Positions 1-64,000 of a stretch of DNA of 64,000 nucleotides are shown here, piece after piece. Position 1 is the first letter of the stretch. Each line of letters begins with the position of its first letter. The notes beneath the pieces were generated by a model. That model did not search any database and had not been told where the DNA came from. It worked only from the letters and a program-made list of their open reading frames with translations. The stretch is from Lachnospiraceae bacterium (GTDB taxonomy: Bacteria > Bacillota > Clostridia > Lachnospirales > Lachnospiraceae). A program made the position numbers and the translations under genes. The DNA lies in the NCBI GenBank assembly GCA_017520425.1, contig JAFXFO010000001.1, positions 1-64,000 on the forward strand, in the 5' to 3' direction.

Positions 1-146
1 AAATAACCCCTTCCAGGGGTGGCGAAAGCGGCAAAGGCGAAATGGCTTGAACGAAGTGAAAGCCAGCGTCTTTAGGCGCTGGCCGGTAACAAAGGCTTAT
101 AGCCGCAGAGCAAACCACCCGTTAGACGGGTGGTGCTGATTGCATT
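1..146 (+). mobile_element. Probable right end of an IS200/IS605-type element, with omegaRNA-like hairpins
   Basis: Seen: 146 bases packed with hairpins. ACCCC/GGGGT pairs at 6-20, GGCTT/AAGCC at about 43-64, GCCAGCG/CGCTGGC at about 62-83, and a perfect 9-bp stem ACCACCCGT/ACGGGTGGT at 114-134. Known: IS200/IS605 elements end in a subterminal hairpin, and the 3' part of their tnpB transcript forms a hairpin-rich guide RNA (omegaRNA). Inference: a tnpB gene on the + strand would lie just left of the window and this is its downstream end. The element stops within about 15 bases of the carB stop codon, so it sits immediately downstream of carB. It could instead be an unrelated structured terminator, but no U-tract follows the last stem. 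Confidence 0.5.
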
Positions 147-3100
147 TTATTTGTCATGAATTTCAGCGTGTAATTCCTGTAAGGACTTAATCGGGCTGTC
201 TGAATTTGCTTTTACAAAGCGGATACCTTCTGCGGTAGCTTTAGCAGCAGCAATGGTAGTCATGTAAGGAATCTTTGCCTTGATAGCAGCCTTTCTTAAG
301 TAGCTGTCATCGTTTGCGCTGTCCTTGCCAACAGGAGAGTTGATAATCATATCGAACTTACCATTGGTGATAGCATCCAATACATTGGGACGGCCTTCAA
401 ACAGCTTCTTAATCTTCTCAGCAGGGATGCCGGCTTCGTTTAAGATATCGCAGGTACCGCCGGTTGCCACAATCTTGAAACCGTCTTCGTGAAGCATCTG
501 AGCGACTTCTACAATTTCTGCCTTATCCTTGCGGTTTACGGAGATGAGTACGGTTCCTTCCAAAGGTAATTTGGACTGAGTTGCTTCCTGAGCCTTGTAG
601 AAGGCTTCACCATAGGAAGCGGATAATCCAAGTACTTCACCGGTAGAACGCATTTCCGGTCCCAACAGAGGGTCAACCTCAGGGAACATATTGAAGGGGA
701 AGACTGCTTCCTTAACACCGTAGTTAGGAATAACCTGTTCCTTAAGTGAAGGAACGGGTGAAGGTCTTCCGGTTAATTCTGAAGTAATGATTTCGGTTGC
801 CAAAGGTACCATGCGGATGTTACATACCTTGGATACCAACGGAACGGTACGGGATGCACGAGGATTCGCCTCAAGCACGTATACCTTGCCGTTTTCAATA
901 GCGTACTGCATGTTCATAAGACCGCGTACGTGCATTTCCTCAGCAATTTTTCTGGTGTATTCCTTAATGGTTGCCACATTTTCTTCGGAAATGTGAGCGG
1001 AAGGAATGATACAAGCGGAGTCGCCGGAGTGAACACCTGCAAGCTCGATATGCTCCATAACCGCAGGAACAAATGCATGGGTACCGTCACTGATTGCATC
1101 TGCTTCACACTCAAGAGCGTGATTTAAGAAACGGTCGATCAGGATAGGTCTGTCAGGTGTAACACCGATGGCAGCATTCATATAGTTAATCATGCCTTCA
1201 TCATCGTATACTACTTCCATACCACGTCCACCTAATACGTAGGAAGGACGAACCATGGTAGGATAACCAATTTTGTGAGCGATTTCTAAAGCTTCCTCTA
1301 CGGTAACAGCCATGCCTGATTCCGGCATAGGGATTTCCAGCTTCTCCATCATTTCACGGAATAAGTCACGGTCTTCTGCCAGGTCGATAACAGCAGGAGA
1401 AGTACCGAGAATCTTTACGCCGTTCTTTTCCAAATCAGCTGCTAAGTTCAGAGGAGTCTGACCGCCGAACTGAGCGATTACGCCGAGAGGCTTTTCCTTA
1501 TTGTAAATACTGAGAACATCTTCCAAAGTAAGAGGCTCAAAGTATAATTTATCTGAGGTATCATAGTCGGTTGAAACGGTTTCAGGGTTACAGTTCACGA
1601 TGATGGTTTCAAAGCCGAGCTTCTTTAATGCTAATGCGGCATGTACACAGCAATAGTCAAATTCGATACCCTGACCGATACGGTTAGGACCGCCACCTAA
1701 AATCATAATCTTAGGTCTGTCGGTGGATACAGGGTTCTTATCTTCACCATTGTAGGTGGAGTAGTAGTAAGCATTGTTTTCGGTACCGCTAACGTGTACG
1801 CCTTCCCAGTTTTCTTCTACACCAAGCTCGATACGCTTGTTGCGGATATCGGCTTCGGGAACTTCGAGAATCTGGCTCAAATATTTATCAGAGAAACCGT
1901 TCTTCTTAGCCTGAACAAGAGCTTCGTCAGCAGGAAGACTTCCCTTAGAAGCCATAAGTGCTTCTTCTTCCTCTACCAATTCCTTCATCTGCTCGATAAA
2001 GTAATGCTTCACCTTGGTCAGCTCATGGATTTCTTCTACGGTAGCACCCTTTCTTAATGCTTCATACATTACGAAGTGGCGCTCGCTGGAAGCGTTGATA
2101 AGCATCTTTAATAATTCGTCCTTGGTAAGGGTGTCAAAATTCTTAGCATGTCCCAGACCGTAACGGCCGTTTTCCAAACTGCGGATAGCCTTCTGGAATG
2201 CTTCTTTGTAGGTCTTACCGATACTCATTACTTCACCTACGGCACGCATCTGGGTACCCAGCTTGTCCTCAACGCCTTTGAACTTTTCAAATGCCCAGCG
2301 GGCAAACTTAATAACGATATAATCTCCGTCCGGCTCATACTTGTCCAAAGTACCATACTTACCACAAGGAATATCCTTTAAGGTAAGACCGGCAGCCAGC
2401 ATTGCGGATACCAATGCGATGGGGAAACCGGTTGCTTTGGAAGCAAGAGCAGAAGAACGGGAGGTACGGGGATTGATTTCAATAACAATAATTCTGTCGC
2501 TTATAGGATCGTGTGCAAACTGTACGTTGGTACCACCGATAACCTGTACGGATTCTACGATTTTAAACGCCTGTTCCTTTAATCTTGCCTGACATTCCTT
2601 GGAGATAGTCAGCATAGGTGCGGAACAGAAGGAGTCACCGGTATGAACACCAAGAGGGTCGATGTTTTCGATGAAGCAAACGGTAATCATATTGTTGTCT
2701 GCATCACGAACCACTTCTACTTCCAGCTCTTCCCAGCCCAAGATGGATTCTTCTACCAGAACCTGTCCTACTAAGCTGGCCTGCAAGCCACGTGCACATA
2801 CGGTTTTTAATTCTTCTTTATTGTAAACGAGACCGCCGCCTACACCACCCATGGTATAAGCAGGACGAAGGACTACGGGATAATTCAAACGGTCTGCGAT
2901 GTCTAAAGCTTCTTCTACGGAATAAGCTACTTCGCTTCGAGCCATTTCAATGCCCAGGGCATCCATTGCCTTTTTGAATTCTACACGGTCTTCACCACGT
3001 TCGATAGCATCTACCTGAACACCGATAACTTTTACGTTGTATTTGTCCAAGATACCTGCATTGTTTAACTCAGAACACAGGTTTAATGCAGACTGTCCGC

Positions 3101-3371
3101 CTAAGTTAGGAAGAAGTGCATCAGGACGTTCTTTTGCAATAATCTGCTCTAATCTTTCTACATTTAAAGGCTCGATGTAGGTTACATCTGCTGTCTCAGG
3201 GTCAGTCATGATGGTCGCAGGGTTGGAATTCACCAATACGATTTCATAACCCAGCTTACGCAGCGCCTTACAAGCCTGTGTACCTGAGTAGTCAAATTCG
3301 CATGCCTGACCGATGATGATGGGACCGGAGCCAATAATCAGTACTTTGTTAATATCCGTTCTTTTTGGCAT
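147..3371 (-). CDS. carB: Carbamoyl-phosphate synthase large chain
   Basis: Makes carbamoyl phosphate from bicarbonate, ATP and glutamine-derived ammonia, for pyrimidine and arginine synthesis in the cytoplasm. 1074 residues from the chosen start, the usual family length. It has the expected internal duplication: a first half with IIGSGPIIIGQACEFDYSG near residue 15 and an ATP-grasp domain, an oligomerisation region, a second half with LGGGPNRIGQGIEFDY and a second ATP-grasp domain, and a C-terminal MGS-type allosteric domain (VATGGTCDIL). An in-frame ATG further upstream at 3455 was rejected because it lies upstream of the promoter at 3438-3465. The ATG at 3371 has the site AAAGGAGGATAT just before it. 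The small subunit gene carA is not adjacent, which is unusual because carA and carB are commonly paired. Function is highly certain. Confidence 0.98.
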   Translation of the reverse strand: MPKRTDINKVLIIGSGPIIIGQACEFDYSGTQACKALRKLGYEIVLVNSNPATIMTDPETADVTYIEPLNVERLEQIIAKERPDALLPNLGGQSALNLCSELNNAGILDKYNVKVIGVQVDAIERGEDRVEFKKAMDALGIEMARSEVAYSVEEALDIADRLNYPVVLRPAYTMGGVGGGLVYNKEELKTVCARGLQASLVGQVLVEESILGWEELEVEVVRDADNNMITVCFIENIDPLGVHTGDSFCSAPMLTISKECQARLKEQAFKIVESVQVIGGTNVQFAHDPISDRIIVIEINPRTSRSSALASKATGFPIALVSAMLAAGLTLKDIPCGKYGTLDKYEPDGDYIVIKFARWAFEKFKGVEDKLGTQMRAVGEVMSIGKTYKEAFQKAIRSLENGRYGLGHAKNFDTLTKDELLKMLINASSERHFVMYEALRKGATVEEIHELTKVKHYFIEQMKELVEEEEALMASKGSLPADEALVQAKKNGFSDKYLSQILEVPEADIRNKRIELGVEENWEGVHVSGTENNAYYYSTYNGEDKNPVSTDRPKIMILGGGPNRIGQGIEFDYCCVHAALALKKLGFETIIVNCNPETVSTDYDTSDKLYFEPLTLEDVLSIYNKEKPLGVIAQFGGQTPLNLAADLEKNGVKILGTSPAVIDLAEDRDLFREMMEKLEIPMPESGMAVTVEEALEIAHKIGYPTMVRPSYVLGGRGMEVVYDDEGMINYMNAAIGVTPDRPILIDRFLNHALECEADAISDGTHAFVPAVMEHIELAGVHSGDSACIIPSAHISEENVATIKEYTRKIAEEMHVRGLMNMQYAIENGKVYVLEANPRASRTVPLVSKVCNIRMVPLATEIITSELTGRPSPVPSLKEQVIPNYGVKEAVFPFNMFPEVDPLLGPEMRSTGEVLGLSASYGEAFYKAQEATQSKLPLEGTVLISVNRKDKAEIVEVAQMLHEDGFKIVATGGTCDILNEAGIPAEKIKKLFEGRPNVLDAITNGKFDMIINSPVGKDSANDDSYLRKAAIKAKIPYMTTIAAAKATAEGIRFVKANSDSPIKSLQELHAEIHDK

Positions 3372-3437
3372 TGAAATATCCTCCTTTGTCCTCCGAATCT
3401 CATAGATATCCAGAGTAACATATTTTCTTCTCATAAT

Positions 3438-3465
3438 ATTATATAGGAAATACAAAAAAGCACAA
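3438..3465 (-). promoter_or_regulatory. carB promoter
   Basis: On the minus strand, TTGTGC (-35), a 16-base spacer and a perfect TATAAT (-10) lie about 70 bases before the carB ATG. The transcript would start near 3431, leaving a roughly 60-base leader. No attenuator hairpin is obvious in the leader. Confidence 0.75.
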
Positions 3466-3549
3466 GAGTTTTTTGCGTAAAAATCGTTAGAATTTTTTTG
3501 CGAAATAAGGCAATTATATGGTAAATTTCACACAAAGAAAAAGGAAGGA

Positions 3550-3882
3550 CTATTTGTCCTTCCAAATCCGTATCATTTTAATTAATTTAATCTTTTCGCT
3601 ATCACTTAAATCAGAAAGTAAGCCCATGATTTCGTTGTCAATAGCAGTAGCAGTATAAGTAGAATCCATACTTCCCACCAAAGAATCCAAAGTAACATTG
3701 GTCAGCTTGGCAAAATATACTAACATTCGTAAGGACATTGCGGTTCTGCCGTTTTCAACGTTGCAAATATATCCGGGAGTAGCATCTAAAGCCTTTGCCA
3801 CCTGTTCCTGTGTAAGATGATTGTCGATTCTTATTTGACGAATTCTTTTAGCCAGATCCATATCCGTATTAGATGTAATCAT
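3550..3882 (-). CDS. Small XRE-family helix-turn-helix regulator
   Basis: 110-residue DNA-binding protein. The XRE helix-turn-helix spans about residues 10-65 (LAKRIRQIRIDNHLTQEQVA, then TPGYICNVENGRTAMSLRML). A short C-terminal tail, probably helical, shows no effector domain. The ATG at 3882 follows a good AGGAGG site. It is transcribed away from dgt and toward carB, with its own promoter at 3946-3974. Targets are unknown; nothing nearby identifies a toxin partner or phage genes, so it may be a free-standing regulator that controls itself. Confidence 0.85.
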   Translation of the reverse strand: MITSNTDMDLAKRIRQIRIDNHLTQEQVAKALDATPGYICNVENGRTAMSLRMLVYFAKLTNVTLDSLVGSMDSTYTATAIDNEIMGLLSDLSDSEKIKLIKMIRIWKDK

Positions 3883-3945
3883 AAATGTCCTCCTGTAATG
3901 TAAAATAGTGTCTGGTTTTTGTCATTGCGTTTACAAACTAATGGT

Positions 3946-3974
3946 ATTATATATCATAGTTAACGGTTTCGCAA
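3946..3974 (-). promoter_or_regulatory. Promoter of the XRE regulator
   Basis: Minus strand TTGCGA (-35), 17-base spacer, perfect TATAAT (-10), about 65 bases ahead of the regulator's ATG. Confidence 0.7.
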
Positions 3975-4136
3975 GTATTAGGTTTATTTTTTTACCGCTT
4001 TTTTTACAGTTGTTTTGGGGAAGGTGGGATGCCGGAATGTGTCTAAAAACCTAGTAAAAAAGAGGTTTTGGGTTATGGGTTGCGAAAAGGAGCGGATAAG
4101 AGTAAAATAGTAGCTATATACGAAAGGGGCATTCAT

Positions 4137-5549
4137 ATGGAGTGGAAACAGTTATTATGTCCGGAACGAATCCGTAGAGTAAAAAGTAATCCCGGGGGTA
4201 GTGATTTACGTACGGAATTTGAGAAGGATTATCATAGAATTATAGGAAGTGCATCGTTCAGACGTCTGCAGGATAAGACACAGGTTTTTCCTTTGGACAA
4301 GAGTGATTTTATCCGTACCCGTCTGACCCATTCGCTGGAGGTGGCATCCTTTGCCAAGTCTTTGGGACAGAATATTTCCCAAAAGATACTGAAGGAAATC
4401 AAGGATCCCGGATTTTTGCCGGAGAATCAGAACGATGTGTGCGATATTCTGGAGTGCGCAGGCCTTCTTCATGATATCGGCAATCCGCCCTTCGGTCATT
4501 TCGGTGAAACGGTTATTAGGGACTGGTTTCGCAACAATATGCAAAGATTTACCTTTAAGGGCAAACCTTTGACAGAATATCTGACCCCTCAGATGCTGAA
4601 TGATTTTTACAACTTTGAAGGTAATACCCAGGCACTCCGTTTGGTGAGCAAGCTTCATTATCTAATAGACGAGCATGGTATGAATCTGACCATTGGTCTG
4701 TTGGGGACCATTATCAAGTATCCCGGATCTTCTCTGGAGATTGATAAGGACAGTGGGGATATACATACCAAAAAGATGGGCTATTATTTTGCGGAAACGG
4801 AAGTTTTTGAGGAAATACAGAAGACTCTTGGAACCAACGGTCGACGTCATCCATTAGCCTTTTTATTGGAAGCAGCAGACGATATTGCTTACAAGACTGC
4901 GGATGTGGAGGATGCCTTTAAGAAGGGATGCATGACATTTGAACAGCTTTTGCTTGAATTGAAACAGGGTGGTCAGGGAGAGCCGGTCGATGGGGAGTAT
5001 TTTGATTTGATTCGTCTTTTGGAGAAACGATATCTTCAGGCCAAAGAACGGGGTATGGCAAGGCCGGATATAAATGCAGTGCAAAACTGGATTGTGACCG
5101 TGCAAGGCAGACTCATCAGCTGTGCCACTAATACCTTTGTGAAATATTATGATGATATTATGAAGGGACAGTTTAAGAAGGAATTGATTTCTGAAGGCTA
5201 TGAAGCCAGACTGGCTTATGTGTTAGGAGATATTGCCTATCGCTATGCCTTTGTAACGGTACCCATCTATAAGCTGGAGATTGCAGCGGAAACCACCTTG
5301 AATTTCCTGCTGGAGCGTTTTGTGGGAGCGGCAGTGTTGTATGATACAGAAGAGTACAAAACCGATGTACAGCAGAAAATGATGGCCCTGGTTTCTGATA
5401 ATTATAAGGCCATTTATAAGATTTACAGTAAAGGAAAGAGTGAGGAAGAGAAGCTTTATCTGCGCTTGCTTTTGGTGACGGATTCCATCTGCGGTATGAC
5501 CGACAGCTATGCCAAGAGACTTTATCAGGAGCTTAGCGGAATCCTGTAA
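4137..5549 (+). CDS. dgt: dGTP triphosphohydrolase / dNTPase, HD superfamily
   Basis: Hydrolyses dGTP or other dNTPs to the nucleoside plus tripolyphosphate, adjusting the nucleotide pool. 470 residues. The HD-domain metal ligands are visible: His65 in TRLTHSLEV, His112-Asp113 in GLLHDIGNPPFGHFGE and a later Asp in EAADDIAYKTADVEDA. The N-terminal SFRRLQDKTQVFPL stretch is typical of the Dgt family. An upstream in-frame ATG at 4068 would add 23 residues; the ATG at 4137 was preferred because AAAGGGG sits just before it and the family normally starts with a short lead into the RRLQDKTQV motif. It is followed by an intrinsic terminator at 5561-5606, so it is probably a single-gene transcript. 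Confidence 0.93.
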   Translation: MEWKQLLCPERIRRVKSNPGGSDLRTEFEKDYHRIIGSASFRRLQDKTQVFPLDKSDFIRTRLTHSLEVASFAKSLGQNISQKILKEIKDPGFLPENQNDVCDILECAGLLHDIGNPPFGHFGETVIRDWFRNNMQRFTFKGKPLTEYLTPQMLNDFYNFEGNTQALRLVSKLHYLIDEHGMNLTIGLLGTIIKYPGSSLEIDKDSGDIHTKKMGYYFAETEVFEEIQKTLGTNGRRHPLAFLLEAADDIAYKTADVEDAFKKGCMTFEQLLLELKQGGQGEPVDGEYFDLIRLLEKRYLQAKERGMARPDINAVQNWIVTVQGRLISCATNTFVKYYDDIMKGQFKKELISEGYEARLAYVLGDIAYRYAFVTVPIYKLEIAAETTLNFLLERFVGAAVLYDTEEYKTDVQQKMMALVSDNYKAIYKIYSKGKSEEEKLYLRLLLVTDSICGMTDSYAKRLYQELSGIL

Positions 5550-5560
5550 TGTGGACAAAG

Positions 5561-5606
5561 AACCCGGCATATATTCTACAAAGAATGTATGTTGGGTTTA
5601 TTTTTT
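5561..5606 (+). terminator. Intrinsic terminator after dgt
   Basis: Arms 5561-5577 and 5582-5598 pair over 17 positions (three as G-U) around loop ACAA, followed by TATTTTTT. It ends directly at an ATG (5607) of the next gene. Confidence 0.8.
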
Positions 5607-6434
5607 ATGAAACAATTAGGAAGTATGGGAACCGTGCCGGAGTGGTTGAATCTAAGGAATGTATTGACAGTAGTGTTTTTGCTGGCTATGTTTTTCGTGG
5701 GAAGGGCCATTGCTTACGCTACCACACCTACGGCGGGAGTGGTGGCACAAACAGAGAATTGGGGACTTGGCTTTGGAGAAAAAGGGACACAACCCACCGG
5801 TAACGAGTCGGCAGAAACCTTAAAAAAGTATGATGCACATTATGTGGGCGATAGTGAGGAGAAGGTCATATATCTGACCTTTGATGCGGGCTTTGAAAAC
5901 GGTAATACAGAGCCTATTTTAGATGCTTTAAAGAAGCACAATGCCAAGGGAACCTTCTTTGTAGTGGGACATTATCTGGAGACCGCACCGGAGTTAATCA
6001 AGCGTATGGTGGAGGAAGGTCATACAGTAGGCAACCATACTTATCACCATCCGGATATGTCCAAGATATCCGATAAGGCGGCTTTTACCAAGGAAATGCA
6101 GGATGTGGAAAGCTTATATAAGGAAATCACGGGAGAAGAAATGGTACCTTACTATCGTCCGCCACAGGGCAAATACAGTACCTCCAATATGCAGATGGCC
6201 AAGGAACTGGGGTACCATACCTTCTTTTGGAGTCTGGCCTACGTGGACTGGTATCAGGATAAGCAACCCAGTCATGAGGAAGCCTTTGATAAGCTGTTAA
6301 ACCGTATCCATCCCGGAGCCATTGTACTTCTGCACAGTACTTCACAAACCAATGGAGAGATTATGGATGAACTTCTGACCAAATGGGAGGAGATGGGCTA
6401 CCGCTTCGGAACCCTGGAGGAACTGATGGAGTAG
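5607..6434 (+). CDS. Polysaccharide deacetylase, PdaA-like (CE4)
   Basis: Removes acetyl groups from N-acetylated cell-wall sugars outside the membrane. It carries an N-terminal hydrophobic anchor (NVLTVVFLLAMFFVGRAIAYA), then a CE4 NodB domain: motif 1 YLTFDAGFENGNT, motif 2 HTVGNHTYHHPDMS (metal histidines), motif 3 YYRPPQGKYS, and a C-terminal IVLLHSTSQTNGE. The TFDAG..ENG pattern resembles PdaA, which makes muramic delta-lactam in the spore cortex; the spore role is inferred from family only. The start is uncertain: an ATG at 5589 falls inside the terminator hairpin, 5607 follows its U-run, and 5625 has AGGAAG very close upstream. None has an ideal ribosome binding site. The product is secure, the first ten or so residues are not. 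Confidence 0.88.
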   Translation: MKQLGSMGTVPEWLNLRNVLTVVFLLAMFFVGRAIAYATTPTAGVVAQTENWGLGFGEKGTQPTGNESAETLKKYDAHYVGDSEEKVIYLTFDAGFENGNTEPILDALKKHNAKGTFFVVGHYLETAPELIKRMVEEGHTVGNHTYHHPDMSKISDKAAFTKEMQDVESLYKEITGEEMVPYYRPPQGKYSTSNMQMAKELGYHTFFWSLAYVDWYQDKQPSHEEAFDKLLNRIHPGAIVLLHSTSQTNGEIMDELLTKWEEMGYRFGTLEELME

Positions 6435-6673
6435 AACACCTGCAAGGGGCATGGGGCGTAGAATATCCCTTGGTTGCGCAAGTCCTCGGACGCACGAATT
6501 ACTAAAGCTTTCAAATCATGCTAAAAGCAGGCACAAAAATCTCAAACTTGCTACGCTCAAACAGGTGAGATTTTTGCACCTAACGCATTCTTTGCAGGCT
6601 TAAGAAATTCTGTGCATCCTGCGGGAGCTTGCAACCAAGGGATATTCTACGCCCCATGCCCCTTGCTAGGGTT
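6434..6673. repeat. Giant inverted repeat (perfect 36-bp arms)
   Basis: Arms 6442-6477 and 6631-6666 are perfect reverse complements over 36 bases. Outward, GAAC pairs with GTTC across a short mismatch. Inward, pairing continues imperfectly (CCTCGGACGCAC against GTGCATCCTGCGG). At the tip, AAAAATCTCA pairs with TGAGATTTTT at about 6535-6587. The whole 240-bp gap between the deacetylase and the VWA gene is therefore one long hairpin. It contains no gene, no U-run at either end and no obvious target-site duplication. It may be a miniature inverted-repeat element or a structured RNA. Confidence 0.85.
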
Positions 6674-6765
6674 CCCCGGGATGTGGTAGAATAGGGAGAA
6701 ATCATGAATGAAAACCCTGTCAAAAGGGGAAAGATAATCTCAGAAAAAGCGAAAGAAGGGTGCAG

Positions 6766-8055
6766 ATGACAAACAGACCGGAACAGGAGAAAGCAAAACA
6801 AATCAGTGCATTGGCCAGACAGGTATTGTTCCTTGCCAGGGATAATATCCTGGTTTCTTTGCGCTTTTTTGACGTGGCACTGACCGGGCTGATTTGGAAG
6901 GAAGTACCGGGAATCGGTGTGATAGCCACAGATGGAAAAGTACTGCAATACGACCCGGTGTATATTTTGCAGGAGTATGAAAAGGAACCTAAAAGAGTGA
7001 CAAGAATGCTTTTGCATACTTTGCTCCACTGTATTTTTTATCATAATTTTCAGTATGACAAAGTAGATAAGGACTGTTGGGATTTGGCTGTGGATTTGGC
7101 GGTGGAGAATACCATCCTGGAGCTGCAGGTACCTTCCGTACAGCTGGAAACAGACAGGGAGGCGGTTGCCAAGCTGCGAGTCTGGAAGGAAGATGTGGGA
7201 GTGCTGACAGCAGAACGGATTTACAAATACATCCGTACCAATCCTTTATCCCCCAGAGAGAAGGAGGAGCTGAACCGATTGTTTTATCGGGACAGTCACA
7301 CACTTTGGACACCCAAAGAAGAATTGGTGATATCTCAGGAGCAATGGCAGAAAATCAGTGAGAGGATTAAGGCGGATTTGAAGGCCTTCAGCAAGGCCAG
7401 AAACAATACGGAGAGTTTGGAGAAGAATCTTTCCGAGGCCACAAAAGAGCGTTACGATTATGGAGAAATCTTACGACGTTTTACGGTCATGGGCGAGAAC
7501 ATTACGGTAAATGACGAGGAATTTGATTATATCTATTACACCTATGGGTTGGAGCTGTATGGTAACATGCCCCTGGTGGAGCCCCTGGAGTATCGGGAGA
7601 GCAAAAAGGTGAAGGAATTTGTCATCGCTCTGGATACTTCGGCATCATGTAGAGGACAGATTGTAAGAGAGTTTCTGAAAAAGACCTATTCTATCCTTAA
7701 GAGTAGCGAAAACTTTTTTTCAAAGATAAATGTGCACATTATCCAATGCGACAACAGCATACAGCAGGATACCAAAGTGACCTGTGATGAGGATTTTGAG
7801 AATTTCCTGAAAAACGGTAGGCTGCAGGGATTTGGAGGTACGGATTTCAGGCCGGTATTTGAGTATGTGGAGCAGTTGCAGGAGCAGGGAGAATTTGAAA
7901 ACCTGAAGGGACTTATCTATTTTACGGATGGATATGGTATTTATCCGGAACGGATGCCGGATTTTGATGTGATATTTGCTTTTTTGGAGGAGGATGAACA
8001 TCGCGCCCCGGTGCCTCCGTGGAGTTTGCAGGTGATTGTGCCAATAGAGGAATAA
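6766..8055 (+). CDS. VWA-domain protein with degenerate metallopeptidase-like N-terminus (DUF2201-like)
   Basis: 429 residues. The N-terminal half resembles the DUF2201 N-terminal metallopeptidase-like domain; where HExxH would be expected it reads HTLLHCIFYH near residue 83, so the catalytic Glu is replaced by Thr and protease activity is doubtful. The C-terminal third is a von Willebrand A domain with a complete MIDAS: DTSAS near residue 289, GFGGTDF, and YFTDGYG. Such proteins pair with MoxR-type ATPases, as here: the AAA+ gene starts 16 bases downstream. Known partners act as chaperones that load metals or remodel complexes; the target here is unknown. The ATG at 6766 was chosen over a GTG at 6760 because GAAGGG ends at 6760. 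Confidence 0.82.
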   Translation: MTNRPEQEKAKQISALARQVLFLARDNILVSLRFFDVALTGLIWKEVPGIGVIATDGKVLQYDPVYILQEYEKEPKRVTRMLLHTLLHCIFYHNFQYDKVDKDCWDLAVDLAVENTILELQVPSVQLETDREAVAKLRVWKEDVGVLTAERIYKYIRTNPLSPREKEELNRLFYRDSHTLWTPKEELVISQEQWQKISERIKADLKAFSKARNNTESLEKNLSEATKERYDYGEILRRFTVMGENITVNDEEFDYIYYTYGLELYGNMPLVEPLEYRESKKVKEFVIALDTSASCRGQIVREFLKKTYSILKSSENFFSKINVHIIQCDNSIQQDTKVTCDEDFENFLKNGRLQGFGGTDFRPVFEYVEQLQEQGEFENLKGLIYFTDGYGIYPERMPDFDVIFAFLEEDEHRAPVPPWSLQVIVPIEE

Positions 8056-8071
8056 TAAAGGAGAATAGAAG

Positions 8072-9580
8072 ATGAACATAAAGCAGGCTAAGGAGTATAT
8101 TAAAAGTTCCGTGAATATATATTTAAAGAAGGATGAATTTGGAGAGTATTGCATCCCGGTGGTGCGTCAGCGTCCTATTTTTTTGTTGGGAGCGCCGGGT
8201 ATCGGTAAAACTGCAGTAATGGAGCAGATTGCACAGGAGATGGGGATTGCGCTTGTGAGCTATTCCATGACCCATCATACCCGTCAGTCTGCGCTGGGAC
8301 TGCCATTTATCGCCCATAAGACTTATGGTGGCAAAGAGTATAATGTATCTGAATATACCATGAGTGAGATTATATCTTCCATTTACGAAACCATGGAGGA
8401 AGGCGGATTAAAGGAAGGTATTTTGTTCCTGGACGAAATCAATTGTGTGTCGGAGACACTGGCACCTTCCATGCTACAGTTTTTGCAGTACAAGGTATTC
8501 GGACCTCATAAGGTGCCGGAGGGCTGGGTCATTGTCACTGCAGGAAATCCACCGGAATATAATAAATCCGTGCGGGAATTTGACGTGGTAACCATGGACC
8601 GTATGAAGCTTTTAGAAGTAGATGCTGATTATGGGGTGTGGAAGGAGTATGCTGTAGAGCGACAGGTCCACAATGCCATCCTAAGCTATTTGGATTTAAA
8701 GAAGGAGCACTTTTATCATATGGAGATGACCACCAAGGGCAGAAGCTATGTGACCGCCAGAGGTTGGGAGGATTTGTCGGAGATTTTGTACCATTATGAA
8801 GAAGAAAAACTGCCGGTGGATGAAACTCTGGTAGGCCAGTATATCCGAAATGATAAAATTGTGAGGGAGTTTACCGCATATTATGATTTGTACAATAAAT
8901 ATAAGAGGGATTATCATATCGAAGAGATTTTGAAAGGACAGGCTTCTGAGCAGTCAGTGGCCAGAGCGAAGGCTGCGGCCTTTGATGAAAGATTGTCGCT
9001 GCTTGGCATGCTTCTGGACAGATGTATGGCTGAAATGAAGGAAGTGGTGGAACAGGCAGCTTACCTGACCGATACCCGTGGACTGCTGTTAGTGGTGAAA
9101 AACTCCCCGGAAAAGCAGGACGGTACGGATGGTGCGGGATTGTTGGAGAAGTTGGCAGAGCAGAAGCAAAAGCAGATGTATGGTTTGGAACGTTCCAATG
9201 CTTTGTCCAGAGAGGAAAGAAGGAAATACAAGAAGGTACTGCGTTTTCTGGCAGAAGCCAAAAAAGAGGCACTTCTGCTGGCACTGGAGGAGGATTTGTT
9301 TGCCTGCCTGAAAACGAAATTTGAAGCAGAGGTGGTAGCTATGAAGGAACACACCGTGGCTACTCAAAACATGCTTCATTACCTCTTTGCCTTTGCGGAG
9401 GAAGCCTTTGAGCAGGGCAACGAGATGCTTATTCTGGTGACAGAGTTAACCGTAAACAGTGCAAGCAGCCGCTTCCTGGCATCCTTCGGAAGCCCGGACT
9501 ACCAACGCCACAATCAGGAGCTGATGCTCAGCGAACGTCGGGATGATATTAAGAAAAAAATCGGAGAGTTAGGACTGTAA
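8072..9580 (+). CDS. MoxR-like AAA+ ATPase
   Basis: 502-residue cytoplasmic ATPase. Walker A GAPGIGKT at residues 40-47; Walker B ILFLDEIN with Asp121-Glu122; sensor region VIVTAGNPPEYNKS. The C-terminal 250 residues are largely helical and rich in Glu, Lys and Ala (AKKEALLLALEEDLFACLKTKF), likely a coiled-coil or lid. It starts after an AAAGGAG site and follows the VWA gene by 16 bases, with the leucine-rich-repeat gene 8 bases after its stop, so the three are one operon. MoxR and VWA proteins act together in other systems; which client this pair remodels is not shown by the sequence. Confidence 0.9.
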   Translation: MNIKQAKEYIKSSVNIYLKKDEFGEYCIPVVRQRPIFLLGAPGIGKTAVMEQIAQEMGIALVSYSMTHHTRQSALGLPFIAHKTYGGKEYNVSEYTMSEIISSIYETMEEGGLKEGILFLDEINCVSETLAPSMLQFLQYKVFGPHKVPEGWVIVTAGNPPEYNKSVREFDVVTMDRMKLLEVDADYGVWKEYAVERQVHNAILSYLDLKKEHFYHMEMTTKGRSYVTARGWEDLSEILYHYEEEKLPVDETLVGQYIRNDKIVREFTAYYDLYNKYKRDYHIEEILKGQASEQSVARAKAAAFDERLSLLGMLLDRCMAEMKEVVEQAAYLTDTRGLLLVVKNSPEKQDGTDGAGLLEKLAEQKQKQMYGLERSNALSREERRKYKKVLRFLAEAKKEALLLALEEDLFACLKTKFEAEVVAMKEHTVATQNMLHYLFAFAEEAFEQGNEMLILVTELTVNSASSRFLASFGSPDYQRHNQELMLSERRDDIKKKIGELGL

Positions 9581-9588
9581 TTGGGACG

Positions 9589-10497
9589 ATGAGAAAAGAA
9601 TACGAATACTCAGGCGAGGGGTATTATCTGAAGTTGCAGGAGGGTGAGGATGGCTTGCAGGTGACGGCCTGTGGCGGCAGGGCTTCCCTGGTGAAGGTGC
9701 CGGAAACGGTTGAAGGTATGACGGTGACCGGAATCGCCAAGAAAGCCTTCTTAAGCAGAAAGCATATTCGGGAGCTGATATTGCCTCGTACGATAAAGAG
9801 AATAGAGGATTGGGCCTTTGCCTATTGCGGACAGTTAGAACAGATTACTCTGCCCGGTGGGCTTAGAGAACTGGGGAAGGCTGTTTTGGTCAATGGAGAT
9901 GCCCTCCAAAGAATCAACTGCGTGACAGACGTGGAACTCCATCAATGGTCAGAGGATGTGGCTTATTTGCTGGCCGGAGCAGTGAAGGAGTTGGAAGCCT
10001 ATTATTTGCTGGATTTACAGGCGGCCGGTAGTGAGGAGTGGTTTGCAAAGTGGGACGCCAAATTGCTGGCGGTCATGGAAGAGGATGATAACGAAGGTTA
10101 TCTGAAGCAGGTTCTGTGCGGAGAAGAGGATTACGGAAGTACGGATTTGGTTGCTTTCTTGTCTGCTAAACGAAAGAAAAAGGTGCGTTTGTGTATGCTT
10201 CGTTTGCAGCATACCCAGTTGCTTAAGGAGGATATGAGAACCTATTTAAGCAAATACTTACAGAAGCATATCAAGGGCTGTGAACAGGAAGAGACTTGGC
10301 AGGTGCTTTTGCAGGAGCGCAACACGGATAAGGAAAGCTGGGATTTGTTTTTAGAGCTGGGATGTGCTACCAATGAAAATATGGAAGGTATGCTTGAAGA
10401 TATGGGGGAGAATTATCCGGAGATGAAGGCATATTTCCTGCGTTACAAGGCGGAAAAGCTGGGCTATGAGGACTTTTTTTCAGGGTTGGAGTTTTAG
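9589..10497 (+). CDS. Leucine-rich-repeat protein (BspA/LRR_5 type), third gene of the MoxR-VWA operon
   Basis: 302 residues with no signal peptide. Residues about 35-105 carry BspA-type leucine-rich repeats (VPETVEGMTVTGIAKKAF, then LILPRTIKRIEDWAFAYC, then ITLPGGLRELGKAVL). The rest is Glu/Lys/Leu-rich, probably helical, and not recognised. It lies 8 bases after the AAA+ gene, with only a weak GGGAC site, suggesting translational coupling. Since it is predicted cytoplasmic, the repeats are a plausible client-recognition part for the MoxR-VWA pair; that is inference from position only. Confidence 0.75.
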   Translation: MRKEYEYSGEGYYLKLQEGEDGLQVTACGGRASLVKVPETVEGMTVTGIAKKAFLSRKHIRELILPRTIKRIEDWAFAYCGQLEQITLPGGLRELGKAVLVNGDALQRINCVTDVELHQWSEDVAYLLAGAVKELEAYYLLDLQAAGSEEWFAKWDAKLLAVMEEDDNEGYLKQVLCGEEDYGSTDLVAFLSAKRKKKVRLCMLRLQHTQLLKEDMRTYLSKYLQKHIKGCEQEETWQVLLQERNTDKESWDLFLELGCATNENMEGMLEDMGENYPEMKAYFLRYKAEKLGYEDFFSGLEF

Positions 10498-10518
10498 GTA
10501 ACTCTGAATTGTTACAAA
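10498..10518. repeat. Possible remnant of the GTAAC-ended miniature element
   Basis: GTAAC-TCTGAATT-GTTAC is a small palindrome. Its right half, CTGAATTGTTACAA, differs by one base from the end of the element at 27203-27359 (CTGAATAGTTACAA). Too short to be certain. Confidence 0.35.
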
Positions 10519-10553
10519 AATGTTAAGAAAAAAGAAAGAATAGGTTCAATTCA

Positions 10554-10582
10554 TTGCCATATAAGTGCAAATGTTGTATACT
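10554..10582 (+). promoter_or_regulatory. Promoter of the UDPGP operon
   Basis: TTGCCA, 17-base spacer, TATACT, 44 bases before the ATG of the UDPGP-family gene. Confidence 0.7.
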
Positions 10583-10625
10583 TGCAGAAGATATTATATC
10601 ATTATTCAAAAAGTGAGGGAGAATT

Positions 10626-11852
10626 ATGACATTCGAAGCAGCAAAACAGAAATGTGAGAAATATGGACAGGAACATGTCCTGAAATATTATGAAGAATTG
10701 TCAGCAGCAGAGCAGGAGGCACTATTGACTCAAATCGAAGAAACCGATATGAGTATTTTGGAAAAGTGCAAAAATATGGAGGAGCTGGCCAAGAAGGGTG
10801 TGATTAGTCCTTTGGCAGCTATGGAGCTGGATGAAATCGAAGCAAATAAGGAAAGCTTTACCGCTACCGGTATGAAAGCCATTCAGGATGGTAAGGTGGC
10901 AGCAGTACTTTTGGCAGGTGGTATGGGTACCAGACTGGGCTCCGATGACCCCAAGGGTATGTACAATATCGGCGAAACCAAGGATTTATACATATTTGAG
11001 TGTTTGGTAAATAATCTCATGGATGTAGTGAAGCAGACCGGAAGCTGGATTCATTTCTTCATCATGACCAGTGATAAGAACAATGATGCGACTATCAAGT
11101 TCTTAACAGAGCATGAATTCTTCGGCTACAAGGCAGAGTATGTGCATTTCTTCAAGCAGGAGATGGCAGCCGCTACGGATTATAATGGTAAGATTTATCT
11201 GGAGGAAAAGGGCAAGCTTTCTACCTCTCCTAACGGCAACGGTGGCTGGTTTGTATCCATGAAGAATGCAGGACTTTTGGAAGTGGTAAAGAAGGAAGGC
11301 ATTGAATGGTTGAATATTTTTGCAGTGGACAATGTACTCCAGAGAATTGCAGACCCTTGCTTTGTAGGTGCCACCTTACAGAAGAACTGCGTGGTAGGAG
11401 CCAAGGTGGTTCGCAAGAACGCTCCCGACGAAAAGGTGGGAGTTATGTGTTTGGAGGATGGCAGACCTTCCATCGTAGAGTACTATGAATTGACAGAGGA
11501 ATTAATGAATGCCAAGGATGCAAAGGGCAATCCGGCCTACAATTTTGGTGTAATCCTGAACTATTTATTTAACGTAACAGCTTTGGAAGGCTTATTGGAC
11601 GGCAACCTGCCTCTCCACATCGTAGAGAAGAAGATTCCTTACCTGAATGAAGCAGGAGAGCTTGTAAAGCCGGAAGCACCGAACGGATACAAGTTTGAAA
11701 ACCTGGTACTGGATATGATTCATCAGCTGGATACCTGTCTGCCCTACGAGGTAGTAAGGGAGAAGGAATTTGCTCCTATCAAGAATAAGACAGGTGTGGA
11801 TTCTGTAGAGAGTGCAAAGGCACTTCTGAAGCAGAATGGTGTGGTATTGTAA
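10626..11852 (+). CDS. UDPGP-family nucleotidyltransferase (UTP:sugar-1-phosphate uridylyltransferase)
   Basis: 408 residues of the UDPGP family, which includes UDP-glucose and UDP-N-acetylglucosamine pyrophosphorylases: sugar-1-P + UTP gives UDP-sugar + PPi. The nucleotide-binding signature is LLAGGMGTRLGSDDPKGMY near residue 95, preceded by a helical lead. Later motifs include LSTSPNGNGGWF and FNVTALEGLL. The family does not by itself fix the sugar. With galE 850 bases downstream in the same direction, UDP-glucose/galactose or UDP-HexNAc supply for wall polysaccharide is likely. Start ATG follows GAGGGAG. The gene is the head of a probable four-gene run ending at the terminator after galE. 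Confidence 0.88.
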   Translation: MTFEAAKQKCEKYGQEHVLKYYEELSAAEQEALLTQIEETDMSILEKCKNMEELAKKGVISPLAAMELDEIEANKESFTATGMKAIQDGKVAAVLLAGGMGTRLGSDDPKGMYNIGETKDLYIFECLVNNLMDVVKQTGSWIHFFIMTSDKNNDATIKFLTEHEFFGYKAEYVHFFKQEMAAATDYNGKIYLEEKGKLSTSPNGNGGWFVSMKNAGLLEVVKKEGIEWLNIFAVDNVLQRIADPCFVGATLQKNCVVGAKVVRKNAPDEKVGVMCLEDGRPSIVEYYELTEELMNAKDAKGNPAYNFGVILNYLFNVTALEGLLDGNLPLHIVEKKIPYLNEAGELVKPEAPNGYKFENLVLDMIHQLDTCLPYEVVREKEFAPIKNKTGVDSVESAKALLKQNGVVL

Positions 11853-11854
11853 GC

Positions 11855-12046
11855 ATGAAAAGTATATTGATTAAAGATACTACTAAGCAGGAGAGAATCG
11901 AGCTGATTAGAGAATGGCAGCCGGTAGATGACGGATTGGAAGACTGCGAGATTGATTTGTGGGATATGTATAAGGATTACATAGACGGCAAGAAGGAAGT
12001 GGCTGAGATTAATGCGGAGTTTACAGCTGATTTCTACGCAGAGTAG
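11855..12046 (+). CDS. Small conserved acidic protein of unknown function
   Basis: 63 residues, strongly acidic, beginning MKSILIKDTTKQERIELIRE and containing WDMYKDYIDGKKE. It lies 2 bases after the UDPGP stop, so it is probably translated by coupling; no strong ribosome binding site is visible. No signal peptide or membrane segment. I have a general impression of similar short proteins in Lachnospiraceae but no function can be assigned. The lipoprotein gene starts 8 bases downstream. Confidence 0.7.
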   Translation: MKSILIKDTTKQERIELIREWQPVDDGLEDCEIDLWDMYKDYIDGKKEVAEINAEFTADFYAE

Positions 12047-12054
12047 GGGGAAGT

Positions 12055-12678
12055 ATGAGAAGTAAAAAAGGAATATGTGCGGTATTGCTATTGACATTGA
12101 TTTTTGCACTTACGAGTTGTGGAGAAAAGAAGAGACTTGTAGACCATGGCATGGAGGTGGTGGAACTCATTGAGGAAGCAATAAACAGCAAAGAATATGT
12201 AATGATATATTCTGCTTCTGAACAGATTACAAGAGTGATAGAGGAAGTGGCAGAAGGTGACTTTTCCGAGCTTGAGGCGGTATATAGTATAAGGATTGAT
12301 GAAGATGATTTGCTGGAAATGGCAGATGTGGATTTGGATGATATGCCCGAATCATTGCAAAAGGTAATGAAAAGCAAGATGGCTGGTTCCGTTGCGAATA
12401 TGATTAATGCCCGGTCCGGAGCAGAGAAACTGGCAACATCCAGCATCATCAGTATGGGAAAGACCTTTGCATTTAAGGAGGAAGTAGAGAATCAGATTTA
12501 TCTTTATATCTTTGAAGACGCTAAGCCGATAATGGTGTCTTTTGTAGCCGGAGAAGACAAAACGGTGAGTGCAGGAGGAACTGTTATTTTTGTAGATGAT
12601 TTCGAATGTGACTCTGCAGATGATGTGGAAGACCTGCTGAGAGAATATGATGCGGATGTTGAGGAAGTGGACTTTTAA
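12055..12678 (+). CDS. Putative lipoprotein
   Basis: 207 residues. A lipoprotein signal is clear: positive start MRSKKG, hydrophobic core, lipobox LTSC ending in Cys about residue 21, so it is exported and lipid-anchored. The mature part is very acidic (EEAINSKEYVMIYSASEQIT, then RIDEDDLLEMADVDLDDMPE). No known enzyme motif. The start follows GTAGGGGG. It sits between the 63-residue gene and galE in the same direction. The pattern resembles small secreted sensor or chaperone-like lipoproteins of Firmicutes but no function is supported. Confidence 0.8.
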   Translation: MRSKKGICAVLLLTLIFALTSCGEKKRLVDHGMEVVELIEEAINSKEYVMIYSASEQITRVIEEVAEGDFSELEAVYSIRIDEDDLLEMADVDLDDMPESLQKVMKSKMAGSVANMINARSGAEKLATSSIISMGKTFAFKEEVENQIYLYIFEDAKPIMVSFVAGEDKTVSAGGTVIFVDDFECDSADDVEDLLREYDADVEEVDF

Positions 12679-12702
12679 GTAGAATACAGGAGGAAAAGAA
12701 GG

Positions 12703-13719
12703 ATGAAGATTTTAGTAACAGGCGGTGCAGGATATATCGGCAGCCATACCGTAGTGGAACTGCAGAATGCAGGTTATGATGTAGTGGTTTTGGACAATTT
12801 GAGCAATTCCAGTGAGAAGTCCCTGGAAAGAGTGGCGGCCATTACCGGTAAGAAGGTGCCTTTTTATAAGGCAGACATCTTAGACAGAGAGGCTTTGGAG
12901 GAGATTTTTTCTAAGGAGAAGCCTAACGCTGTGATTCATTTTGCAGGACTGAAGGCAGTGGGTGAATCCGTGGCAAAGCCTTGGGAATACTATGAGAACA
13001 ATATTGCAGGTACTTTGACTTTGGTGGATGTGATGAGAAAGCATAATTGTAAGAATATTATTTTCTCTTCCAGTGCTACTGTTTATGGTAACCCTGCATT
13101 TATCCCCATTACAGAGGAATGTCCTAAGGGACAGTGTACTAACCCTTACGGCTGGACCAAATCCATGCTGGAGCAGATTCTTTCTGATATCCAGAAGGCA
13201 GACCCTGAATGGAATGTAATCCTGCTTCGCTACTTTAACCCTATCGGTGCTCACAAGAGCGGAACAATAGGTGAGAATCCCAGCGGTATTCCGAACAATC
13301 TGATGCCTTATATTACACAGGTAGCAGTAGGCAAGAGAAGTGAACTGGGTGTATTCGGTAATGATTATGATACCCATGACGGCACCGGTGTTCGTGACTA
13401 TATCCATGTAGTGGACCTGGCTATGGGTCATGTGAAGGCATTGAAGAAGGTAGAAGAGAATGCCGGTCTTAAGATTTATAATCTGGGAACCGGAACGGGC
13501 TACAGTGTATTAGATATCGTGAAAAACTTCGAAGAAGCTACCGGCGTAAAGGTACCCTATGTGATAAAGGAACGTCGCCCCGGAGATATCGCAACCTGCT
13601 ACGCAGATGCTGCTAAGGCGAAGGAAGAACTGGGCTGGGAGGCACAGTACGGTATCAAGGAGAAGTGTGCCGACTCCTGGAGATGGCAGAGTAATAACCC
13701 TAATGGGTATGAGGAATAA
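12703..13719 (+). CDS. galE: UDP-glucose 4-epimerase
   Basis: Interconverts UDP-glucose and UDP-galactose using bound NAD; cytoplasmic, for galactose use and surface polysaccharide precursors. 338 residues, standard length. N-terminal Rossmann motif [10 protein letters not shown]; catalytic SSSATVYG (Ser/Thr) and the YxxxK motif as YGWTKSMLE; later RYFNPIGAH and [10 protein letters not shown], all typical of GalE. Start ATG has AGGAGG ten bases upstream. An intrinsic terminator follows at 13730-13769. It is the last gene of the UDPGP-lipoprotein-galE run. Confidence 0.97.
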
Positions 13720-13729
13720 GTAAAGTATA

Positions 13730-13769
13730 AATCCCGGAAGATTTTAGTAGAATCATTCCGGGTTTTTTT
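13730..13769 (+). terminator. Intrinsic terminator after galE
   Basis: CCCGGAA pairs with TTCCGGG around a loop that itself has GATT/AATC pairing; TTTTTTT follows. Confidence 0.85.
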
Positions 13770-13849
13770 GTAACAATGAACCTTTTCGTGTTTTCTTACG
13801 TCTTTATAGGTGAAGTTGATTTCAAATACCAATGACGGGAGGTGAGGAT

Positions 13850-15121
13850 ATGACGCTTTTTGAACAATTACTGAAAGCGTATGGTGTTTTCGCGGAGCGG
13901 TTTGTGAAGTTTAAGATATCACAGAAATCAGACGCTGAGGATGTTTTGCAGGAGGTATATGCACTTGCTTATCAGAAATTTTTCCAGTTAAAGAATCCGG
14001 AGAACTTTAAGGCATGGTTGCTTAGTATTGCCCGTAATGCATGTAATGATTATTTTCGAAAGCAAGCGGTTCGGTTGGAGATACCCATTGAAGTACTGGA
14101 AGAAAAACAGTTTACAGACAGTAGATATGGTGTGACGCAAAGCGATGTGGTGCAGGAAACCCTTGAGAAGTTGGGAGAGAAAGATAAGCAGATTTTATAC
14201 TTGTATTTTTGGAAGGAATTGCCCCAGGCTGAGATAGCGAAGCGGCTGGATATTCCTGTGGGTACCGTAAAAAGCAGACTCTATACCGCTAAGCAAAACT
14301 TTAAGAAGCAATATCCGCGCTATAAAGATGAGGATAAAGGAGAGAAAAATATGAAAAAGTTACCGGAATATTTACCTGTATATACCATAGAAGCATCCAA
14401 GGAGGCTGCATTCGATGTAAAGTGGGAAGAACTGATGGGATGGTTTTTGGTGCCCAAGCTGGGAGAAGAGTTGAGCTGGGGAATGTATGATATTCCTTCA
14501 AGGAAGTGCAATCATATATACGACTTGAAGGTCACCGGAAAGGCGAAGGTCCACGGAATAGAAGGAGTGGAGTTGACCGCCAGAGAAGCAAACTATTCTG
14601 TGAAGAAGGAGGTTATTAACCGTACCTTCGTAGCACAACTGACTGATACCCATTGCAGGTTTTTGGCTACTTTACGGACAGACGGTGATGTGAGAAACTA
14701 TATTACCTTTTTAGATGGTGATGAATTTATGCCCAACTGGGGCTTTGGAGAAGACAACTGCGGAAACGAAACTAATCTGGCACCCAAGGGTGATATAAAG
14801 CGAGAGGGCAATGTGGTTACTAGTTTAGATAAGGAATTCTTGCTGGATATCGTAGGTCGGTATATGGTTACCATCAATGGCAAAAGCTATGATACAGTGT
14901 GCGTCATGGATATTGAAACCTACAATGCGGGAGTGGTTTCCGAACAGTTTCTGGACAAAAACGGTAGAACCATTCTCTGGCGTAGATTTAATCGAAACGA
15001 TTGGGCTTATGACAGGTATGGGAAGCTTTGGAGTGAGCAGCTGCCTGAGAATGAGCAGTTAATCATCAATGGAAAGACTTATGTGCAGTGGTATGATTGC
15101 ATAACAGATTATATTATTTAG
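13850..15121 (+). CDS. ECF-type sigma factor fused to a 250-residue domain of unknown function
   Basis: 423 residues. Sigma region 2 spans about residues 20-75 (DAEDVLQEVYALAYQKF, AWLLSIARNACNDYFRK). Sigma region 4 spans about 105-160 (LGEKDKQILYLYFWKELPQ, then AEIAKRLDIPVGTVKSRLY). The remaining 255 residues are not an ECF domain and have no signal peptide or membrane segment. No anti-sigma gene follows. Start ATG at 13850 was chosen over 13832 because GGGAGGTG lies between them. Odd: inside the gene, at 14337-14344, AAGGAGAG stands six bases before an in-frame ATG (14351), exactly where the extra domain begins, so that domain may also be made separately or derive from an in-frame gene fusion. 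Confidence 0.85.
   Translation: MTLFEQLLKAYGVFAERFVKFKISQKSDAEDVLQEVYALAYQKFFQLKNPENFKAWLLSIARNACNDYFRKQAVRLEIPIEVLEEKQFTDSRYGVTQSDVVQETLEKLGEKDKQILYLYFWKELPQAEIAKRLDIPVGTVKSRLYTAKQNFKKQYPRYKDEDKGEKNMKKLPEYLPVYTIEASKEAAFDVKWEELMGWFLVPKLGEELSWGMYDIPSRKCNHIYDLKVTGKAKVHGIEGVELTAREANYSVKKEVINRTFVAQLTDTHCRFLATLRTDGDVRNYITFLDGDEFMPNWGFGEDNCGNETNLAPKGDIKREGNVVTSLDKEFLLDIVGRYMVTINGKSYDTVCVMDIETYNAGVVSEQFLDKNGRTILWRRFNRNDWAYDRYGKLWSEQLPENEQLIINGKTYVQWYDCITDYII
14337..14353 (+). promoter_or_regulatory. Internal ribosome binding site and ATG inside the ECF sigma gene
   Basis: AAGGAGAG, six-base gap, then in-frame ATG at 14351 (residue 168 of the fusion). It would give a 256-residue protein consisting only of the unknown domain. 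Confidence 0.55.
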
Positions 15122-15128
15122 GTACAAA

Positions 15129-15162
15129 AAAGAGTGCGTGGTTGTCCACGCACTCTTTTCTT
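15129..15162 (+). terminator. Intrinsic terminator after the sigma gene
   Basis: AAGAGTGCGTGG pairs perfectly with CCACGCACTCTT around TTGT, followed by TTC TTC; A-run on the other side. Confidence 0.85.
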
Positions 15163-15233
15163 CTGTAGATATATTACCACAAATTCCGATTTATTACAAG
15201 TCTGTAAATTTAGCGAAAAGTATGATTATATGA

Positions 15234-15373
15234 AACTGTTCAGAGCCAAACAGTTTCATCAGAAACATACGAGAAATGCTTGCATTTCAGAGTATGTTTT
15301 TGTATGAAACTATTTGGCGGATACGCCACACCGAGGAAATACGAAGTATTTTCGAGGTTGGCTCTGAATAGTT
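15234..15373. mobile_element. Miniature inverted-repeat element, copy 1
   Basis: 140 bp with terminal inverted repeats AACTGTTCAGAGCCAA / TTGGCTCTGAATAGTT (15 of 16 match). Inside: a long hairpin (CAGTTTCAT..ATGAAACT enclosing ACATAC/GTATGT and GAAATG/CATTTC), TGGCG/CGCCA and GAAATAC/GTATTTT. The terminal 17 bases TGGCTCTGAATAGTTAC are identical to the right end of the copy at 27203-27359. No coding capacity. The rest of this 309-base gap holds the sigma terminator and the helD leader. Confidence 0.75.
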
Positions 15374-15430
15374 ACGTTTATATTAGTATATGCGGTGGAT
15401 AAGAAAAAACACATTGGGGGAGTTGGCAAG

Positions 15431-17653
15431 ATGGAGAGGAAGGAATTTCAGGAAGAACAGCAATATCTGGAACGGGTGGAGCGCTATATAGAAAAGCGTA
15501 TACCCATACTGTTGGAAAAAAAGGCTGAGCTTCGAAGCGATATCGGCAAGGGCAGGAAAGACATGTGGGAAGAGGGAAGGCATGGTGTCAATGACTTTGA
15601 TGACATCGTGGATATCTGTCTGCGCAGTGAGGGAATCGTAGCAGATGAAAAGCAGTATATTGAGAATCTGAAGGAGCTGCAGAAGCTGGAGAAAATGAAG
15701 GAGAATCCCTATTTTGCCCGTATTGACATACAGGACGAATACGGACCGGCAGAAGCTTTTTATATTGGGGCATTGGGCCTGAAAGATGACAAAACCTTTG
15801 ATATGTATGTGTGCGACTGGCGTGCGCCCATCAGTTCCCTGTTTTATGGTTTTGATGTGGGGAAAGCCTGGTATGAGGTGGAAGGACGCCGCTTGGACGT
15901 GATTTTACAGAGAAAGCGTCAGATACAGATTGAAGAGGGGCAGCTACAGAATATTTATGATACGGATTCCTCCATGCATGATGCGATTCTGGGCAATATC
16001 CTATCAGAGAATACGGTGAATAAATTGCGGGTTATTGTCAGCAGTATTCAGAAGGAACAGAATACTGCCATCCGTAAGATTGACAAGAAGGCTGTGTTGA
16101 TTTACGGTCCCGCAGGAAGCGGCAAGACCAGTGTGGGGCTCCACCGACTGGCATATATACTGTATCATCAAAGAGAACAGTTAAGTGCAAAGGATATTGT
16201 GATTTTATCTAATAGCAATATTTATCATTCTTATGTGTCCGGTATTCTGCCGGCTTTGTGTGAGGATGAGGTGTCCCAGAGTCTTTTTCAGGATATTCTG
16301 CGAAAAGGACTGCCCTTTGATATTCGTACGGAAGGATATTATGGACAATACAGGAGCTTGCAGAAAGATGGCGGTGAGAAGGAGTTGCAGATACGAAAAA
16401 GCTATCTGGAACTGAAATATTCTAAAGGCATGTTAGAGTTTATCCGGAAATACTTTGAAGAGTATGAATTTGTGTTGCCGGATTTAAAATATGCAGGTCA
16501 CTTGATTTTAAGTGCAGAGGATTTGAGACGCAAGGTGACAAGAATAAACTATGGTAGCTTCAAACGAAAATATGAAGGTGTGGAGGATACCATAAGAAAA
16601 CTGTACGAGGACTATTTTGCGGAACATAAAGAAGAGATTTATACGGATATAGAAGGAAAGGTGCAGGATTATATCAGTCAGCAGGAGCTGGAGGTACTGT
16701 ACATCAAGGCCAAGAAGCAGGTAATACAGAATGCATTGGAACGGTTAAAGGAGCGAAACAGGCTGGATGGTGAAGTGCAGCTTCTGGGGATTGTGAAGGC
16801 CTTTGAAGAAAAGCAGTCCGGTGCGGCAATGGGGATGTATGCCCGTTTGCAGGCGGATATGGCAGATAAGAATTTGTGGTATGAGGATGCCCTTTTGTAT
16901 CTGCTGGTGCGTATCTATATGGGAGAGGTGAAGGCCTATCAGAATGTGTTGCACGTACTGATTGATGAGGCTCAGGATTATAGTATGCTGCATTTGACCA
17001 TTCTGAAAATGCTGTATCCTAAGAGTTCCTATACACTTTTGGCAGATGTGTGCCAGGCCATCAGTCCGGTGACCACCATTGGAAGTTACGAGGAGTTCCA
17101 ATGGGTATTCGGGGAGGATTTGGAGCAGCTGCCATTACTTAAGAGCTATCGTTCCTCCGGTACAATTAATGCCCTGGCTTTTCGGGTTATGAGCCGATAT
17201 CAGAAAGAATATAGTCAGACCTACTCCTATTTCCAAAGAGAGGGAAAGAAGCCTCAGTATATTGTCAGCAGAAATAAATATGTGACCATTCATAAGCTGT
17301 TAAAAGGTCTGGAACATTACAATATGGTAGGGATACTTACAAAGGATGAGAAGGAAGCTCACCGTATTCATGGAGAACTGACTAAGTGCGGAGAAAAGGT
17401 GCAACTGATTGATAAGCCCTATGATGAGATGAAGGAGAGAATAATCGTTCTCCCCTTGGTGTATAGCAAGGGCTTGGAATTTGATGCGGTGATTGCCTGT
17501 GACTTTATGCAGGAAGCAACCGGTGACAGCTTTGCAAGTAAAATGTATCTGGCTTGTACCAGAGCCCTTCATGAGCTATTTTTTGTGGAGACACGTGAAT
17601 TACCCGCACAATGGCAGGAATGCGGGGAGTATTTGGTGATGGTGAAAGAGTAA
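15431..17653 (+). CDS. HelD-like superfamily 1 helicase / RNA polymerase recycling ATPase
   Basis: 740 residues. N-terminal coiled coil (residues 3-60, EQQYLERVERYIEKRIPILL), then the HelD-type dimanganese-like insertion region (YIGALGLKD, CDWRAPISSLFY), Walker A GPAGSGKTS at about 226-234, Walker B VLIDEAQDYS and C-terminal SF1 motifs (SYRSSGTI, LPLVYSKGLEFDAVI, YLACTRALHEL). Known: HelD binds RNA polymerase and releases it from stalled complexes using ATP. The WRAPI motif and coiled coil distinguish it from UvrD/PcrA. ATG at 15431 chosen for the GGGGGAG site ahead; a GTG at 15395 is possible. It directly follows a miniature element whose right end points toward it. Confidence 0.9.
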   Translation: MERKEFQEEQQYLERVERYIEKRIPILLEKKAELRSDIGKGRKDMWEEGRHGVNDFDDIVDICLRSEGIVADEKQYIENLKELQKLEKMKENPYFARIDIQDEYGPAEAFYIGALGLKDDKTFDMYVCDWRAPISSLFYGFDVGKAWYEVEGRRLDVILQRKRQIQIEEGQLQNIYDTDSSMHDAILGNILSENTVNKLRVIVSSIQKEQNTAIRKIDKKAVLIYGPAGSGKTSVGLHRLAYILYHQREQLSAKDIVILSNSNIYHSYVSGILPALCEDEVSQSLFQDILRKGLPFDIRTEGYYGQYRSLQKDGGEKELQIRKSYLELKYSKGMLEFIRKYFEEYEFVLPDLKYAGHLILSAEDLRRKVTRINYGSFKRKYEGVEDTIRKLYEDYFAEHKEEIYTDIEGKVQDYISQQELEVLYIKAKKQVIQNALERLKERNRLDGEVQLLGIVKAFEEKQSGAAMGMYARLQADMADKNLWYEDALLYLLVRIYMGEVKAYQNVLHVLIDEAQDYSMLHLTILKMLYPKSSYTLLADVCQAISPVTTIGSYEEFQWVFGEDLEQLPLLKSYRSSGTINALAFRVMSRYQKEYSQTYSYFQREGKKPQYIVSRNKYVTIHKLLKGLEHYNMVGILTKDEKEAHRIHGELTKCGEKVQLIDKPYDEMKERIIVLPLVYSKGLEFDAVIACDFMQEATGDSFASKMYLACTRALHELFFVETRELPAQWQECGEYLVMVKE

Positions 17654-17661
17654 AAAATACG

Positions 17662-17790
17662 TTGACAAAATAAGCAATCCGCCCTACAATTATTTTATCG
17701 AGTAATCTAAAAGTAAGTGCATTCAGCACATTCGCGGCAAATCAGCCATTTTACTCTAATCAATAATTGTAGTGGCGGGTTTGTTTTTTT
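17662..17790 (+). promoter_or_regulatory. Promoter within a palindrome-bounded leader element upstream of the Rpn gene
   Basis: TTGACA (17662), exact 17-base spacer, TACAAT (17685) is a near-consensus promoter nine bases after helD. The -10 lies in the left arm of a 19-bp inverted repeat: 17677-17694 against 17762-17781 (AATAATTGTAG..GGCGGGTT), followed by TTTGTTTTTTT. Between the arms, GAGTAA/TTACTC encloses two hairpins, GTGC/GCAC and GGC/GCC, a three-way-junction shape. It could be a transcribed leader that ends at the U-run, a small RNA, or a small inverted-repeat mobile element. The fold does not match a riboswitch I recognise. Confidence 0.55.
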
Positions 17791-17831
17791 GTTAGTTTCC
17801 CATGGCAAATTCGTCCGAAAGGAGGATTTTA

Positions 17832-18752
17832 ATGGGAGAAATCAATAATACTGTCTGTGATTATCTGGGACTTCCCGGATATTATGCAGATTTCTGGAAC
17901 GGTACGGTGTTTCGCGGGAAACGAAAGATTAATATCTGGCAGTTGCAAAGGCACGACAGGGAGTATTACAAGCCGAAAAACAAAAAGGGAAAAACCGGAA
18001 ATGTACGCAGGGATGTGCAAATGTATTGCAAAGGGAAGAAGGATGTGTTGCTGGGAGTAGAGGTTATGGCAACACTGGATTACACCATACCCGTGAAGGT
18101 GATGGACTATAATGTACAGGAGTTGCAGCGGCAGATTAAAGATATCAGACAGCGAAATCAGGAAGAGAAGAAAGACAAAGCAGGTGTTTACCTGTATGGT
18201 TTTCGGAAAACGGATAAATTACTTCCGGTACATACCATAGGGCTTTATTGCGGAGAAGAATCCTACGATGGTCCGCAGGGAATCATGGATATGATGGATG
18301 TGGAAGATATGGGTAAGGATATCCGTAATCTGTTAAAGGATTATCGAGTGAAGATTTACAATCTGAAGGATTTGGAAGAAGAGAATTATGAAACCAGCCT
18401 GCGGGAAATCATAGCTATATTTAAGCGAAGTAAGGATAGGGAGGCTATGAAGAAATACTATCTGGAACATAAGGAGCGTTTCAGAGAATTGGATGAGATT
18501 TCCATAGATACCATGGGAGTGTTGATAGGTAAAAGAAGATTGAAATTATTTCCACAGGAAGAAGGAGGATTGGATATGTGTAAGGCATTTGAAGATGAAA
18601 GAGCAGAAGGAGAACGTATTGGACATGAGAAAGGTGCTTTTGCTATACTGAGTAGTTTGGTAAAAGAAGGTATTTTAAAACTGGAGGATGCGGCAAAGCG
18701 AATGAATATGTCGGAAGAGTTGTTTCGCAATAAGATGCAGGAGTTACAGTAA
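17832..18752 (+). CDS. Rpn-family (PD-(D/E)XK) nuclease / transposase-like protein
   Basis: 306 residues. The N-terminal PD-(D/E)XK-type domain is recognisable from YYADFWNGTVFRGKRKI, the acidic VRRDVQMY and GVEVMATLDYTIPVKVMDY; these are spaced as in Rpn recombination-promoting nuclease/putative transposase proteins. The C-terminal helix EGERIGHEKGAFAIL, followed by LVKEGILKLEDAAKRMNMSEE, is the usual small helix-turn-helix-like tail of clostridial members. Start ATG follows AGGAGGATTTTA; an in-frame ATG 30 bases upstream has no such site. It is a stand-alone gene between an unusual leader (17662-17790) and a bidirectional terminator. Role is unclear: often multi-copy in Lachnospiraceae genomes. 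Confidence 0.82.
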   Translation: MGEINNTVCDYLGLPGYYADFWNGTVFRGKRKINIWQLQRHDREYYKPKNKKGKTGNVRRDVQMYCKGKKDVLLGVEVMATLDYTIPVKVMDYNVQELQRQIKDIRQRNQEEKKDKAGVYLYGFRKTDKLLPVHTIGLYCGEESYDGPQGIMDMMDVEDMGKDIRNLLKDYRVKIYNLKDLEEENYETSLREIIAIFKRSKDREAMKKYYLEHKERFRELDEISIDTMGVLIGKRRLKLFPQEEGGLDMCKAFEDERAEGERIGHEKGAFAILSSLVKEGILKLEDAAKRMNMSEELFRNKMQELQ

Positions 18753-18764
18753 TATTACGCTATT

Positions 18765-18796
18765 AAAAAAGAGTGTCGGCACCCGGCACTCTTTTT
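18765..18796. terminator. Bidirectional terminator between convergent genes
   Basis: AAAAAGAGTGTCGG pairs with GGCACTCTTTTT around CACCC; A-run and T-run serve both directions. Confidence 0.85.
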
Positions 18797-18806
18797 GATT
18801 AATGAA

Positions 18807-19808
18807 TCACAGTTTCGCATCAAAATCTGCATAAATCAAATCATTCATATTATAGCTGTTTTCTTCTTTTTGTTTATTTAATCGATTGCTGATGGTTATT
18901 ATGTTCTCCTGGCATTCTTCTATTTGTGCCTGCAGAGACTTCTGCTTGGAGAAGATGCGTAGGAGTGCCCCCAGTTTATTAGGCTGAATCATCAGGTATT
19001 GGCAAATCCGGTATAGGGAAAGGAACAAGGCCAGATATCCGAGGATATCGATTTCCCAATAGGGACTGATGATGACAATAAGCAATCCTATGACAAAAAG
19101 AGGAATAGCCCAATACAAGTCCTTCTTCGAATCCATTAAGCGGTCTTGAAGAAGTTGCAGCTTTTCCATCTCCCGTTCATATTCATACTCTAAATCCACA
19201 GACCGGGTATAGCGATTCTTAACAGGGGATACAATGGGGTCATTCTTAACAATCAGCGGTGGCATCAGTTTACTGCTCCGTGCGATAAGGCAGGCTATCA
19301 CAATAGCCAGTCCCACCTTAATCAGGGTACTGATTTCACGGTCTTCAAACTGCAGGATTTCGTATTCTTCAATGACCTGCGACACATCCAGTCCATCCAC
19401 GTTTTCATACCATTTCAAATTCAATGGTTTGGGGGCTTTAATTATAATGCCGGCAAAGGAAACCGGATCTGACGGACCGGCACCGAAATGACCAAGCTTA
19501 ATTTTTGTTGCACCCCTGTTTGCTAAAATACGGATATAGTTTCCTTCCTTTAGGGGGATGTTATAGGTGTTGTAAGTGACATAACTGTTTACGGAGGTCA
19601 CCGGACCAAAATTTCCATTGGCTATCAGTATGTATGGTATTTCCCCGCTCACATACATGCCCTTTTCTATATTATCTGCGTCCAGCTCAGATAAGGCTGT
19701 GGGAGACTTTTGTTTCAGGTCAATGGAGAACCCGAAGCTAAACAATAATATCCCCACAAGCAGGACGATACACCATATGATTCCACTTTTTGAAACGGTT
19801 ATGCTCAT
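18807..19808 (-). CDS. Membrane protein of unknown function, end of the GntR-ABC operon
   Basis: 333 residues. One N-terminal membrane segment (GIIWCIVLLVGILLFSFGF), an extracytoplasmic domain of about 140 residues (SGEIPYILIANGNFGPVTSV), a second segment (LIKVGLAIVIACLIA), then two hydrophobic segments close together (AIPLFVIGLLIVIISPYW, LGYLALFLSLYRICQYL) and a coiled-coil tail (KQKSLQAQIEECQENIITIS). No enzyme motif. It begins 10 bases after the CPBP protease gene and is the last gene of the operon that starts with the GntR regulator at 23402. Confidence 0.75.
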   Translation of the reverse strand: MSITVSKSGIIWCIVLLVGILLFSFGFSIDLKQKSPTALSELDADNIEKGMYVSGEIPYILIANGNFGPVTSVNSYVTYNTYNIPLKEGNYIRILANRGATKIKLGHFGAGPSDPVSFAGIIIKAPKPLNLKWYENVDGLDVSQVIEEYEILQFEDREISTLIKVGLAIVIACLIARSSKLMPPLIVKNDPIVSPVKNRYTRSVDLEYEYEREMEKLQLLQDRLMDSKKDLYWAIPLFVIGLLIVIISPYWEIDILGYLALFLSLYRICQYLMIQPNKLGALLRIFSKQKSLQAQIEECQENIITISNRLNKQKEENSYNMNDLIYADFDAKL

Positions 19809-19817
19809 AAAGACTCC

Positions 19818-20711
19818 TTATTTCTTCTTTCGCATCAACAGTACCATACTTATGATACCAATAATAGCCGTGGTTGGCAACATAATCAGGAAGAGCGTAA
19901 CGCTTGATACATCCGCCATTTTCTCCAAGGCAGCAGGTGCGGCAAAAATAGTCAGCATAATACCGACGCTAAGATTATTGTTGATCATGTGACAGAAGGA
20001 TGCCGGGTAAATGGACTTGGTACGTTCGGTAAGTAAGGTCAAAAATGCATTCATCAAAACACAGAACAGGCACATAAGCAGGATGCCCAGCCAAGGGTAA
20101 AACTTGTACTCGGTGCCGAAATTGTGCCCGGAAATGGTAAGGGGGGCGTGCCACAGACCCCAGATGATACCACCCACAAGAACAGCGAGAGGCTTGGGCA
20201 TCAGCTCCATGAGTTTGGGCATCATATAGCCACGCCAGCCCCATTCTTCACCGAAGGCCGGGAAGAACAGGATGATGGAGGCAGCCAGCTGGAGCAGGAA
20301 GGTACCTACCCGTAATTGCCAGTCGGTCATGGTGAAAGCATCGCCAAAGGTAATTTCCTTCATAAGGATGCCCCAAATCAGGAACATGACTACAGTCGCT
20401 TCCGCAAGCTTCACTACTACGGAAGCCACATAGTAGCGGACATTGCCCTTTAGTTGAAAACCTAAGTATGTATTTTTGAAGCCTTCCTTGGTGAATAATC
20501 TGGTCAATAAATGTGCCACAGCAGGGGCCAACATAGCCAGAGAACCAAAGGCTTGCGCGTACACAGCAGTTTGGATACTTATATGTTCAGAGAAAATCAA
20601 CTCTCCGCAAACTTTGTTTAATACAGGGGTTAGCACATACAATGGGAGGAAGGCCAGTACACAGAAGAGTACTAAGCGTAGTATCCCCATTCTCTTTTCT
20701 TTCTTATTCAT
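19818..20711 (-). CDS. CPBP-family intramembrane protease
   Basis: 297 residues, about eight membrane segments. The CPBP/CAAX-protease-and-bacteriocin-processing motifs are clear: EEWGWRGYMMPKL (EExxxR) and GGIIWGLWHAPL (FxxxH type). Members cleave prenylated or hydrophobic peptides in the membrane, and several protect producers against their own bacteriocins. It overlaps the upstream permease gene by eight bases, so it is translated with the transporter, suggesting a shared role in peptide export or stress from membrane-active peptides (inference). Confidence 0.88.
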   Translation of the reverse strand: MNKKEKRMGILRLVLFCVLAFLPLYVLTPVLNKVCGELIFSEHISIQTAVYAQAFGSLAMLAPAVAHLLTRLFTKEGFKNTYLGFQLKGNVRYYVASVVVKLAEATVVMFLIWGILMKEITFGDAFTMTDWQLRVGTFLLQLAASIILFFPAFGEEWGWRGYMMPKLMELMPKPLAVLVGGIIWGLWHAPLTISGHNFGTEYKFYPWLGILLMCLFCVLMNAFLTLLTERTKSIYPASFCHMINNNLSVGIMLTIFAAPAALEKMADVSSVTLFLIMLPTTAIIGIISMVLLMRKKK

Positions 20712-21438
20712 AGCTCTCTACCCCCTTTCGGTAAAGTGCCAGAGAAATCCGGTAGGAGAGATAGTACAGTAGTATCGCCACATAGGGCAGGAAAGAAAGG
20801 ACGAAAATCACCTTTCCACTTTGCAGGTAGGTTATCAATGCCTCTAAAATATTCTCCTCGAAAAAGAAGGAGATATTTCCAAACAATCCATACACCACGA
20901 TGATACACATTAATCCATAGAAATAAAGTGCTTGTACTTCCGGTCCCACTTTACTGCCGAAACGAACATAGCAGGGGATGCGGAAGGCCATCAAAATCAG
21001 CATAACGGAAAACAGAATGACGCAGGTAGTTAGAGTGCTGACTGCGTATTCACCCATTACGATCATAAGAATGGTATCAATGATAAAGCACCCAAACAAA
21101 ACGCCCAAATCCATCAAAAGCACAAAGTAATACTTGCTTTGAAGCAGCCCCTTGCCGGACTGAGGGGTGGAAAAGAAAAAGCTGCAAGTGGTAGCTTTTT
21201 CATCGGTCGCAAAAAGCTCTGAAGACAGAGGCTCAATGAGAAAGAAAATCATAAAAAATGTCATAACTACAAGAGTTGTAATAGAAGATGTATTGGGTTC
21301 GCTCATGCCTGATTTCATGTTATTGGTCGCCACAAAAGCAAAGAGTATGATAAAGGAACCGAAAGTTAATAACATAAATACCAATGCCGCAATATGTAAC
21401 CGACTGGACATAAAATTCTTATACAAAAGACCTTTCAT
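20704..21438 (-). CDS. ABC transporter permease (second of two)
   Basis: 244 residues with six predicted membrane segments (for example LVVMTFFMIFFLIEPLSSEL, CVILFSVMLILMAFRI, VIFVLSFLPYVAILLYYLSY). Its N-terminus MKGLLYKNF is typical of YtrC/ABC-2-like permeases. Start ATG at 21438 has GGAGGGAG upstream and overlaps the stop of the previous permease as TAATG. An in-frame upstream extension of 60 residues lies inside that gene and was rejected. Together with the neighbouring permease it should form a heterodimeric channel for the ATPase at 22148-23026. Confidence 0.85.
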   Translation of the reverse strand: MKGLLYKNFMSSRLHIAALVFMLLTFGSFIILFAFVATNNMKSGMSEPNTSSITTLVVMTFFMIFFLIEPLSSELFATDEKATTCSFFFSTPQSGKGLLQSKYYFVLLMDLGVLFGCFIIDTILMIVMGEYAVSTLTTCVILFSVMLILMAFRIPCYVRFGSKVGPEVQALYFYGLMCIIVVYGLFGNISFFFEENILEALITYLQSGKVIFVLSFLPYVAILLYYLSYRISLALYRKGVESYE

Positions 21439-22148
21439 TATTTCTCCCTCCTTCCGTACAGTATAGTAGTACAAAGAATACTCAGTAAAAAGAGTCCCAA
21501 AATAATCAGCGGTGTAAAGGGCAGTAGACGAATACCAAATGCCTTTATTTTGGAGAAGGCCGGGTCTGTCAATCCTATGATTATGGCTGAGCCGAATAAA
21601 ATACATATGAAAGCACACGCTGCATAATTCGAATCTTTAAGCCATAGGGTGAGGTTTATTATAGTAAAATAAAGAAATGCCAATACGCTATAAATGGCAA
21701 AGATAATGGTAATATCCTTGCGTGTAATGGCAACTCCGGTCAGGAGACTGTGCAGACCTAACCATCCGAAAAGCATGCCTAAGGATACCAGCCAGGTTAG
21801 GAAAAGACAACCGTACTTGGCTAGGGCAAGGTGAAAGGGCTTAGCCGGACAGGCAATGCGGAAACGGGTCCAGGTAACCTTCTCATCATAGGCAACAGAG
21901 TCCAATGATCCACCCCAGAAGGAGGCGGCAATAAAGACAGGAGCAAACCGGATTACATTATCCACACCTGATTTAACCATATCATTCATTAAATGGGAGT
22001 ATAGTTGTAAATTACCCCATCGATAGCTGAGTAAGGCCAGCAAGGCGACCACAACAAACATAACATAGACCAGTAGGTTCAGTCCGTAAAATCTTCTGGC
22101 AACATAGAATTCCCTATAAAGGAGACTTTTGAATAATCTTTTGTTCAT
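21438..22148 (-). CDS. ABC transporter permease (first of two)
   Basis: 236 residues, about six membrane segments (LLVYVMFVVVALLALLSYRW, YGCLFLTWLVSLGMLFGWLG, IIIGLTDPAFSKI region, FTPLIILGLFLLSILCTTIL). It starts MNKRLFKSLLYREFY, like the neighbouring permease. The ATG overlaps the stop of the ATPase gene (TAATG) and has AAAGGAG eight bases upstream, pointing to coupled translation. No substrate is evident; in YtrBCEF-like systems such pairs export or sense cell-wall-active compounds. Confidence 0.83.
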   Translation of the reverse strand: MNKRLFKSLLYREFYVARRFYGLNLLVYVMFVVVALLALLSYRWGNLQLYSHLMNDMVKSGVDNVIRFAPVFIAASFWGGSLDSVAYDEKVTWTRFRIACPAKPFHLALAKYGCLFLTWLVSLGMLFGWLGLHSLLTGVAITRKDITIIFAIYSVLAFLYFTIINLTLWLKDSNYAACAFICILFGSAIIIGLTDPAFSKIKAFGIRLLPFTPLIILGLFLLSILCTTILYGRREK

Positions 22149-23026
22149 TATGACCACTCCTTTTTCTCCTTGTTCACATAGAACAGCATGATTTCTTCCA
22201 GATTGGTATTTTCAATCAACAGTCCGGAGTACTTATTCTTGCAGGCAGCCTTATCCGCAACCAGGAAATCCACGCCGAAGTCCCCGATGCGGGCACTGAT
22301 ATAGTCTTCTGCAGCGATTTCTTTAAAGTCTTCCCTGCTGCACTTAGCCATGCCGTGATTTTCCAAAATTTCATCCTTGTAGCCGGTCAGCAGGATTTTA
22401 CCGTTATCGATAAAGGTGACGGAGTCGGCGATTTTGTCCAGGTCACTGGTGATGTGGGATGACATAAGGATACTGGTGTCTTCGTTCACTAAATAATCCC
22501 TGAAAATATCCAGAATTTCGTTACGTACTACCGGGTCCAAGCCGGTGGTAGCCTCGTCCATGATGAGTAGTTTAGCGCCGTGGGACAGGGCTGTGGCAAT
22601 CTGCAACTTCATTTTCATACCCTTGGAGAACTTCTTGATTTTCTTCTTTATGGGCAGGTGGAAACGCTCTAAATAAGCATAGTACTGCTCTTTGTCCCAG
22701 TTGCTGTACAGACCGTCAAACATGATACCCAAGGTCTTGGCTGTAAAGCCCTCGTAAAAGGGAAGTTCATCAAAGACGGCAGCAATCTGCTCCTTGATGG
22801 TATATTCGTTTTCATATAAATCCATACCCAGCATGCTGATGGAGCCGCCGTCAATCTTGGTAATGTTTAACAGGGCCCGGATGGTGGTGGTTTTGCCGGC
22901 ACCGTTTTGGCCGATAAAGCCCATGATGCTTCCCTTGGGCACATTGAAGCTAACATTGTCTAGGGTAAAGCCATCGTATTTTTTCGTAAGATTCTTAATC
23001 TCTATGGCATTCTCGTAATCATTCAT
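22148..23026 (-). CDS. ABC transporter ATPase, YtrB-like
   Basis: 292 residues. Walker A GQNGAGKTTT, Q-loop region, signature-like FSKGMKMKL (degenerate, as in YtrB-type ATPases), Walker B LLIMDEATTGLD and the switch histidine in LMSSHITSDL. A C-terminal extension of about 80 residues follows. Start ATG at 23026 has GGAGGAGAAA ahead; it overlaps the GntR stop by eight bases. It powers the permease pair at 21438-22148 and 20704-21438. Confidence 0.92.
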   Translation of the reverse strand: MNDYENAIEIKNLTKKYDGFTLDNVSFNVPKGSIMGFIGQNGAGKTTTIRALLNITKIDGGSISMLGMDLYENEYTIKEQIAAVFDELPFYEGFTAKTLGIMFDGLYSNWDKEQYYAYLERFHLPIKKKIKKFSKGMKMKLQIATALSHGAKLLIMDEATTGLDPVVRNEILDIFRDYLVNEDTSILMSSHITSDLDKIADSVTFIDNGKILLTGYKDEILENHGMAKCSREDFKEIAAEDYISARIGDFGVDFLVADKAACKNKYSGLLIENTNLEEIMLFYVNKEKKEWS

Positions 23027-23402
23027 TGGTTTCTCCTCCATACAAAAGCTCCAGCATTTCCTTCATTTCGGATAGGGAAAGACCGCACATCTTCCCTTTT
23101 TGGCAGGCCTTGTCCAAAAGCTCTTCCGTCTGTTGGATGACCTCCTCCCGAAGGAAATCGGAGTTTTGCTTTTTCACATAGCAGCCCTTGGAGGCGATGG
23201 TTTCGATATAGCCGTCCCGTTCCAGCTCCTCGTAGGCACGCTTGGTGGTAATCACACTGATTCGTAATTTGGTAGCCAGTAATCGCATGGAAGGCAGGGC
23301 GTCCCCCGCTGCCAGCTTACCGCTAATAATCTGAGCCTTTATCTGGGTGATAATCTGCTGATAGATGGGCTCATCGGAAGTATTGCTTAAAATAATGTCC
23401 AT
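23019..23402 (-). CDS. GntR-family regulator, YtrA subfamily
   Basis: 127 residues. N-terminal winged helix: IYQQIITQIKAQIISGKL, ALPSMRLLATKLRISVITTK, then AYEELERDGYIETIASKGCY. A short C-terminal helical tail of about 45 residues is typical of YtrA regulators, which sit at the head of ABC operons and repress them. ATG at 23402 follows GAGGAG; an upstream in-frame extension runs through the promoter and was rejected. Two TGTATA/TATACA palindromes around the promoter (23423-23471) are its likely binding sites. Confidence 0.92.
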   Translation of the reverse strand: MDIILSNTSDEPIYQQIITQIKAQIISGKLAAGDALPSMRLLATKLRISVITTKRAYEELERDGYIETIASKGCYVKKQNSDFLREEVIQQTEELLDKACQKGKMCGLSLSEMKEMLELLYGGETNE

Positions 23403-23422
23403 GGTACACTCCTCGTTATTTC

Positions 23423-23471
23423 TGTATATATACGGTATACACAGAATAGCATGTATATATATACAAGTCAA
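23423..23471 (-). promoter_or_regulatory. Promoter and GntR/YtrA operators of the minus-strand ABC operon
   Basis: Minus strand TTGACT (23466-23471), 17-base spacer, TATTCT (23443-23448). The spacer holds TGTATATATATACA, and just downstream TGTATATATACGGTATACA forms a second inverted repeat. This is the layout expected for repression by the adjacent YtrA-type protein. Confidence 0.75.
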
Positions 23472-23555
23472 GGGAAAAACTGACAAATGAACAATATAAA
23501 AATAGTGCATGATGCACAAAAATACAAAAAAACAAAAATAAACAGCATATAACAG

Positions 23556-23584
23556 TTGACAACAGTTATAAACTGTTATATAGT
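23556..23584 (+). promoter_or_regulatory. Promoter and operator of the plus-strand GntR-ABC operon
   Basis: TTGACA, 17-base spacer, TATAGT. The spacer is an inverted repeat AACAGTTATAAACTGTT (23561-23577) with a further AACAGTT half-site at 23551. Its sequence is unlike the TGTATA operator of the divergent operon 90 bases away, so the two GntR proteins probably have separate targets. Confidence 0.75.
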
Positions 23585-23652
23585 GTTTATGTCGACAGGA
23601 GTTAAGGAATTCTGCTAAGCAGTTGTTCCTTTTAAAAAAGGAGTTGTTAATT

Positions 23653-23814
23653 ATGATTTATGTATGTCCTAAGTGTAATAAGAAATATGATGAAAAGATA
23701 AAAAAGTGTCCGATATGTGGGAAAAGGCTGAAAAGAGAGTATACACAGGAGGAGCTTGAGAAAATAAAAAAAGAGAATGATGAGGCACTAATTATTAATA
23801 CATTTTTCATGTAA
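23653..23814 (+). CDS. Small zinc-ribbon protein
   Basis: 53 residues with two Cys pairs, CPKC near the N-terminus and CPIC fifteen residues later (KKYDEKIKKCPICGKRLK), a treble-clef or zinc-ribbon fold, then a charged helix. The ATG at 23653 has GGAG about ten bases upstream. It is the first gene after the promoter at 23556 and 31 bases before the GntR gene, so it belongs to the plus-strand operon. Function unknown; small zinc ribbons often act as protein-interaction or nucleic-acid-binding modules. Confidence 0.72.
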   Translation: MIYVCPKCNKKYDEKIKKCPICGKRLKREYTQEELEKIKKENDEALIINTFFM

Positions 23815-23845
23815 TTCAATATTTACTAATGTAGAGAGGTGACTA

Positions 23846-24217
23846 ATGAACATTATTATTAACAATTCATCCATGCAACCCATTTATGAGCAAATCGTGG
23901 AGCAGATTAAAGCTGCCATTATGAAGGAGGTTTTAAAAAAGGAGGAGAGCCTTCCTTCCGTGCGAACCTTATCCAAGGATTTACGCATCAGTGCTCTGAC
24001 TGTGAAAAAAGCCTATGACATGTTGGAACAGGATGGCTTCATTGTAACCGTTCACGGCAAGGGCAGTTTCGTGGCAGGTGTGAATGTGGGACTGCGTCAG
24101 GAGGAGCAAAAGAAGGAGATAGAGCAGGATCTGGAAACAGTAATTCGTAAGGGTAAAACCTACGGTATGAGCAATGAAGAATTGACAGAATTATTTGAAT
24201 TGATTTTGGAGGAGTAA
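23846..24217 (+). CDS. GntR-family regulator, YtrA subfamily (second copy)
   Basis: 123 residues, paralogous to the one at 23019-23402: MQPIYEQIVEQIKAAIMKE, SLPSVRTLSKDLRISALTVK, then AYDMLEQDGFIVTVHGKGSF. The C-terminal tail ends YGMSNEELTELFELILEE, much like the other copy. GAGAGGTG lies ahead of the ATG. It heads the ATPase-permease pair four bases downstream. The likely operator is the AACAGTT palindrome in the promoter. Confidence 0.92.
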   Translation: MNIIINNSSMQPIYEQIVEQIKAAIMKEVLKKEESLPSVRTLSKDLRISALTVKKAYDMLEQDGFIVTVHGKGSFVAGVNVGLRQEEQKKEIEQDLETVIRKGKTYGMSNEELTELFELILEE

Positions 24218-24221
24218 AATT

Positions 24222-25082
24222 ATGACTTTGGTATTAGAAAATGTAAAGAAGAAATATAAAACATTTGAACTGGATTTGAGTATGACCTTGGAGTCAGGTA
24301 CTATCACCGGTCTTATCGGTAGAAATGGAGCAGGTGAGAGTACTACCTTTAAGGCAATCTTAGGGTTGATTAAGTTGACGGAAGGAAAAGTATTGATTGA
24401 TGGTAAGCAGTCGCAGAATTTAAAGCCGGCAGATAAGGAAAATATCGGTGTGGTACTTTCCGACTCCGGATTTAGCGGATACATGACCGTGAAGGATGTG
24501 ATTGCTACTATGAGTGCTATGTATAAAAAGTTTGATAAGGCAGACTTTACTTCAAAATGTGAGTACTTCAATATTCCTCTAAATCAAAAGATTAAGGAAT
24601 TCTCCACTGGTATGAAGGCAAAGTTAAAGGTGCTTTTGGCAATGTCTCATGGTGCAAAACTGTTGATCCTTGACGAGCCCACTTCCGGTTTGGACGTAGT
24701 GGTTCGTAACGAAATCCTGGATTTGCTTCGGGAATATATGGAGAAGGATGAAGAAAACAGTATCTTAATCAGCTCCCATATCTCTTCTGATTTGGAAGGC
24801 TTATGTGATGATGTGTACTTTATTGAAAATGGTAAGATTATCCTTCATGAGGAAACTGACACCCTGATGGATGCCTACGGTATCCTAAAGGTAACCCCTG
24901 AGCAGTATCAAAAGCTGGAACAGGAATATATCCTCTGTACCAAAAAGGATAAGTATGGTTATACCTGCTTGACAAATCAGAAACAGTATTTTATAGAAAA
25001 TTATCCGGACATTGTAATAGAGAAGAGCGAAATTGATGAAATTATTACATTGATGCTCAGTGACAGAAAGGAAGGCAAGTAA
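24222..25082 (+). CDS. ABC transporter ATPase with Walker A Lys replaced by Glu
   Basis: 286 residues, YtrB-like. Walker B LLILDEPTSGLD, signature-like FSTGMKAKL and switch His in LISSHISSDL are intact, but the P-loop reads GRNGAGESTT: residue 39 is Glu (GAG) where Lys is invariant in active ABC ATPases. One transition (AAG to GAG) would restore it. The reading frame is otherwise undamaged and the operon intact. Either the protein no longer hydrolyses ATP, it works with another subunit, or the base is an assembly error. It lies four bases after the GntR gene, with the permease starting one base after its stop. Confidence 0.92.
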   Translation: MTLVLENVKKKYKTFELDLSMTLESGTITGLIGRNGAGESTTFKAILGLIKLTEGKVLIDGKQSQNLKPADKENIGVVLSDSGFSGYMTVKDVIATMSAMYKKFDKADFTSKCEYFNIPLNQKIKEFSTGMKAKLKVLLAMSHGAKLLILDEPTSGLDVVVRNEILDLLREYMEKDEENSILISSHISSDLEGLCDDVYFIENGKIILHEETDTLMDAYGILKVTPEQYQKLEQEYILCTKKDKYGYTCLTNQKQYFIENYPDIVIEKSEIDEIITLMLSDRKEGK

Positions 25083-25083
25083 T

Positions 25084-25740
25084 ATGAAGGGGTTATTAGT
25101 AAAGGATTTTAGATTTTTATTAGGACAAAAGAGTAGTTTTTTGGTTTTTATTGGAATTGGTTTGTACTTCCTGCTGACAGGAGTGGATGTAAGTTTTGCC
25201 ATGATATTTACCGTGATGATGGCGTCGATTGTAGCAACCAGCAGTATATCCTATGACAACTTCGATAATGGAATGGCGTTTTTGCTGACCCTGCCTATTC
25301 AGAAAAAAACTTATGTGTTATCCAAGTATATCTTATCCCTATTGGTAGTACTGGTGATGGGGGGAGTGATTATATTACTTGCAGTGATTGGAGCAAATAT
25401 GGGGATGGAACATTTGAATCTGACAGACCTAAAAGGTGCTCTTGTGGTAGCCGGAGTTTTTGCAACTGTATTGCTGGCATTTATGATTCCTATTTACATC
25501 ATTTTTGGAGGAGAGAAGGCAAGAGTAGCAATGATTGCTGTATATGGTATTGCGGCAGCTATAGTATTATTGGTTAAGGCATTAGTAGGTGATGTTGAAG
25601 CAGCAGCTAATGAATTGTTTGCAAAACTATCCGCTTTAAGCAATTGGCAACTTGCTTTGCTGGGTGTGGGAATTATGGTTGTATTATTGGCAGTATCCAT
25701 GATTATCTCCATGATCGGACTGGAGAAGAAAGAATACTAA
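25084..25740 (+). CDS. ABC-2 type transporter permease
   Basis: 218 residues, six membrane segments (SSFLVFIGIGLYFLLTGV, YILSLLVVLVMGGVIILLAV, VVAGVFATVLLAFMIPIYII, MIAVYGIAAAIVLLVKALV, LALLGVGIMVVLLAVSMII). N-terminus MKGLLVKDFRFLLGQ matches ABC-2_3 permeases of GntR operons. ATG at 25084 is preceded by AAAGGAAGG in the end of the ATPase gene. It is the last gene of the operon; a GGGTAGTA hairpin array starts 34 bases downstream. Confidence 0.88.
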   Translation: MKGLLVKDFRFLLGQKSSFLVFIGIGLYFLLTGVDVSFAMIFTVMMASIVATSSISYDNFDNGMAFLLTLPIQKKTYVLSKYILSLLVVLVMGGVIILLAVIGANMGMEHLNLTDLKGALVVAGVFATVLLAFMIPIYIIFGGEKARVAMIAVYGIAAAIVLLVKALVGDVEAAANELFAKLSALSNWQLALLGVGIMVVLLAVSMIISMIGLEKKEY

Positions 25741-25773
25741 ATAGTTACCAATATAAACCTATTTTCTGCTCAC

Positions 25774-26020
25774 GGGTAGTATATAAATTATTTCTTCATT
25801 CTACCCAATTCGAGTGCTAATTTTACTATAAAATGATGTAATTCTTTCCGTTTTGGGTAGTATGTAGAAAAAACATGCCTACTACCCAGAAAAACTTCGA
25901 TTTTGTGGGTAGCAGAGAACAATATTTTATATATTACCCAAAATGCTCTGTATATACAAAGTTTTACCCTATTTGGGGGAAATTTTTGGGTAGTAAGACC
26001 TGCTTTTCTTTATACTACCC
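25774..26020. repeat. Four 33-nt hairpins with GGGTAGTA/TACTACCC arms
   Basis: GGGTAG.. arms begin at 25774, 25855, 25907 and 25988; their partner ..TACCC arms end at 25806, 25887, 25939 and 26020. Each hairpin is exactly 33 bases, and starts are spaced 81, 52 and 81, so the array reads as two 114-base units 133 bases apart. Loops differ in sequence. This fills the 337-base gap between two convergent genes. No gene is present; it is not a CRISPR (arms are inverted, spacing unequal). Possible protein-binding palindromes or a decoy array. Confidence 0.8.
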
Positions 26021-26032
26021 ATAGACATTTAA

Positions 26033-26060
26033 AAGAGGGAAGGCTGTAACCTTCCCTCAT
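26033..26060 (-). terminator. Probable terminator of the hemolysin III gene
   Basis: GAGGGAAGG/CCTTCCCTC around CTGTAA; read on the minus strand it is followed by TTTT. Confidence 0.6.
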
Positions 26061-26077
26061 ATTTGATTAATAATTTC

Positions 26078-26728
26078 TTACGCTACATATACATACATGA
26101 AGATGAAGTGGCACACGCTGCCGCCCATGACGAACAGATGGAAGATTTCGTGGGAACCGAAATACTTGTGCTTTGCGTTAAAGATAGGGAGCTTCAATGC
26201 GTAAATAATGCCTCCTATGGTATAAATGATGCCCCCAGCCAATAACCAGCCGAAAGCTGCATGGGGCAAAGTACTCCAAAGCTGACCGAATACGAAAATG
26301 CACACCCAACCCATGGCAATATAAATAAGGGATGAAAACCACTTGGGACAAGTCACCCAAAAGGCTTTTATCAGGATGCCGAAAAGAGCGATGCCCCAAA
26401 CCGTGGCCAGTAAGGTGTACCCGATGGTTCCGCCTAAAATAATCAGGCAAACGGGGGTATAGGTGCCGGCAATCAGTACGAAAATCATCATGTGATCGAT
26501 TTTCTTAAAAAGCTTCAGCTTTTCACCGGTTACATTTACCGTATGATATGTGGTGCTGGCTGCATACAATAAAACCATACTGAAAATGAATATACACATG
26601 GCGGTGAATTCCCTACCTGTGGAATTCAAGGCGGTTTTTACCAATAAGGGTGCTGCGGCTACCAAAGCCATCAGCATGGCGATGGAATGTGTCAATGCGC
26701 TACCCGGGTCCCGAACTGTTATCTGCAT
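26078..26728 (-). CDS. Hemolysin III family / TrhA membrane protein
   Basis: 216 residues with seven membrane segments, the PAQR/hemolysin III fold. Signature residues: SSTTYHTV-type motif as ASTTYHTV near residue 58, then KKIDHMMIFVLIAGTYTPV, and the C-terminal HEIFHLFVMGGSVCHF with the metal-site histidines. Bacterial TrhA proteins affect membrane-lipid homeostasis; the haemolysin name is historical. It has its own promoter (26803-26831) and terminator. Confidence 0.92.
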   Translation of the reverse strand: MQITVRDPGSALTHSIAMLMALVAAAPLLVKTALNSTGREFTAMCIFIFSMVLLYAASTTYHTVNVTGEKLKLFKKIDHMMIFVLIAGTYTPVCLIILGGTIGYTLLATVWGIALFGILIKAFWVTCPKWFSSLIYIAMGWVCIFVFGQLWSTLPHAAFGWLLAGGIIYTIGGIIYALKLPIFNAKHKYFGSHEIFHLFVMGGSVCHFIFMYVYVA

Positions 26729-26802
26729 AATGTTACCTCCTTAATCAAGAAATATCTATGAACTATTATATGTAGTAATCAAAACTATATGAGATTGAGT
26801 TA

Positions 26803-26831
26803 ATATTACATCATGTAGAAAAACATGTCAA
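26803..26831 (-). promoter_or_regulatory. Promoter of the hemolysin III gene
   Basis: Minus strand TTGACA, 17-base spacer, TAATAT, 75 bases ahead of the ATG. Confidence 0.75.
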
Positions 26832-26850
26832 CTATTTTTGCGAAAAAATA

Positions 26851-26882
26851 TGGAGCATGGGATATAATAGGTCCCATGCCCC
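26851..26882 (-). terminator. Terminator after the 88-residue gene
   Basis: GCATGGGA/TCCCATGC stem; on the minus strand TCCATATTTTTT follows. Confidence 0.65.
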
Positions 26883-26904
26883 TTTGCAATTTATTTGTTT
26901 GATT

Positions 26905-27171
26905 TTAATCTTCTTCAATTATCTGGATTTCCAGGTAATCAAATTCGATAGAGTCGATGAAATTGTCCTTGGTGAAACGTGCTTTGTCATGGCGTTTGAA
27001 CTCGGCAATGGTTTTGTCCAGCCAGATGGGCTTGCTTAAATCAAAGGTATAGCAGACCTTGTCCAAGGCATTGAAGACCTTGTGAGTGCGGGTGTCCTGA
27101 GTGTTGTCTTCTATCACAATATCACGAAGCATACGATTGTCCTTAAATTCTTTGGCCCATAAACGAAACAT
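26905..27171 (-). CDS. Small conserved cytoplasmic protein of unknown function
   Basis: 88 residues, no signal or membrane segment. Readable features: MFRLWAKEFKDNRMLRD, TRTHKVFNALDKVC, SKPIWLDKTIAEFKRHDKAR and the acidic end EFDYLEIQIIEED. The start has GGAGG nine bases upstream. I recall similar short proteins in Lachnospiraceae but no assigned role. Its promoter appears to be built partly from the end of the miniature element at 27203-27359. Confidence 0.75.
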   Translation of the reverse strand: MFRLWAKEFKDNRMLRDIVIEDNTQDTRTHKVFNALDKVCYTFDLSKPIWLDKTIAEFKRHDKARFTKDNFIDSIEFDYLEIQIIEED

Positions 27172-27201
27172 GGCAAAATCCTCCTGTAAAAGTATTGAAA
27201 A

Positions 27202-27230
27202 ATTGTAACTATTCAGCACCCCATTCGCAA
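27202..27230 (-). promoter_or_regulatory. Promoter formed by the end of the miniature element
   Basis: Minus strand TTGCGA (27225-27230), 17-base spacer, TACAAT (27202-27207). All but the last base lies in the element's terminal repeat, and it points out of the element toward the 88-residue gene. Confidence 0.6.
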
Positions 27231-27359
27231 AATCGCCTCTGCGAGGCTTTCCTTTTGCTCAGGAGTGCTTCTTGCCATATGAAGTTCCGAGAACAGCCTT
27301 CTGTAAGCAAGCTTACGCAGTCTGTTTTCGAAAATTCGCATGGCTCTGAATAGTTACAA
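27203..27359. mobile_element. Miniature inverted-repeat element, copy 2
   Basis: 157 bp bounded by perfect 14-base inverted repeats TTGTAACTATTCAG / CTGAATAGTTACAA. Internal hairpins include GCCTC/GAGGC and GTAAGC/GCTTAC. Right end shares TGGCTCTGAATAGTTAC with copy 1 at 15234-15373; interiors differ. No coding capacity, so mobilisation would need a transposase elsewhere. It lies between two divergent genes. Confidence 0.75.
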
Positions 27360-27502
27360 GTATATCACAGATAGGAGTCTTAAAAAAACATAAATTTTAA
27401 TCAAAAAGATACAATTATAGATAAGAATATGATATAGTAAGTATATAAGGGGTGAAAGGCAGTTTGCATATTTAAGGTGTGCGGCTGTATGGAGGAGTTA
27501 AA

Positions 27503-28150
27503 ATGCAGTTAAATAAAGAAAATGGGGACGGAATTGAGAGCTGGCAGGAAGTCACGCTGATTTACAATGCGGCATTAAAGCAGGTGCAGACCAAGATGGA
27601 AATCTTAAATCAGGAGTTTCAGCATGTGCACCAGTACAATCCCATAGAGCATATTAAGGCAAGGATTAAGAGTCCGGAGAGTATCGTAAAGAAACTGAAA
27701 AGACATGGGTTGGAATCTACCATTGAGAATATGGTGGGCCATGTGAATGATATTGCAGGTATTCGTATTATTTGTTCTTTTACGTCGGATATTTATACAA
27801 TTGCGGAGACCATCCGGGGGCAGAAGGACATTAAAGTAATCGCAATCAAGGATTATATTACATATCCTAAGGCAAGCGGTTATCGAAGCTATCATATGGT
27901 GGTGACGGTACCGGTATATCTGTCGGATAAAATCGTGGATACCAAGGTGGAGATTCAGATTCGTACCGTAGCCATGGATTTCTGGGCCAGCCTGGAGCAT
28001 AAAATTCACTATAAGCTGGAAGGAGATGCCCCGGAGCATATTAAGAATCAGTTGATTGAGTGTGCCCGTATGGTTATGGATTTGGATGCCAAGATGCTTT
28101 CTCTGAATGAGGAGATTATTCAGACCAGCCAGGAAAGAGAAGGAAAATAA
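27503..28150 (+). CDS. Small alarmone synthetase, RelQ/YjbM-like
   Basis: 215 residues, a single RelA/SpoT synthetase domain without hydrolase, TGS or ACT parts, making (p)ppGpp from GTP/GDP and ATP. Motifs: IKARIKSPESIVKKLKRHG, DIAGIRIICSFTSDIYTI, ASGYRSYHMVV and the acidic VEIQIRTVAMDFWASLEHKIHYK. Start ATG follows GGAGGAG; an in-frame ATG 24 bases earlier has no site. It is followed by its own terminator. Confidence 0.93.
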   Translation: MQLNKENGDGIESWQEVTLIYNAALKQVQTKMEILNQEFQHVHQYNPIEHIKARIKSPESIVKKLKRHGLESTIENMVGHVNDIAGIRIICSFTSDIYTIAETIRGQKDIKVIAIKDYITYPKASGYRSYHMVVTVPVYLSDKIVDTKVEIQIRTVAMDFWASLEHKIHYKLEGDAPEHIKNQLIECARMVMDLDAKMLSLNEEIIQTSQEREGK

Positions 28151-28157
28151 AGAAAAG

Positions 28158-28191
28158 AGAAGGACTTCGCCGTCGGATGAAGTCCTTTTTT
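28158..28191 (+). terminator. Terminator after the alarmone synthetase
   Basis: AGGACTTC/GAAGTCCT stem around GCCGTCGGAT, then TTTTTT. Confidence 0.85.
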
Positions 28192-28198
28192 GAACTAT

Positions 28199-28283
28199 AG
28201 GAAATTGCGCGGGTACAGTAGTGGAGATTAAGGAGAATTGCGAAGCAATTCTCCCAAGCGGATACGCGGGTATCCGCTTTTTT
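28199..28283 (+). ncRNA. Repeated motif with terminator-like hairpin (copy 1)
   Basis: 85 bases: a conserved head (AGGAAATTGCGCG, GTACAGT, GTGGAGATTAAGG), hairpin AGAATTGC/GCAATTCT, then GCGGATAC/GTATCCGC and TTTTTT. Two more copies lie at 44424-44509 (minus) and 44588-44671. In the minus copy the last stem has another sequence but still pairs. Candidate structured RNA; no promoter is visible ahead of it. In the rest of this 427-base gap (28284-28510) I see only GTGCC/GGCAC and AT-rich sequence. Confidence 0.5.
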
Positions 28284-28510
28284 GTCCCTAAAAATGAGGA
28301 GTGCCCAGGCACCTTGCGGTACCCAGGCTATTATGAAAAAATTTATTCATTCAATGTTTAGGTGTCGATTCTTACGACAATTTCAGTATAGCAACTAAAT
28401 GTGAACAAAATATGAACAAAAAATGAATGACGAGTTAACGTTCCAAAAATGTAAAAACGAATTTGCGAAAATTATACAAATTGCACAAAAATATAAGATA
28501 ATCCTTGTTA

Positions 28511-28539
28511 TTGTATTGTTTCATAAAAAATGATAAAAT
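28511..28539 (+). promoter_or_regulatory. Promoter of the coiled-coil membrane protein gene
   Basis: TTGTAT, 17-base spacer, TAAAAT, 38 bases before the ATG. Confidence 0.6.
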
Positions 28540-28577
28540 AAGAAAAAGTAGGTATTTGTAAATCGGGAGGAAAAGTT

Positions 28578-29465
28578 ATGGATTCATTTATTGATAAGCT
28601 GGCGCAGAAGTTTACTGCACAAGAGATTATAAAGGCAAATGCATCGGCAGAAGCTGAGGAATTACACCGTGCCAGAGAACAGGTGAGACAGTATGAAGAA
28701 TGCCTGGATGAGATGAAACAGGTGAATGATTCTACTAAGGTAGCACTGGAGCAGTTTGCAGAGTTTAACCAGCAGGCAAGAGAACAGCTGGAGCAGGCAT
28801 TGCTTGTGGGCGTGGAGAGAATTAACGAAGCACAGGTACCTACAGAAGGTATTAATGAACTGGTGGAGAGTAGCCTGGCACAGATTAAGTCTATTCAGTA
28901 TGATACTGATTCCATGAAGGATGAATTAGAGAAGAGTATTAATGATCAGATTCAGGAATTGAAGGCTCAGCTGATGGAGCAGTTAGACGCACAGCTTTCT
29001 ACCATCGAGACCAGTAAGGAAGTAACCAAGGCACAGTTCTTAGCCATGAGAGAGTTGGCAGAGAAGCAGATTTCTACTACCAAGTCCCAGGGTGATGCTC
29101 AGTTGGTATCATTAAAGACTCAGGGTGATGCTCAGATTGCAGCTATGAGAGAGCAGTCCGCTGCACAGTTGGCAGCTTTAAAAGAGCAGGCGGAAAGTCA
29201 GTCCGGTTTGAAGTCACTGCTTGAGGGACAGAATGAGCAGTTTATGGACTATGTGCATAAGGAAAATGTAAAGGTATATCGTAATGTTCAGGCTTCTGTA
29301 GTAGAAGAGTTGAATAAGCAGACCGAAAGCTTGGGTGCTGAAGTGAAGGCACTGACAGTGAAGACCAAAACACTGATGGCATTTGCAGCAGCTTCCTTTG
29401 GTGTATCTGCGATTTCTACCATTGCATTGGTTGTAATTATTATGATGTTAAAGGGAGTAATCTAA
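28578..29465 (+). CDS. Coiled-coil protein with C-terminal membrane anchor
   Basis: 295 residues. Nearly all is predicted coiled coil rich in Gln, Glu and Ala, with short internal repeats (KSQGDAQLVSLKTQGDAQIA, then REQSAAQLAALKEQAESQ). One membrane segment at the extreme C-terminus (AAASFGVSAISTIALVVIIM), so the coil faces the cytoplasm, tail-anchored. The start follows GGGAGGAAAAG. The flavin reductase gene starts one base after its stop. No family recognised; such rods may act as scaffolds or envelope organisers, but that is a guess. Confidence 0.75.
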   Translation: MDSFIDKLAQKFTAQEIIKANASAEAEELHRAREQVRQYEECLDEMKQVNDSTKVALEQFAEFNQQAREQLEQALLVGVERINEAQVPTEGINELVESSLAQIKSIQYDTDSMKDELEKSINDQIQELKAQLMEQLDAQLSTIETSKEVTKAQFLAMRELAEKQISTTKSQGDAQLVSLKTQGDAQIAAMREQSAAQLAALKEQAESQSGLKSLLEGQNEQFMDYVHKENVKVYRNVQASVVEELNKQTESLGAEVKALTVKTKTLMAFAAASFGVSAISTIALVVIIMMLKGVI

Positions 29466-29466
29466 G

Positions 29467-30027
29467 ATGGCGAAACAGCTTTGGAAGCCGGGGAATATGC
29501 TTTATCCCCTGCCGGTAGTTATGGTGAGCGTGGCGGATAAAGAAGGCAGAAATAATATCATCACCATTGCCTGGGCAGGAACCGTTTGTTCCAATCCACC
29601 CATGGTATCCATTTCTGTGAGACCGGAGAGATATTCCTATGATATTATCAAAGAAACCGGTGAATTTGTGATTAATCTCACCACAAAGGACTTAACCTTT
29701 GCCACAGACTATTGTGGTGTAAAGAGCGGTCGTGATGTGGACAAGTTTAAAGAGATGGGACTGACAGCACTTCCGGGGAAGGAAGTAAAGGCGCCGCTTA
29801 TCGCAGAAAGTCCGGTGAATATTGAGTGTAAGGTGACACAGGTGATTCCCTTGGGAAGTCACGACATGTTTTTGGCAGAAGTGGTAGCCGTACATGTGGA
29901 TGAGAAGTATATGGATGAGAAAGGAAAGTTCCATTTGGACAAGGCAGAACCCATTGCTTACTCTCACGGAGATTATTTGGCAACCGGCGAGTTGTTGGGA
30001 ACCTTCGGATACAGTGTAAAAAAATAG
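29467..30027 (+). CDS. Flavin reductase-like FMN-binding protein
   Basis: 186 residues of the flavin-reductase-like split-barrel family (flavoredoxin type): LYPLPVVMVSVADKEGRNNI, ITIAWAGTVCSNPPMVSISV, RYSYDIIKETGEFVINL. Binds FMN and transfers electrons to unknown acceptors. It is translated directly after the coiled-coil gene (AAGGGAG in that gene's end). A paralogue is at 56192-56749. A convergent terminator follows. Confidence 0.88.
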   Translation: MAKQLWKPGNMLYPLPVVMVSVADKEGRNNIITIAWAGTVCSNPPMVSISVRPERYSYDIIKETGEFVINLTTKDLTFATDYCGVKSGRDVDKFKEMGLTALPGKEVKAPLIAESPVNIECKVTQVIPLGSHDMFLAEVVAVHVDEKYMDEKGKFHLDKAEPIAYSHGDYLATGELLGTFGYSVKK

Positions 30028-30034
30028 TGTAAAG

Positions 30035-30071
30035 AAACGAGGCAGCTGTTAAAACAGACTGCCTCGTTTTA
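30035..30071. terminator. Bidirectional terminator between flavin reductase and dinB
   Basis: AAACGAGGCAG pairs with CTGCCTCGTTTT; the dinB stop codon (30049-30051) lies in its loop. Confidence 0.85.
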
Positions 30072-31239
30072 TGATGTCCTGACCATATTTGTTTCGCAAA
30101 GAGTCCAACGCCGAGTCCAGCTTTTGTTGCTTTTCATTACGGGGAGAAGGATTCTGATAGTCAAACAGACTGAGCTGTATGGGTTCGCCTTCCGGTACCA
30201 GTTTTGAGGTGCGAATGCCCAGTAAGCGGATGGGCTTGCCGTTCCATAGCTCGTCGAATAACCGACAGGCTGTGGTGTAAATAACATCCGTGGAGGCGGA
30301 AGGAAATTCTAAAGTAGTCTGATGGGACACGGATTGGAAGGAGGCGTATTTGATTTCCGTACTGACCATGCCTGCCAATTCGTGGGAAGCACGAACTCGC
30401 TGTCCTACGGTTTCTGCCAACTGTAATAAAGTTCGGTAGGCTTCTTCCTTCGTGACTACATCTGTACTCAGCGTGGTAGAGTTGCCGATTCCTTTCATTT
30501 TAACCGGCTCCGGTGTAATATCAGAGGAGTCGATGCCATTGGCGTATTCCCAAAGAGTGGTACCATGACTTTTTAGGTGGGATTGTAATATCTGTAAATC
30601 TGCATGGGCCAAATCTCCGATGGTGCGAATCCCTAATTTGTGAAGGGTCTCCGTGCTGGAGTGCCCGCACATAAATAGAGAGGAGACCGGAAGGGGCCAT
30701 AGCTTTGTTTCTATTTCATCACTATATAATGTATGAACCAAGTCGGGCTTCTTAAAGTCGGAAGCCATTTTGGCCAGTACCTTACGGTCGGAAATGCCCA
30801 CATTAACCGTAAAGCCGAATTCTTCCCGTACCGAATCCTTAATGATGTGGGCGGCAGCTTCCGGGGAGTGATACTTATCCATGATGGGAGTATAATCCAT
30901 AAAGCATTCATCAATGCTGACCTGTTCGATATCCGGACAAATCCCGGACAGATAGTCCATAAGCATCTGACTCCGTTTCTGATACATTCTGTGATTGGGT
31001 GGAACAATAGTCAGATGGGGACACTTACGCAAAGCATTTACTACCGGTTCGGCGGTTTGAATGCCATAGGACTTGGCCGGTATGGATTTGGCAAGGACAA
31101 TACCATGTCTGGTCTGGGTATCCCCGCCTACGATGGAAGGAATGGTACGGATGTCCTGTTCTCCACCCTGCTCTAAAAGCTCTAAAGCAGTCCAGCTTAA
31201 AAATGCTGAGTTTACATCTATATGAAAAAAGATACTCAT
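30049..31239 (-). CDS. dinB: DNA polymerase IV, Y-family translesion polymerase
   Basis: 396 residues. Copies past DNA lesions at low fidelity. Catalytic acidic residues: Asp8 in FFHIDVNSAF and Asp110-Glu111 in VSIDECFMDY. Also KSYGIQTAEPV, the helix-hairpin-helix region LHKLGIRTIGDLAHAD and a C-terminal little-finger domain. The tail IQLSLFDYQN resembles a sliding-clamp-binding motif. ATG follows AGGAGG. A LexA-type operator was not evident in the upstream bases. Confidence 0.94.
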   Translation of the reverse strand: MSIFFHIDVNSAFLSWTALELLEQGGEQDIRTIPSIVGGDTQTRHGIVLAKSIPAKSYGIQTAEPVVNALRKCPHLTIVPPNHRMYQKRSQMLMDYLSGICPDIEQVSIDECFMDYTPIMDKYHSPEAAAHIIKDSVREEFGFTVNVGISDRKVLAKMASDFKKPDLVHTLYSDEIETKLWPLPVSSLFMCGHSSTETLHKLGIRTIGDLAHADLQILQSHLKSHGTTLWEYANGIDSSDITPEPVKMKGIGNSTTLSTDVVTKEEAYRTLLQLAETVGQRVRASHELAGMVSTEIKYASFQSVSHQTTLEFPSASTDVIYTTACRLFDELWNGKPIRLLGIRTSKLVPEGEPIQLSLFDYQNPSPRNEKQQKLDSALDSLRNKYGQDIIKRGSLF

Positions 31240-31336
31240 AAAAACCTCCTGCTTTTTATTCTTTTTTTATAATACACCCTACAAGTAGTACTTTACAATC
31301 AAAATAATAGTTGGTAGAATGTAAAGTGTTACAAAA

Positions 31337-31352
31337 TTGTTAAATTTAACAA
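31337..31352. promoter_or_regulatory. Perfect palindrome upstream of the M23 peptidase gene
   Basis: TTGTTAAATTTAACAA is a perfect 16-base palindrome 32 bases before the start codon; possible operator. Confidence 0.4.
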
Positions 31353-31383
31353 CGATAAGATGAAATGTGGATTGTTTTGATAT

Positions 31384-32970
31384 ATGAAGCTGACAAAGTA
31401 TGGTAAAAAATTAAAATTTGTATATATGTTTGCAACTTTGGTAACTCTGATTTTTGGAGTTGTTTTTTGCGTGTATTATACCACCATCCGGGAGCCGGAG
31501 TTTAACCTGTTTCACATTTATGTGAACGGTACAGAGGTGGGAACCGTAAAGGATCCCGCGGAAGCGCAAAACTGGATGTTGGAGTCCAGAAAAAAGATTG
31601 CATCCCGTAGCAGTGAACTGGTTTTTATGGAAGTGACCTTTACTTATATAGGGGAAGCTTTGAATTTTGGCAAAGTGGATGAGCCTGAGTTTGTTAAAGG
31701 CAATATCAATCGCGTGCTGGAGTCTGCGGTGGAGACAACCCTGAAGAGAGCCTATACCGTAAAGGTGAACGAATATGTAACCAATCTTTCCAATGAGGAA
31801 GAGGTGAAGTATTTGCTGGAGGAAGCTATCGGCAAGTATGATTCGGAAGGACGCTATGGTATCGCTTTGGAGCAGAACAACAATCGCGAGTTTAATCTGT
31901 TGCAGGCAACGGTAGTGGACAATAAGCAAGTACAGGAAACAGTGAAGTTGCAGGAAGAGCAACCGGTTTTCACCAATGCAGGTATCAGTAGGGAAATGGA
32001 CCGGATTCTTGCAGAGTATGAACCGGAGAAGGAATTGGATTTTGAGGATTATGAACTGGGAATCCAACAGATGGGCTTTTCCGAAGAGATTGAGATTGTA
32101 GAATCCTATCTGCCTGTGAGTCAGATAGAAGAAGTAGAGGATGCGGTTCATGCCTTAGTAGAGGAGCAGGAGCAGCAGGTTATTTATGAAGTGGAAAGTG
32201 GGGATACCTTGTCTGAAATCGCCATTAAGGTCAATATCCCTATGGATGATATTATTGCTATGAATGCCAGTCTGGAGAACGAAAATTCGGTATTACAGAT
32301 TGGTCAGGAACTGATTATTACAGTACCTGAGCCTGAGCTTTCTGTGGTTCGACAGGAAGTAAATTATTACGAAGAGATTTACAATGCAGACATCATATAT
32401 ATTGATATAGAGGATTGGTATACTTATCAGACAGAGGTGGTGCAGCAGCCTTCAGCGGGCTTCCGTAGGGTTGTTGCCAACGAAACCTTTGTGAATAAAG
32501 AACTGGTGAATCGTGAAATACTAAAGGAAGAGGTGGAGTTGGAAGCAGTACCCAAGATTGTAAAACGTGGTACTATTGTGCCTCCTACTTATATTAAACC
32601 TTTGTCCGGCGGACGAAAGAGCTCGGGATTTGGTCCAAGAAAAGCACCTACCAAGGGCGCAAGTACCTATCACAAAGGACAGGACTGGGCAACTCCTGTA
32701 GGAACACCCATTTACGCATCCAGTGGCGGTACTGTAGCTAAGGCCGGATGGGGTAGCGGTTATGGTTATGTAGTCTATATCAACCATACAGATGGCCGTC
32801 AGACCAGATATGCTCACTTAAGCAAGGTACAGGTGAAGGTGGGCCAAACTGTTAAGCAGGGTGAAAAAATCGCACTCAGCGGTAATACCGGTGTCAGCAG
32901 CGGACCTCATCTGCACTTTGAAATGTTGATTGGCGGTAAGCAGGTGAATCCGTTAAAATATCTGGAATAA
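31384..32970 (+). CDS. Membrane-anchored M23 peptidase with LysM and G5-like domains
   Basis: 528 residues, cell-wall hydrolase. N-terminal signal anchor (FVYMFATLVTLIFGVVFCVY), an acidic linker, a LysM domain at about residues 263-312 (VESGDTLSEIAIKVNIPMDD, QIGQELIITVP), a G5-like region, then an M23 domain at about 405-528. Zinc ligands are present: HKGQD (HxGxD), AHL and HLHF. It should cut peptidoglycan cross-bridges on the cell surface. The start ATG lacks a good ribosome binding site. Followed 170 bases later by murA. Confidence 0.9.
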   Translation: MKLTKYGKKLKFVYMFATLVTLIFGVVFCVYYTTIREPEFNLFHIYVNGTEVGTVKDPAEAQNWMLESRKKIASRSSELVFMEVTFTYIGEALNFGKVDEPEFVKGNINRVLESAVETTLKRAYTVKVNEYVTNLSNEEEVKYLLEEAIGKYDSEGRYGIALEQNNNREFNLLQATVVDNKQVQETVKLQEEQPVFTNAGISREMDRILAEYEPEKELDFEDYELGIQQMGFSEEIEIVESYLPVSQIEEVEDAVHALVEEQEQQVIYEVESGDTLSEIAIKVNIPMDDIIAMNASLENENSVLQIGQELIITVPEPELSVVRQEVNYYEEIYNADIIYIDIEDWYTYQTEVVQQPSAGFRRVVANETFVNKELVNREILKEEVELEAVPKIVKRGTIVPPTYIKPLSGGRKSSGFGPRKAPTKGASTYHKGQDWATPVGTPIYASSGGTVAKAGWGSGYGYVVYINHTDGRQTRYAHLSKVQVKVGQTVKQGEKIALSGNTGVSSGPHLHFEMLIGGKQVNPLKYLE

Positions 32971-32987
32971 AAGCTGTTTGACGAAAT

Positions 32988-33032
32988 GTAAACATCTGTT
33001 CTGTTTACAGATGCGAATAAATGTGTTATGAT
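32988..33032 (+). promoter_or_regulatory. murA promoter with overlapping palindrome
   Basis: TTTACA (33004), 17-base spacer, TATGAT (33027). GTAAACA-N7-TGTTTAC (32988-33008) overlaps the -35 and could be an operator. Confidence 0.6.
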
Positions 33033-33137
33033 TACTACAATTAGTGTGTAATTATCCTGGAGGGAGAATATCTAGTGGTTGTGGCCGCAGATGCTCTTCC
33101 GTATCAAATAGATAGAGAAGTAACGAGGTATCGAACA

Positions 33138-34430
33138 ATGGAACAGTACGCAATCAAAGGCGGTAATCCATTAGTAGGAGAAGTAGAAATAGGGGGTGCC
33201 AAGAATGCAGCACTTCCTATTCTTGCTGCGTCCATTATGACGGATGAAACCGTATATATAGATAATATGCCGGATGTGCAGGACACCAATGTACTGCTGA
33301 AGGCTATGAAAAGCATTGGTGTTTTGCTGGAAAGAACCGGCCGCCACAGTGTCACCATCAATGCAGGTCAAGTCAATGATTTTGTGGTGGATGACGATCA
33401 TATCAGAAAGATTCGTGCAGGCTACTACTTGCTTGGCGCTATGTTAGGAAAATATAAGCATGCGGAAGTGGCACTTCCCGGCGGCTGTGATATCGGTTGC
33501 CGTGCCATTGACCAGCATTTGAAGGGATTTCGTGCATTGGGTGCGGATATCCGCATTGAATACGGTTTGATTAAGGCACATGCAGAAAAGCTGAAGGGTG
33601 CTCATATTTATATGGACTGTGTCAGCGTAGGAGCTACCATTAATGTAATGATGGCAGCAGCGTTGGCAGAGGGTCAGACCGTCATTGAAAATGCAGCCAA
33701 GGAGCCTCATGTAGTAGATTTGGCAAACTTCTTAAACAGTATGGGTGCCAGCATCAAGGGTGCCGGTACAGATGTGATTCGTATTAAGGGCGTATCCAGA
33801 CTCCATGGTACGGAGTATGCCATTATTCCCGATCAGATAGAAGCCGGAACTTTTATGTTTGCGGCAGCAGTGACCAAGGGCGATATCACCGTAAAGAATG
33901 TAATTCCCAAGCATTTGGAATCTATTTCCGCCAAGCTGATGGAAATCGGCTGTGAAATCGAGGAGTCCGATGATTGTATGCGTGTGGTAGCATCCAAGCG
34001 TTTGAAATCTACTCATGTGAAGACACTTCCTTACCCGGGCTTCCCTACGGATATGCAGCCTCAGATAGCAGTGGCTCTGGCATTGTCCAAGGGTACCAGT
34101 ATCGTGACAGATACGATTTTTGAGAATCGTTTTAAATATGTGGATGAATTGATTCGTATGGGTGCCAGCATCAAGGTAGAAGGTACCACCGCCATTATCG
34201 ATGGTGTGGAGAATTATACCGGAGCTACCATTTGCGCCCCGGATCTTCGTGCAGGTGCAGCGCTTGTTATCGCCGGATTAAGTGCCGACGGCTTTACTGT
34301 AGTGGATGATATCCATTACATCGCAAGAGGCTACGAAGATTTCCACTTGAAGCTTCAGAGTCTGGGTGCCCAGATTGAGCTGGTGCATTCCGACAGAGAG
34401 TTGCAGAAGTTTAAATTGAAGATAGGGTGA
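33138..34430 (+). CDS. murA: UDP-N-acetylglucosamine 1-carboxyvinyltransferase
   Basis: First committed step of peptidoglycan synthesis: transfers enolpyruvate from PEP to UDP-GlcNAc. 430 residues. Motifs: GGAKNAALPILAASIM near the N-terminus, the active-site loop LPGGCDIGCRAIDQH with the catalytic Cys (fosfomycin target in the family), GYPTDMQPQ-type PGFPTDMQPQ and RGYEDFHLKL at the end. Start uncertain: the family normally begins MEQYxIKGG (33138), but a GTG at 33075 with GGAGGGAG eight bases upstream would add 21 residues. A giant hairpin begins eight bases after the stop. Confidence 0.96.
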   Translation: MEQYAIKGGNPLVGEVEIGGAKNAALPILAASIMTDETVYIDNMPDVQDTNVLLKAMKSIGVLLERTGRHSVTINAGQVNDFVVDDDHIRKIRAGYYLLGAMLGKYKHAEVALPGGCDIGCRAIDQHLKGFRALGADIRIEYGLIKAHAEKLKGAHIYMDCVSVGATINVMMAAALAEGQTVIENAAKEPHVVDLANFLNSMGASIKGAGTDVIRIKGVSRLHGTEYAIIPDQIEAGTFMFAAAVTKGDITVKNVIPKHLESISAKLMEIGCEIEESDDCMRVVASKRLKSTHVKTLPYPGFPTDMQPQIAVALALSKGTSIVTDTIFENRFKYVDELIRMGASIKVEGTTAIIDGVENYTGATICAPDLRAGAALVIAGLSADGFTVVDDIHYIARGYEDFHLKLQSLGAQIELVHSDRELQKFKLKIG

Positions 34431-34437
34431 TGGAGGG

Positions 34438-34632
34438 ATACCGGGCTCCCAAGGGGAGAGGGGACATACCCTTCACGTAATACTACTCTGAAAAACACAG
34501 ATAATAAAAAAATGTATGTCAGGGGCGGAGACACTTGTGTGTCCGACCAATGGCATACATTTTTTTATTAGATGTTTTTTCATTAGTGTGTGAGTGAAGG
34601 GTATGTTTCCTCTCCCCTTGGGAGTCCGGTAT
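34438..34632. repeat. Giant nested hairpin element, copy A
   Basis: Arms of 39 bases (34438-34476 and 34594-34632) match in 36 positions; the three mismatches are all G opposite T, so an RNA would pair throughout. Arms contain CTCCCAAGGGGAGAGG and CATACCCTTCAC. Centre: AAAAAAATGTATG/CATACATTTTTT (34506-34566) enclosing an apical 9-position helix with one mismatch. Core segments are shared with copy B at 44364-44731. No gene in the 297-base gap. Confidence 0.85.
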
Positions 34633-34727
34633 TTGCGCTGGGGCCGTGGATGAGGGGAATTCATCCCAAAATGTAGTAATGCACACCTTGAGGACTTTTC
34701 GAGAAAGTTCAAAGGTGTGCATTTTAG

Positions 34728-35795
34728 TTATTCTATTGAGAGTTTTTCTTCAAACTCTGCAATCAGTGTATGAAACTCTTCGCTGGTCTGCAAATACTCA
34801 TATTCCGGTGAGTGTTTGAGCTCTTGTATCAGTGGGGGTATCAGTTCTTTCATAGATGTACCGGTATCGTTGGTGGTTACTCTGCGGTATAACGGGGATT
34901 CTTGAACCTTCCGGACAGATAACATGGAATCAAACATTTCCCGAAGGAATGCTACCGTCTGTGCGGCATCCTTATTGGCGACGGCAACCGTAAAGTGAGC
35001 TACTGCGGTATTATACGGATTTAGATCAAAAGCTTCTGCCAGTTTTGTTACTCGCTCAGCCACATAAGCTGCCGTATCTTTATCGCCCAATGCAATGTTT
35101 GTATCGATTAATTTGTACATTATCGTTTGCACATCGTTTACTGCAGTGAGAAGTGACTGCTCTAACAGTTTGACAGCATCTTCGGCCTGATTTTGGTCGA
35201 GATAGATGGTGGCCTGTAGTAATCTTTTGTCCGGAATATCGTTGCGATTCGGTATTTGGTTAAGGTATTCCTGTGCTTTGTCATACTGTCCGTCACCGAT
35301 AGCTCGACTTGCCAGCATGAAACGTGCACTATTGCGAATAACAGCTTCATCGCTTTGTGCCAGACGCTCATACCAAGCGTCTATTTTTCTCCTATATGCA
35401 ATTGTTTGAGCCTCTTCCAAGCCGGCAGTCATCAATAAGCCTTGCAGCAGAAGTGCAAAATTATGAAGGAGCGAATCACTGTTAGGATACTCGTGAATTT
35501 TTTCCTGTGCTGCAGCAAATCCTGCATCAAAGCCAGCTGAAAGAGCTGTTTCATGTATTTCTTTGCAAAAGAGGATAAGCTCCTGTTGGGTAAGGTCCTC
35601 GTAAAAACCCAAGAGGGTATTAAGGTCAATTTTTAAAAGTCGGGCTAAGGGTGGCAGTAATGCTATATCAGGGCAGGTACTGCCCTTTTCCCATTTATTG
35701 ACTGCAGGCGTGGTGATGCCAAGATATTCTGCTACCTGCTCCTGCGTTAAGCCCAGGGCCTTGCGGCGTTCTTGAATGATCGTATGGATTATCAT
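34728..35795 (-). CDS. XRE-family regulator with TPR-like C-terminus
   Basis: 355 residues. N-terminal helix-turn-helix: IQERRKALGLTQEQVAEYLG, TPAVNKWEKGSTCPDIALLP. The remaining 290 residues are helical repeats (SARFMLASRAIGDGQYDKAQ, YLDQNQAEDAVKLLEQSL), like the tetratricopeptide domains of peptide-sensing regulators. No signal peptide gene is seen nearby. It is divergent from the FtsX transporter gene and has its own promoter at 35845-35873. Confidence 0.88.
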   Translation of the reverse strand: MIIHTIIQERRKALGLTQEQVAEYLGITTPAVNKWEKGSTCPDIALLPPLARLLKIDLNTLLGFYEDLTQQELILFCKEIHETALSAGFDAGFAAAQEKIHEYPNSDSLLHNFALLLQGLLMTAGLEEAQTIAYRRKIDAWYERLAQSDEAVIRNSARFMLASRAIGDGQYDKAQEYLNQIPNRNDIPDKRLLQATIYLDQNQAEDAVKLLEQSLLTAVNDVQTIMYKLIDTNIALGDKDTAAYVAERVTKLAEAFDLNPYNTAVAHFTVAVANKDAAQTVAFLREMFDSMLSVRKVQESPLYRRVTTNDTGTSMKELIPPLIQELKHSPEYEYLQTSEEFHTLIAEFEEKLSIE

Positions 35796-35844
35796 TATAT
35801 TTACTCCCTTCCATAAGAGATATCAAAGAATTCCTTGTAATGAT

Positions 35845-35873
35845 ATTATATCAACACAAGGGGGATTCTACAA
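35845..35873 (-). promoter_or_regulatory. Promoter of the XRE-TPR regulator
   Basis: Minus strand TTGTAG, 17-base spacer, perfect TATAAT, 50 bases before the ATG. Confidence 0.7.
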
Positions 35874-35936
35874 TTGAACAGAATTTTAATTTCTTATACA
35901 TTTTATTAACCAACAGGAAATAGGAGAGAAGATTGA

Positions 35937-36020
35937 CAAACTGATACTGTGGCAGGCTTTGTTATTGTGAGGAAGCTGGCGAAGGTACTGAAATGTGGTG
36001 TGGAAGAATTGTATGGGTGA
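35937..36020 (+). pseudogene. Remnant of an XRE regulator C-terminus
   Basis: An open stretch ending in TGA encodes VRKLAKVLKCGVEELYG, the typical last helix of XRE helix-turn-helix domains, but a stop lies 27 codons upstream and no start or first helices remain. Probably the tail of a deleted regulator gene. Confidence 0.5.
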
Positions 36021-36032
36021 GAGGGCGAGTTT

Positions 36033-36104
36033 TTTAAGATTTCTTTAAGGCTTCTTTAAGGTTTTTGGTACTCCATTGACAGCGCATACTCCCTGCATTA
36101 GGCT
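36033..36104 (+). promoter_or_regulatory. Promoter with three TTTAAG direct repeats (FtsX operon)
   Basis: TTTAAG at 36033, 36044 and 36055, exactly 11 bases apart, then 15 bases to TTGACA (36076), 17-base spacer, TAGGCT (36099). Face-of-helix repeats upstream of -35 suggest an OmpR-class activator. Nearly identical block at 41950-42021, related one at 39664-39713. Confidence 0.75.
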
Positions 36105-36138
36105 GAAAATATAATAGGCCAAGGCAGGGGGAGACAAC

Positions 36139-38973
36139 ATGAAATACGATATCTGCTTTATACGGAAATATTGGAAAAAGCATAAGAAACAAGCAATCAC
36201 CTTTTTAATGATTTATATCATTTTGGTGACGTATTTGCTTGTTTCTTTTTGTATGGTCAGAACGGAGCTTCGCCGTATTTATTTTGAAAATCAGGCGAAT
36301 CATTCGGAAAGTGGGCGCTTTTATGGTTATTATACTGCCGGAAGCGGGGCATACAATCACCTGTTTTATGGGATGGATGATGAGAAGATAGCTGAGCTGA
36401 TGCAAGAGCCTTGGGTTGAGGATTGTCAGACGGTTTATGTAAGTGGTTCTCTCGGAGTATCTGACTGGAGATATACTTGTGGAGCATTTTCCGGCGAGAG
36501 GGCAAAGGTGCTATCCGGTTATCATCTGGAGGCGGGAAGATACCCTGAAAAAAGCGGTGAAATCGCTGTTTCGCGACTGGCACTGGAAAACATGTGCGGA
36601 AATGCAGAGCTGGATAAATCAATAACACTCCTTCGGTATGACAAAGAAGGGAAGCACGTGGGAGAACTGGATGCGAAGGTCGTAGGTGTTATTCAGGACA
36701 ACGGACAGAGAGAAAGCTGGGAAACCTGTCTTAAATCCATAAATAAGTATTTTGAACCCACTATTTTACTGCCTTTAGAGGATGTGGATATTTCTGATTG
36801 TAGCAGATATGCCATGATTCGGATAACTGACGGACAAAGGATAGGGAGCTATACAGAGACCCGGGCGGAAGAATTAAATAAGCGGATAGAAACTTATTTT
36901 GAATGCGGAGCAGGGTTTGGGATTGGTGCATATGATAGTAGTTATTTTACTAAATTATCGGGTGTGAGTACCAATGAATATGACGGGACTGTAAAGCAGG
37001 AAAAGGTGTACTTTTATGAGTATACAGGTATCATAGCGGCAGTGCTGATGGCAGTGACCTTAAGCAGTGGTTTGTTGGCATTGTTTCCCACACGTATGAA
37101 ATCCCTGCGTCTATTGTGGCAAAACGGATACACTGTAAAAAGACTGCGTTGTATGCTGATGCTGGAATGCGGTATGTTTACCATAGGCGGACTGTTGGCA
37201 GGCTTTATAGTGGCAATGGGCGTATATGAAATATTATTGCAGATTCAGTACAGGGTGTTTGGCCTGGAGCTTTTCAGAGGCTATTTTGCAGAATGGGGAA
37301 TTTCTCAAATCACCTACTCTCCTATAGGATATACACTGGGGATTACCTGTGTTGTGTCTGTATTGAGCTATCTGATGGTATGTCTGTATGTAAGCAGAAG
37401 CCGGCTGGAGAAGGTAGAGAAGCCGACACGAGTAAAACACGGAAAAGTTTGTAATATAGGGCTTTTCAGAAAAGTAGGTAGGGTCATTAATCACCGAGGT
37501 ATAGCTACATTACAGGTAAGTGCACTGGTGATGGTTCTTATGATTGCAACAGCGGCGTATATGTTCTTCTCTACCAATGGAAAAAGCTCTTCCGGCAATC
37601 CCCAGATTTCGATGCAGGGAAATCTTTTCCAAACACAGCTGGGCTTAGATAGGCGTATCATACGAGCAGATGCGACCATAGAACGCAGAAATGCGACGGC
37701 GGCAGCCGGATTGTTTGAACTGGATGTCAGCGCAGGGTATGGCTTTTCCTATGATAAGGTAGCACAGTTGGAGAGTAGTGAGCTATTTGAAAAATGTCTG
37801 GCATGGTCCAATGTGATTACCTACGCAAGATATCCAAAGGGTAGTAAGGTATCGCCCCTGTTGAAACTTTATCCCCGTGAGTGGTATGCAGAGGGGGAGC
37901 AGGAGTGGTATGGTTTGGGCGACTATGATGTGTATTGTATGGATGACCCGGCTAAGAGCAGTATATTAGTGGGTGATGAGTTTTTGGAAAGAATATTAGG
38001 AGCTACAGAAGCAGGGAAAATGCTTTCGGATAATGGTGTGGTTGTGGTGACCGCAAATGGCAGGTCTCCTTTTAAGGAAGGGGAAGAGATTCCTATGTTT
38101 GCAGCCAGTGGAGTATTTCGGGATGAAGCACATTATGATTATGATTTAGACAATGTAGTAATGTATGAAGTAAGAGTGGACAAGGTGATAAAGGCTGAGA
38201 GTTTCAAGGACGACCCTATGTTGAGCGGTATCTTAAATAAGCTCTCGGCACAATATATTATCATTTATCCTTATAAGACGGCAGAAACGGTAGAATTACC
38301 AAAAAAGAATTTAGAACAAATATATTTACAGTATGCTCCGCCGGCAACCGACAGAAAGGTAAAGAAGCTGGTTCACGAATTAAATACAGGCAAAGCAGAT
38401 ATGGGGGTAACGACTACCGCGGACTGTCAGGAGCAATTTGACAGAGTAATGCTGAAGGAGTATTCCATTGTGTTTACCATCTTCGGGTTGTTGTTTGTAT
38501 TAGCGATGATAGGATATATGCAGACCTTGAAACTACAGGTGTTTCGTTGTGAGGAGCAGATTCATCTGTTTGCAACTATGGGAATGACAGGACAAAGAAT
38601 GGGAAAAATGTTGTTTTTCCACTTGATGAAGATACCGATATTGGCAGTTTGCCTGGCGGGTGTGGGAGTTGTCGGGATGAAGACTTTCTTACATAACAGA
38701 TATGAAAGAGTGTTGGAGCTGAAAGAACTGGCCAGACGGGCCTCAATAAAGTATCCACCGGATTTTCAACTGCAGGATCAATACAAGATGCAGTGTAATG
38801 AGCTGACAAACCGCTTTTTTACGGACTATGAGATGTGGAAGGTACCTGTAGCATCCCTATTTGTACTATTAAGTGGTGTGGTGCTGGTAGTGGCTGCTGT
38901 CATGGTAGTATATGTGATACGAAAGGTGATTAAGAAGGATATGCAGAGAAGGGAGATGGGCAGCCGTGAGTAA
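36139..38973 (+). CDS. Large FtsX-type ABC transporter permease
   Basis: 944 residues with two FtsX-like cores. One N-terminal membrane segment (FLMIYIILVTYLLVSFCMV), an extracytoplasmic domain of about 240 residues, three segments around residues 295-430 (IIAAVLMAVTLSSGLLALFP, LECGMFTIGGLLAGFIVAM), one near 455, a second large outside domain, then three C-terminal segments (YSIVFTIFGLLFVLAMIGYM, ASLFVLLSGVVLVVAAVMVV). This matches MacB/BceB-like permeases that use mechanotransmission rather than forming an import channel. It overlaps the ATPase gene by eight bases. AGGGGGAG precedes the ATG. No sensor kinase or response regulator lies beside it. Confidence 0.88.
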   Translation: MKYDICFIRKYWKKHKKQAITFLMIYIILVTYLLVSFCMVRTELRRIYFENQANHSESGRFYGYYTAGSGAYNHLFYGMDDEKIAELMQEPWVEDCQTVYVSGSLGVSDWRYTCGAFSGERAKVLSGYHLEAGRYPEKSGEIAVSRLALENMCGNAELDKSITLLRYDKEGKHVGELDAKVVGVIQDNGQRESWETCLKSINKYFEPTILLPLEDVDISDCSRYAMIRITDGQRIGSYTETRAEELNKRIETYFECGAGFGIGAYDSSYFTKLSGVSTNEYDGTVKQEKVYFYEYTGIIAAVLMAVTLSSGLLALFPTRMKSLRLLWQNGYTVKRLRCMLMLECGMFTIGGLLAGFIVAMGVYEILLQIQYRVFGLELFRGYFAEWGISQITYSPIGYTLGITCVVSVLSYLMVCLYVSRSRLEKVEKPTRVKHGKVCNIGLFRKVGRVINHRGIATLQVSALVMVLMIATAAYMFFSTNGKSSSGNPQISMQGNLFQTQLGLDRRIIRADATIERRNATAAAGLFELDVSAGYGFSYDKVAQLESSELFEKCLAWSNVITYARYPKGSKVSPLLKLYPREWYAEGEQEWYGLGDYDVYCMDDPAKSSILVGDEFLERILGATEAGKMLSDNGVVVVTANGRSPFKEGEEIPMFAASGVFRDEAHYDYDLDNVVMYEVRVDKVIKAESFKDDPMLSGILNKLSAQYIIIYPYKTAETVELPKKNLEQIYLQYAPPATDRKVKKLVHELNTGKADMGVTTTADCQEQFDRVMLKEYSIVFTIFGLLFVLAMIGYMQTLKLQVFRCEEQIHLFATMGMTGQRMGKMLFFHLMKIPILAVCLAGVGVVGMKTFLHNRYERVLELKELARRASIKYPPDFQLQDQYKMQCNELTNRFFTDYEMWKVPVASLFVLLSGVVLVVAAVMVVYVIRKVIKKDMQRREMGSRE

Positions 38974-39634
38974 GGAAATACGAATAGAACATCTGTCTAA
39001 AACATATACAAACGGAGATGTGAAGGTGGAGGCACTAAAGGACTGTAGTCTGGAGTTTGAAAGAGGTAAGATGACTGCCATTATCGGAGCCTCGGGAAGT
39101 GGAAAATCTACATTACTACAGCTGTTGGGAGGGCTGATGCCTGCTACGTCGGGGCAAATCTTTTTTGGAGAGAAGGATATTTTACAGCTGACAGATGTGG
39201 AACTGGCAGAATTTCGTTGTAGGAATGTGGGCTTTGTGTTTCAGTTTTTCAACCTAATACCGGAGCTCACTGTCAGGGAAAATATAGAGGTGCCACTACA
39301 AATAGGAAAAATGCCAATGGATGGAGAATATTTGGAGCAATTAGTAGAGACATTAGGTATCGGAGAATGCATGGAACGATACCCCAATCAGATATCCGGT
39401 GGGCAGCAGCAAAGAGTGGCGATTGCCAGAGCACTTGTAAAAAAGCCGCAGGTGATTCTCTGCGATGAACCTACCGGCAATTTGGATACCCATAATGGGC
39501 AGATGGTATTGAATCTGCTTAGGCAGCTACAGAAGGAATATGGGCAAACCATTATACTGGTTACTCATGATATGCATATTGCAGGACTGGCGGATAAAGT
39601 CATACGGATTGAGGATGGAGAGATTATCGTGTAG
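38966..39634 (+). CDS. ABC transporter ATPase, LolD/MacB/BceA type
   Basis: 222 residues. Walker A GASGSGKST, Q-loop FVFQFFNLIPELT, signature ISGGQQQRVAIARAL, Walker B VILCDEPTGNLD and switch His VTHDMHIAG are all intact. Pairs with FtsX-fold permeases, and its start overlaps the permease gene. It ends 110 bases before the first lipoprotein gene, with a TTTAAG-type promoter in between. Confidence 0.95.
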   Translation: MSKEIRIEHLSKTYTNGDVKVEALKDCSLEFERGKMTAIIGASGSGKSTLLQLLGGLMPATSGQIFFGEKDILQLTDVELAEFRCRNVGFVFQFFNLIPELTVRENIEVPLQIGKMPMDGEYLEQLVETLGIGECMERYPNQISGGQQQRVAIARALVKKPQVILCDEPTGNLDTHNGQMVLNLLRQLQKEYGQTIILVTHDMHIAGLADKVIRIEDGEIIV

Positions 39635-39663
39635 GGGAAATAAAAGTCATTTCTTACAAGTTT

Positions 39664-39713
39664 TTTAAGGTTTTTGAGGCTCCATTGACAGCTTATGCTC
39701 TCACAGGTAAGAT
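39664..39713 (+). promoter_or_regulatory. TTTAAG-type promoter of the first lipoprotein gene
   Basis: TTTAAG at 39664 flanked by TTACAAG and TTTGAG, then TTGACA (39685), 17-base spacer, TAAGAT (39708). Same layout as 36033-36104, with less exact repeats but a better -10. Confidence 0.65.
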
Positions 39714-39743
39714 GAAAATATAAGGCATGACAGGGGGGATCAT

Positions 39744-41945
39744 ATGTATCAGCATAAATTTGTTAAACTATTGCTTTGGTTGGGGATATTAATGGTTTTT
39801 GTAACCGGTTGCGGAAAGAAGGACTCGGAGGATACAGTAATATTGGCAAAAAGCGCCTCTAAAACGTATACCATAAGTAGTCGGTTGTTAAAGCCGGATA
39901 TAGGGAGTGTCAGTATTAACAGGAACTATCATGTAGCGGGAGAGATGCTTTACTTTCTGGGGGATGGAGAAAAAGAAAGAGGAATCTATAGTATGCCATT
40001 GGACAGAGACGGAGAGGTGACGAGATTGCCCATTGATTGGGATATTTCGGAAGCCTGTCTGCTTTTTACCATACCTACAGATGGTCAGCTATACTGCTTT
40101 TTCGAGGAGGAAGAGGGGCAGTATTCTTTGCGAAGCTATACTCTTCGGGGTGAAATGATACGGCAGCAGGATATCACATCCGGGCTGGGGCAGAATCCGG
40201 AAGAGTTCCCTTTTAACAAGGCAGTGGTTGACGGGATCGGAAAGGTGTATACCTTGGGAGAAGAAAGGCTTCGTTTATTTCAGCAAGATGGTGGATACTG
40301 CGGCAGTATAGAATTGCCGGGCAAGGAGCTGCTGGATATGGTTTGTGCAGGAGCAGATACCGTCTACGTGACGTATCGCAGAGCGGAAGATACCCATGTA
40401 TATCTGGCCAAGGTGGATCAAAAGACCGGAATGCTTGGAGAAGCTGTTTCTATCCCCGGTACCGGGAAATTATGTACCGATGAGGAAGGAAATATACTTA
40501 CATGTGATGCCCGATATCTGTATGAAATAGATACCGTTACCGGGGAAGAGATAGCGTTATTGGATTTGCCCAGGCATTATATCAAGGTGGCGGATATTTG
40601 TGAATTACGAAGAAGCAATTCGGGAGAGTTCTCTTTTTTATTAAAAGCAGTTCGGGGAAATGGGGATGAGCTGGAATGGATTACTTTAAGAGAAAATATT
40701 ATGGCGAGCAATCAGGGGAAGGAAGAGAAGACGATTCTGCGATTGGTAGCACCGTGTACGGAAGGTGAGGATACGGATTTGTTAAACTTCATCATGGAGT
40801 TTAACAAACAGAATGAGAATTACCAGGTATCCTATGAACCCTTGGGATTGGCTACCGATGAGGAATTTGCCATGTTTGTCAATACAAGGATGATCACGGA
40901 TAATTGTCCTGATTTATTGCTGGTTAATTATTTTTTGTATGAAACTTATACGGAAGCAGGGGTATTGGAAGATTTACAACCCTATATAGACCAAAGCCTG
41001 CTGATTTCTACACAGGACTATCTGGAAAATGCCATAGCACCTCATAAAAAGGGGGATGCTATATACGGATTCCCTAAAACATTGGATGTGCAAGGGTGGG
41101 TAGGTAAAAAAAGCCAGGTGGAAGAGCTGTATCAAAATATGACCATAGATTCTTTTTTGAGTTTCTTAGAGAAGCATCCGTCTGCCAGATTCGAGTATGA
41201 CGGGGAATATAGCGGATTGTTAAGAACCTGTCTTAAATTTGGTATGGGAGAGTATGTGGATTTTGAAAAGGGAGTTTGTTCCTTTGATGGTAAAAAGTTT
41301 CGGGAGTTAATGGAACGGATTAAAGCCACGCAAAATATTCATGCCGTACCAAGGGGACAGTGGAACAGCGTAAAGGACAGCGATGCTATATTGTTTATGG
41401 AAACCCATCTGGGTGATTTTCTTGCCTTGGAGAAAAAGGCTGCAGAATACGGAGAAGAGCTGATTTTTCTGGGCTATCCGTCTGAGGATGGTAGCCTGAT
41501 GGGAGAAGCATGGCCGGAAGGAAGCTTGGCAATTGCCGCAAACAGCAAAGAGAAGGAGGGAGCCTGGGAGTTTCTAAAGTACTATATCCTAAACTATCAC
41601 AGTCCCTACGGCATGCCGGCAGAAAAGTATCGGTTTGAAGAGCAATGGAAATCCATTCAAACTCCTAAATATGAAGAGGATGCTTCCGGTCAAAAGGTGG
41701 AAGCACCTATAAGCTATGTTTTCTACCAAAATCAAATGGAGCCAATTTATGCACTTTCGGAAGAAAGAGCAAACCATATATATGAAGCAGTAAAGAGTGC
41801 ACGTCCATTTTCGGCGGAAGAGCAAACCATTTTAAATATTGTTTATGAAGAGTCGGATGGTTATTTTTATGGTCAAAAAACCTTAGAGGAAACCGTGGAC
41901 GTTATTCAGAACCGTTGCCAGCTGTTTCTGGATGAGAGAGGATGA
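39744..41945 (+). CDS. Large lipoprotein with C-terminal solute-binding-like domain (1)
   Basis: 733 residues. Lipoprotein signal with lipobox VTGC, Cys at about residue 23. Residues about 50-320 look like a beta-propeller-type region (repeating short strands, for example GIYSMPLDRDGEVTRLPID, SLRSYTLRGEMIRQQDIT). Residues about 330-650 resemble a family 1 extracellular solute-binding protein (LLNFIMEFNKQNENYQVSYE, GYPSEDGSLMGEAWPEGSLA, EGAWEFLKYYILNY). It ends NRCQLFLDERG, as does the next gene. No importer permease accompanies it. Confidence 0.8.
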   Translation: MYQHKFVKLLLWLGILMVFVTGCGKKDSEDTVILAKSASKTYTISSRLLKPDIGSVSINRNYHVAGEMLYFLGDGEKERGIYSMPLDRDGEVTRLPIDWDISEACLLFTIPTDGQLYCFFEEEEGQYSLRSYTLRGEMIRQQDITSGLGQNPEEFPFNKAVVDGIGKVYTLGEERLRLFQQDGGYCGSIELPGKELLDMVCAGADTVYVTYRRAEDTHVYLAKVDQKTGMLGEAVSIPGTGKLCTDEEGNILTCDARYLYEIDTVTGEEIALLDLPRHYIKVADICELRRSNSGEFSFLLKAVRGNGDELEWITLRENIMASNQGKEEKTILRLVAPCTEGEDTDLLNFIMEFNKQNENYQVSYEPLGLATDEEFAMFVNTRMITDNCPDLLLVNYFLYETYTEAGVLEDLQPYIDQSLLISTQDYLENAIAPHKKGDAIYGFPKTLDVQGWVGKKSQVEELYQNMTIDSFLSFLEKHPSARFEYDGEYSGLLRTCLKFGMGEYVDFEKGVCSFDGKKFRELMERIKATQNIHAVPRGQWNSVKDSDAILFMETHLGDFLALEKKAAEYGEELIFLGYPSEDGSLMGEAWPEGSLAIAANSKEKEGAWEFLKYYILNYHSPYGMPAEKYRFEEQWKSIQTPKYEEDASGQKVEAPISYVFYQNQMEPIYALSEERANHIYEAVKSARPFSAEEQTILNIVYEESDGYFYGQKTLEETVDVIQNRCQLFLDERG

Positions 41946-41949
41946 GTTT

Positions 41950-42021
41950 TTTAAGATTTCTTTAAGGCTTCTTTAAGGTTTTGGGTACTCCATTGACAGG
42001 ACATACTCCTTGCATTAGGCT
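41950..42021 (+). promoter_or_regulatory. Promoter with three TTTAAG direct repeats (second lipoprotein)
   Basis: TTTAAG at 41950, 41961 and 41972 (11-base spacing), 15 bases to TTGACA (41993), 17-base spacer, TAGGCT (42016). Nearly identical to 36033-36104, implying promoter duplication. Confidence 0.75.
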
Positions 42022-42055
42022 GAAAATATAGTAGGTCAAGGCAGGGGGTATTTTA

Positions 42056-44362
42056 TTGAAAAAGAAACGGAAGAATAGTTTGATTATATTTACTTTTATA
42101 GCACTGTTATTAACTTCCTGCGGCACAAAGACCATTCAGCAGGAGCAGATAAATTTTTCCTTGTCGGTACAACAGGATATTTATTGCTTGGTGGAGGAAC
42201 AGGATGTGCCGGACTGGGAAGCCGCGGTACGGGAAGTGGTAGGAGATGCCAAGCTGACAGTACAGGAACCCATGGTGTACAAGGAGGGGGTTCTTCAGTG
42301 GGTCATTGAATTTAATGATACCATGGATTCTGTAACAGAAGCTTATATCCAGTTGTATTCCACAGAAACAAAGGAATGGAATCTGATACCCACCCGATGT
42401 GGGTTTGAAAAGGATGGTGTTACTTATAGCGGAATCAGTGCTGCTTTTGTATCCATGGAGGGGGATTTGTATTGTCTGGTACATAAAGAAGACGGAAGTA
42501 CGAATTTAGCCACCATGGATGCTAGTGGTGTGAAACAGATTTTAGGGGATGCAGGGAAGCTTCGGGAGCAATTGTTGCGAAACGGAGATTCTAATATTTT
42601 TATGGACTTATCTGGGAAAATTTATTTATATCAGGACCCGGACATTTCTGACATCAACACAGATGCGACCCATATAGAAATATATGACGGGAATCTACAG
42701 AAGGAGCGTATGCAGGAAGTGCCGGGAAGGATGTATGGCATGCTACAAACATCATCTGATACGGAACCCTATTGGTATGGCATAGGAGAAGATGGCAAAT
42801 CTGTGGTAAAGCAATTAGGCGCAGAAGCTGCATTTGTGATAGGGATAGAAGGATTGGCCGCAAAAGAATATATAGCAGGATGTTCTGCGGATGGATATCT
42901 ATGTCTGACAGATGCCGGTGCACTCTGGGTGGTGACGGAAGTAAGTGCACAGAAGGTGCTTAACTGGCAGGAGCAGGGATACTATTGGGATGCCCTTTAT
43001 GGGATGGTACAGGGGCCGCAAGGCATTACTTACCTGTTAGGGCAGTTGGATGGAGAAAAAGTATTGATAAGCCTTTGCTTCACCAAGGAAAAACCGATTA
43101 CTAAGAAGCAGGAGGTTGTTATAGCTTTAACTACGCAAAATACGGCTCTGGAGGATGTGGTAGCGGATTTCAACAGAAAGAGCAGTAAATACTGTGTGAA
43201 GATTATATTGCCGGAGGGAGCAGAGAATCATACCCTGTCCGATGATATATTTGTAAAGCAGACGCAGTTTCGAGAAAAGATACAAATGGAGCTGAGTGCC
43301 GGTAGAGGGCCGGATATTCTGGGAGACGATGTGCTCGTGGATGCGGAGTCTTTGGCAGTAAACGGATATTTGGAACGGCTGAATAGGCAGGAATTTCAGA
43401 ACGGACAGCAATTAGAAGCAGTGTTTGAAAGCGGTATGATAGGGGATATCTGTTATGGAATACCCTATGATTTCACATTGGACTTTGCCGCATATCGTGC
43501 TCAAGATGTGGAAGGTGTAACTGGATGGTCTATGCAGGATTTGATGGAGCGTGTAAGAAAAAGTGATGCCCAAGCCTTAGAAAAGGGGCTTGGTGGCAAA
43601 GAGATTGTAGTGAATTATGCACTCACAGATGTGACAAATACAGAATACATCGACTGGGAGAATGGAGTCAGTCACCTTACAGAGGGGCCTTTCCTGGAAG
43701 TGCTTGCATTTGCCAAAGAATATGCAGAGGATGGTGTCAAGGCACAGCTTTCGGAGCAAGAGTATTTCGCAGTAAGTTATTCTAAGATCCCCATGTATGC
43801 GCTGACGGAAATGAAGAATCTTTATGATAAACTGGAAGGGGATGTGAAGGTATTGGGGTATCCTCATACGCAGGAAATGGGGATTTATGTGAATGCCCGA
43901 GTGTTTTATGTCAATAGTCAGTCAGCACAGAAGAAAGGGGCAGTAGAGTTCCTAAAGTACCTTCTTTCAGAGCAGGCGCAGACTAAGTATGCAACCCATG
44001 ACTTTTTAAAGGATGTGAGTAACTCCGGAGGCTTTTTTACCGGTACACCGGCATATTTCCCGGTAAACAAAGCCGCGATGGAGACTCTCATACGGCAGGA
44101 ACAAAAGAAAGATAAGCAAAACGGATACATGGCCAATGACGGTACCTTTGTATATCTTATCCCTCCATATACGGAGGAGCAACTGGAAGGATTCCGCTCC
44201 ATGATAGAAAATGCAAAGCCCAAAAGCCGGAATATAAGTAAAATACAGGGAATGGTTTATGAAGAGCTGGAGCCTTATTTTAGGGGAAGTATTTCGGCAG
44301 AGGAAGCAGCAGAAAAGCTGGATAACCGATGCCAGTTATTTCTGGATGAGAGAGGGAACTAG
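42056..44362 (+). CDS. Large lipoprotein with C-terminal solute-binding-like domain (2)
   Basis: 768 residues, a diverged paralogue of the preceding lipoprotein. TTG start after GCAGGGGG; lipobox LTSC with Cys at about residue 22. N-terminal propeller-like part, then a solute-binding-like domain from about residue 355 (VVIALTTQNTALEDVVADFN, AGRGPDILGDDVLVD, KKGAVEFLKYLLSEQAQTKY). Ends NRCQLFLDERGN like its neighbour. A nested giant hairpin begins two bases after its stop. Confidence 0.8.
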   Translation: MKKKRKNSLIIFTFIALLLTSCGTKTIQQEQINFSLSVQQDIYCLVEEQDVPDWEAAVREVVGDAKLTVQEPMVYKEGVLQWVIEFNDTMDSVTEAYIQLYSTETKEWNLIPTRCGFEKDGVTYSGISAAFVSMEGDLYCLVHKEDGSTNLATMDASGVKQILGDAGKLREQLLRNGDSNIFMDLSGKIYLYQDPDISDINTDATHIEIYDGNLQKERMQEVPGRMYGMLQTSSDTEPYWYGIGEDGKSVVKQLGAEAAFVIGIEGLAAKEYIAGCSADGYLCLTDAGALWVVTEVSAQKVLNWQEQGYYWDALYGMVQGPQGITYLLGQLDGEKVLISLCFTKEKPITKKQEVVIALTTQNTALEDVVADFNRKSSKYCVKIILPEGAENHTLSDDIFVKQTQFREKIQMELSAGRGPDILGDDVLVDAESLAVNGYLERLNRQEFQNGQQLEAVFESGMIGDICYGIPYDFTLDFAAYRAQDVEGVTGWSMQDLMERVRKSDAQALEKGLGGKEIVVNYALTDVTNTEYIDWENGVSHLTEGPFLEVLAFAKEYAEDGVKAQLSEQEYFAVSYSKIPMYALTEMKNLYDKLEGDVKVLGYPHTQEMGIYVNARVFYVNSQSAQKKGAVEFLKYLLSEQAQTKYATHDFLKDVSNSGGFFTGTPAYFPVNKAAMETLIRQEQKKDKQNGYMANDGTFVYLIPPYTEEQLEGFRSMIENAKPKSRNISKIQGMVYEELEPYFRGSISAEEAAEKLDNRCQLFLDERGN

Positions 44363-44423
44363 GGGAACCACCACCGGGGACGGGAGCATACCCTTCACGT
44401 AATACTACTCTGAAAAACACAGT

Positions 44424-44509
44424 AAATAAATTGTCGCCCGGCGGCGACAATTACAAGAATTGCTTCGCAATTCTTCTTAATCCCCACCACTGTACTCGCA
44501 CAACTTCCT
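44424..44509 (-). ncRNA. Repeated motif with terminator-like hairpin (copy 3, minus)
   Basis: On the minus strand: AGGAAGTTGTGCGAGTACAG, GTGGGGATTAAG, AGAATTGC/GCAATTCT, then TTGTCGCC/GGCGACAA and TTTATTT. The last stem has a different sequence from the other copies but equal pairing. Confidence 0.5.
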
Positions 44510-44587
44510 CTGGAACAAAAAATGTATGTCAGGGGACGAACACATTTATGTGTACGGACCACGACATACATTTTTTATTTATGGAAT

Positions 44588-44671
44588 AGGAAATTGCGCG
44601 AGTACAGTGGTGGAGATTAAGGAGATTGCGAAGCAATTCTCCCAAGCGGATACGCCGGTATCCGCTTTTTT
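44588..44671 (+). ncRNA. Repeated motif with terminator-like hairpin (copy 2)
   Basis: About 92% identical by eye to 28199-28283, with one base deleted in the first hairpin arm (GAGATTGC); ends GCGGATAC/GTATCCGC and TTTTTTT. Arm of copy B. Confidence 0.5.
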
Positions 44672-44768
44672 ATCTGTTTTTTCATTAGTGTGTGAGTGAA
44701 GGGTATGCTCTCGTCCCCGGTGGGTGGTTCCGAGTAGAACTCCCCCTTATATTCCCCACAGTTTTTAT

Positions 44769-44797
44769 TTGACACTAGGCCTCGAAAATACTATCAT
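44769..44797 (+). promoter_or_regulatory. Promoter of the MutS-like pair
   Basis: TTGACA, 17-base spacer, TATCAT, 73 bases before the first ATG. Confidence 0.7.
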
Positions 44798-44869
44798 AAA
44801 GGGTAAGGGTATCCGTGCACGAAGAAGGTACGCGGATAAGATGCAAAAGGACTATTTGGGAGGGAAACC

Positions 44870-46369
44870 ATGGCATTTGAAAGTATTTTGGATTTGCATA
44901 GAAGCTCCTATAAGGATGAACTGCGTCCCAGCTTTTATGTGGATTTTAATGTGGACCAGATTATTGACAAAATATGCAAAAACTGGGGAGAGAATATCAG
45001 CTCCTTTTATTATTATCTGCCCGCAGATAAGGAAAGCGAGGACTACCGCCGTGAGGTAATGGCAGATGTGAAAATTGTCAGCCTGAACGAAGTACTGATG
45101 AGCTTTGTACGTAAGATGAAGCAGCATCAGGAAATCATTAATAAGAAAGAGTTTGTAAGAAGGGATATTCAGAAAGCTGCCTGGCATATTTCTGAAGTTA
45201 TGCAGTACGGTGAGGCATTGCAGGAATTGCTTGGGGCGCTGCAGGAAGCGGACATCCGTTCTCAGGGTATGATTTCTTTGAAGGAGAGCTTGGAAACCTA
45301 TCTGGCATCCGAGGAATTTAAGACCATGTATCAAACCGCCGGAGAGCTGCAACAGGAGAGAAACAGCTACCATTTTAAAGTGAAGTATTCCAACAATCAG
45401 GTAGTTGTATCGGAGGGTGAGATAGCGGGTACCTATGACAAATTCCTGAAAGACAACCTTACGGAACCGGAGAAACCCATGAAGAGTCCCTTTGTGGAAA
45501 ATGCGGACCTGGTATCTCTAGAAATGTTGATTATCGAGATTTTGCAGAAGAAGAAACCGGAACTGTTCAAAAACACTCTTGCATTTTATGAGAAGTACAA
45601 GGATTATGCGAAAGAGGTATATCTACAGTTGGGTAAGGAGCTGCCTTATTATCTTGCTTTCTATAAGTATGAAGAAAAGATGCAGAAGAAGGGCTTTGCT
45701 TTTACAGCCCCTACGGTGGATGAAACACAGGACATGTTTGCTACCGGATTATACGATTTGGCGCTGGCTTATGTGAACAGTGAAGAGGACAAGGAGGTCA
45801 CCACCAATGATGTGGTATACCATGCGGGAGAGACCTTTATCGTGCTGACCGGACCTAACCAAGGCGGTAAGACCACCTTTGCCAGAAGCTTGGGGCAGAT
45901 GATGTACTTTACCAAGATGGGACTGGATGTGCCTGCAATGGCTGCCAATGTTCACTATTTTAATAAGATATTGACCCACTTTACCGTGGAGGAAAGTGTG
46001 GAAACCGGTAGAGGCAAGCTTCAGGAAGAACTGGTGCGTTTGAAACCCATGATGAACGAGGAAGGCACCAATGACTTTGTGATTATCAATGAGCTCTTTA
46101 CCACTGCAGCTAATTATGATGCCATTATCATGGGACAGCGTGTGTTGCAGCATTTCATCGGGCAGAACAGCAAGGGAATCTATGTGACCCATTTGAAGGA
46201 GTTGACAGAGGCCCATGAAAGCGTGGTCAGTATGCGTGCCATGCTGGATGAACAGGGTAAGCAGAATCACAAAATTGTTCGCAAGGAAGCAGAGGATATT
46301 GCCTGTGCCATCAATCAGGTCAATAAATATCGTCTGAAATACGAGCAGTTAAAGGAGAGACTATCATGA
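44870..46369 (+). CDS. MutS-like ATPase without mismatch-recognition domain (1)
   Basis: 499 residues. Lacks MutS domain I (no F-x-E mismatch motif); has a helical core and a C-terminal MutS ABC-type ATPase. Walker A TGPNQGGKTTFA with Lys334, where MutS usually has NMGGKS. Walker B reads FVIINEL: Asn407 replaces the usual Asp, with Glu408 kept. YVTHLKEL corresponds to the ATHYHEL motif. Its stop overlaps the next gene's start by four bases (ATGA). The ATG follows GGGAGG. Confidence 0.85.
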   Translation: MAFESILDLHRSSYKDELRPSFYVDFNVDQIIDKICKNWGENISSFYYYLPADKESEDYRREVMADVKIVSLNEVLMSFVRKMKQHQEIINKKEFVRRDIQKAAWHISEVMQYGEALQELLGALQEADIRSQGMISLKESLETYLASEEFKTMYQTAGELQQERNSYHFKVKYSNNQVVVSEGEIAGTYDKFLKDNLTEPEKPMKSPFVENADLVSLEMLIIEILQKKKPELFKNTLAFYEKYKDYAKEVYLQLGKELPYYLAFYKYEEKMQKKGFAFTAPTVDETQDMFATGLYDLALAYVNSEEDKEVTTNDVVYHAGETFIVLTGPNQGGKTTFARSLGQMMYFTKMGLDVPAMAANVHYFNKILTHFTVEESVETGRGKLQEELVRLKPMMNEEGTNDFVIINELFTTAANYDAIIMGQRVLQHFIGQNSKGIYVTHLKELTEAHESVVSMRAMLDEQGKQNHKIVRKEAEDIACAINQVNKYRLKYEQLKERLS

Positions 46370-47991
46370 AGACCTATTTATTATATCAGGACAGAGAATG
46401 GTTAGATACAAAGCCCTATTTTGATGAAAAGAGTATTATTCAGGATTTGGGACTGCGCATTTTGTACATGATGGCTGCCCGTGAAGTAATCGTGGAAGGT
46501 GGCAATGTAAAGGCTATCAGTATGCCGGATACTTTTATCGAGGAGACTGTGAAGACGGTGATGATGGTGCCGTTGGAAACGGAGGAGGAGATTCGCTATC
46601 GCCAGCAGGTGTTACGCGACAGCTTGGAGAACCCGGAATTTACCATCGGATTGTACGATATTAGCTGTGAAGTGCTGAAAAAGTGGGATGAAATGGGGCG
46701 CAAGGATAAGCAAAAGGTAGGACAAAAGGACCCGGTCAGCAATCTGGTAGGAGATATTCACCTTATGGAGCTTTTTTGTGATGGCTTGACTCGCATAAAA
46801 GCACTTTTTCAGGAGTATGAAGGGAAGCTTATGTCTCCCGGCTACAAAGAACTGAAGAAGCGTTTGGAAGAAATATTTACTGATGAGGTACAGGAGAGTC
46901 TACAGCAGATTTTAAAGGATATATCCTTTTACGGGGAAGGCATGACAGTGGACGAGGTTACCGGCAATAAGCTGATTATGCGTCCGGACATGGAGCTGGA
47001 GTGTACTTTGGGAGAGGGTTTTAAGCTGGAAGGCTTTAAGCTGGAGTCCCTGACCAGCAAAGTAATGAAATACCGTTCTCCCGCAAGCACCATAAGCAAG
47101 GTGCAGACCTTTATAAATTCCCGAGTGCCGGATAGTATACAGATTCCGGAGGATACCCTTTTGAAGGATGAGTCATACCAACTGGATTGGGGGATCGTGC
47201 GGCATGTAATGAATTATTGCAGTGCCTTTATGTTCCGTTTCCAAAAGTTTTTTGACCATTTGCACTTCCAGACTGCCTTTTACCGCGGTGCGGTGAATCT
47301 GGCGGACCACTATAAACGCTTTGAGTTAGAGTATTGTTATCCTAAGGTGAGTGACAAGGGTACTCTTCGTTTTACGGAGCTGAAGGAAGTGGTTATGGCT
47401 ATGGAACAGCGTATCCTGCCGGTAGGCAATACCTGCGATATGGAGGATGTGATGCTGCTTATTGTCACCGGTGCCAACCAGGGTGGTAAGTCCACTTTCC
47501 TACGTAGTGTGGGTATCGCACAGGTGCTGATGCAGTGCGGCCTTATGGTTACTGCCAAAAGTTTTGAAAGCGGTATCTTTCCTTCCCTGTTTACCCACTT
47601 TACCAGGCGTGAGGATAGTGCCATGAACAGCGGACGTCTGGATGAGGAGCTGGGCCGTATGAACCAGATTGTGGAGCATTTGGGTGAAAGAAGTCTTGTG
47701 CTTCTGAATGAGTCCTTTGCTACTACCACGGAGAAGGAAGGTTCTGTCATCGCTTATGACATCATCAAGGCATTAAATGAAGCAGGGGTAAAGGTGCTTA
47801 CGGTTACTCACTTACTTTCCTTTGCTCAAAGGATGTACGATGAAGCGGCAAAGGGACAGGGCGTGGAGTTTTTCAGTGCCCAGCGTTTGCCGGACGGTAG
47901 CCGTACCTTCAAGATGATTCAGCATGAGCCGGAGCTGACCAGCTTTGGTCTGGATTTGTATGAGAGGATTGTGTTGGCAAAACAGGATTAA
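46366..47991 (+). CDS. MutS-like ATPase without mismatch-recognition domain (2)
   Basis: 541 residues, same architecture as its neighbour: helical core, then ATPase with TGANQGGKSTFLRSVG (Lys375), Walker B LVLLNES with Asn448-Glu449, and TVTHLLSFA. Like the first protein it has Asn where Asp is expected. The four-base overlap implies co-translation, and the pair probably forms a heterodimer as MutS proteins dimerise through their ATPases. No Smr nuclease domain is present. Confidence 0.87.
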   Translation: MKTYLLYQDREWLDTKPYFDEKSIIQDLGLRILYMMAAREVIVEGGNVKAISMPDTFIEETVKTVMMVPLETEEEIRYRQQVLRDSLENPEFTIGLYDISCEVLKKWDEMGRKDKQKVGQKDPVSNLVGDIHLMELFCDGLTRIKALFQEYEGKLMSPGYKELKKRLEEIFTDEVQESLQQILKDISFYGEGMTVDEVTGNKLIMRPDMELECTLGEGFKLEGFKLESLTSKVMKYRSPASTISKVQTFINSRVPDSIQIPEDTLLKDESYQLDWGIVRHVMNYCSAFMFRFQKFFDHLHFQTAFYRGAVNLADHYKRFELEYCYPKVSDKGTLRFTELKEVVMAMEQRILPVGNTCDMEDVMLLIVTGANQGGKSTFLRSVGIAQVLMQCGLMVTAKSFESGIFPSLFTHFTRREDSAMNSGRLDEELGRMNQIVEHLGERSLVLLNESFATTTEKEGSVIAYDIIKALNEAGVKVLTVTHLLSFAQRMYDEAAKGQGVEFFSAQRLPDGSRTFKMIQHEPELTSFGLDLYERIVLAKQD

Positions 47992-48045
47992 TAGCTCTGT
48001 ATTTGAAAATGTACAGACTTCCTGCAATTTCCTGTAGAAAACCGA

Positions 48046-48074
48046 TTGACAAGTGATTGTGAATAGTGTATTGT
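48046..48074 (+). promoter_or_regulatory. metK promoter
   Basis: TTGACA, 17-base spacer, TATTGT; transcript would begin about 20 bases before the riboswitch. Confidence 0.8.
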
Positions 48075-48102
48075 AATCACGAAAGAATTAAATATGATTT
48101 CG

Positions 48103-48204
48103 ACTTATTCAGAGTGGTGGAGGTACAGAGGACCTGTGAAGCCACGGCAACCCCTGCAAAGGAAGGTGCCAACCTGAGCAAGAGTAACAACTTGAACAAT
48201 AAGT
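48103..48204 (+). ncRNA. SAM-I (S-box) riboswitch
   Basis: P1 ACTTATT/AATAAGT closes the domain. Conserved core AGAGTGGTGGAGG, GAAGCCACGGCAACC, GGAAGGTGCCAACCTG and AGAGTAACAAC are in S-box order. It binds S-adenosylmethionine and, with the terminator at 48228-48257, should switch metK off when SAM is plentiful. Confidence 0.95.
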
Positions 48205-48227
48205 GGATTTGACTATCGATTATTAGT

Positions 48228-48257
48228 AAAAGTCCGTGTGTTCACGGACTTTTTTTA
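48228..48257 (+). terminator. Riboswitch expression-platform terminator
   Basis: AAAGTCCGTG/CACGGACTTT around TGTT, then TTTTT, between the SAM-I aptamer and metK. Confidence 0.9.
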
Positions 48258-48287
48258 ATCCACACCTAGAAGAAAAAGGAGAAAAAC

Positions 48288-49481
48288 ATGGAAAGAGAAA
48301 AGAGATTATTTACTTCCGAATCTGTAACTGAAGGCCATCCGGACAAAATCTGTGATGCTGTTTCTGATGCGGTGTTAGATGCCTTGATGGCACAGGACCC
48401 TTACAGCCGTGTGGCTTGTGAGACTTGTACCAATACCGGTTTCGTACTGGTAATGGGTGAAATCACTACCAATGCAGTGGTAGATATTCCCAGCATCGTA
48501 CGTCAGACCGTAACCGAAATCGGCTATGACAGCTCCGAAAAGGGCTTTGACGGCAATACCTGTGCAGTTATGGTTTCTTTGGACAAGCAGTCTACCGATA
48601 TCGCTATGGGTGTAGATAAGGCAAAGGAAGCAAAGGACGGCGAAATGACCGATGCTGAAATCGAAGCTATCGGTGCCGGCGACCAGGGTATGATGTTTGG
48701 TTATGCTTCCAACGAAACCGAAGAGTATATGCCTTATCCTATTTCTTTGGCACATAAGTTAACCAAGAAGCTCACCGAGGTTCGTAAGGATGGTACCTTA
48801 ACCTATTTAAGACCCGACGGAAAGAGCCAGGTTTCCGTAGAATATGATGAAAACGGCAAGCCCTATCGTTTAGAGGCAGTGGTATTGTCTACCCAGCATG
48901 ACGCGGCAGTAACCCAGGAGCAGATTCATGCAGATATCAAGAAGTATGTATTTGACCCGGTACTTCCTGCAGACATGATTGATGCTAAGACCAAGTTCTT
49001 CATCAACCCCACCGGCCGTTTCGTAATCGGCGGTCCTAACGGTGACAGTGGTTTGACCGGTCGTAAGATTATCGTAGATACCTACGGCGGATACGCTCGT
49101 CACGGCGGCGGTGCTTTCTCCGGAAAGGACTGCACCAAGGTAGACCGTTCTGCAGCTTATGCAGCACGCTATGTGGCGAAGAACATTGTAGCAGCAGGAC
49201 TTGCTGAGAAGTGTGAAATCCAGCTTTCCTACGCTATTGGTGTGGCACAGCCTACTTCTGTCATGGTAGATACCTTCGGCACCGGCAAAATCGCTGACGA
49301 GAAGCTGGTAAATATTATCCGTGAAAACTTCGACCTGCGACCTGCAGGCATCATCAAGATGCTTGACCTTCGCAGACCTATCTACAAGCAGACTTCCGCT
49401 TACGGACATTTCGGCCGTAACGATTTGAACCTGCCTTGGGAAGCACTGGATAAGGTAGAAGATTTAAAGAAATACTTATAA
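48288..49481 (+). CDS. metK: S-adenosylmethionine synthetase
   Basis: Makes SAM from methionine and ATP. 397 residues, standard length. Motifs: [20 protein letters not shown] at the N-terminus, [12 protein letters not shown] and [19 protein letters not shown] (phosphate-binding loop), ending in [14 protein letters not shown]. The ATG follows AAAGGAG. Controlled by the SAM-I riboswitch immediately upstream; a terminator follows. Confidence 0.98.
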
Positions 49482-49491
49482 GAGTATATAG

Positions 49492-49522
49492 AACAAGCCG
49501 CCCGAAGGGGCGGCTTGTTTTT
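49492..49522 (+). terminator. Terminator after metK
   Basis: AACAAGCCGCCC/GGGCGGCTTGTT perfect 12-bp stem, loop GAAG, then TTT. Confidence 0.9.
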
Positions 49523-49572
49523 GTGAAAGGTTTATTTTGCTGCTCTTTTTCTACTGAGATTAATCCACTTCT

Positions 49573-50598
49573 CTATGCCGGAAAACTTACCGGAAATAAC
49601 TGCAATATAATCATGCCAATCCAGAAGATGCAGTACAAAATCATACCAAGGTTAATAATCATAGTTTTAAATCTTGCACCTTTTTCAATGGTAATTTCGC
49701 CGGGTTGTAAGGTGAATTTCTTTTTGTTCTTAAAGAATAAAATTACTCCGACGATAGCAATAGCATATAGTGCTAGAGAATATATTGTGAAAATGGTGGG
49801 GCCGGCGCCATATTCAGCAAGTAAATCGGCCATAGCGCTTTCATTGGCGATTTCACCACTTAAGGTTAATTCCTGTACCTTGGCAGTGTATTCCATATAA
49901 CGTGTTTTTTCCAGCATGATGCTGCCTAAGAAGGAACCGATGAAATTGATGATAATGTGTAAAATAATGGGATAAACAATGTTTTTGGTTTTTACGTAAA
50001 TAAATCCGAAAAAGATACCTAATACAAACGCATAGGCAAACTGGTTCAGGTTGCCGTGGAAAAGGCCGAATGTGATACCGGAAAGTACGATAGACATACC
50101 TTCGCCATATTGTGCGGTTCTGCTGATTAATGCTTTACGGAATAATAATTCTTCCATAATGGGTGCGCAAATAACAACGATAAATAAAGTGGTGATAGGA
50201 TTTATGCTGCTGGTTACAGTCAGCAATACATTTTCGACTTCGCTACCTTTTAGATTACCGATTACGGAAGTGATAAGTGTTCCGATAAGGTTACATACAA
50301 GTGTTGCAGCATAAGCAATGAAGAAAGCTGCAATGATATGTCCCAGCTTCATTTTTTTCTGTTCTGTTGCCATGATAACCGGTATTCTCTTAAACATATA
50401 GAATATGATGGGAAATGCAATTATGTACATGGGTAGCATACCGAAAATAAAGTTTAGATCCCCATTCTGATTAATGAAAGGAACCCAAGAAGCAATTTTC
50501 CCAAAAAGATATTGCACTGCAAAAATAATCAGGGTTCCGACAAATAAGGTTAGTCCTATTTGTGAAAAAGTTTTCTTGTTGTTAATTGTTTCGTTCAT
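49573..50598 (-). CDS. CPBP-family intramembrane protease (second copy)
   Basis: 341 residues, about eight membrane segments. CPBP motifs: APIMEELLFRKALISR (EExxxR) and SGITFGLFHGNLNQ (FxxxH). The N-terminal 60 residues include LFVGTLIIFAVQYLFG. The ATG follows GGAGGATTTTAC. It is 28 bases downstream of the DUF2812 gene in the same direction and probably joins the PadR operon. The substrate is unknown. Confidence 0.88.
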   Translation of the reverse strand: MNETINNKKTFSQIGLTLFVGTLIIFAVQYLFGKIASWVPFINQNGDLNFIFGMLPMYIIAFPIIFYMFKRIPVIMATEQKKMKLGHIIAAFFIAYAATLVCNLIGTLITSVIGNLKGSEVENVLLTVTSSINPITTLFIVVICAPIMEELLFRKALISRTAQYGEGMSIVLSGITFGLFHGNLNQFAYAFVLGIFFGFIYVKTKNIVYPIILHIIINFIGSFLGSIMLEKTRYMEYTAKVQELTLSGEIANESAMADLLAEYGAGPTIFTIYSLALYAIAIVGVILFFKNKKKFTLQPGEITIEKGARFKTMIINLGMILYCIFWIGMIILQLFPVSFPA

Positions 50599-50626
50599 GA
50601 TGTAAAATCCTCCTCATAATAAATGA

Positions 50627-51736
50627 TTATATGTTTTTCATAATGCCACCCAATTCTCTTCCAAAGAAGAAGCCTAGGATAAAGCAGATTAAGAAAAAAG
50701 CAGCCAGTAAAATAATATATTTCTTTCTGGGAAGAGGGCCGAATACACGCTTACGGCTGTTTTCCCAAGGAAGCGGTTCCTCGGAGTGAGGACGCTTGTA
50801 AACAAGGATATTCCGATTCACGACAGCAATGGGCTTCAGATTGTGCTTGGCGGCCAAGGCGATACTGGTTTCATACCATTTCAGGCTGGCACCCATCCAA
50901 TCTTTATTCTCTTCGATAAAAGGCGAACCTTCTTCTTTGAGTCTTCTGATTAAGTCGCTCTTAGTATCAAATATATAGTCATAGCGTTGTTCAGTGGCTT
51001 CAAAGTAGAGAGCACCGTTTTCGTATCCGGTAAGGGTTAGACCGTTTTTATTTTTCTCCTCCAGATAGGAACGAAGCTTTGGAAGGGTGGAAAAAGAGGG
51101 TATAACACTATATTTCTTATATTCTTCCCATTCCGCACGAGTCATGCAGAGTTCACTATACCATCTTCTGCCCTGCTTTAGGGATGCTAATGAACTGAGG
51201 TTAGTAATAATGGAATTGAAAAGGTAAATACCTAAGAGGATACATGCTGCTATAAAGCCCAAAGTAGGTTTCTCTTTGTAGTAACAGGCAACCCCCAAAG
51301 CGATTAATAGTATGACATACAAAACAGCCAAGATAATATCGGTTTTCCAAAAGCCGGGAATCAAATCGAAACTGTAGTTGCAAAAACGTTCTGCTCTGGC
51401 TTTGCGATCCTCATCATCGCTATAGAATTCGTCGGTTTCATCGCCGGCTTTATCCTTTACGAAGTAATAGTTCAGCATTTCGTCATGAGTGGCAACTTCC
51501 CAACCAAACTCCTTGGCCATGCTGATGGCATTGCTTCTGGCGGTAAGTTCCGAAATTGCAGGATTGCGAGAGAGTGCGAAACGTTCGATTTCGTATACCT
51601 TTTCGCAAGGTTCGATGGCCTTAAAGTCGTATATGATACCCAGAGTCATATTCTGTAACAACCAGCCCTGCGTAGCCATTTCCTCCAGCCAGTCTCTTTC
51701 TCTTAATAAGCTTGTAAAAAACTTTATCTTCTTCAT
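50627..51736 (-). CDS. DUF2812 membrane protein
   Basis: 369 residues. The DUF2812 signature is at the start: MKKIKFFTSLLRERDWLEEM, then QGWLLQNM and YEIERFALSR. Two membrane segments in the middle (IILAVLYVILLIALGVACYY, LGFIAACILLGIYLFNSII) and one near the C-terminus (ILLAAFFLICFILGFFFG). Its ATG overlaps the PadR stop by four bases, the arrangement often seen for PadR-DUF2812 pairs in Firmicutes. The role is unknown; PadR partners often respond to envelope-active compounds. Confidence 0.88.
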   Translation of the reverse strand: MKKIKFFTSLLRERDWLEEMATQGWLLQNMTLGIIYDFKAIEPCEKVYEIERFALSRNPAISELTARSNAISMAKEFGWEVATHDEMLNYYFVKDKAGDETDEFYSDDEDRKARAERFCNYSFDLIPGFWKTDIILAVLYVILLIALGVACYYKEKPTLGFIAACILLGIYLFNSIITNLSSLASLKQGRRWYSELCMTRAEWEEYKKYSVIPSFSTLPKLRSYLEEKNKNGLTLTGYENGALYFEATEQRYDYIFDTKSDLIRRLKEEGSPFIEENKDWMGASLKWYETSIALAAKHNLKPIAVVNRNILVYKRPHSEEPLPWENSRKRVFGPLPRKKYIILLAAFFLICFILGFFFGRELGGIMKNI

Positions 51737-52062
51737 CCGTTCATCCCCCCTAAGGTTTTCTCGCCGTTTGCACATTGCTTTCGTAGACGTTCCTGCTCCA
51801 TGACAAGAAGCTGTTTGCCGTCTTCCGTGATTTGGTAGGTTTTCTTGCCATCCACTTCACTGACCACTGTAATCATCCGGTCCTCCACCAGACGTCCCAG
51901 CATGGTATATAGGGTGCCGGTACCCATCTTGATGCGCTCTTCCGTCAGCTCCCGCACAAACTTCATGATGCCGTAGCCGTGGTTTGGCTCCAGCAAAGCC
52001 AGCAATGTGTAGAAGATGGTTTCCGTCATGGGACAGTACTTTTTGAGTAACTTATCTTCCAT
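51733..52062 (-). CDS. PadR-family regulator
   Basis: 109 residues. Winged helix: TETIFYTLLALLEPNHGYGI, KMGTGTLYTMLGRLVEDRMI, YQITEDGKQLLVMEQERLRK. A short C-terminus, as in small PadR regulators. It heads the operon with DUF2812 and CPBP genes, and a palindrome downstream of its promoter (52125-52141) is the probable operator. Confidence 0.93.
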   Translation of the reverse strand: MEDKLLKKYCPMTETIFYTLLALLEPNHGYGIMKFVRELTEERIKMGTGTLYTMLGRLVEDRMITVVSEVDGKKTYQITEDGKQLLVMEQERLRKQCANGEKTLGGMNG

Positions 52063-52124
52063 ACTTTTCCGGTGTCCTTTCTGTGTTAATTAATATCTCC
52101 TGTTATATTATGTCTTTTCTTGAT

Positions 52125-52183
52125 ATGTCGAGACTCGACATGTCTTGTATTGACATAATATATCGGGTGGAAGAATTTGTCAA
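52125..52183 (-). promoter_or_regulatory. PadR promoter and operator palindrome
   Basis: Minus strand TTGACA (52178-52183), 17-base spacer, TATTAT (52155-52160). Downstream is the perfect palindrome ATGTCGAG-A-CTCGACAT (52125-52141), in line with the ATGT..ACAT sites PadR proteins bind. Confidence 0.8.
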
Positions 52184-52284
52184 GATGGTTTTTCAAGAAA
52201 TTTTTGAGTCGTTGTTGGGGGAGAATATGTTGGTTGAATAGAAAAAGACTTCCGAGTTTGGAAGCCTTTCGAAGAAACAATTGT

Positions 52285-53154
52285 TTATTCCGCAGAATGA
52301 TATTTACGATAATCTCTGGGGGCACAGCCACGAAATTGGCGGAAGGCCCGGTTAAAGGAGGAGATGCTTTTGAAGCCGGAGGAGAAAGCAATCTCTGTGA
52401 TGTTCATATCGGAATCGGCCAGAAAAAGCTGGGCACGCTTCACACGCTGGAGTGTGAGATATTCGGTGAAGTTATAACCGGTGGCAGATTTAAATAATCT
52501 GGAAAAATAGTAGGAGCTGAAACCGAACTGCTCGGCGATATGATCCAGGGTGATGGACTGTTCGCAATTTTCACTGATATAAGCACAAGCGCGGGTCATC
52601 TTACTGAGGGACTGGTGGGAGGTTTCAGCAAGGTCAAAGGCCTGAGAAGACTGATAGTTGCGGATATAAGTGCCCAGAGCAATGAATAATTCATACAGAC
52701 TTATCAGGATTTCCACATTACTGAAGGCTGTTCCGGAGATTTTTAATTCGGACATATGTTTCAGGTGAGCATGTAATTGCTGGCTTAGCTCAGGATAGTT
52801 TTGGGCGGAAATCATATGAATGGAGCGGAAGGCATTTAGTAAAGGCATAAATTCCGGCAGCTCCGAAATCAGATTCCCGGGAAACTGTAGGGCTACTACC
52901 TGCTTGTCCGTATTCTGATGGATTTCATGTAACTCACCGGACCAGGCGATGGCGATATCTCCCGGCTGCAAAATGTATTTGGAATTATTAACGGTGACTG
53001 TGGGAAATGTGACGATACCGGCATCGTGAGGCAGGGCCATGATTTCTACATACTGATGCCAGTGCAGAGGAAAGCTTTCCGGACAGTCTGTAGCAAGAAT
53101 AGGGTTCACGGAACTATTAAGATATAGTTTTTCAAATTGTTCATTTTTTGTCAT
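52285..53154 (-). CDS. AraC-family transcriptional regulator
   Basis: 289 residues. N-terminal cupin-like sensor domain (FPLHWHQYVEIMALPHDAGI, LQPGDIAIAWSGELHEI), then the AraC double helix-turn-helix at about 190-285: ITLDHIAEQFGFSSYYFSRL and TGYNFTEYLTLQRVKRAQ, with NITEIAFSSGFKSISSFNRA in the second. It is divergent from the xylanase gene 265 bases away, and so probably activates xylan or oligosaccharide use (inference). Confidence 0.93.
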   Translation of the reverse strand: MTKNEQFEKLYLNSSVNPILATDCPESFPLHWHQYVEIMALPHDAGIVTFPTVTVNNSKYILQPGDIAIAWSGELHEIHQNTDKQVVALQFPGNLISELPEFMPLLNAFRSIHMISAQNYPELSQQLHAHLKHMSELKISGTAFSNVEILISLYELFIALGTYIRNYQSSQAFDLAETSHQSLSKMTRACAYISENCEQSITLDHIAEQFGFSSYYFSRLFKSATGYNFTEYLTLQRVKRAQLFLADSDMNITEIAFSSGFKSISSFNRAFRQFRGCAPRDYRKYHSAE

Positions 53155-53418
53155 TGCTTTTCACCGTTCTGTGTAATCGTTTTTGTTTTCTGATACTAAT
53201 TAAACAATACAGGGGAAAAGGGTTTCTGTCAAGCGGGACAGAGGTCCTTTTTATTGTACTAATATGTAAAAATATGTTGGGAGGAGAAATGTGAAAAGGT
53301 CAAATGACAAAAAATGAGTAAAAATAGGCAAGGTTTTAGGAGAATATATAGCAAAATATGATTATACTCTAGATAGTAACATAAAAGCTCCCCAACAATG
53401 AGAAATGGAGATGTGAGT

Positions 53419-54648
53419 ATGAACAAATTTGAAAAAGTAGCTCATCGTAGAGCAGGAAAAACCTTACGTGTAACAGATCTTTTCGGGAATCCTTTGAAGA
53501 ATACCAAATTGCAGTTGAAGCAGGTGAAGCATGCGTTTTTGTTTGGTTGTGGTGCATTTGATATTAATTCTTACTTTGAAACCGAAGATGCAGACAAAAA
53601 GGCTATGTATCAGGAGAGAATGGACCTTTGGTTTGATTTGTTTAATTACGGAACCTTGCCTTTTTATTGGGGCGGTTATGAACCGGTGGAGGGCGAACCT
53701 CGCTGGCAGAGCCGTATGGCAGCAGCAAAGCTTATGAAGGAAAAGGGTGTACAGGTAAAGGGACATCCTCTTTGCTGGCATACTGCATGTGTGGATTGGT
53801 TGATGGAATATGACAATGCTACCATTTTGGATAAGCAGTTAAAGCGTATTGAAAGAGATGTGACTCAGTTTAAGGGAACCATCGATATGTGGGATGTAAT
53901 CAATGAAGTGGTAATTATGCCTGACTATGACAGATATGACAATGCGATTACCCGTATTTGTAAAGAGCACGGCAGAGTAAATCTGATTAAGAAGGTGTTT
54001 GAGGAGGCCAAGGCTGCCAACCCGGATTCCACCTTACTTTTAAATGATTTTAACACATCTATTTCTTATGAGATTTTGATTGATGGTGCTTTGCAGGCAG
54101 GTGCGCCTATTGATGTAATCGGCATCCAGTCCCATCAGCATCAGGGCTACTGGGGAGATGAAAAGCTGTACCAGGTATTGGACAGATACTCCGGATTTGG
54201 CAAGCCTATTCACTTTACGGAGAATACCTTTGTGTCAGGTGATTTGCTGCCGGCGCACATTGTAGACTTAAATGACTGGCAGCCGGATGTTTGGCCTTCT
54301 ACTCCTGAGGGAGAAGAAAGACAGACTAAGGAATGGGAGAATCTGTACCGTATTCTGTTTGAACATCCTTTGGTAGAAGCTGTGACAGGCTGGGACTTCG
54401 CAGACGGCATGTGGCTCAATGCACCCAGCGGTGTGATTTACAAGGATAATACCGTAAAACCTGTTTATAAGAGATTACAGAAGCTGTTCAAGGAAGAATG
54501 GTGGACGGATGCAGAAGTATGTACCGATGAAAACGGTATGGTTTATGTAGAAGGCTTTAAGGGTGATTACGTACTTAAAAATGGGGAAAAAGAAGCCTCA
54601 TTTGATTTAAGAACTTCTGAAGAGGAAGTTCTGACTGTAGTATTGTAG
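53419..54648 (+). CDS. Endo-beta-1,4-xylanase, GH10, no signal peptide
   Basis: 409 residues. GH10 barrel with acid/base Glu163 in MWDVINEVV and nucleophile Glu268 in IHFTENTF; also KGHPLCWHT and GIQSHQHQGYW, the usual GH10 substrate motifs. The N-terminal 45 residues form a strand-rich lead. No signal peptide or lipobox, so it should act in the cytoplasm on imported xylo-oligosaccharides. The ATG has GGAG eight bases upstream. In the 264-base gap I see only a TATACT-like -10 with no clear -35, as in AraC-activated promoters. Confidence 0.93.
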   Translation: MNKFEKVAHRRAGKTLRVTDLFGNPLKNTKLQLKQVKHAFLFGCGAFDINSYFETEDADKKAMYQERMDLWFDLFNYGTLPFYWGGYEPVEGEPRWQSRMAAAKLMKEKGVQVKGHPLCWHTACVDWLMEYDNATILDKQLKRIERDVTQFKGTIDMWDVINEVVIMPDYDRYDNAITRICKEHGRVNLIKKVFEEAKAANPDSTLLLNDFNTSISYEILIDGALQAGAPIDVIGIQSHQHQGYWGDEKLYQVLDRYSGFGKPIHFTENTFVSGDLLPAHIVDLNDWQPDVWPSTPEGEERQTKEWENLYRILFEHPLVEAVTGWDFADGMWLNAPSGVIYKDNTVKPVYKRLQKLFKEEWWTDAEVCTDENGMVYVEGFKGDYVLKNGEKEASFDLRTSEEEVLTVVL

Positions 54649-54682
54649 GGGTTACAATATTGCATAGGAGATAGATTGTGAA

Positions 54683-56038
54683 ATGAATCGTAAAAAAATA
54701 ACAGATATGACCGTGGGAAGCCCGGCCAGGCACATTATTAAGTTTACTTTGCCCCTTTTGCTGGGTAATCTGTTCCAGCAATTATACAACATGGTGGATT
54801 CCATCGTAGTTGGTCAGTTTGTGGGTGAGGATGCTTTGGCGGCAGTGGGTGCCTGCGGTTCCACTAACTTTTTGTTCTTTTCTTTAAGCTCAGGCTTGGC
54901 CATAGGTATCGGAATCATAGTGGCTCAGTTCTTTGGAGCAGGGGATGAAAAGAATGTTAGGAATACCATTGCCAATTCCATTTACGTATTGTGGGGGGCC
55001 GCAATTACAGTAAGTATCATTGGCATCGTATTCTGTCCGGCACTGCTGCGACTCCTTCAAACGCCGGATACTGTCATAGGCAATTCTATCATTTATATGA
55101 GGACTACCTGTGCAGGCATTCTTTTCATCGCTACATATAATGGTGTGGCGGCTATTTTGAGAGCATTGGGAGACTCCAAAACGCCACTCTATTTCCTGAT
55201 TGTATCCAGTATTGTAAATGTGGTGCTGGATTTGGTATTTGTGCTGGTATTTGAATGGGGCGTGTTCGGAGTGGCATTGGCTACTATCATCGCACAGGCC
55301 ACATCGGCAATCAGCTGTATTATATATGCTTATCATAAGATAGAGTATTTCAGATTGACCAGGGAACAGCTTAAGATGCAACCGCTGATTATAGCGAATT
55401 CTTTCAAAATTGGCGTGCCCATTGCCATGCAGAACTCTTTGATTGCAGTATCCTGCATGGTGCTTCAGGGAGTAGTAAATACCTTCGGACCCACCGTCAT
55501 GGCAGCTTATACGGTCATCGGCCGTATCGAGCAGGTAGTGCAGCAGCCCTATATGTCTTTGGGAAGTGCCTTGACCACATACAGCGGACAGAATATGGGC
55601 GCCGGTCAGATCGACCGCGTAAAGAAGGGCTTCCATCAAGGTACGGTGATGGTGTTGATTTTCAGTATGTGTCTGTTGCCCATTGCTTACATTTTTGGTG
55701 AGAATATTGTAGGAATATTTGTAAACGACCCGGAGGTCATCGCTATCGGTGCGAAGGCTATCCGTATCAATAGTTTGTGTTATTTCGGACTGGGAATGAT
55801 TTATGTACCCAGATCTGTGTTGAATGGTTGCGGAGATACCGGTTTTGCTATGATAAACGGTGTCACGGAAGTGGTTTGCCGAGTGGGATTCTCCCTAATT
55901 CTGACCAGGATACCTTTCCTTGGTTACTGGGGCATCTGGTTGACCACGGGACTTACCTGGGCACTGACCGGAGTGGTATGTGTCATCCGATATTTCAAAG
56001 GAAAATGGAGAACAAAATCCATTGTCAGTCACGCGTAA
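54683..56038 (+). CDS. MATE-family multidrug/metabolite exporter
   Basis: 451 residues, twelve predicted membrane segments. Begins with the typical IIKFTLPLLLGNLFQQLYNM and VDSIVVGQFVGEDALAAVG; second-half repeat NSLIAVSCMVLQGVVNTFGP. Exports cationic compounds using a Na+ or H+ gradient. It follows the xylanase gene by 34 bases in the same direction, but a link in function is unproven. A terminator is at 56057-56103. Confidence 0.93.
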   Translation: MNRKKITDMTVGSPARHIIKFTLPLLLGNLFQQLYNMVDSIVVGQFVGEDALAAVGACGSTNFLFFSLSSGLAIGIGIIVAQFFGAGDEKNVRNTIANSIYVLWGAAITVSIIGIVFCPALLRLLQTPDTVIGNSIIYMRTTCAGILFIATYNGVAAILRALGDSKTPLYFLIVSSIVNVVLDLVFVLVFEWGVFGVALATIIAQATSAISCIIYAYHKIEYFRLTREQLKMQPLIIANSFKIGVPIAMQNSLIAVSCMVLQGVVNTFGPTVMAAYTVIGRIEQVVQQPYMSLGSALTTYSGQNMGAGQIDRVKKGFHQGTVMVLIFSMCLLPIAYIFGENIVGIFVNDPEVIAIGAKAIRINSLCYFGLGMIYVPRSVLNGCGDTGFAMINGVTEVVCRVGFSLILTRIPFLGYWGIWLTTGLTWALTGVVCVIRYFKGKWRTKSIVSHA

Positions 56039-56056
56039 AAGGGATAAAATATAAAA

Positions 56057-56103
56057 GAAATCGGCCGGGGAGTGCGAGAGTGCTTTTCGGCCGGTTTCTT
56101 TTT
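56057..56103 (+). terminator. Terminator after the MATE gene
   Basis: GAAATCGGCCG pairs with CGGCCGGTTTC (one G-U), followed by TTTTT. Confidence 0.85.
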
Positions 56104-56191
56104 AGAGAAGTGTCTAAAAATTCTTTTATCTTTCCCTGTTTTGTGATACACTGTATTTGTGATATTTTCGCAAACAAGAGGAGACAAAACC

Positions 56192-56749
56192 ATGAGCAGA
56201 ATGAATTTCGGACCCAAACCATTTATCTATCCCATGCCCGTACTGATTGTGGGGACCTATGATGAAAAGGGCGTGCCCAATGCCATGAATGCGGCTTGGG
56301 GAGCTATTACGGATATGAATGAAATTACCATCAGTATGTCCCCTCATAAAACCACGGAAAACTTCGCCCATACGGGAGCCTTTACCGTCAGCTTTGCCAC
56401 AGAGGATACGGTGGTTGCCTGTGATTATGTGGGCGTGGAGTCCGCAAGCAAAGTGCCGGATAAGTTTGCAAAAGCCGGCTTCCATGCGGTGAAAAGTGAA
56501 TTTGTAAATGCACCTTTGATTGCAGAGCTTCCTATGGCTTTGGAGTGTAAGGTGAAGTGCTATGAGGATGAAATCCTGGTAGGAGAAATCGTCAATGTAA
56601 ATGCGGAGGAAAGCATTCTTACAGAGGGCAAGGTGGATCCCAAGAAGCTGAAGCCCATTGCCTATGACCCGGTGAATCATACCTATATGAGTCTGGGTGA
56701 AGTGGTAGGACATGCCTTTGCGGACGGATTAAAACTGAAGCAGGAATAG
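56192..56749 (+). CDS. Flavin reductase-like FMN-binding protein (second copy)
   Basis: 185 residues, the same split-barrel family as 29467-30027 but diverged: FIYPMPVLIVGTYDEKGVPN, AAWGAITDMNEITISMSPHK, SFATEDTVVACDYVGVESAS. Start ATG follows GAGGAG. Stands alone between the MATE terminator and dnaE; dnaE begins 42 bases later. Confidence 0.88.
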   Translation: MSRMNFGPKPFIYPMPVLIVGTYDEKGVPNAMNAAWGAITDMNEITISMSPHKTTENFAHTGAFTVSFATEDTVVACDYVGVESASKVPDKFAKAGFHAVKSEFVNAPLIAELPMALECKVKCYEDEILVGEIVNVNAEESILTEGKVDPKKLKPIAYDPVNHTYMSLGEVVGHAFADGLKLKQE

Positions 56750-56791
56750 CGTTTAAGTTTAGTTTTTGAGAGAATAAGGAGCGGTAGGACC

Positions 56792-59700
56792 ATGGCATTT
56801 GCACATTTGCATGTCCATACAGAGTTTTCCCTGTTGGATGGTTCCAATAAAATAAAAGAATATGTGAAACGTGTGAAAGAGCTGGGCATGGACAGTGCAG
56901 CCATTACGGACCATGGTGTCATGTACGGTGTCATCGACTTTTACCGGGCAGCCAGGGAGCAGGGCATCAAGCCCATTTTGGGTTGTGAGGTGTATGTGGC
57001 GCCCAATTCCCGCTTTGATAAGGAACTGACCGGCGGAGAGGACAGATACTATCATCTGGTGCTTCTGGCAGAGAATAATCAGGGCTATGCGAACCTGATG
57101 AAGATTGTCAGTGCCGGTTTTACGGAAGGATATTATTACAGACCACGAGTGGATTTTGAGATTTTAAATCAATACCACGAGGGCATTATTGCACTCTCAG
57201 CTTGTCTGGCAGGTGAGGTGCAAAGATATATTACCAAGGGCCTTTTACATGAAGCCAAACAGGCTGCCTTAAAGTATGAGCAGTGCTTCGGTAAGGGCAA
57301 TTATTTCCTGGAGCTGCAGGACCATGGTATTGCAGAGCAGCAGACCGTGAATATGGAGCTTATGAAGATGAGCCGGGAGTTGCAGATTCCTTTGGTGGCT
57401 ACCAATGATGTGCATTATACCTATGCTACGGATGCAGAGTCCCATGATATTTTGCTTTGCCTTCAGACCGGTAAGAAGCTGGCGGATGAGGACCGTATGC
57501 GTTATGACGGCGGCCAGTATTATGTGAAGAGTGAAGAGGAAATGAAGGGCTTGTTCCCTTACGCCTGGGAAGCAGTGGAGAACACCCAGAGGATTGCGGA
57601 CCGTTGTAATGTGGAAATCGAGTTCGGCGTTACCAAATTGCCGAAATACGAGGTGCCGGAAGGGTATGATTCCTGGACATATTTGAATAAATTGTGTAAG
57701 GACGGTTTGAGTGAACGTTATGGAGATGTGAACCAACCGGCGGCTAATACCGGTCTTACCCTGGCGGAAAGACTGGATTATGAGTTAAATGTTATCAAAA
57801 ATATGGGCTATGTGGATTATTTCCTGATTGTTTGGGACTTTATCAACTATGCTCGTCAGAATGGTATCCCCGTTGGACCGGGACGTGGTTCCGCAGCCGG
57901 AAGTATTGTTTCCTATTGTTTGAAGATTACCAATATCGACCCCATAAGATACAATCTGCTGTTTGAGCGTTTCTTAAATCCGGAACGTGTATCCATGCCC
58001 GATATCGATATTGACTTCTGCTTTGAAAGAAGGCAGGAGGTCATCGATTATGTAGGACGTAAGTACGGTGCGGATAAGGTGGTACAGATCGTTACCTTCG
58101 GTACCCTGCTTGCTAAGGGTGTCATCCGTGATGTGGGACGTGTTATGGACCTGCCCTATGCCTTTGTAGACTCCATCGCCAAGATGGTGCCCAATGAATT
58201 GGGTATTACGCTGGAAAAGGCACTGGAAATGAATCCGGAGATGCGAAAGCTTTACGAGCAGGATGAACAGGTGAAGTACCTGATTGATATGTGTCAGAGG
58301 CTGGAGGGCTTGCCCAGACATACTTCCATGCATGCGGCAGGTGTGGTAATCTGTCAGAAATCGGCGGATGAGTTTGTGCCTTTGTCCCGCGGCAGTGACG
58401 GTTCCATCGTAACCCAGTTTACCATGACTACCTTGGAGGAACTGGGCCTTTTGAAGATGGATTTCCTGGGCCTTCGTACTTTGACCGTGATTAAGAACGC
58501 GGTGGATTTTGTGGAAAAATCTACAGGCAAATTCATAGATGTGGACCATATTGATTATGATGATAAGGATGTGCTGGCATCCATCGGTACCGGCAAGACG
58601 GACGGTGTGTTCCAGCTGGAATCTGCGGGTATGAAGAACTTCATGAAGGAGCTGAAGCCCCAGAATCTGGAGGATGTGATTGCGGGTATTTCTCTGTACC
58701 GACCGGGCCCCATGGACTTTATCCCTAAGTACATCAAGGGTAAGGACAGCAGCGAGGATATTGTATATCCATGCCCTGAGCTGGAGCCTATTTTGGCACC
58801 TACCTACGGCTGTATCGTGTATCAGGAGCAGGTAATGCAGATTGTGCGTGACCTGGGCGGATATACCCTGGGACGAAGCGATTTGGTGCGCCGTGCCATG
58901 AGTAAAAAGAAGCAGTCGGTGATGGAGAAGGAGCGTGCCAATTTTGTCTACGGTAATGAGGAGGAAGGCGTGCCCGGCTGTGTGGCTAACGGTATCAATG
59001 AGGCTGTGGCAGGACAGATTTATGAGGATATGATGGACTTCGCCAAGTATGCTTTCAACAAATCCCATGCGGCTTGCTATGCGGTGGTGGCTTACCAGAC
59101 CGCTTATTTGAAATATTATTATCCCGTAGAGTTTATGGCGGCGTTACTGACCTCTGTAATCGATAATGCCAAGAAGGTTTCGGAGTATATTCTGACCTGT
59201 CGAAATATGGGTATCGAAATCCTGGCACCGGATATTAATGAAGGCGAGGCCGGATTCTCGGTATCCAATAATTCTATCCGTTATGCGCTGACAGCGATAA
59301 AGGGTGTGGGACGTCCTGTGATTGAGGCGATTGCAGAGGAAAGAAGAGTGCGGGGCCGATTCACCAATTTAAAGGACTTCATCACCCGTGTGGCGGATTT
59401 GGATGTGAATAAGCGTGCCATTGAAAACTTTATCAAGGCAGGTGCTTTGGATAGTCTGGGCGGTACCAGAAAGCAGTGCATGAGCGTATATGTGCAGATT
59501 CTGGACCATATTACCAAGGATAAAAAGAACAATCTGGCAGGACAGCTGAGCTTATTTGATATTGCCTCCGAGGAGGATAAGGATGAGTTTGATATCAAGA
59601 TGCCGGACGTGGGCGAGTATCCCAAGGAAATGATGCTTTCTTTTGAAAAGGAGGTACTGGGTATTTATGTCAGCGGACATCCATTGGAGGAGTATCAGGA

Positions 59701-60442
59701 GATTTGGGAGCGGAATATAAGCAACCGGACCACGGACTTTATGCTGGATGAGGAAACCGGTGCGGTGGTGGCAGAGGACCAGAAAACTGCTATTATCGGT
59801 GGTATGATTATGGATAAAACCATAAAATATACAAAGAATGATAAGGTCATGGCGTTCTTAAATATTGAAGACCTGGTGGGAACCGTGGAAGTGGTGGTAT
59901 TCCCCAGGGATTATGAAAAGTATGCACCTCTTCTGGTGGAGGATTCCAAGGTGTTTATCAAGGGAAGAATCTCCGTGGAAGAGGAAAAGGACGGCAAGCT
60001 GATTTGTGAGCAGATTGTGGCCTTTGAAGAGGCTTTGAAAGGCGGTCCCCTGTTTGAGAATCGTTACGGAAGATCCGGGAATACTAACAGAGGCGCCGGT
60101 AACAGTTGGCAGGGACGAAATCCTTACGCACAGCAGGGTGGCGGTGTGGTTTCGGCAAGTCAGCAGACAGCACCGCAGAAGATTACCAAGTTGCCGGATG
60201 GTGTCTGGGTACAGTTTGCTACCATGGCAGCCTTTGAAGCTGTAGAGAAGACTTTATATGAAGTTACGGCAGAATCAGAGGGAGAGGATTCTTTGGTGGT
60301 ATTTATCAAGGAGACCAAGGCAATCAAGGTATTGCCTCCCAACCGTAATGTATGTGCCGACTCAGAGCTGAAAGCCCGGCTGGAAGCGGTGTTTGGTGCG
60401 GAAAATGTGAAGTTTCGTCTAAAACCTATTGAAAACAACTAA
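56792..60442 (+). CDS. dnaE: DNA polymerase III alpha subunit
   Basis: 1216 residues. N-terminal PHP domain (FAHLHVHTEFSLLDGSNKI), polymerase active-site carboxylates Asp404 and Asp406 in PDIDIDFCFERR, GPGRGSAAGS, then a helix-hairpin-helix and OB-fold region (TAIIGGMIMDKTIKYTKNDK) near residue 1000. DnaE type, not PolC, since no exonuclease insert is present. The ATG follows AAGGAGCGG. Co-directional with pfkA downstream, a linkage I recall from other Firmicutes. Confidence 0.97.
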   Translation: MAFAHLHVHTEFSLLDGSNKIKEYVKRVKELGMDSAAITDHGVMYGVIDFYRAAREQGIKPILGCEVYVAPNSRFDKELTGGEDRYYHLVLLAENNQGYANLMKIVSAGFTEGYYYRPRVDFEILNQYHEGIIALSACLAGEVQRYITKGLLHEAKQAALKYEQCFGKGNYFLELQDHGIAEQQTVNMELMKMSRELQIPLVATNDVHYTYATDAESHDILLCLQTGKKLADEDRMRYDGGQYYVKSEEEMKGLFPYAWEAVENTQRIADRCNVEIEFGVTKLPKYEVPEGYDSWTYLNKLCKDGLSERYGDVNQPAANTGLTLAERLDYELNVIKNMGYVDYFLIVWDFINYARQNGIPVGPGRGSAAGSIVSYCLKITNIDPIRYNLLFERFLNPERVSMPDIDIDFCFERRQEVIDYVGRKYGADKVVQIVTFGTLLAKGVIRDVGRVMDLPYAFVDSIAKMVPNELGITLEKALEMNPEMRKLYEQDEQVKYLIDMCQRLEGLPRHTSMHAAGVVICQKSADEFVPLSRGSDGSIVTQFTMTTLEELGLLKMDFLGLRTLTVIKNAVDFVEKSTGKFIDVDHIDYDDKDVLASIGTGKTDGVFQLESAGMKNFMKELKPQNLEDVIAGISLYRPGPMDFIPKYIKGKDSSEDIVYPCPELEPILAPTYGCIVYQEQVMQIVRDLGGYTLGRSDLVRRAMSKKKQSVMEKERANFVYGNEEEGVPGCVANGINEAVAGQIYEDMMDFAKYAFNKSHAACYAVVAYQTAYLKYYYPVEFMAALLTSVIDNAKKVSEYILTCRNMGIEILAPDINEGEAGFSVSNNSIRYALTAIKGVGRPVIEAIAEERRVRGRFTNLKDFITRVADLDVNKRAIENFIKAGALDSLGGTRKQCMSVYVQILDHITKDKKNNLAGQLSLFDIASEEDKDEFDIKMPDVGEYPKEMMLSFEKEVLGIYVSGHPLEEYQEIWERNISNRTTDFMLDEETGAVVAEDQKTAIIGGMIMDKTIKYTKNDKVMAFLNIEDLVGTVEVVVFPRDYEKYAPLLVEDSKVFIKGRISVEEEKDGKLICEQIVAFEEALKGGPLFENRYGRSGNTNRGAGNSWQGRNPYAQQGGGVVSASQQTAPQKITKLPDGVWVQFATMAAFEAVEKTLYEVTAESEGEDSLVVFIKETKAIKVLPPNRNVCADSELKARLEAVFGAENVKFRLKPIENN

Positions 60443-60533
60443 AAAATGAATTACAATAAACTGTCAGAAGTCATAGATACTTTTGATTTTGGCAGTACCA
60501 CAGGCATTTCGGGTGGTATGCAAGGAGGATATT

Positions 60534-61502
60534 GTGGAAAAAGAAATTAAAACAATCGGCGTTTTAACTAGTGGCGGTGATGCACCGGGCATGAATGCAG
60601 CCATTCGTGGAGTGGTTCGTACGGCATTGGCTAAGGGAATAAAGGTAAAAGGTATCAAGAAGGGTTATCAGGGTCTGCTCAATGAGGAAATCATTGATAT
60701 GGAGCGTAAGAGCGTATCCGATATCATTCAGCGTGGCGGTACCATCTTAGGTACGGCACGTTGTTCAGAGTTTATGACTCTGGAAGGCCAGCAGCAGGGT
60801 GCTGAGGTTTGTAGAAAGCACGGTATCGACGGAATGGTAGTCATCGGCGGTGACGGTTCCTACAGAGGAGCCCAGAAGCTTGCCAGATTGGGCATCAATA
60901 CCGTAGGCGTACCGGGTACCATTGATTTGGATATTGCCTGCTCTGAGTATACCATTGGTTTTGATACTGCGGTAAATACGGCCATGAACGCTATCGATAA
61001 GGTAAAGGATACTTCTTCTTCCCATGAAAGATGTAGCGTCATCGAGGTAATGGGTAGAAATGCCGGCTATATTGCATTGTGGTGCGGTGTGGCAAACGGT
61101 GCGGAGGATATTCTGATTCCTGAAAAGTATGACTATAATGAACAGACGATTATCAACAATATTATTGAGAATCGTAAGCGTGGTAAGACCCATCATATTA
61201 TTATCAATGCGGAGGGTATCGGACATTCTACTTCCATGGCGAGAAGAATTGAAGCAGCTACCGGTATTGAGACCCGTGCTACTATTTTAGGATATATGCA
61301 GCGTGGTGGTAGTCCTACTTGTAAGGACCGCTACTATGCGTCCATGATGGGTGCCTACGCAGTGGATATTTTGCTTCAGGGCAAATCCAACCGTGTGGTA
61401 GCATTCCAAAAGGGCGAGTTCGTGGATTATGATATTGAAGAAGCATTGAATATGCATAAGGATATTGACGAGTACCAGTACAATACGGCTCGTATACTGT
61501 AA
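60534..61502 (+). CDS. pfkA: ATP-dependent 6-phosphofructokinase
   Basis: Converts fructose-6-phosphate to fructose-1,6-bisphosphate in glycolysis. 322 residues. Motifs: LTSGGDAPGMNAAIRG at the N-terminus, GGDGSYRGA (Gly after GGD favours ATP over PPi), PGTIDLD active site with the catalytic Asp, and LGYMQRGGSPTCKDR. GTG start chosen because AAGGAGG lies directly upstream and the family starts there; an earlier ATG would add 17 residues. Confidence 0.97.
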   Translation: MEKEIKTIGVLTSGGDAPGMNAAIRGVVRTALAKGIKVKGIKKGYQGLLNEEIIDMERKSVSDIIQRGGTILGTARCSEFMTLEGQQQGAEVCRKHGIDGMVVIGGDGSYRGAQKLARLGINTVGVPGTIDLDIACSEYTIGFDTAVNTAMNAIDKVKDTSSSHERCSVIEVMGRNAGYIALWCGVANGAEDILIPEKYDYNEQTIINNIIENRKRGKTHHIIINAEGIGHSTSMARRIEAATGIETRATILGYMQRGGSPTCKDRYYASMMGAYAVDILLQGKSNRVVAFQKGEFVDYDIEEALNMHKDIDEYQYNTARIL

Positions 61503-61512
61503 TGAATGGATC

Positions 61513-61557
61513 AGGCTGTTATGCACCTTAGGTTGGGAGTATAGCAGCCTTCTTTTT
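61513..61557 (+). terminator. Terminator after pfkA
   Basis: AGGCTGTTAT pairs with ATAGCAGCCT (one G-U), then TCTTTTT. Confidence 0.8.
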
Positions 61558-61601
61558 CTAATAGGAATCTGCGCTACATGCAGAAGGTATGGAGGATTCA
61601 A

Positions 61602-62387
61602 ATGATTACTAGTGTGGCAAATCAAAAGGTGAAGCAGGTGGTGGCCTGGCAGACCAAGGCTAAGGAGCGAAGAAAGGACAATGTTTTCCCGGTGGAAGGC
61701 TTGAAGATGTTTGAAGAAGCACCGGAAAAGTGGATACGGGAAGTTTATATAGAAGAAACTCTTTTGGAGAAGCTGGATAAAGAAGGTGCGGCTTATCAGA
61801 AATTGGAAAGGGTTGGTTTCGAGGTAGTATCTTCGGAGGTTTTCAAAAGAATGTCTGATACACAGACTCCGCAGGGGATTTTGGCAATTGTAGAACAACC
61901 TGTGTATTCTTTTGAAGAGCTATTGAAAATAGAGAATCCTTTGTTTGTAATCCTGGAGGATTTGCAGGACCCCGGTAATCTGGGCACCATTGTCCGTACG
62001 GGAGAGGGGGCCGGCGTATCTGCGGTATTTATGACCAAGAATACGGTGGATATCTACAATCCCAAGACCATTCGTGCTACCATGGGTTCTATCTACAGAG
62101 TACCTTTTGCAATTGTAGAAGATGTAGAAGAGGCTATTGCAAGCTTACATATGGCCGGAGTGAAGACCTATGCGGCCCATTTGGCAGGGAAGGACTATTA
62201 TGACTGCTTTTCTTTTAAAGATGGTACTGCATTTTTGATCGGTAATGAGGGGAACGGACTGAAGAAGGAGACTGCTGATGCAGCGTCGGCTTATTTGAAG
62301 ATTCCTATGGAGGGCCGGGTGGAGTCCCTGAATGCAGCTATAGCAACGTCGCTTTTGATGTATGAGGCGCATAGGCAGAGGAAGTAA
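61602..62387 (+). CDS. SpoU/TrmH-family RNA 2'-O-methyltransferase
   Basis: 261 residues. Methylates a ribose 2'-OH in rRNA or tRNA using SAM. N-terminal substrate-binding domain (VKQVVAWQTKAKERRKDNVF), then the SPOUT knot: LEDLQDPGNLGTIVRTGEGA, FLIGNEGNGLKKE and IPMEGRVESLNAAIATSLLM. Target not determined by sequence. ATG at 61602 follows GGAGG. Confidence 0.93.
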   Translation: MITSVANQKVKQVVAWQTKAKERRKDNVFPVEGLKMFEEAPEKWIREVYIEETLLEKLDKEGAAYQKLERVGFEVVSSEVFKRMSDTQTPQGILAIVEQPVYSFEELLKIENPLFVILEDLQDPGNLGTIVRTGEGAGVSAVFMTKNTVDIYNPKTIRATMGSIYRVPFAIVEDVEEAIASLHMAGVKTYAAHLAGKDYYDCFSFKDGTAFLIGNEGNGLKKETADAASAYLKIPMEGRVESLNAAIATSLLMYEAHRQRK

Positions 62388-62425
62388 TTTATCCTTTTGA
62401 AAATTGCAAATATAGGGAGGGACTT

Positions 62426-63124
62426 ATGCGTAAATTATCGGAACTGACAGACTGGGACAGACTGCTAAAGAGGATACTTTGGACTCAGTTAGGCGATATT
62501 AAGGGTAAGAAAATACTGGACTTTGGCAGTGGAGAAGGGATTACTGCAAACCGGTTTGCCAAGGACAATGAAGTGGTAGCAGTGGAACCTTGGGAGGAAA
62601 TGCTACAGAATAGATGGCAGGATTATGAGTACCTACAGATACAGGGAGATGTTTCGGCAATTGCCGAAATGGAGGATGATTCCTTTGATATGGTATTTTG
62701 CCACAATGTCTTGGAATATATAGATGATAAGGCGCAGGTGATAAAGGAGCTTTGTCGTGTTTTAAGGCCCGGCGGAAAGCTTTCCTTAGTGAAGCATAAC
62801 CGCGCCGGAAGAGTCATGCAGATGGCAGTGCTTCTGGATGACTTTGATAAGGCACATGACTTGCTGGACGGTAAGGATAGCGCAGCTTCTAAGTTTGGGT
62901 CGATTCGTTATTATGAGGATGCATCAGTTACTGATTGGGCACCGTCGCTTAAGTTGGTGGAGAGTTTCGGTATCCGTACCTTTTGGGATTTACAGCAGAA
63001 GCAGGAAAAGCATGGTTTGGATGAATGGCAGGATAAAATGGTGGCGTTGGAGATGAGGGTATCTCAGATAGAAGAGTTTCGTGCCGTTGCCTTCTTCCAT
63101 CATTTGGTGTTTGTGAAAGAGTGA
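62426..63124 (+). CDS. Class I SAM-dependent methyltransferase
   Basis: 232 residues, Rossmann methyltransferase. Motif I KKILDFGSGEGITANRFA, acidic motif VVAVEPWEEML, motif IV-like SFDMVFCHNVLEYIDDK and RPGGKLSLVKHN. The C-terminal part (IRTFWDLQQKQEKHGLDEW) is specific to a subfamily I do not recognise. Substrate unknown. Start after GGGAGG; overlaps nothing, but lies 38 bases after the SpoU gene and 4 bases before the lipoprotein. Confidence 0.9.
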   Translation: MRKLSELTDWDRLLKRILWTQLGDIKGKKILDFGSGEGITANRFAKDNEVVAVEPWEEMLQNRWQDYEYLQIQGDVSAIAEMEDDSFDMVFCHNVLEYIDDKAQVIKELCRVLRPGGKLSLVKHNRAGRVMQMAVLLDDFDKAHDLLDGKDSAASKFGSIRYYEDASVTDWAPSLKLVESFGIRTFWDLQQKQEKHGLDEWQDKMVALEMRVSQIEEFRAVAFFHHLVFVKE

Positions 63125-63128
63125 TTTT

Positions 63129-64000
63129 ATGAAAAAAAGAATCAGGATATGGATATATTGCGTAAGTATCGGTGTGTTGTTGAGTGCCTGCGGAACTAAG
63201 GAGTCAGATAATGAGTTGAAAAAGGATAATTATGTAAAGGTAGAACCTCAACCTGTGGATGAATCAGAGCTTGAACCATTACAAGGAGAAACAGAATTCC
63301 AAGAAGATTCATCACAGGTTAATACAGAATCTGTAGCAACGCAGGCACCCTATGAATATTTCAATACACAGGGTATGACATTGGAAAGTCGTATCCATGT
63401 ACCCGAAGGATACGAGCGGACTTCGACGGAAGCAGGCAGCCTCACAAAATTCTTAAGAACCTATCCGCTAAAAGTGCATGATAGTGCGGTGCTTTTGTAT
63501 GATGGTAGCGAAAAGTGGAATCAGGACGCCCATGTGGCAGTGTTTCAGCTACCTATAGAAGAAAGGGACCTGCAACAGTGTGCGGATTCCGTGATGCGTG
63601 TGTACGCAGAGTATTATTTTCAAACAGAGCAATATGAGAAGATACGTTTCCATTTTACCAACGGCTTTTTAGCAGAGTACGGCAAATGGAGGGATGGGTA
63701 TCGTATCTCCGTGGAAGGGAATAACGTAAGCTGGGTGAAGTCTGCAAGCTATGATGATTCTTACGAAACCTTCGTGAAGTTTATGCGCATGGTATTTACC
63801 TATGCAGGAACCTTGTCCATGGAGCAGGAGTCGACGCAGATTTCTGTGAAAGAAGCCCGAGTGGGTGATGTAATCTTAAAGGGCGGCAGTCCCGGCCATG
63901 TAGTAATGATTGTGGATATGTGCGAAAACGAGCAGGGAGAAAAGGCATTTTTACTGGCCCAGGGTTATATGCCGGCCCAGGAGTTTCATGTGCTGAAGAA
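63129..64000 (+). CDS. DUF4846-like lipoprotein, truncated by the window end
   Basis: At least 290 residues; the frame is open to base 64000. Lipoprotein signal MKKRIRIWIYCVSIGVLLSA followed by Cys21 (LSAC lipobox). After a Glu/Gln-rich linker, the mature part has YPLKVHDSAVLLYDG, FQLPIEERDLQQCADSVMR and KGGSPGHVVMIVDMC, all matching what I recall of DUF4846. Probably a surface protein; no function known. It starts four bases after the methyltransferase stop. Confidence 0.85.
   Translation, partial: MKKRIRIWIYCVSIGVLLSACGTKESDNELKKDNYVKVEPQPVDESELEPLQGETEFQEDSSQVNTESVATQAPYEYFNTQGMTLESRIHVPEGYERTSTEAGSLTKFLRTYPLKVHDSAVLLYDGSEKWNQDAHVAVFQLPIEERDLQQCADSVMRVYAEYYFQTEQYEKIRFHFTNGFLAEYGKWRDGYRISVEGNNVSWVKSASYDDSYETFVKFMRMVFTYAGTLSMEQESTQISVKEARVGDVILKGGSPGHVVMIVDMCENEQGEKAFLLAQGYMPAQEFHVLK

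Follow-up and report, generated by a model that had tools for sequence, protein, structure and literature searches.

A dispersed family of nested hairpins with compensated arms in intergenic DNA of gut Lachnospiraceae

Introduction

The window analyzed here is the whole stretch of 64,000 nucleotides at positions 1 to 64,000 (forward strand) of contig JAFXFO010000001.1, from a Lachnospiraceae bacterium assembly (GCA_017520425.1). Two giant hairpins within it, copy A (34438-34632) and copy B (44364-44731), raise the question of what kind of element has a common core and outermost arms that differ in sequence between copies, yet pair with themselves in each. The first-pass annotation of this DNA suggested selection on structure, probably that of a large RNA, with a fold-back mobile element as the alternative. 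We find that A and B belong to a scattered, intergenic family of nested-hairpin repeats in gut Lachnospiraceae, and consider here what maintains their structure, how they spread and what they may do.

Results

Copies A and B

An inverted-repeat scan of the window identified the arms of A (about 200 nt in total) at 34438-34476 and 34594-34632 (39 nt, 92% complementary, with a spacer of 117 nt) and the outer arms of B (about 370 nt) at 44371-44398 and 44696-44723 (28 nt, 96%), with more nested arms inside the latter; based on the predicted fold, the outer helix of B reaches 44364-44731 with one bulge. The three mismatches in the arms of A and the single one in B are all G opposite T, as had been described. 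As RNA, copy A folds with -140 kcal/mol (z -15.5, none of 200 shuffles equal) and copy B with -233 kcal/mol (z -21.3, none of 100 shuffles equal). The two copies have identical blocks of 36, 33, and 19 nt, which enter just the innermost part of the outer helix and beyond which the arms diverge, bearing out the earlier description of common cores within unlike, self-pairing arms. The account of the apical helices held in part: A has CGGAGACAC/GTGTGTCCG with one G.G and B has CGAACACAT/ATGTGTACG with one A.A, as described, but the purine mismatch falls at the fifth position in A and at the third in B and so is a different pair in each. The features of the two copies are as follows.

34436..34634, + strand: copy A, whole nested hairpin, P1 of 41 bp, 154 bits with covariance model R1 at 34460-34612; located after murA and convergent with an HTH/TPR gene
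34436..34476, + strand: 5' arm of P1 in A, pairing with 34594-34634 (5 G-U, 0 A-C)
34477..34500, + strand: conserved 5' block of A (GTAATAC...TGAAAAACACAG), inner loop and 5' strands of P2 and P3, from the alignments
34507..34565, + strand: apical hairpin P4 of A (AAAAAATGTATGTCA/TGGCATACATTTTTT), with P5 at 34526-34534 / 34537-34545
34574..34593, + strand: conserved 3' block of A (GTTTTTTCATTAGTGTGTGA), 3' strands of P3 and P2 and inner loop, from the pattern search and alignments
34594..34634, + strand: 3' arm of P1 in A
44364..44731, + strand: copy B, entire nested hairpin, flanked by genes for a solute-binding lipoprotein and a MutS-domain protein, all co-directional
44364..44398, + strand: 5' arm of the outer helix of B, partner 44696-44731
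44431..44516, + strand: extra nested arm of B, 5' side, not in A, with a small hairpin at 44429-44452 (limits by eye)
44517..44576, + strand: apical hairpin P4/P5 of B, 19 nt the same as in A
44577..44667, + strand: extra nested arm of B, 3' side, the complement of the arm at 44431-44516, and with a hairpin at 44644-44667 followed by a T-run (limits by eye)
44696..44731, + strand: 3' arm of the outer helix of B
44769..44797, + strand: promoter-like site TTGACA-17-TATCAT, 3' of B and before the MutS-domain gene (a consensus match; the number of such sites there is not above chance)

If the promoter-like site is used, B would belong to the 3' part of the transcript that carries the lipoprotein gene. 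The complementary extra arms of B (44431-44516 and 44577-44667) are both located between P3 and P4 and represent a two-sided compensated insertion.

Distribution of the family

A DNA search of the genome in which the window lies (G000) identified two more copies, C, which neighbors suf-like genes, and D, next to cysK; the outer arms of C are wholly unlike the others (37 nt, 100% complementary). A pattern search with the conserved 3' block found three copies in a second genome of the genus, G077; contigs of Lachnospiraceae bacterium RGIG6281, obtained from sheep rectum, match the cores of these copies exactly. In the genus, nine places matched the pattern, of which seven are real and two (in G093 and G038) are, by eye, FtsW-like coding sequence. 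Pattern searches elsewhere matched nine stretches in the genome_contigs scan, three of them real (RGIG6281) and the remaining six without the upstream half (by eye), none in the viral_contigs scan, and one of 397 genomes at the family level, namely this one.

Covariance models, whose alignments all exclude copy B on account of its extra arms, extended the set. A six-copy model had matches in two of 138 genus genomes (G000 and G077), and a nineteen-copy model, run on the same 138 genomes, identified 13 places here (B partially), seven in G077, and two in G075, with no match in the other 135 under stricter Infernal filters and with at most 22 candidates scored per genome. When these three genomes were searched more deeply, the gains were limited to one chance-level match and, next to copy R, a piece of 57 nt (E 2.5e-4). 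At most places the opposite strand also scores, although lower, because the element is nearly palindromic. Covariance-model searching, as suggested in the first-pass annotation, thus did yield more copies.

Beyond the genus, a third model, built from 21 copies, matched 12 of 397 family genomes, this one included, at E<=0.1 with seven candidates scored per genome. Five of the others had matches at E 1e-6 or better (G436, G455, G235, G359, and G278), and deeper searches of ten of the matched genomes uncovered further places, in G359 and G436 among others; as E-values were computed per genome, weak matches in the family may be due to chance. One match in G235 retains, by eye, the UAAUGCAC / GUGUGUGA inner loop and is likely homologous to A and B on this likeness. 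Several distant matches have an apical GGCGGAC..GUCCGA-like hairpin and nested stems as here, together with a different inner loop (by eye), and the homology of these remaining matches to A and B is uncertain. A second hairpin class, with the inner loop UUGUNCGCA / GCGAACAA, was noted by eye in other genera.

Anatomy

From the outside inward the element consists of helix P1, an inner loop (GUAAU / UGUGA), P2, an A-rich conserved P3, a loop with about 8 nt per side and, innermost, the apical P4/P5. Conservation resides in the inner blocks (GUAAUGCACYGU...AAAA / UUUUUU...CGGUGUGUGA) and the apical GGCGGAC hairpin, and a U-G pair in P2 (columns 22/136) is invariant in all 21 copies. P1 is 23 bp long in 11 of the 21 copies and 22-24 bp in 15, under a length rule that excludes helices of <20 bp by construction and allows mismatches among the first 20; two rows (gE and h2) probably contain an indel. 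Copies A, C, and h1 have longer helices (41, 37, and 35 bp, respectively), so that 23 bp is the mode and not a rule. Outside P1, the adjacent base is mostly A 5' of the helix (16/21) and G 3' of it (17/21), and the bases on the inside are G (16/21) and A (19/21); mostly, therefore, the same type of purine mismatch is found at both ends of the helix. Short GTAA-like tags adjoin the helix ends in many copies. There is no conserved terminal inverted repeat among the copies: the outermost arms differ and ~12-15 bp near the inner loop are partly common.

Selection on structure

Among 21 copies (B left out), 95.5% of cells pair, changes on both sides were found in 32 of the 48 pairs, including all 17 in P1, and the covariation score was 0.508 relative to 0.164 when shuffled, with none of 500 shuffles matching any of five measures; slid versions of the structure scored far lower. 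Since these shuffles retain the relatedness of the copies and the alignment itself had supplied the structure, we used a tree-free test on seven site-matched pairs of copies, one from G000 and one from G077 in each. Over all 48 pairs there were 30 double changes relative to 6.6 expected (26 paired in both, 0 of 2000 permutations), and in P1 there were 16 relative to 4.8 expected, all 16 of which keep their pairing in the two species (0 of 2000 permutations). In this tree-free form, covariation beyond kinship, which had been proposed as a check, was thus found. Not all of the seven pairs are clean orthologs, as Q is most similar to gK and not to gQ, and C is equally close to gE and gH, which points to conversion between copies; without the Q and C pairs, P1 has 10 double changes in 85 cells, all of them paired.

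The imperfect cells carry information on the strand. When read on the motif strand, those in the 17 fixed P1 columns of 19 copies comprise 31 G-U, two A-C, and 15 other mismatches. By locus in this genome, G-U outnumbers A-C in 10 of 12, with two ties and no reverse case, although the rule used to extend arms favors G-U at their ends. Correction of palindromes in DNA would be indifferent to G-U versus A-C, whereas folding of the motif strand is sensitive to it, which argues for an RNA or single-stranded DNA hairpin of that strand. We are therefore highly confident that the structure of one strand is under selection, and most simply that structure is an RNA, in agreement with the original suggestion.

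Sites and mobility

The family is multi-copy with diverged paralogs. All seven copies in G077 are located at sites that also have a copy here (murA, suf-like, cysK, C11/C38, C16/C110, and two C4/C31 sites), with the murA copy of G077 (E) inverted relative to murA by comparison with the copy here. Conversely, six sites filled here have no copy in G077. Five of these could be compared (J, N, O, P, and R), site B being outside the comparison as its upstream gene has no match in G077, and all five are 222-425 nt shorter in G077 and have no covariance-model match there. The gap at J is 436 nt here and 11 in G077, at O 372 and 15, at P 267 and 45, and at R 343 and 46; that at N is 226 nt shorter in G077, as judged by length. 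The idea of a fold-back mobile element was thus partly right, in that these five sites are without the element in G077. At R the element is missing from genome G030 as well, making an insertion in G000 the simpler reading, and we infer a gain at this site. No clean target duplication was found at the inserts examined, whose ends vary: that at J is flanked on both sides by GGAGGA and that at O by nothing beyond TA, and extra flanking hairpins in the inserts blur the ends.

The gap at R, between valS and folC (L069:4150-4340), also contains a mini hairpin with an inverted inner-loop motif and a weak covariance-model match (G000:C8:13332-13388). The outer arm of this mini hairpin looks like an inverted copy of the valS 3' end.

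Orientation and neighboring genes

All nine copies located between co-directional genes here (B, I, J, K, M, O, P, Q, and R) are in the sense orientation. Copies A, C, and D are between convergent genes and copy N is between divergent genes, with promoter-like sequence after the element (by eye). Of the two G075 copies, one has the same direction as the gene upstream of it and the other is antisense to its two large neighbors, with a 149-codon ORF of unsure standing upstream in sense. With respect to replication, the copies are on the G-rich, presumed leading, strand in 13 of 13 cases here (a call that for seven loci rests on 8-kb stretches), six of seven in G077, and neither of two in G075. 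Orientation is consequently confounded in this genome, where rules of transcription and replication are inseparable, and replication-linked insertion is a possible cause of it.

The genes flanking the copies include murA, suf-like genes, cysK, pgi and a D-hydroxyacid dehydrogenase gene, leuB/ilvD, folC, and genes for ABC transporters, MATE, and patatin, with valS, TatD, tadA, and others named by eye. They have no common metabolic theme, and a ligand-binding riboswitch is for this reason unlikely. In eight of the nine co-directional copies the modeled core ends 26-60 nt 5' of the next start codon, and A, C, and D are at gene 3' ends; a generic role at mRNA boundaries fits both placements. A candidate leader peptide (an AGGAG-like stretch and ATG TTT TTT ATC, which might be read as MFFIRCV, in several copies) was rejected, as by eye A has an early stop and D, M, and P have no ATG. 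On the 5' side of copy I (L062:3950-4200) and outside the element proper is a stretch, CGATTTTCAT, that is complementary to the beginning (ATGAAAATCG) of the dehydrogenase gene lying downstream.

Other hairpins and repeats

A third giant hairpin in the window, at 6434-6674, has a perfect stretch of 36 bp in 44-nt arms (93%) and fold z-scores of -12.2 and -13.8 on the two strands. It begins at the stop codon of a gene identified by eye as polysaccharide-deacetylase-like and is followed by a gene in the same direction; as it is unmatched by covariance model R3, it belongs to a different class. Two further giant hairpins, on contig C11 of this genome (L179:13926-14199 and L180:3273-3465), have in common a 46-nt apical stretch (87%) on opposite strands, and that in L179 has a 21-nt small hairpin in common with copy B. 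A genome-wide flood of near-perfect palindromes was considered and is not clearly supported. With arms of at least 20 nt there are 10 clusters in 464 kb here and seven in 400 kb of genome G006, with arms of at least 25 nt four and one, and with arms of at least 35 nt four and none, in a scan that counts Watson-Crick pairs only and misses many family members; one shuffle of the 464 kb in 3-base chunks had no inverted repeats (arms >=20, 88%).

Between A and B, a repeat of 63-113 nt (76-93%) precedes an ABC permease gene and two lipoprotein genes (36019-36131, 39661-39723, and 41936-42048), and looks like a shared regulatory region. A cluster of short palindromes of the TGGGTAGTA type is located at 25851-26021.

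Discussion

The arms of this family turn over yet stay paired, its G-U pairs are strand-specific and its modal outer helix is of two turns, and these features together represent direct comparative evidence for selection on the structure of one strand, in a field where the RNA role of dispersed hairpin repeats (ERIC, NEMIS) rests on few cases. Our preferred reading, which is a model put forward tentatively and at somewhat less than even probability, is of a dsRNA processing element, MITE-like and co-transcribed, that has spread by insertion. The element would insert between genes and be read as part of the mRNA. RNase III measures about two helical turns, and the two-turn helix P1, bounded by purine mismatches, may be the substrate of a dimeric dsRNA endonuclease of this type, whose cleavage would separate the upstream from the downstream mRNA and leave both with hairpin ends that protect them. 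As for the conserved inner loops, these might bind a second factor or be the recognition site of the original mobilizing enzyme, with dispersal by insertion having occurred formerly and perhaps still occurring. Against this model stand the confounded orientation of the copies, the antisense copy in G075, the longer P1 of A, C, and h1, and the placement of N between divergent genes; a single-stranded DNA hairpin read on one strand would also tolerate G-T and not A-C, which counts against a reading as RNA only, and that no clean target duplication or conserved terminal repeat was found is a further point against the model.

An unlikely alternative is a selfish hairpin moved as single-stranded DNA, through trans-mobilization of the IS200/IS605 or RAYT kind, by an enzyme that reads the folded top strand, such that compensation and tolerance of G-T would reflect folding of that DNA and orientation would follow the replication fork. 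This would account for the position of all 13 copies here on the G-rich strand, including A, C, D, and N, which are unconstrained by gene direction, and is consistent with the sites that are element-free in G077, the GTAA-like tags by the helix ends and the many diverged paralogs. However, E in G077 and both G075 copies are on the other strand, and the G077 set, with all seven sites in common, is mostly inherited and yet its arms kept changing in compensated pairs, something for which a purely mobile element would have no need. A search for the Y1 hallmark motif in 464 kb of the genome (about one sixth) and 8-10 kb element loci gave no match, which is a weak argument against this alternative.

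Palindrome-correcting mutation is established for quasipalindromes, and template switching or gene conversion between arms could by itself keep arms complementary without selection on RNA. The inversion of the murA copy between the two species, which an arm-mediated event could explain, and the likeness of the valS-folC outer arm to the inverted valS end are in its favor, but such a process is blind to G-U versus A-C, for which the count is 31 to 2, and has left the U-G pair at columns 22/136 uncorrected in every copy, so we consider correction alone very improbable. A giant, possibly bidirectional, transcription terminator, or an insertion into a terminator loop with the outer arms being local terminator stems, would suit the convergent genes around A, C, D, and seven of 11 distant loci examined, the A-tract and T-tract flanks around the stem in several distant matches (e.g., L113, L142, and L114), and the promoter-like site after B. 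Terminator-type matches are present inside the nested structure (34536-34559 and 44644-44667), but no T-run follows the outer stems of A and B, and eight cores end shortly before a co-directional start codon. That the differing arms stem from a terminator loop already in place is ruled out at J and O, where G077 has just 11 and 15 nt with no stem, and the arms therefore came with the element. Overall, we regard a terminator as quite improbable.

The processing element may be part of something larger, although we hold this broader proposal to be doubtful: a Lachnospiraceae-wide class of mobile structured RNAs, whose giant nested hairpins, those of the present class and of the second class noted by eye in other genera, would be specific to each genome and have in common an apical GGCGGAC..GUCCGA and sense intergenic copies, and which would be measured by a dsRNA-binding enzyme via a two-turn helix with symmetric purine mismatches. 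If so, sequence could drift freely while the RNA "ruler" stays. The filled and element-free sites in related species also offer a natural experiment on operon expression in a gut commensal group.

A search of the window with Rfam (4227 families) returned as its sole match a SAM riboswitch at 48102-48205 (upstream of a gene at 48288 identified by eye as methionine adenosyltransferase-like), with no family on A or B, and a search of 10 element loci at E<=1 returned microRNA precursor models alone, the best at 42.8 bits compared to a gathering score of 120. Kink-turn, twister, and other motifs were unsupported, and on the elements no Rfam model attained its gathering score. We found no description of such a hairpin family in the open-access literature searched. 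Among reports of structured RNAs, PMC8040213 gives 3161 candidate RNAs. It is possible that the family is an unnamed entry among those candidates.

Fungal double-hairpin elements are scattered, divergent hairpins that invade intergenic DNA. In sponge mitochondria, scattered hairpin elements, divergent in structure and composition, are described as invading intergenic DNA (PMC2800124). Likened to these by description alone, the present family is similar in scatter and divergence and differs in that theirs are organelle genomes. REP/REPIN elements are likewise hairpins located between genes and bear a short tag at the foot of the helix. They consist of GTAG-tagged paired REPs mobilized by RAYT transposases, whereas the tag here is GUAA-like and beside a helix with nested hairpins, with no GTAG-tagged pairs; no RAYT-type motif was found in the DNA searched (about one sixth of the genome and the element loci).

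What unites ERIC copies is a consensus that runs the whole length of the element, whereas in the present family most copies have compensated outer arms of unrelated sequence and the conserved parts are internal blocks. Both are multi-copy and intergenic and form one long hairpin, and the 127-bp ERIC is described as co-transcribed and as altering mRNA stability depending on its orientation (PMC2229807; PMC10969869). The Correia/NEMIS elements of Neisseria are likewise hairpin repeats, of ~107 and 155 bp, whose RNA is reported to be cut by RNase III (PMC2229807; PMC10969869); they belong to a different phylum and are described with 24-bp terminal inverted repeats, target duplication, and a terminal TA (PMC2229807), of which a conserved terminus and clear duplication were not found here. 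By analogy, the family may work like an ERIC/NEMIS-type repeat, and the lack of a conserved terminus places it beside these elements as a new variant rather than among them as a member.
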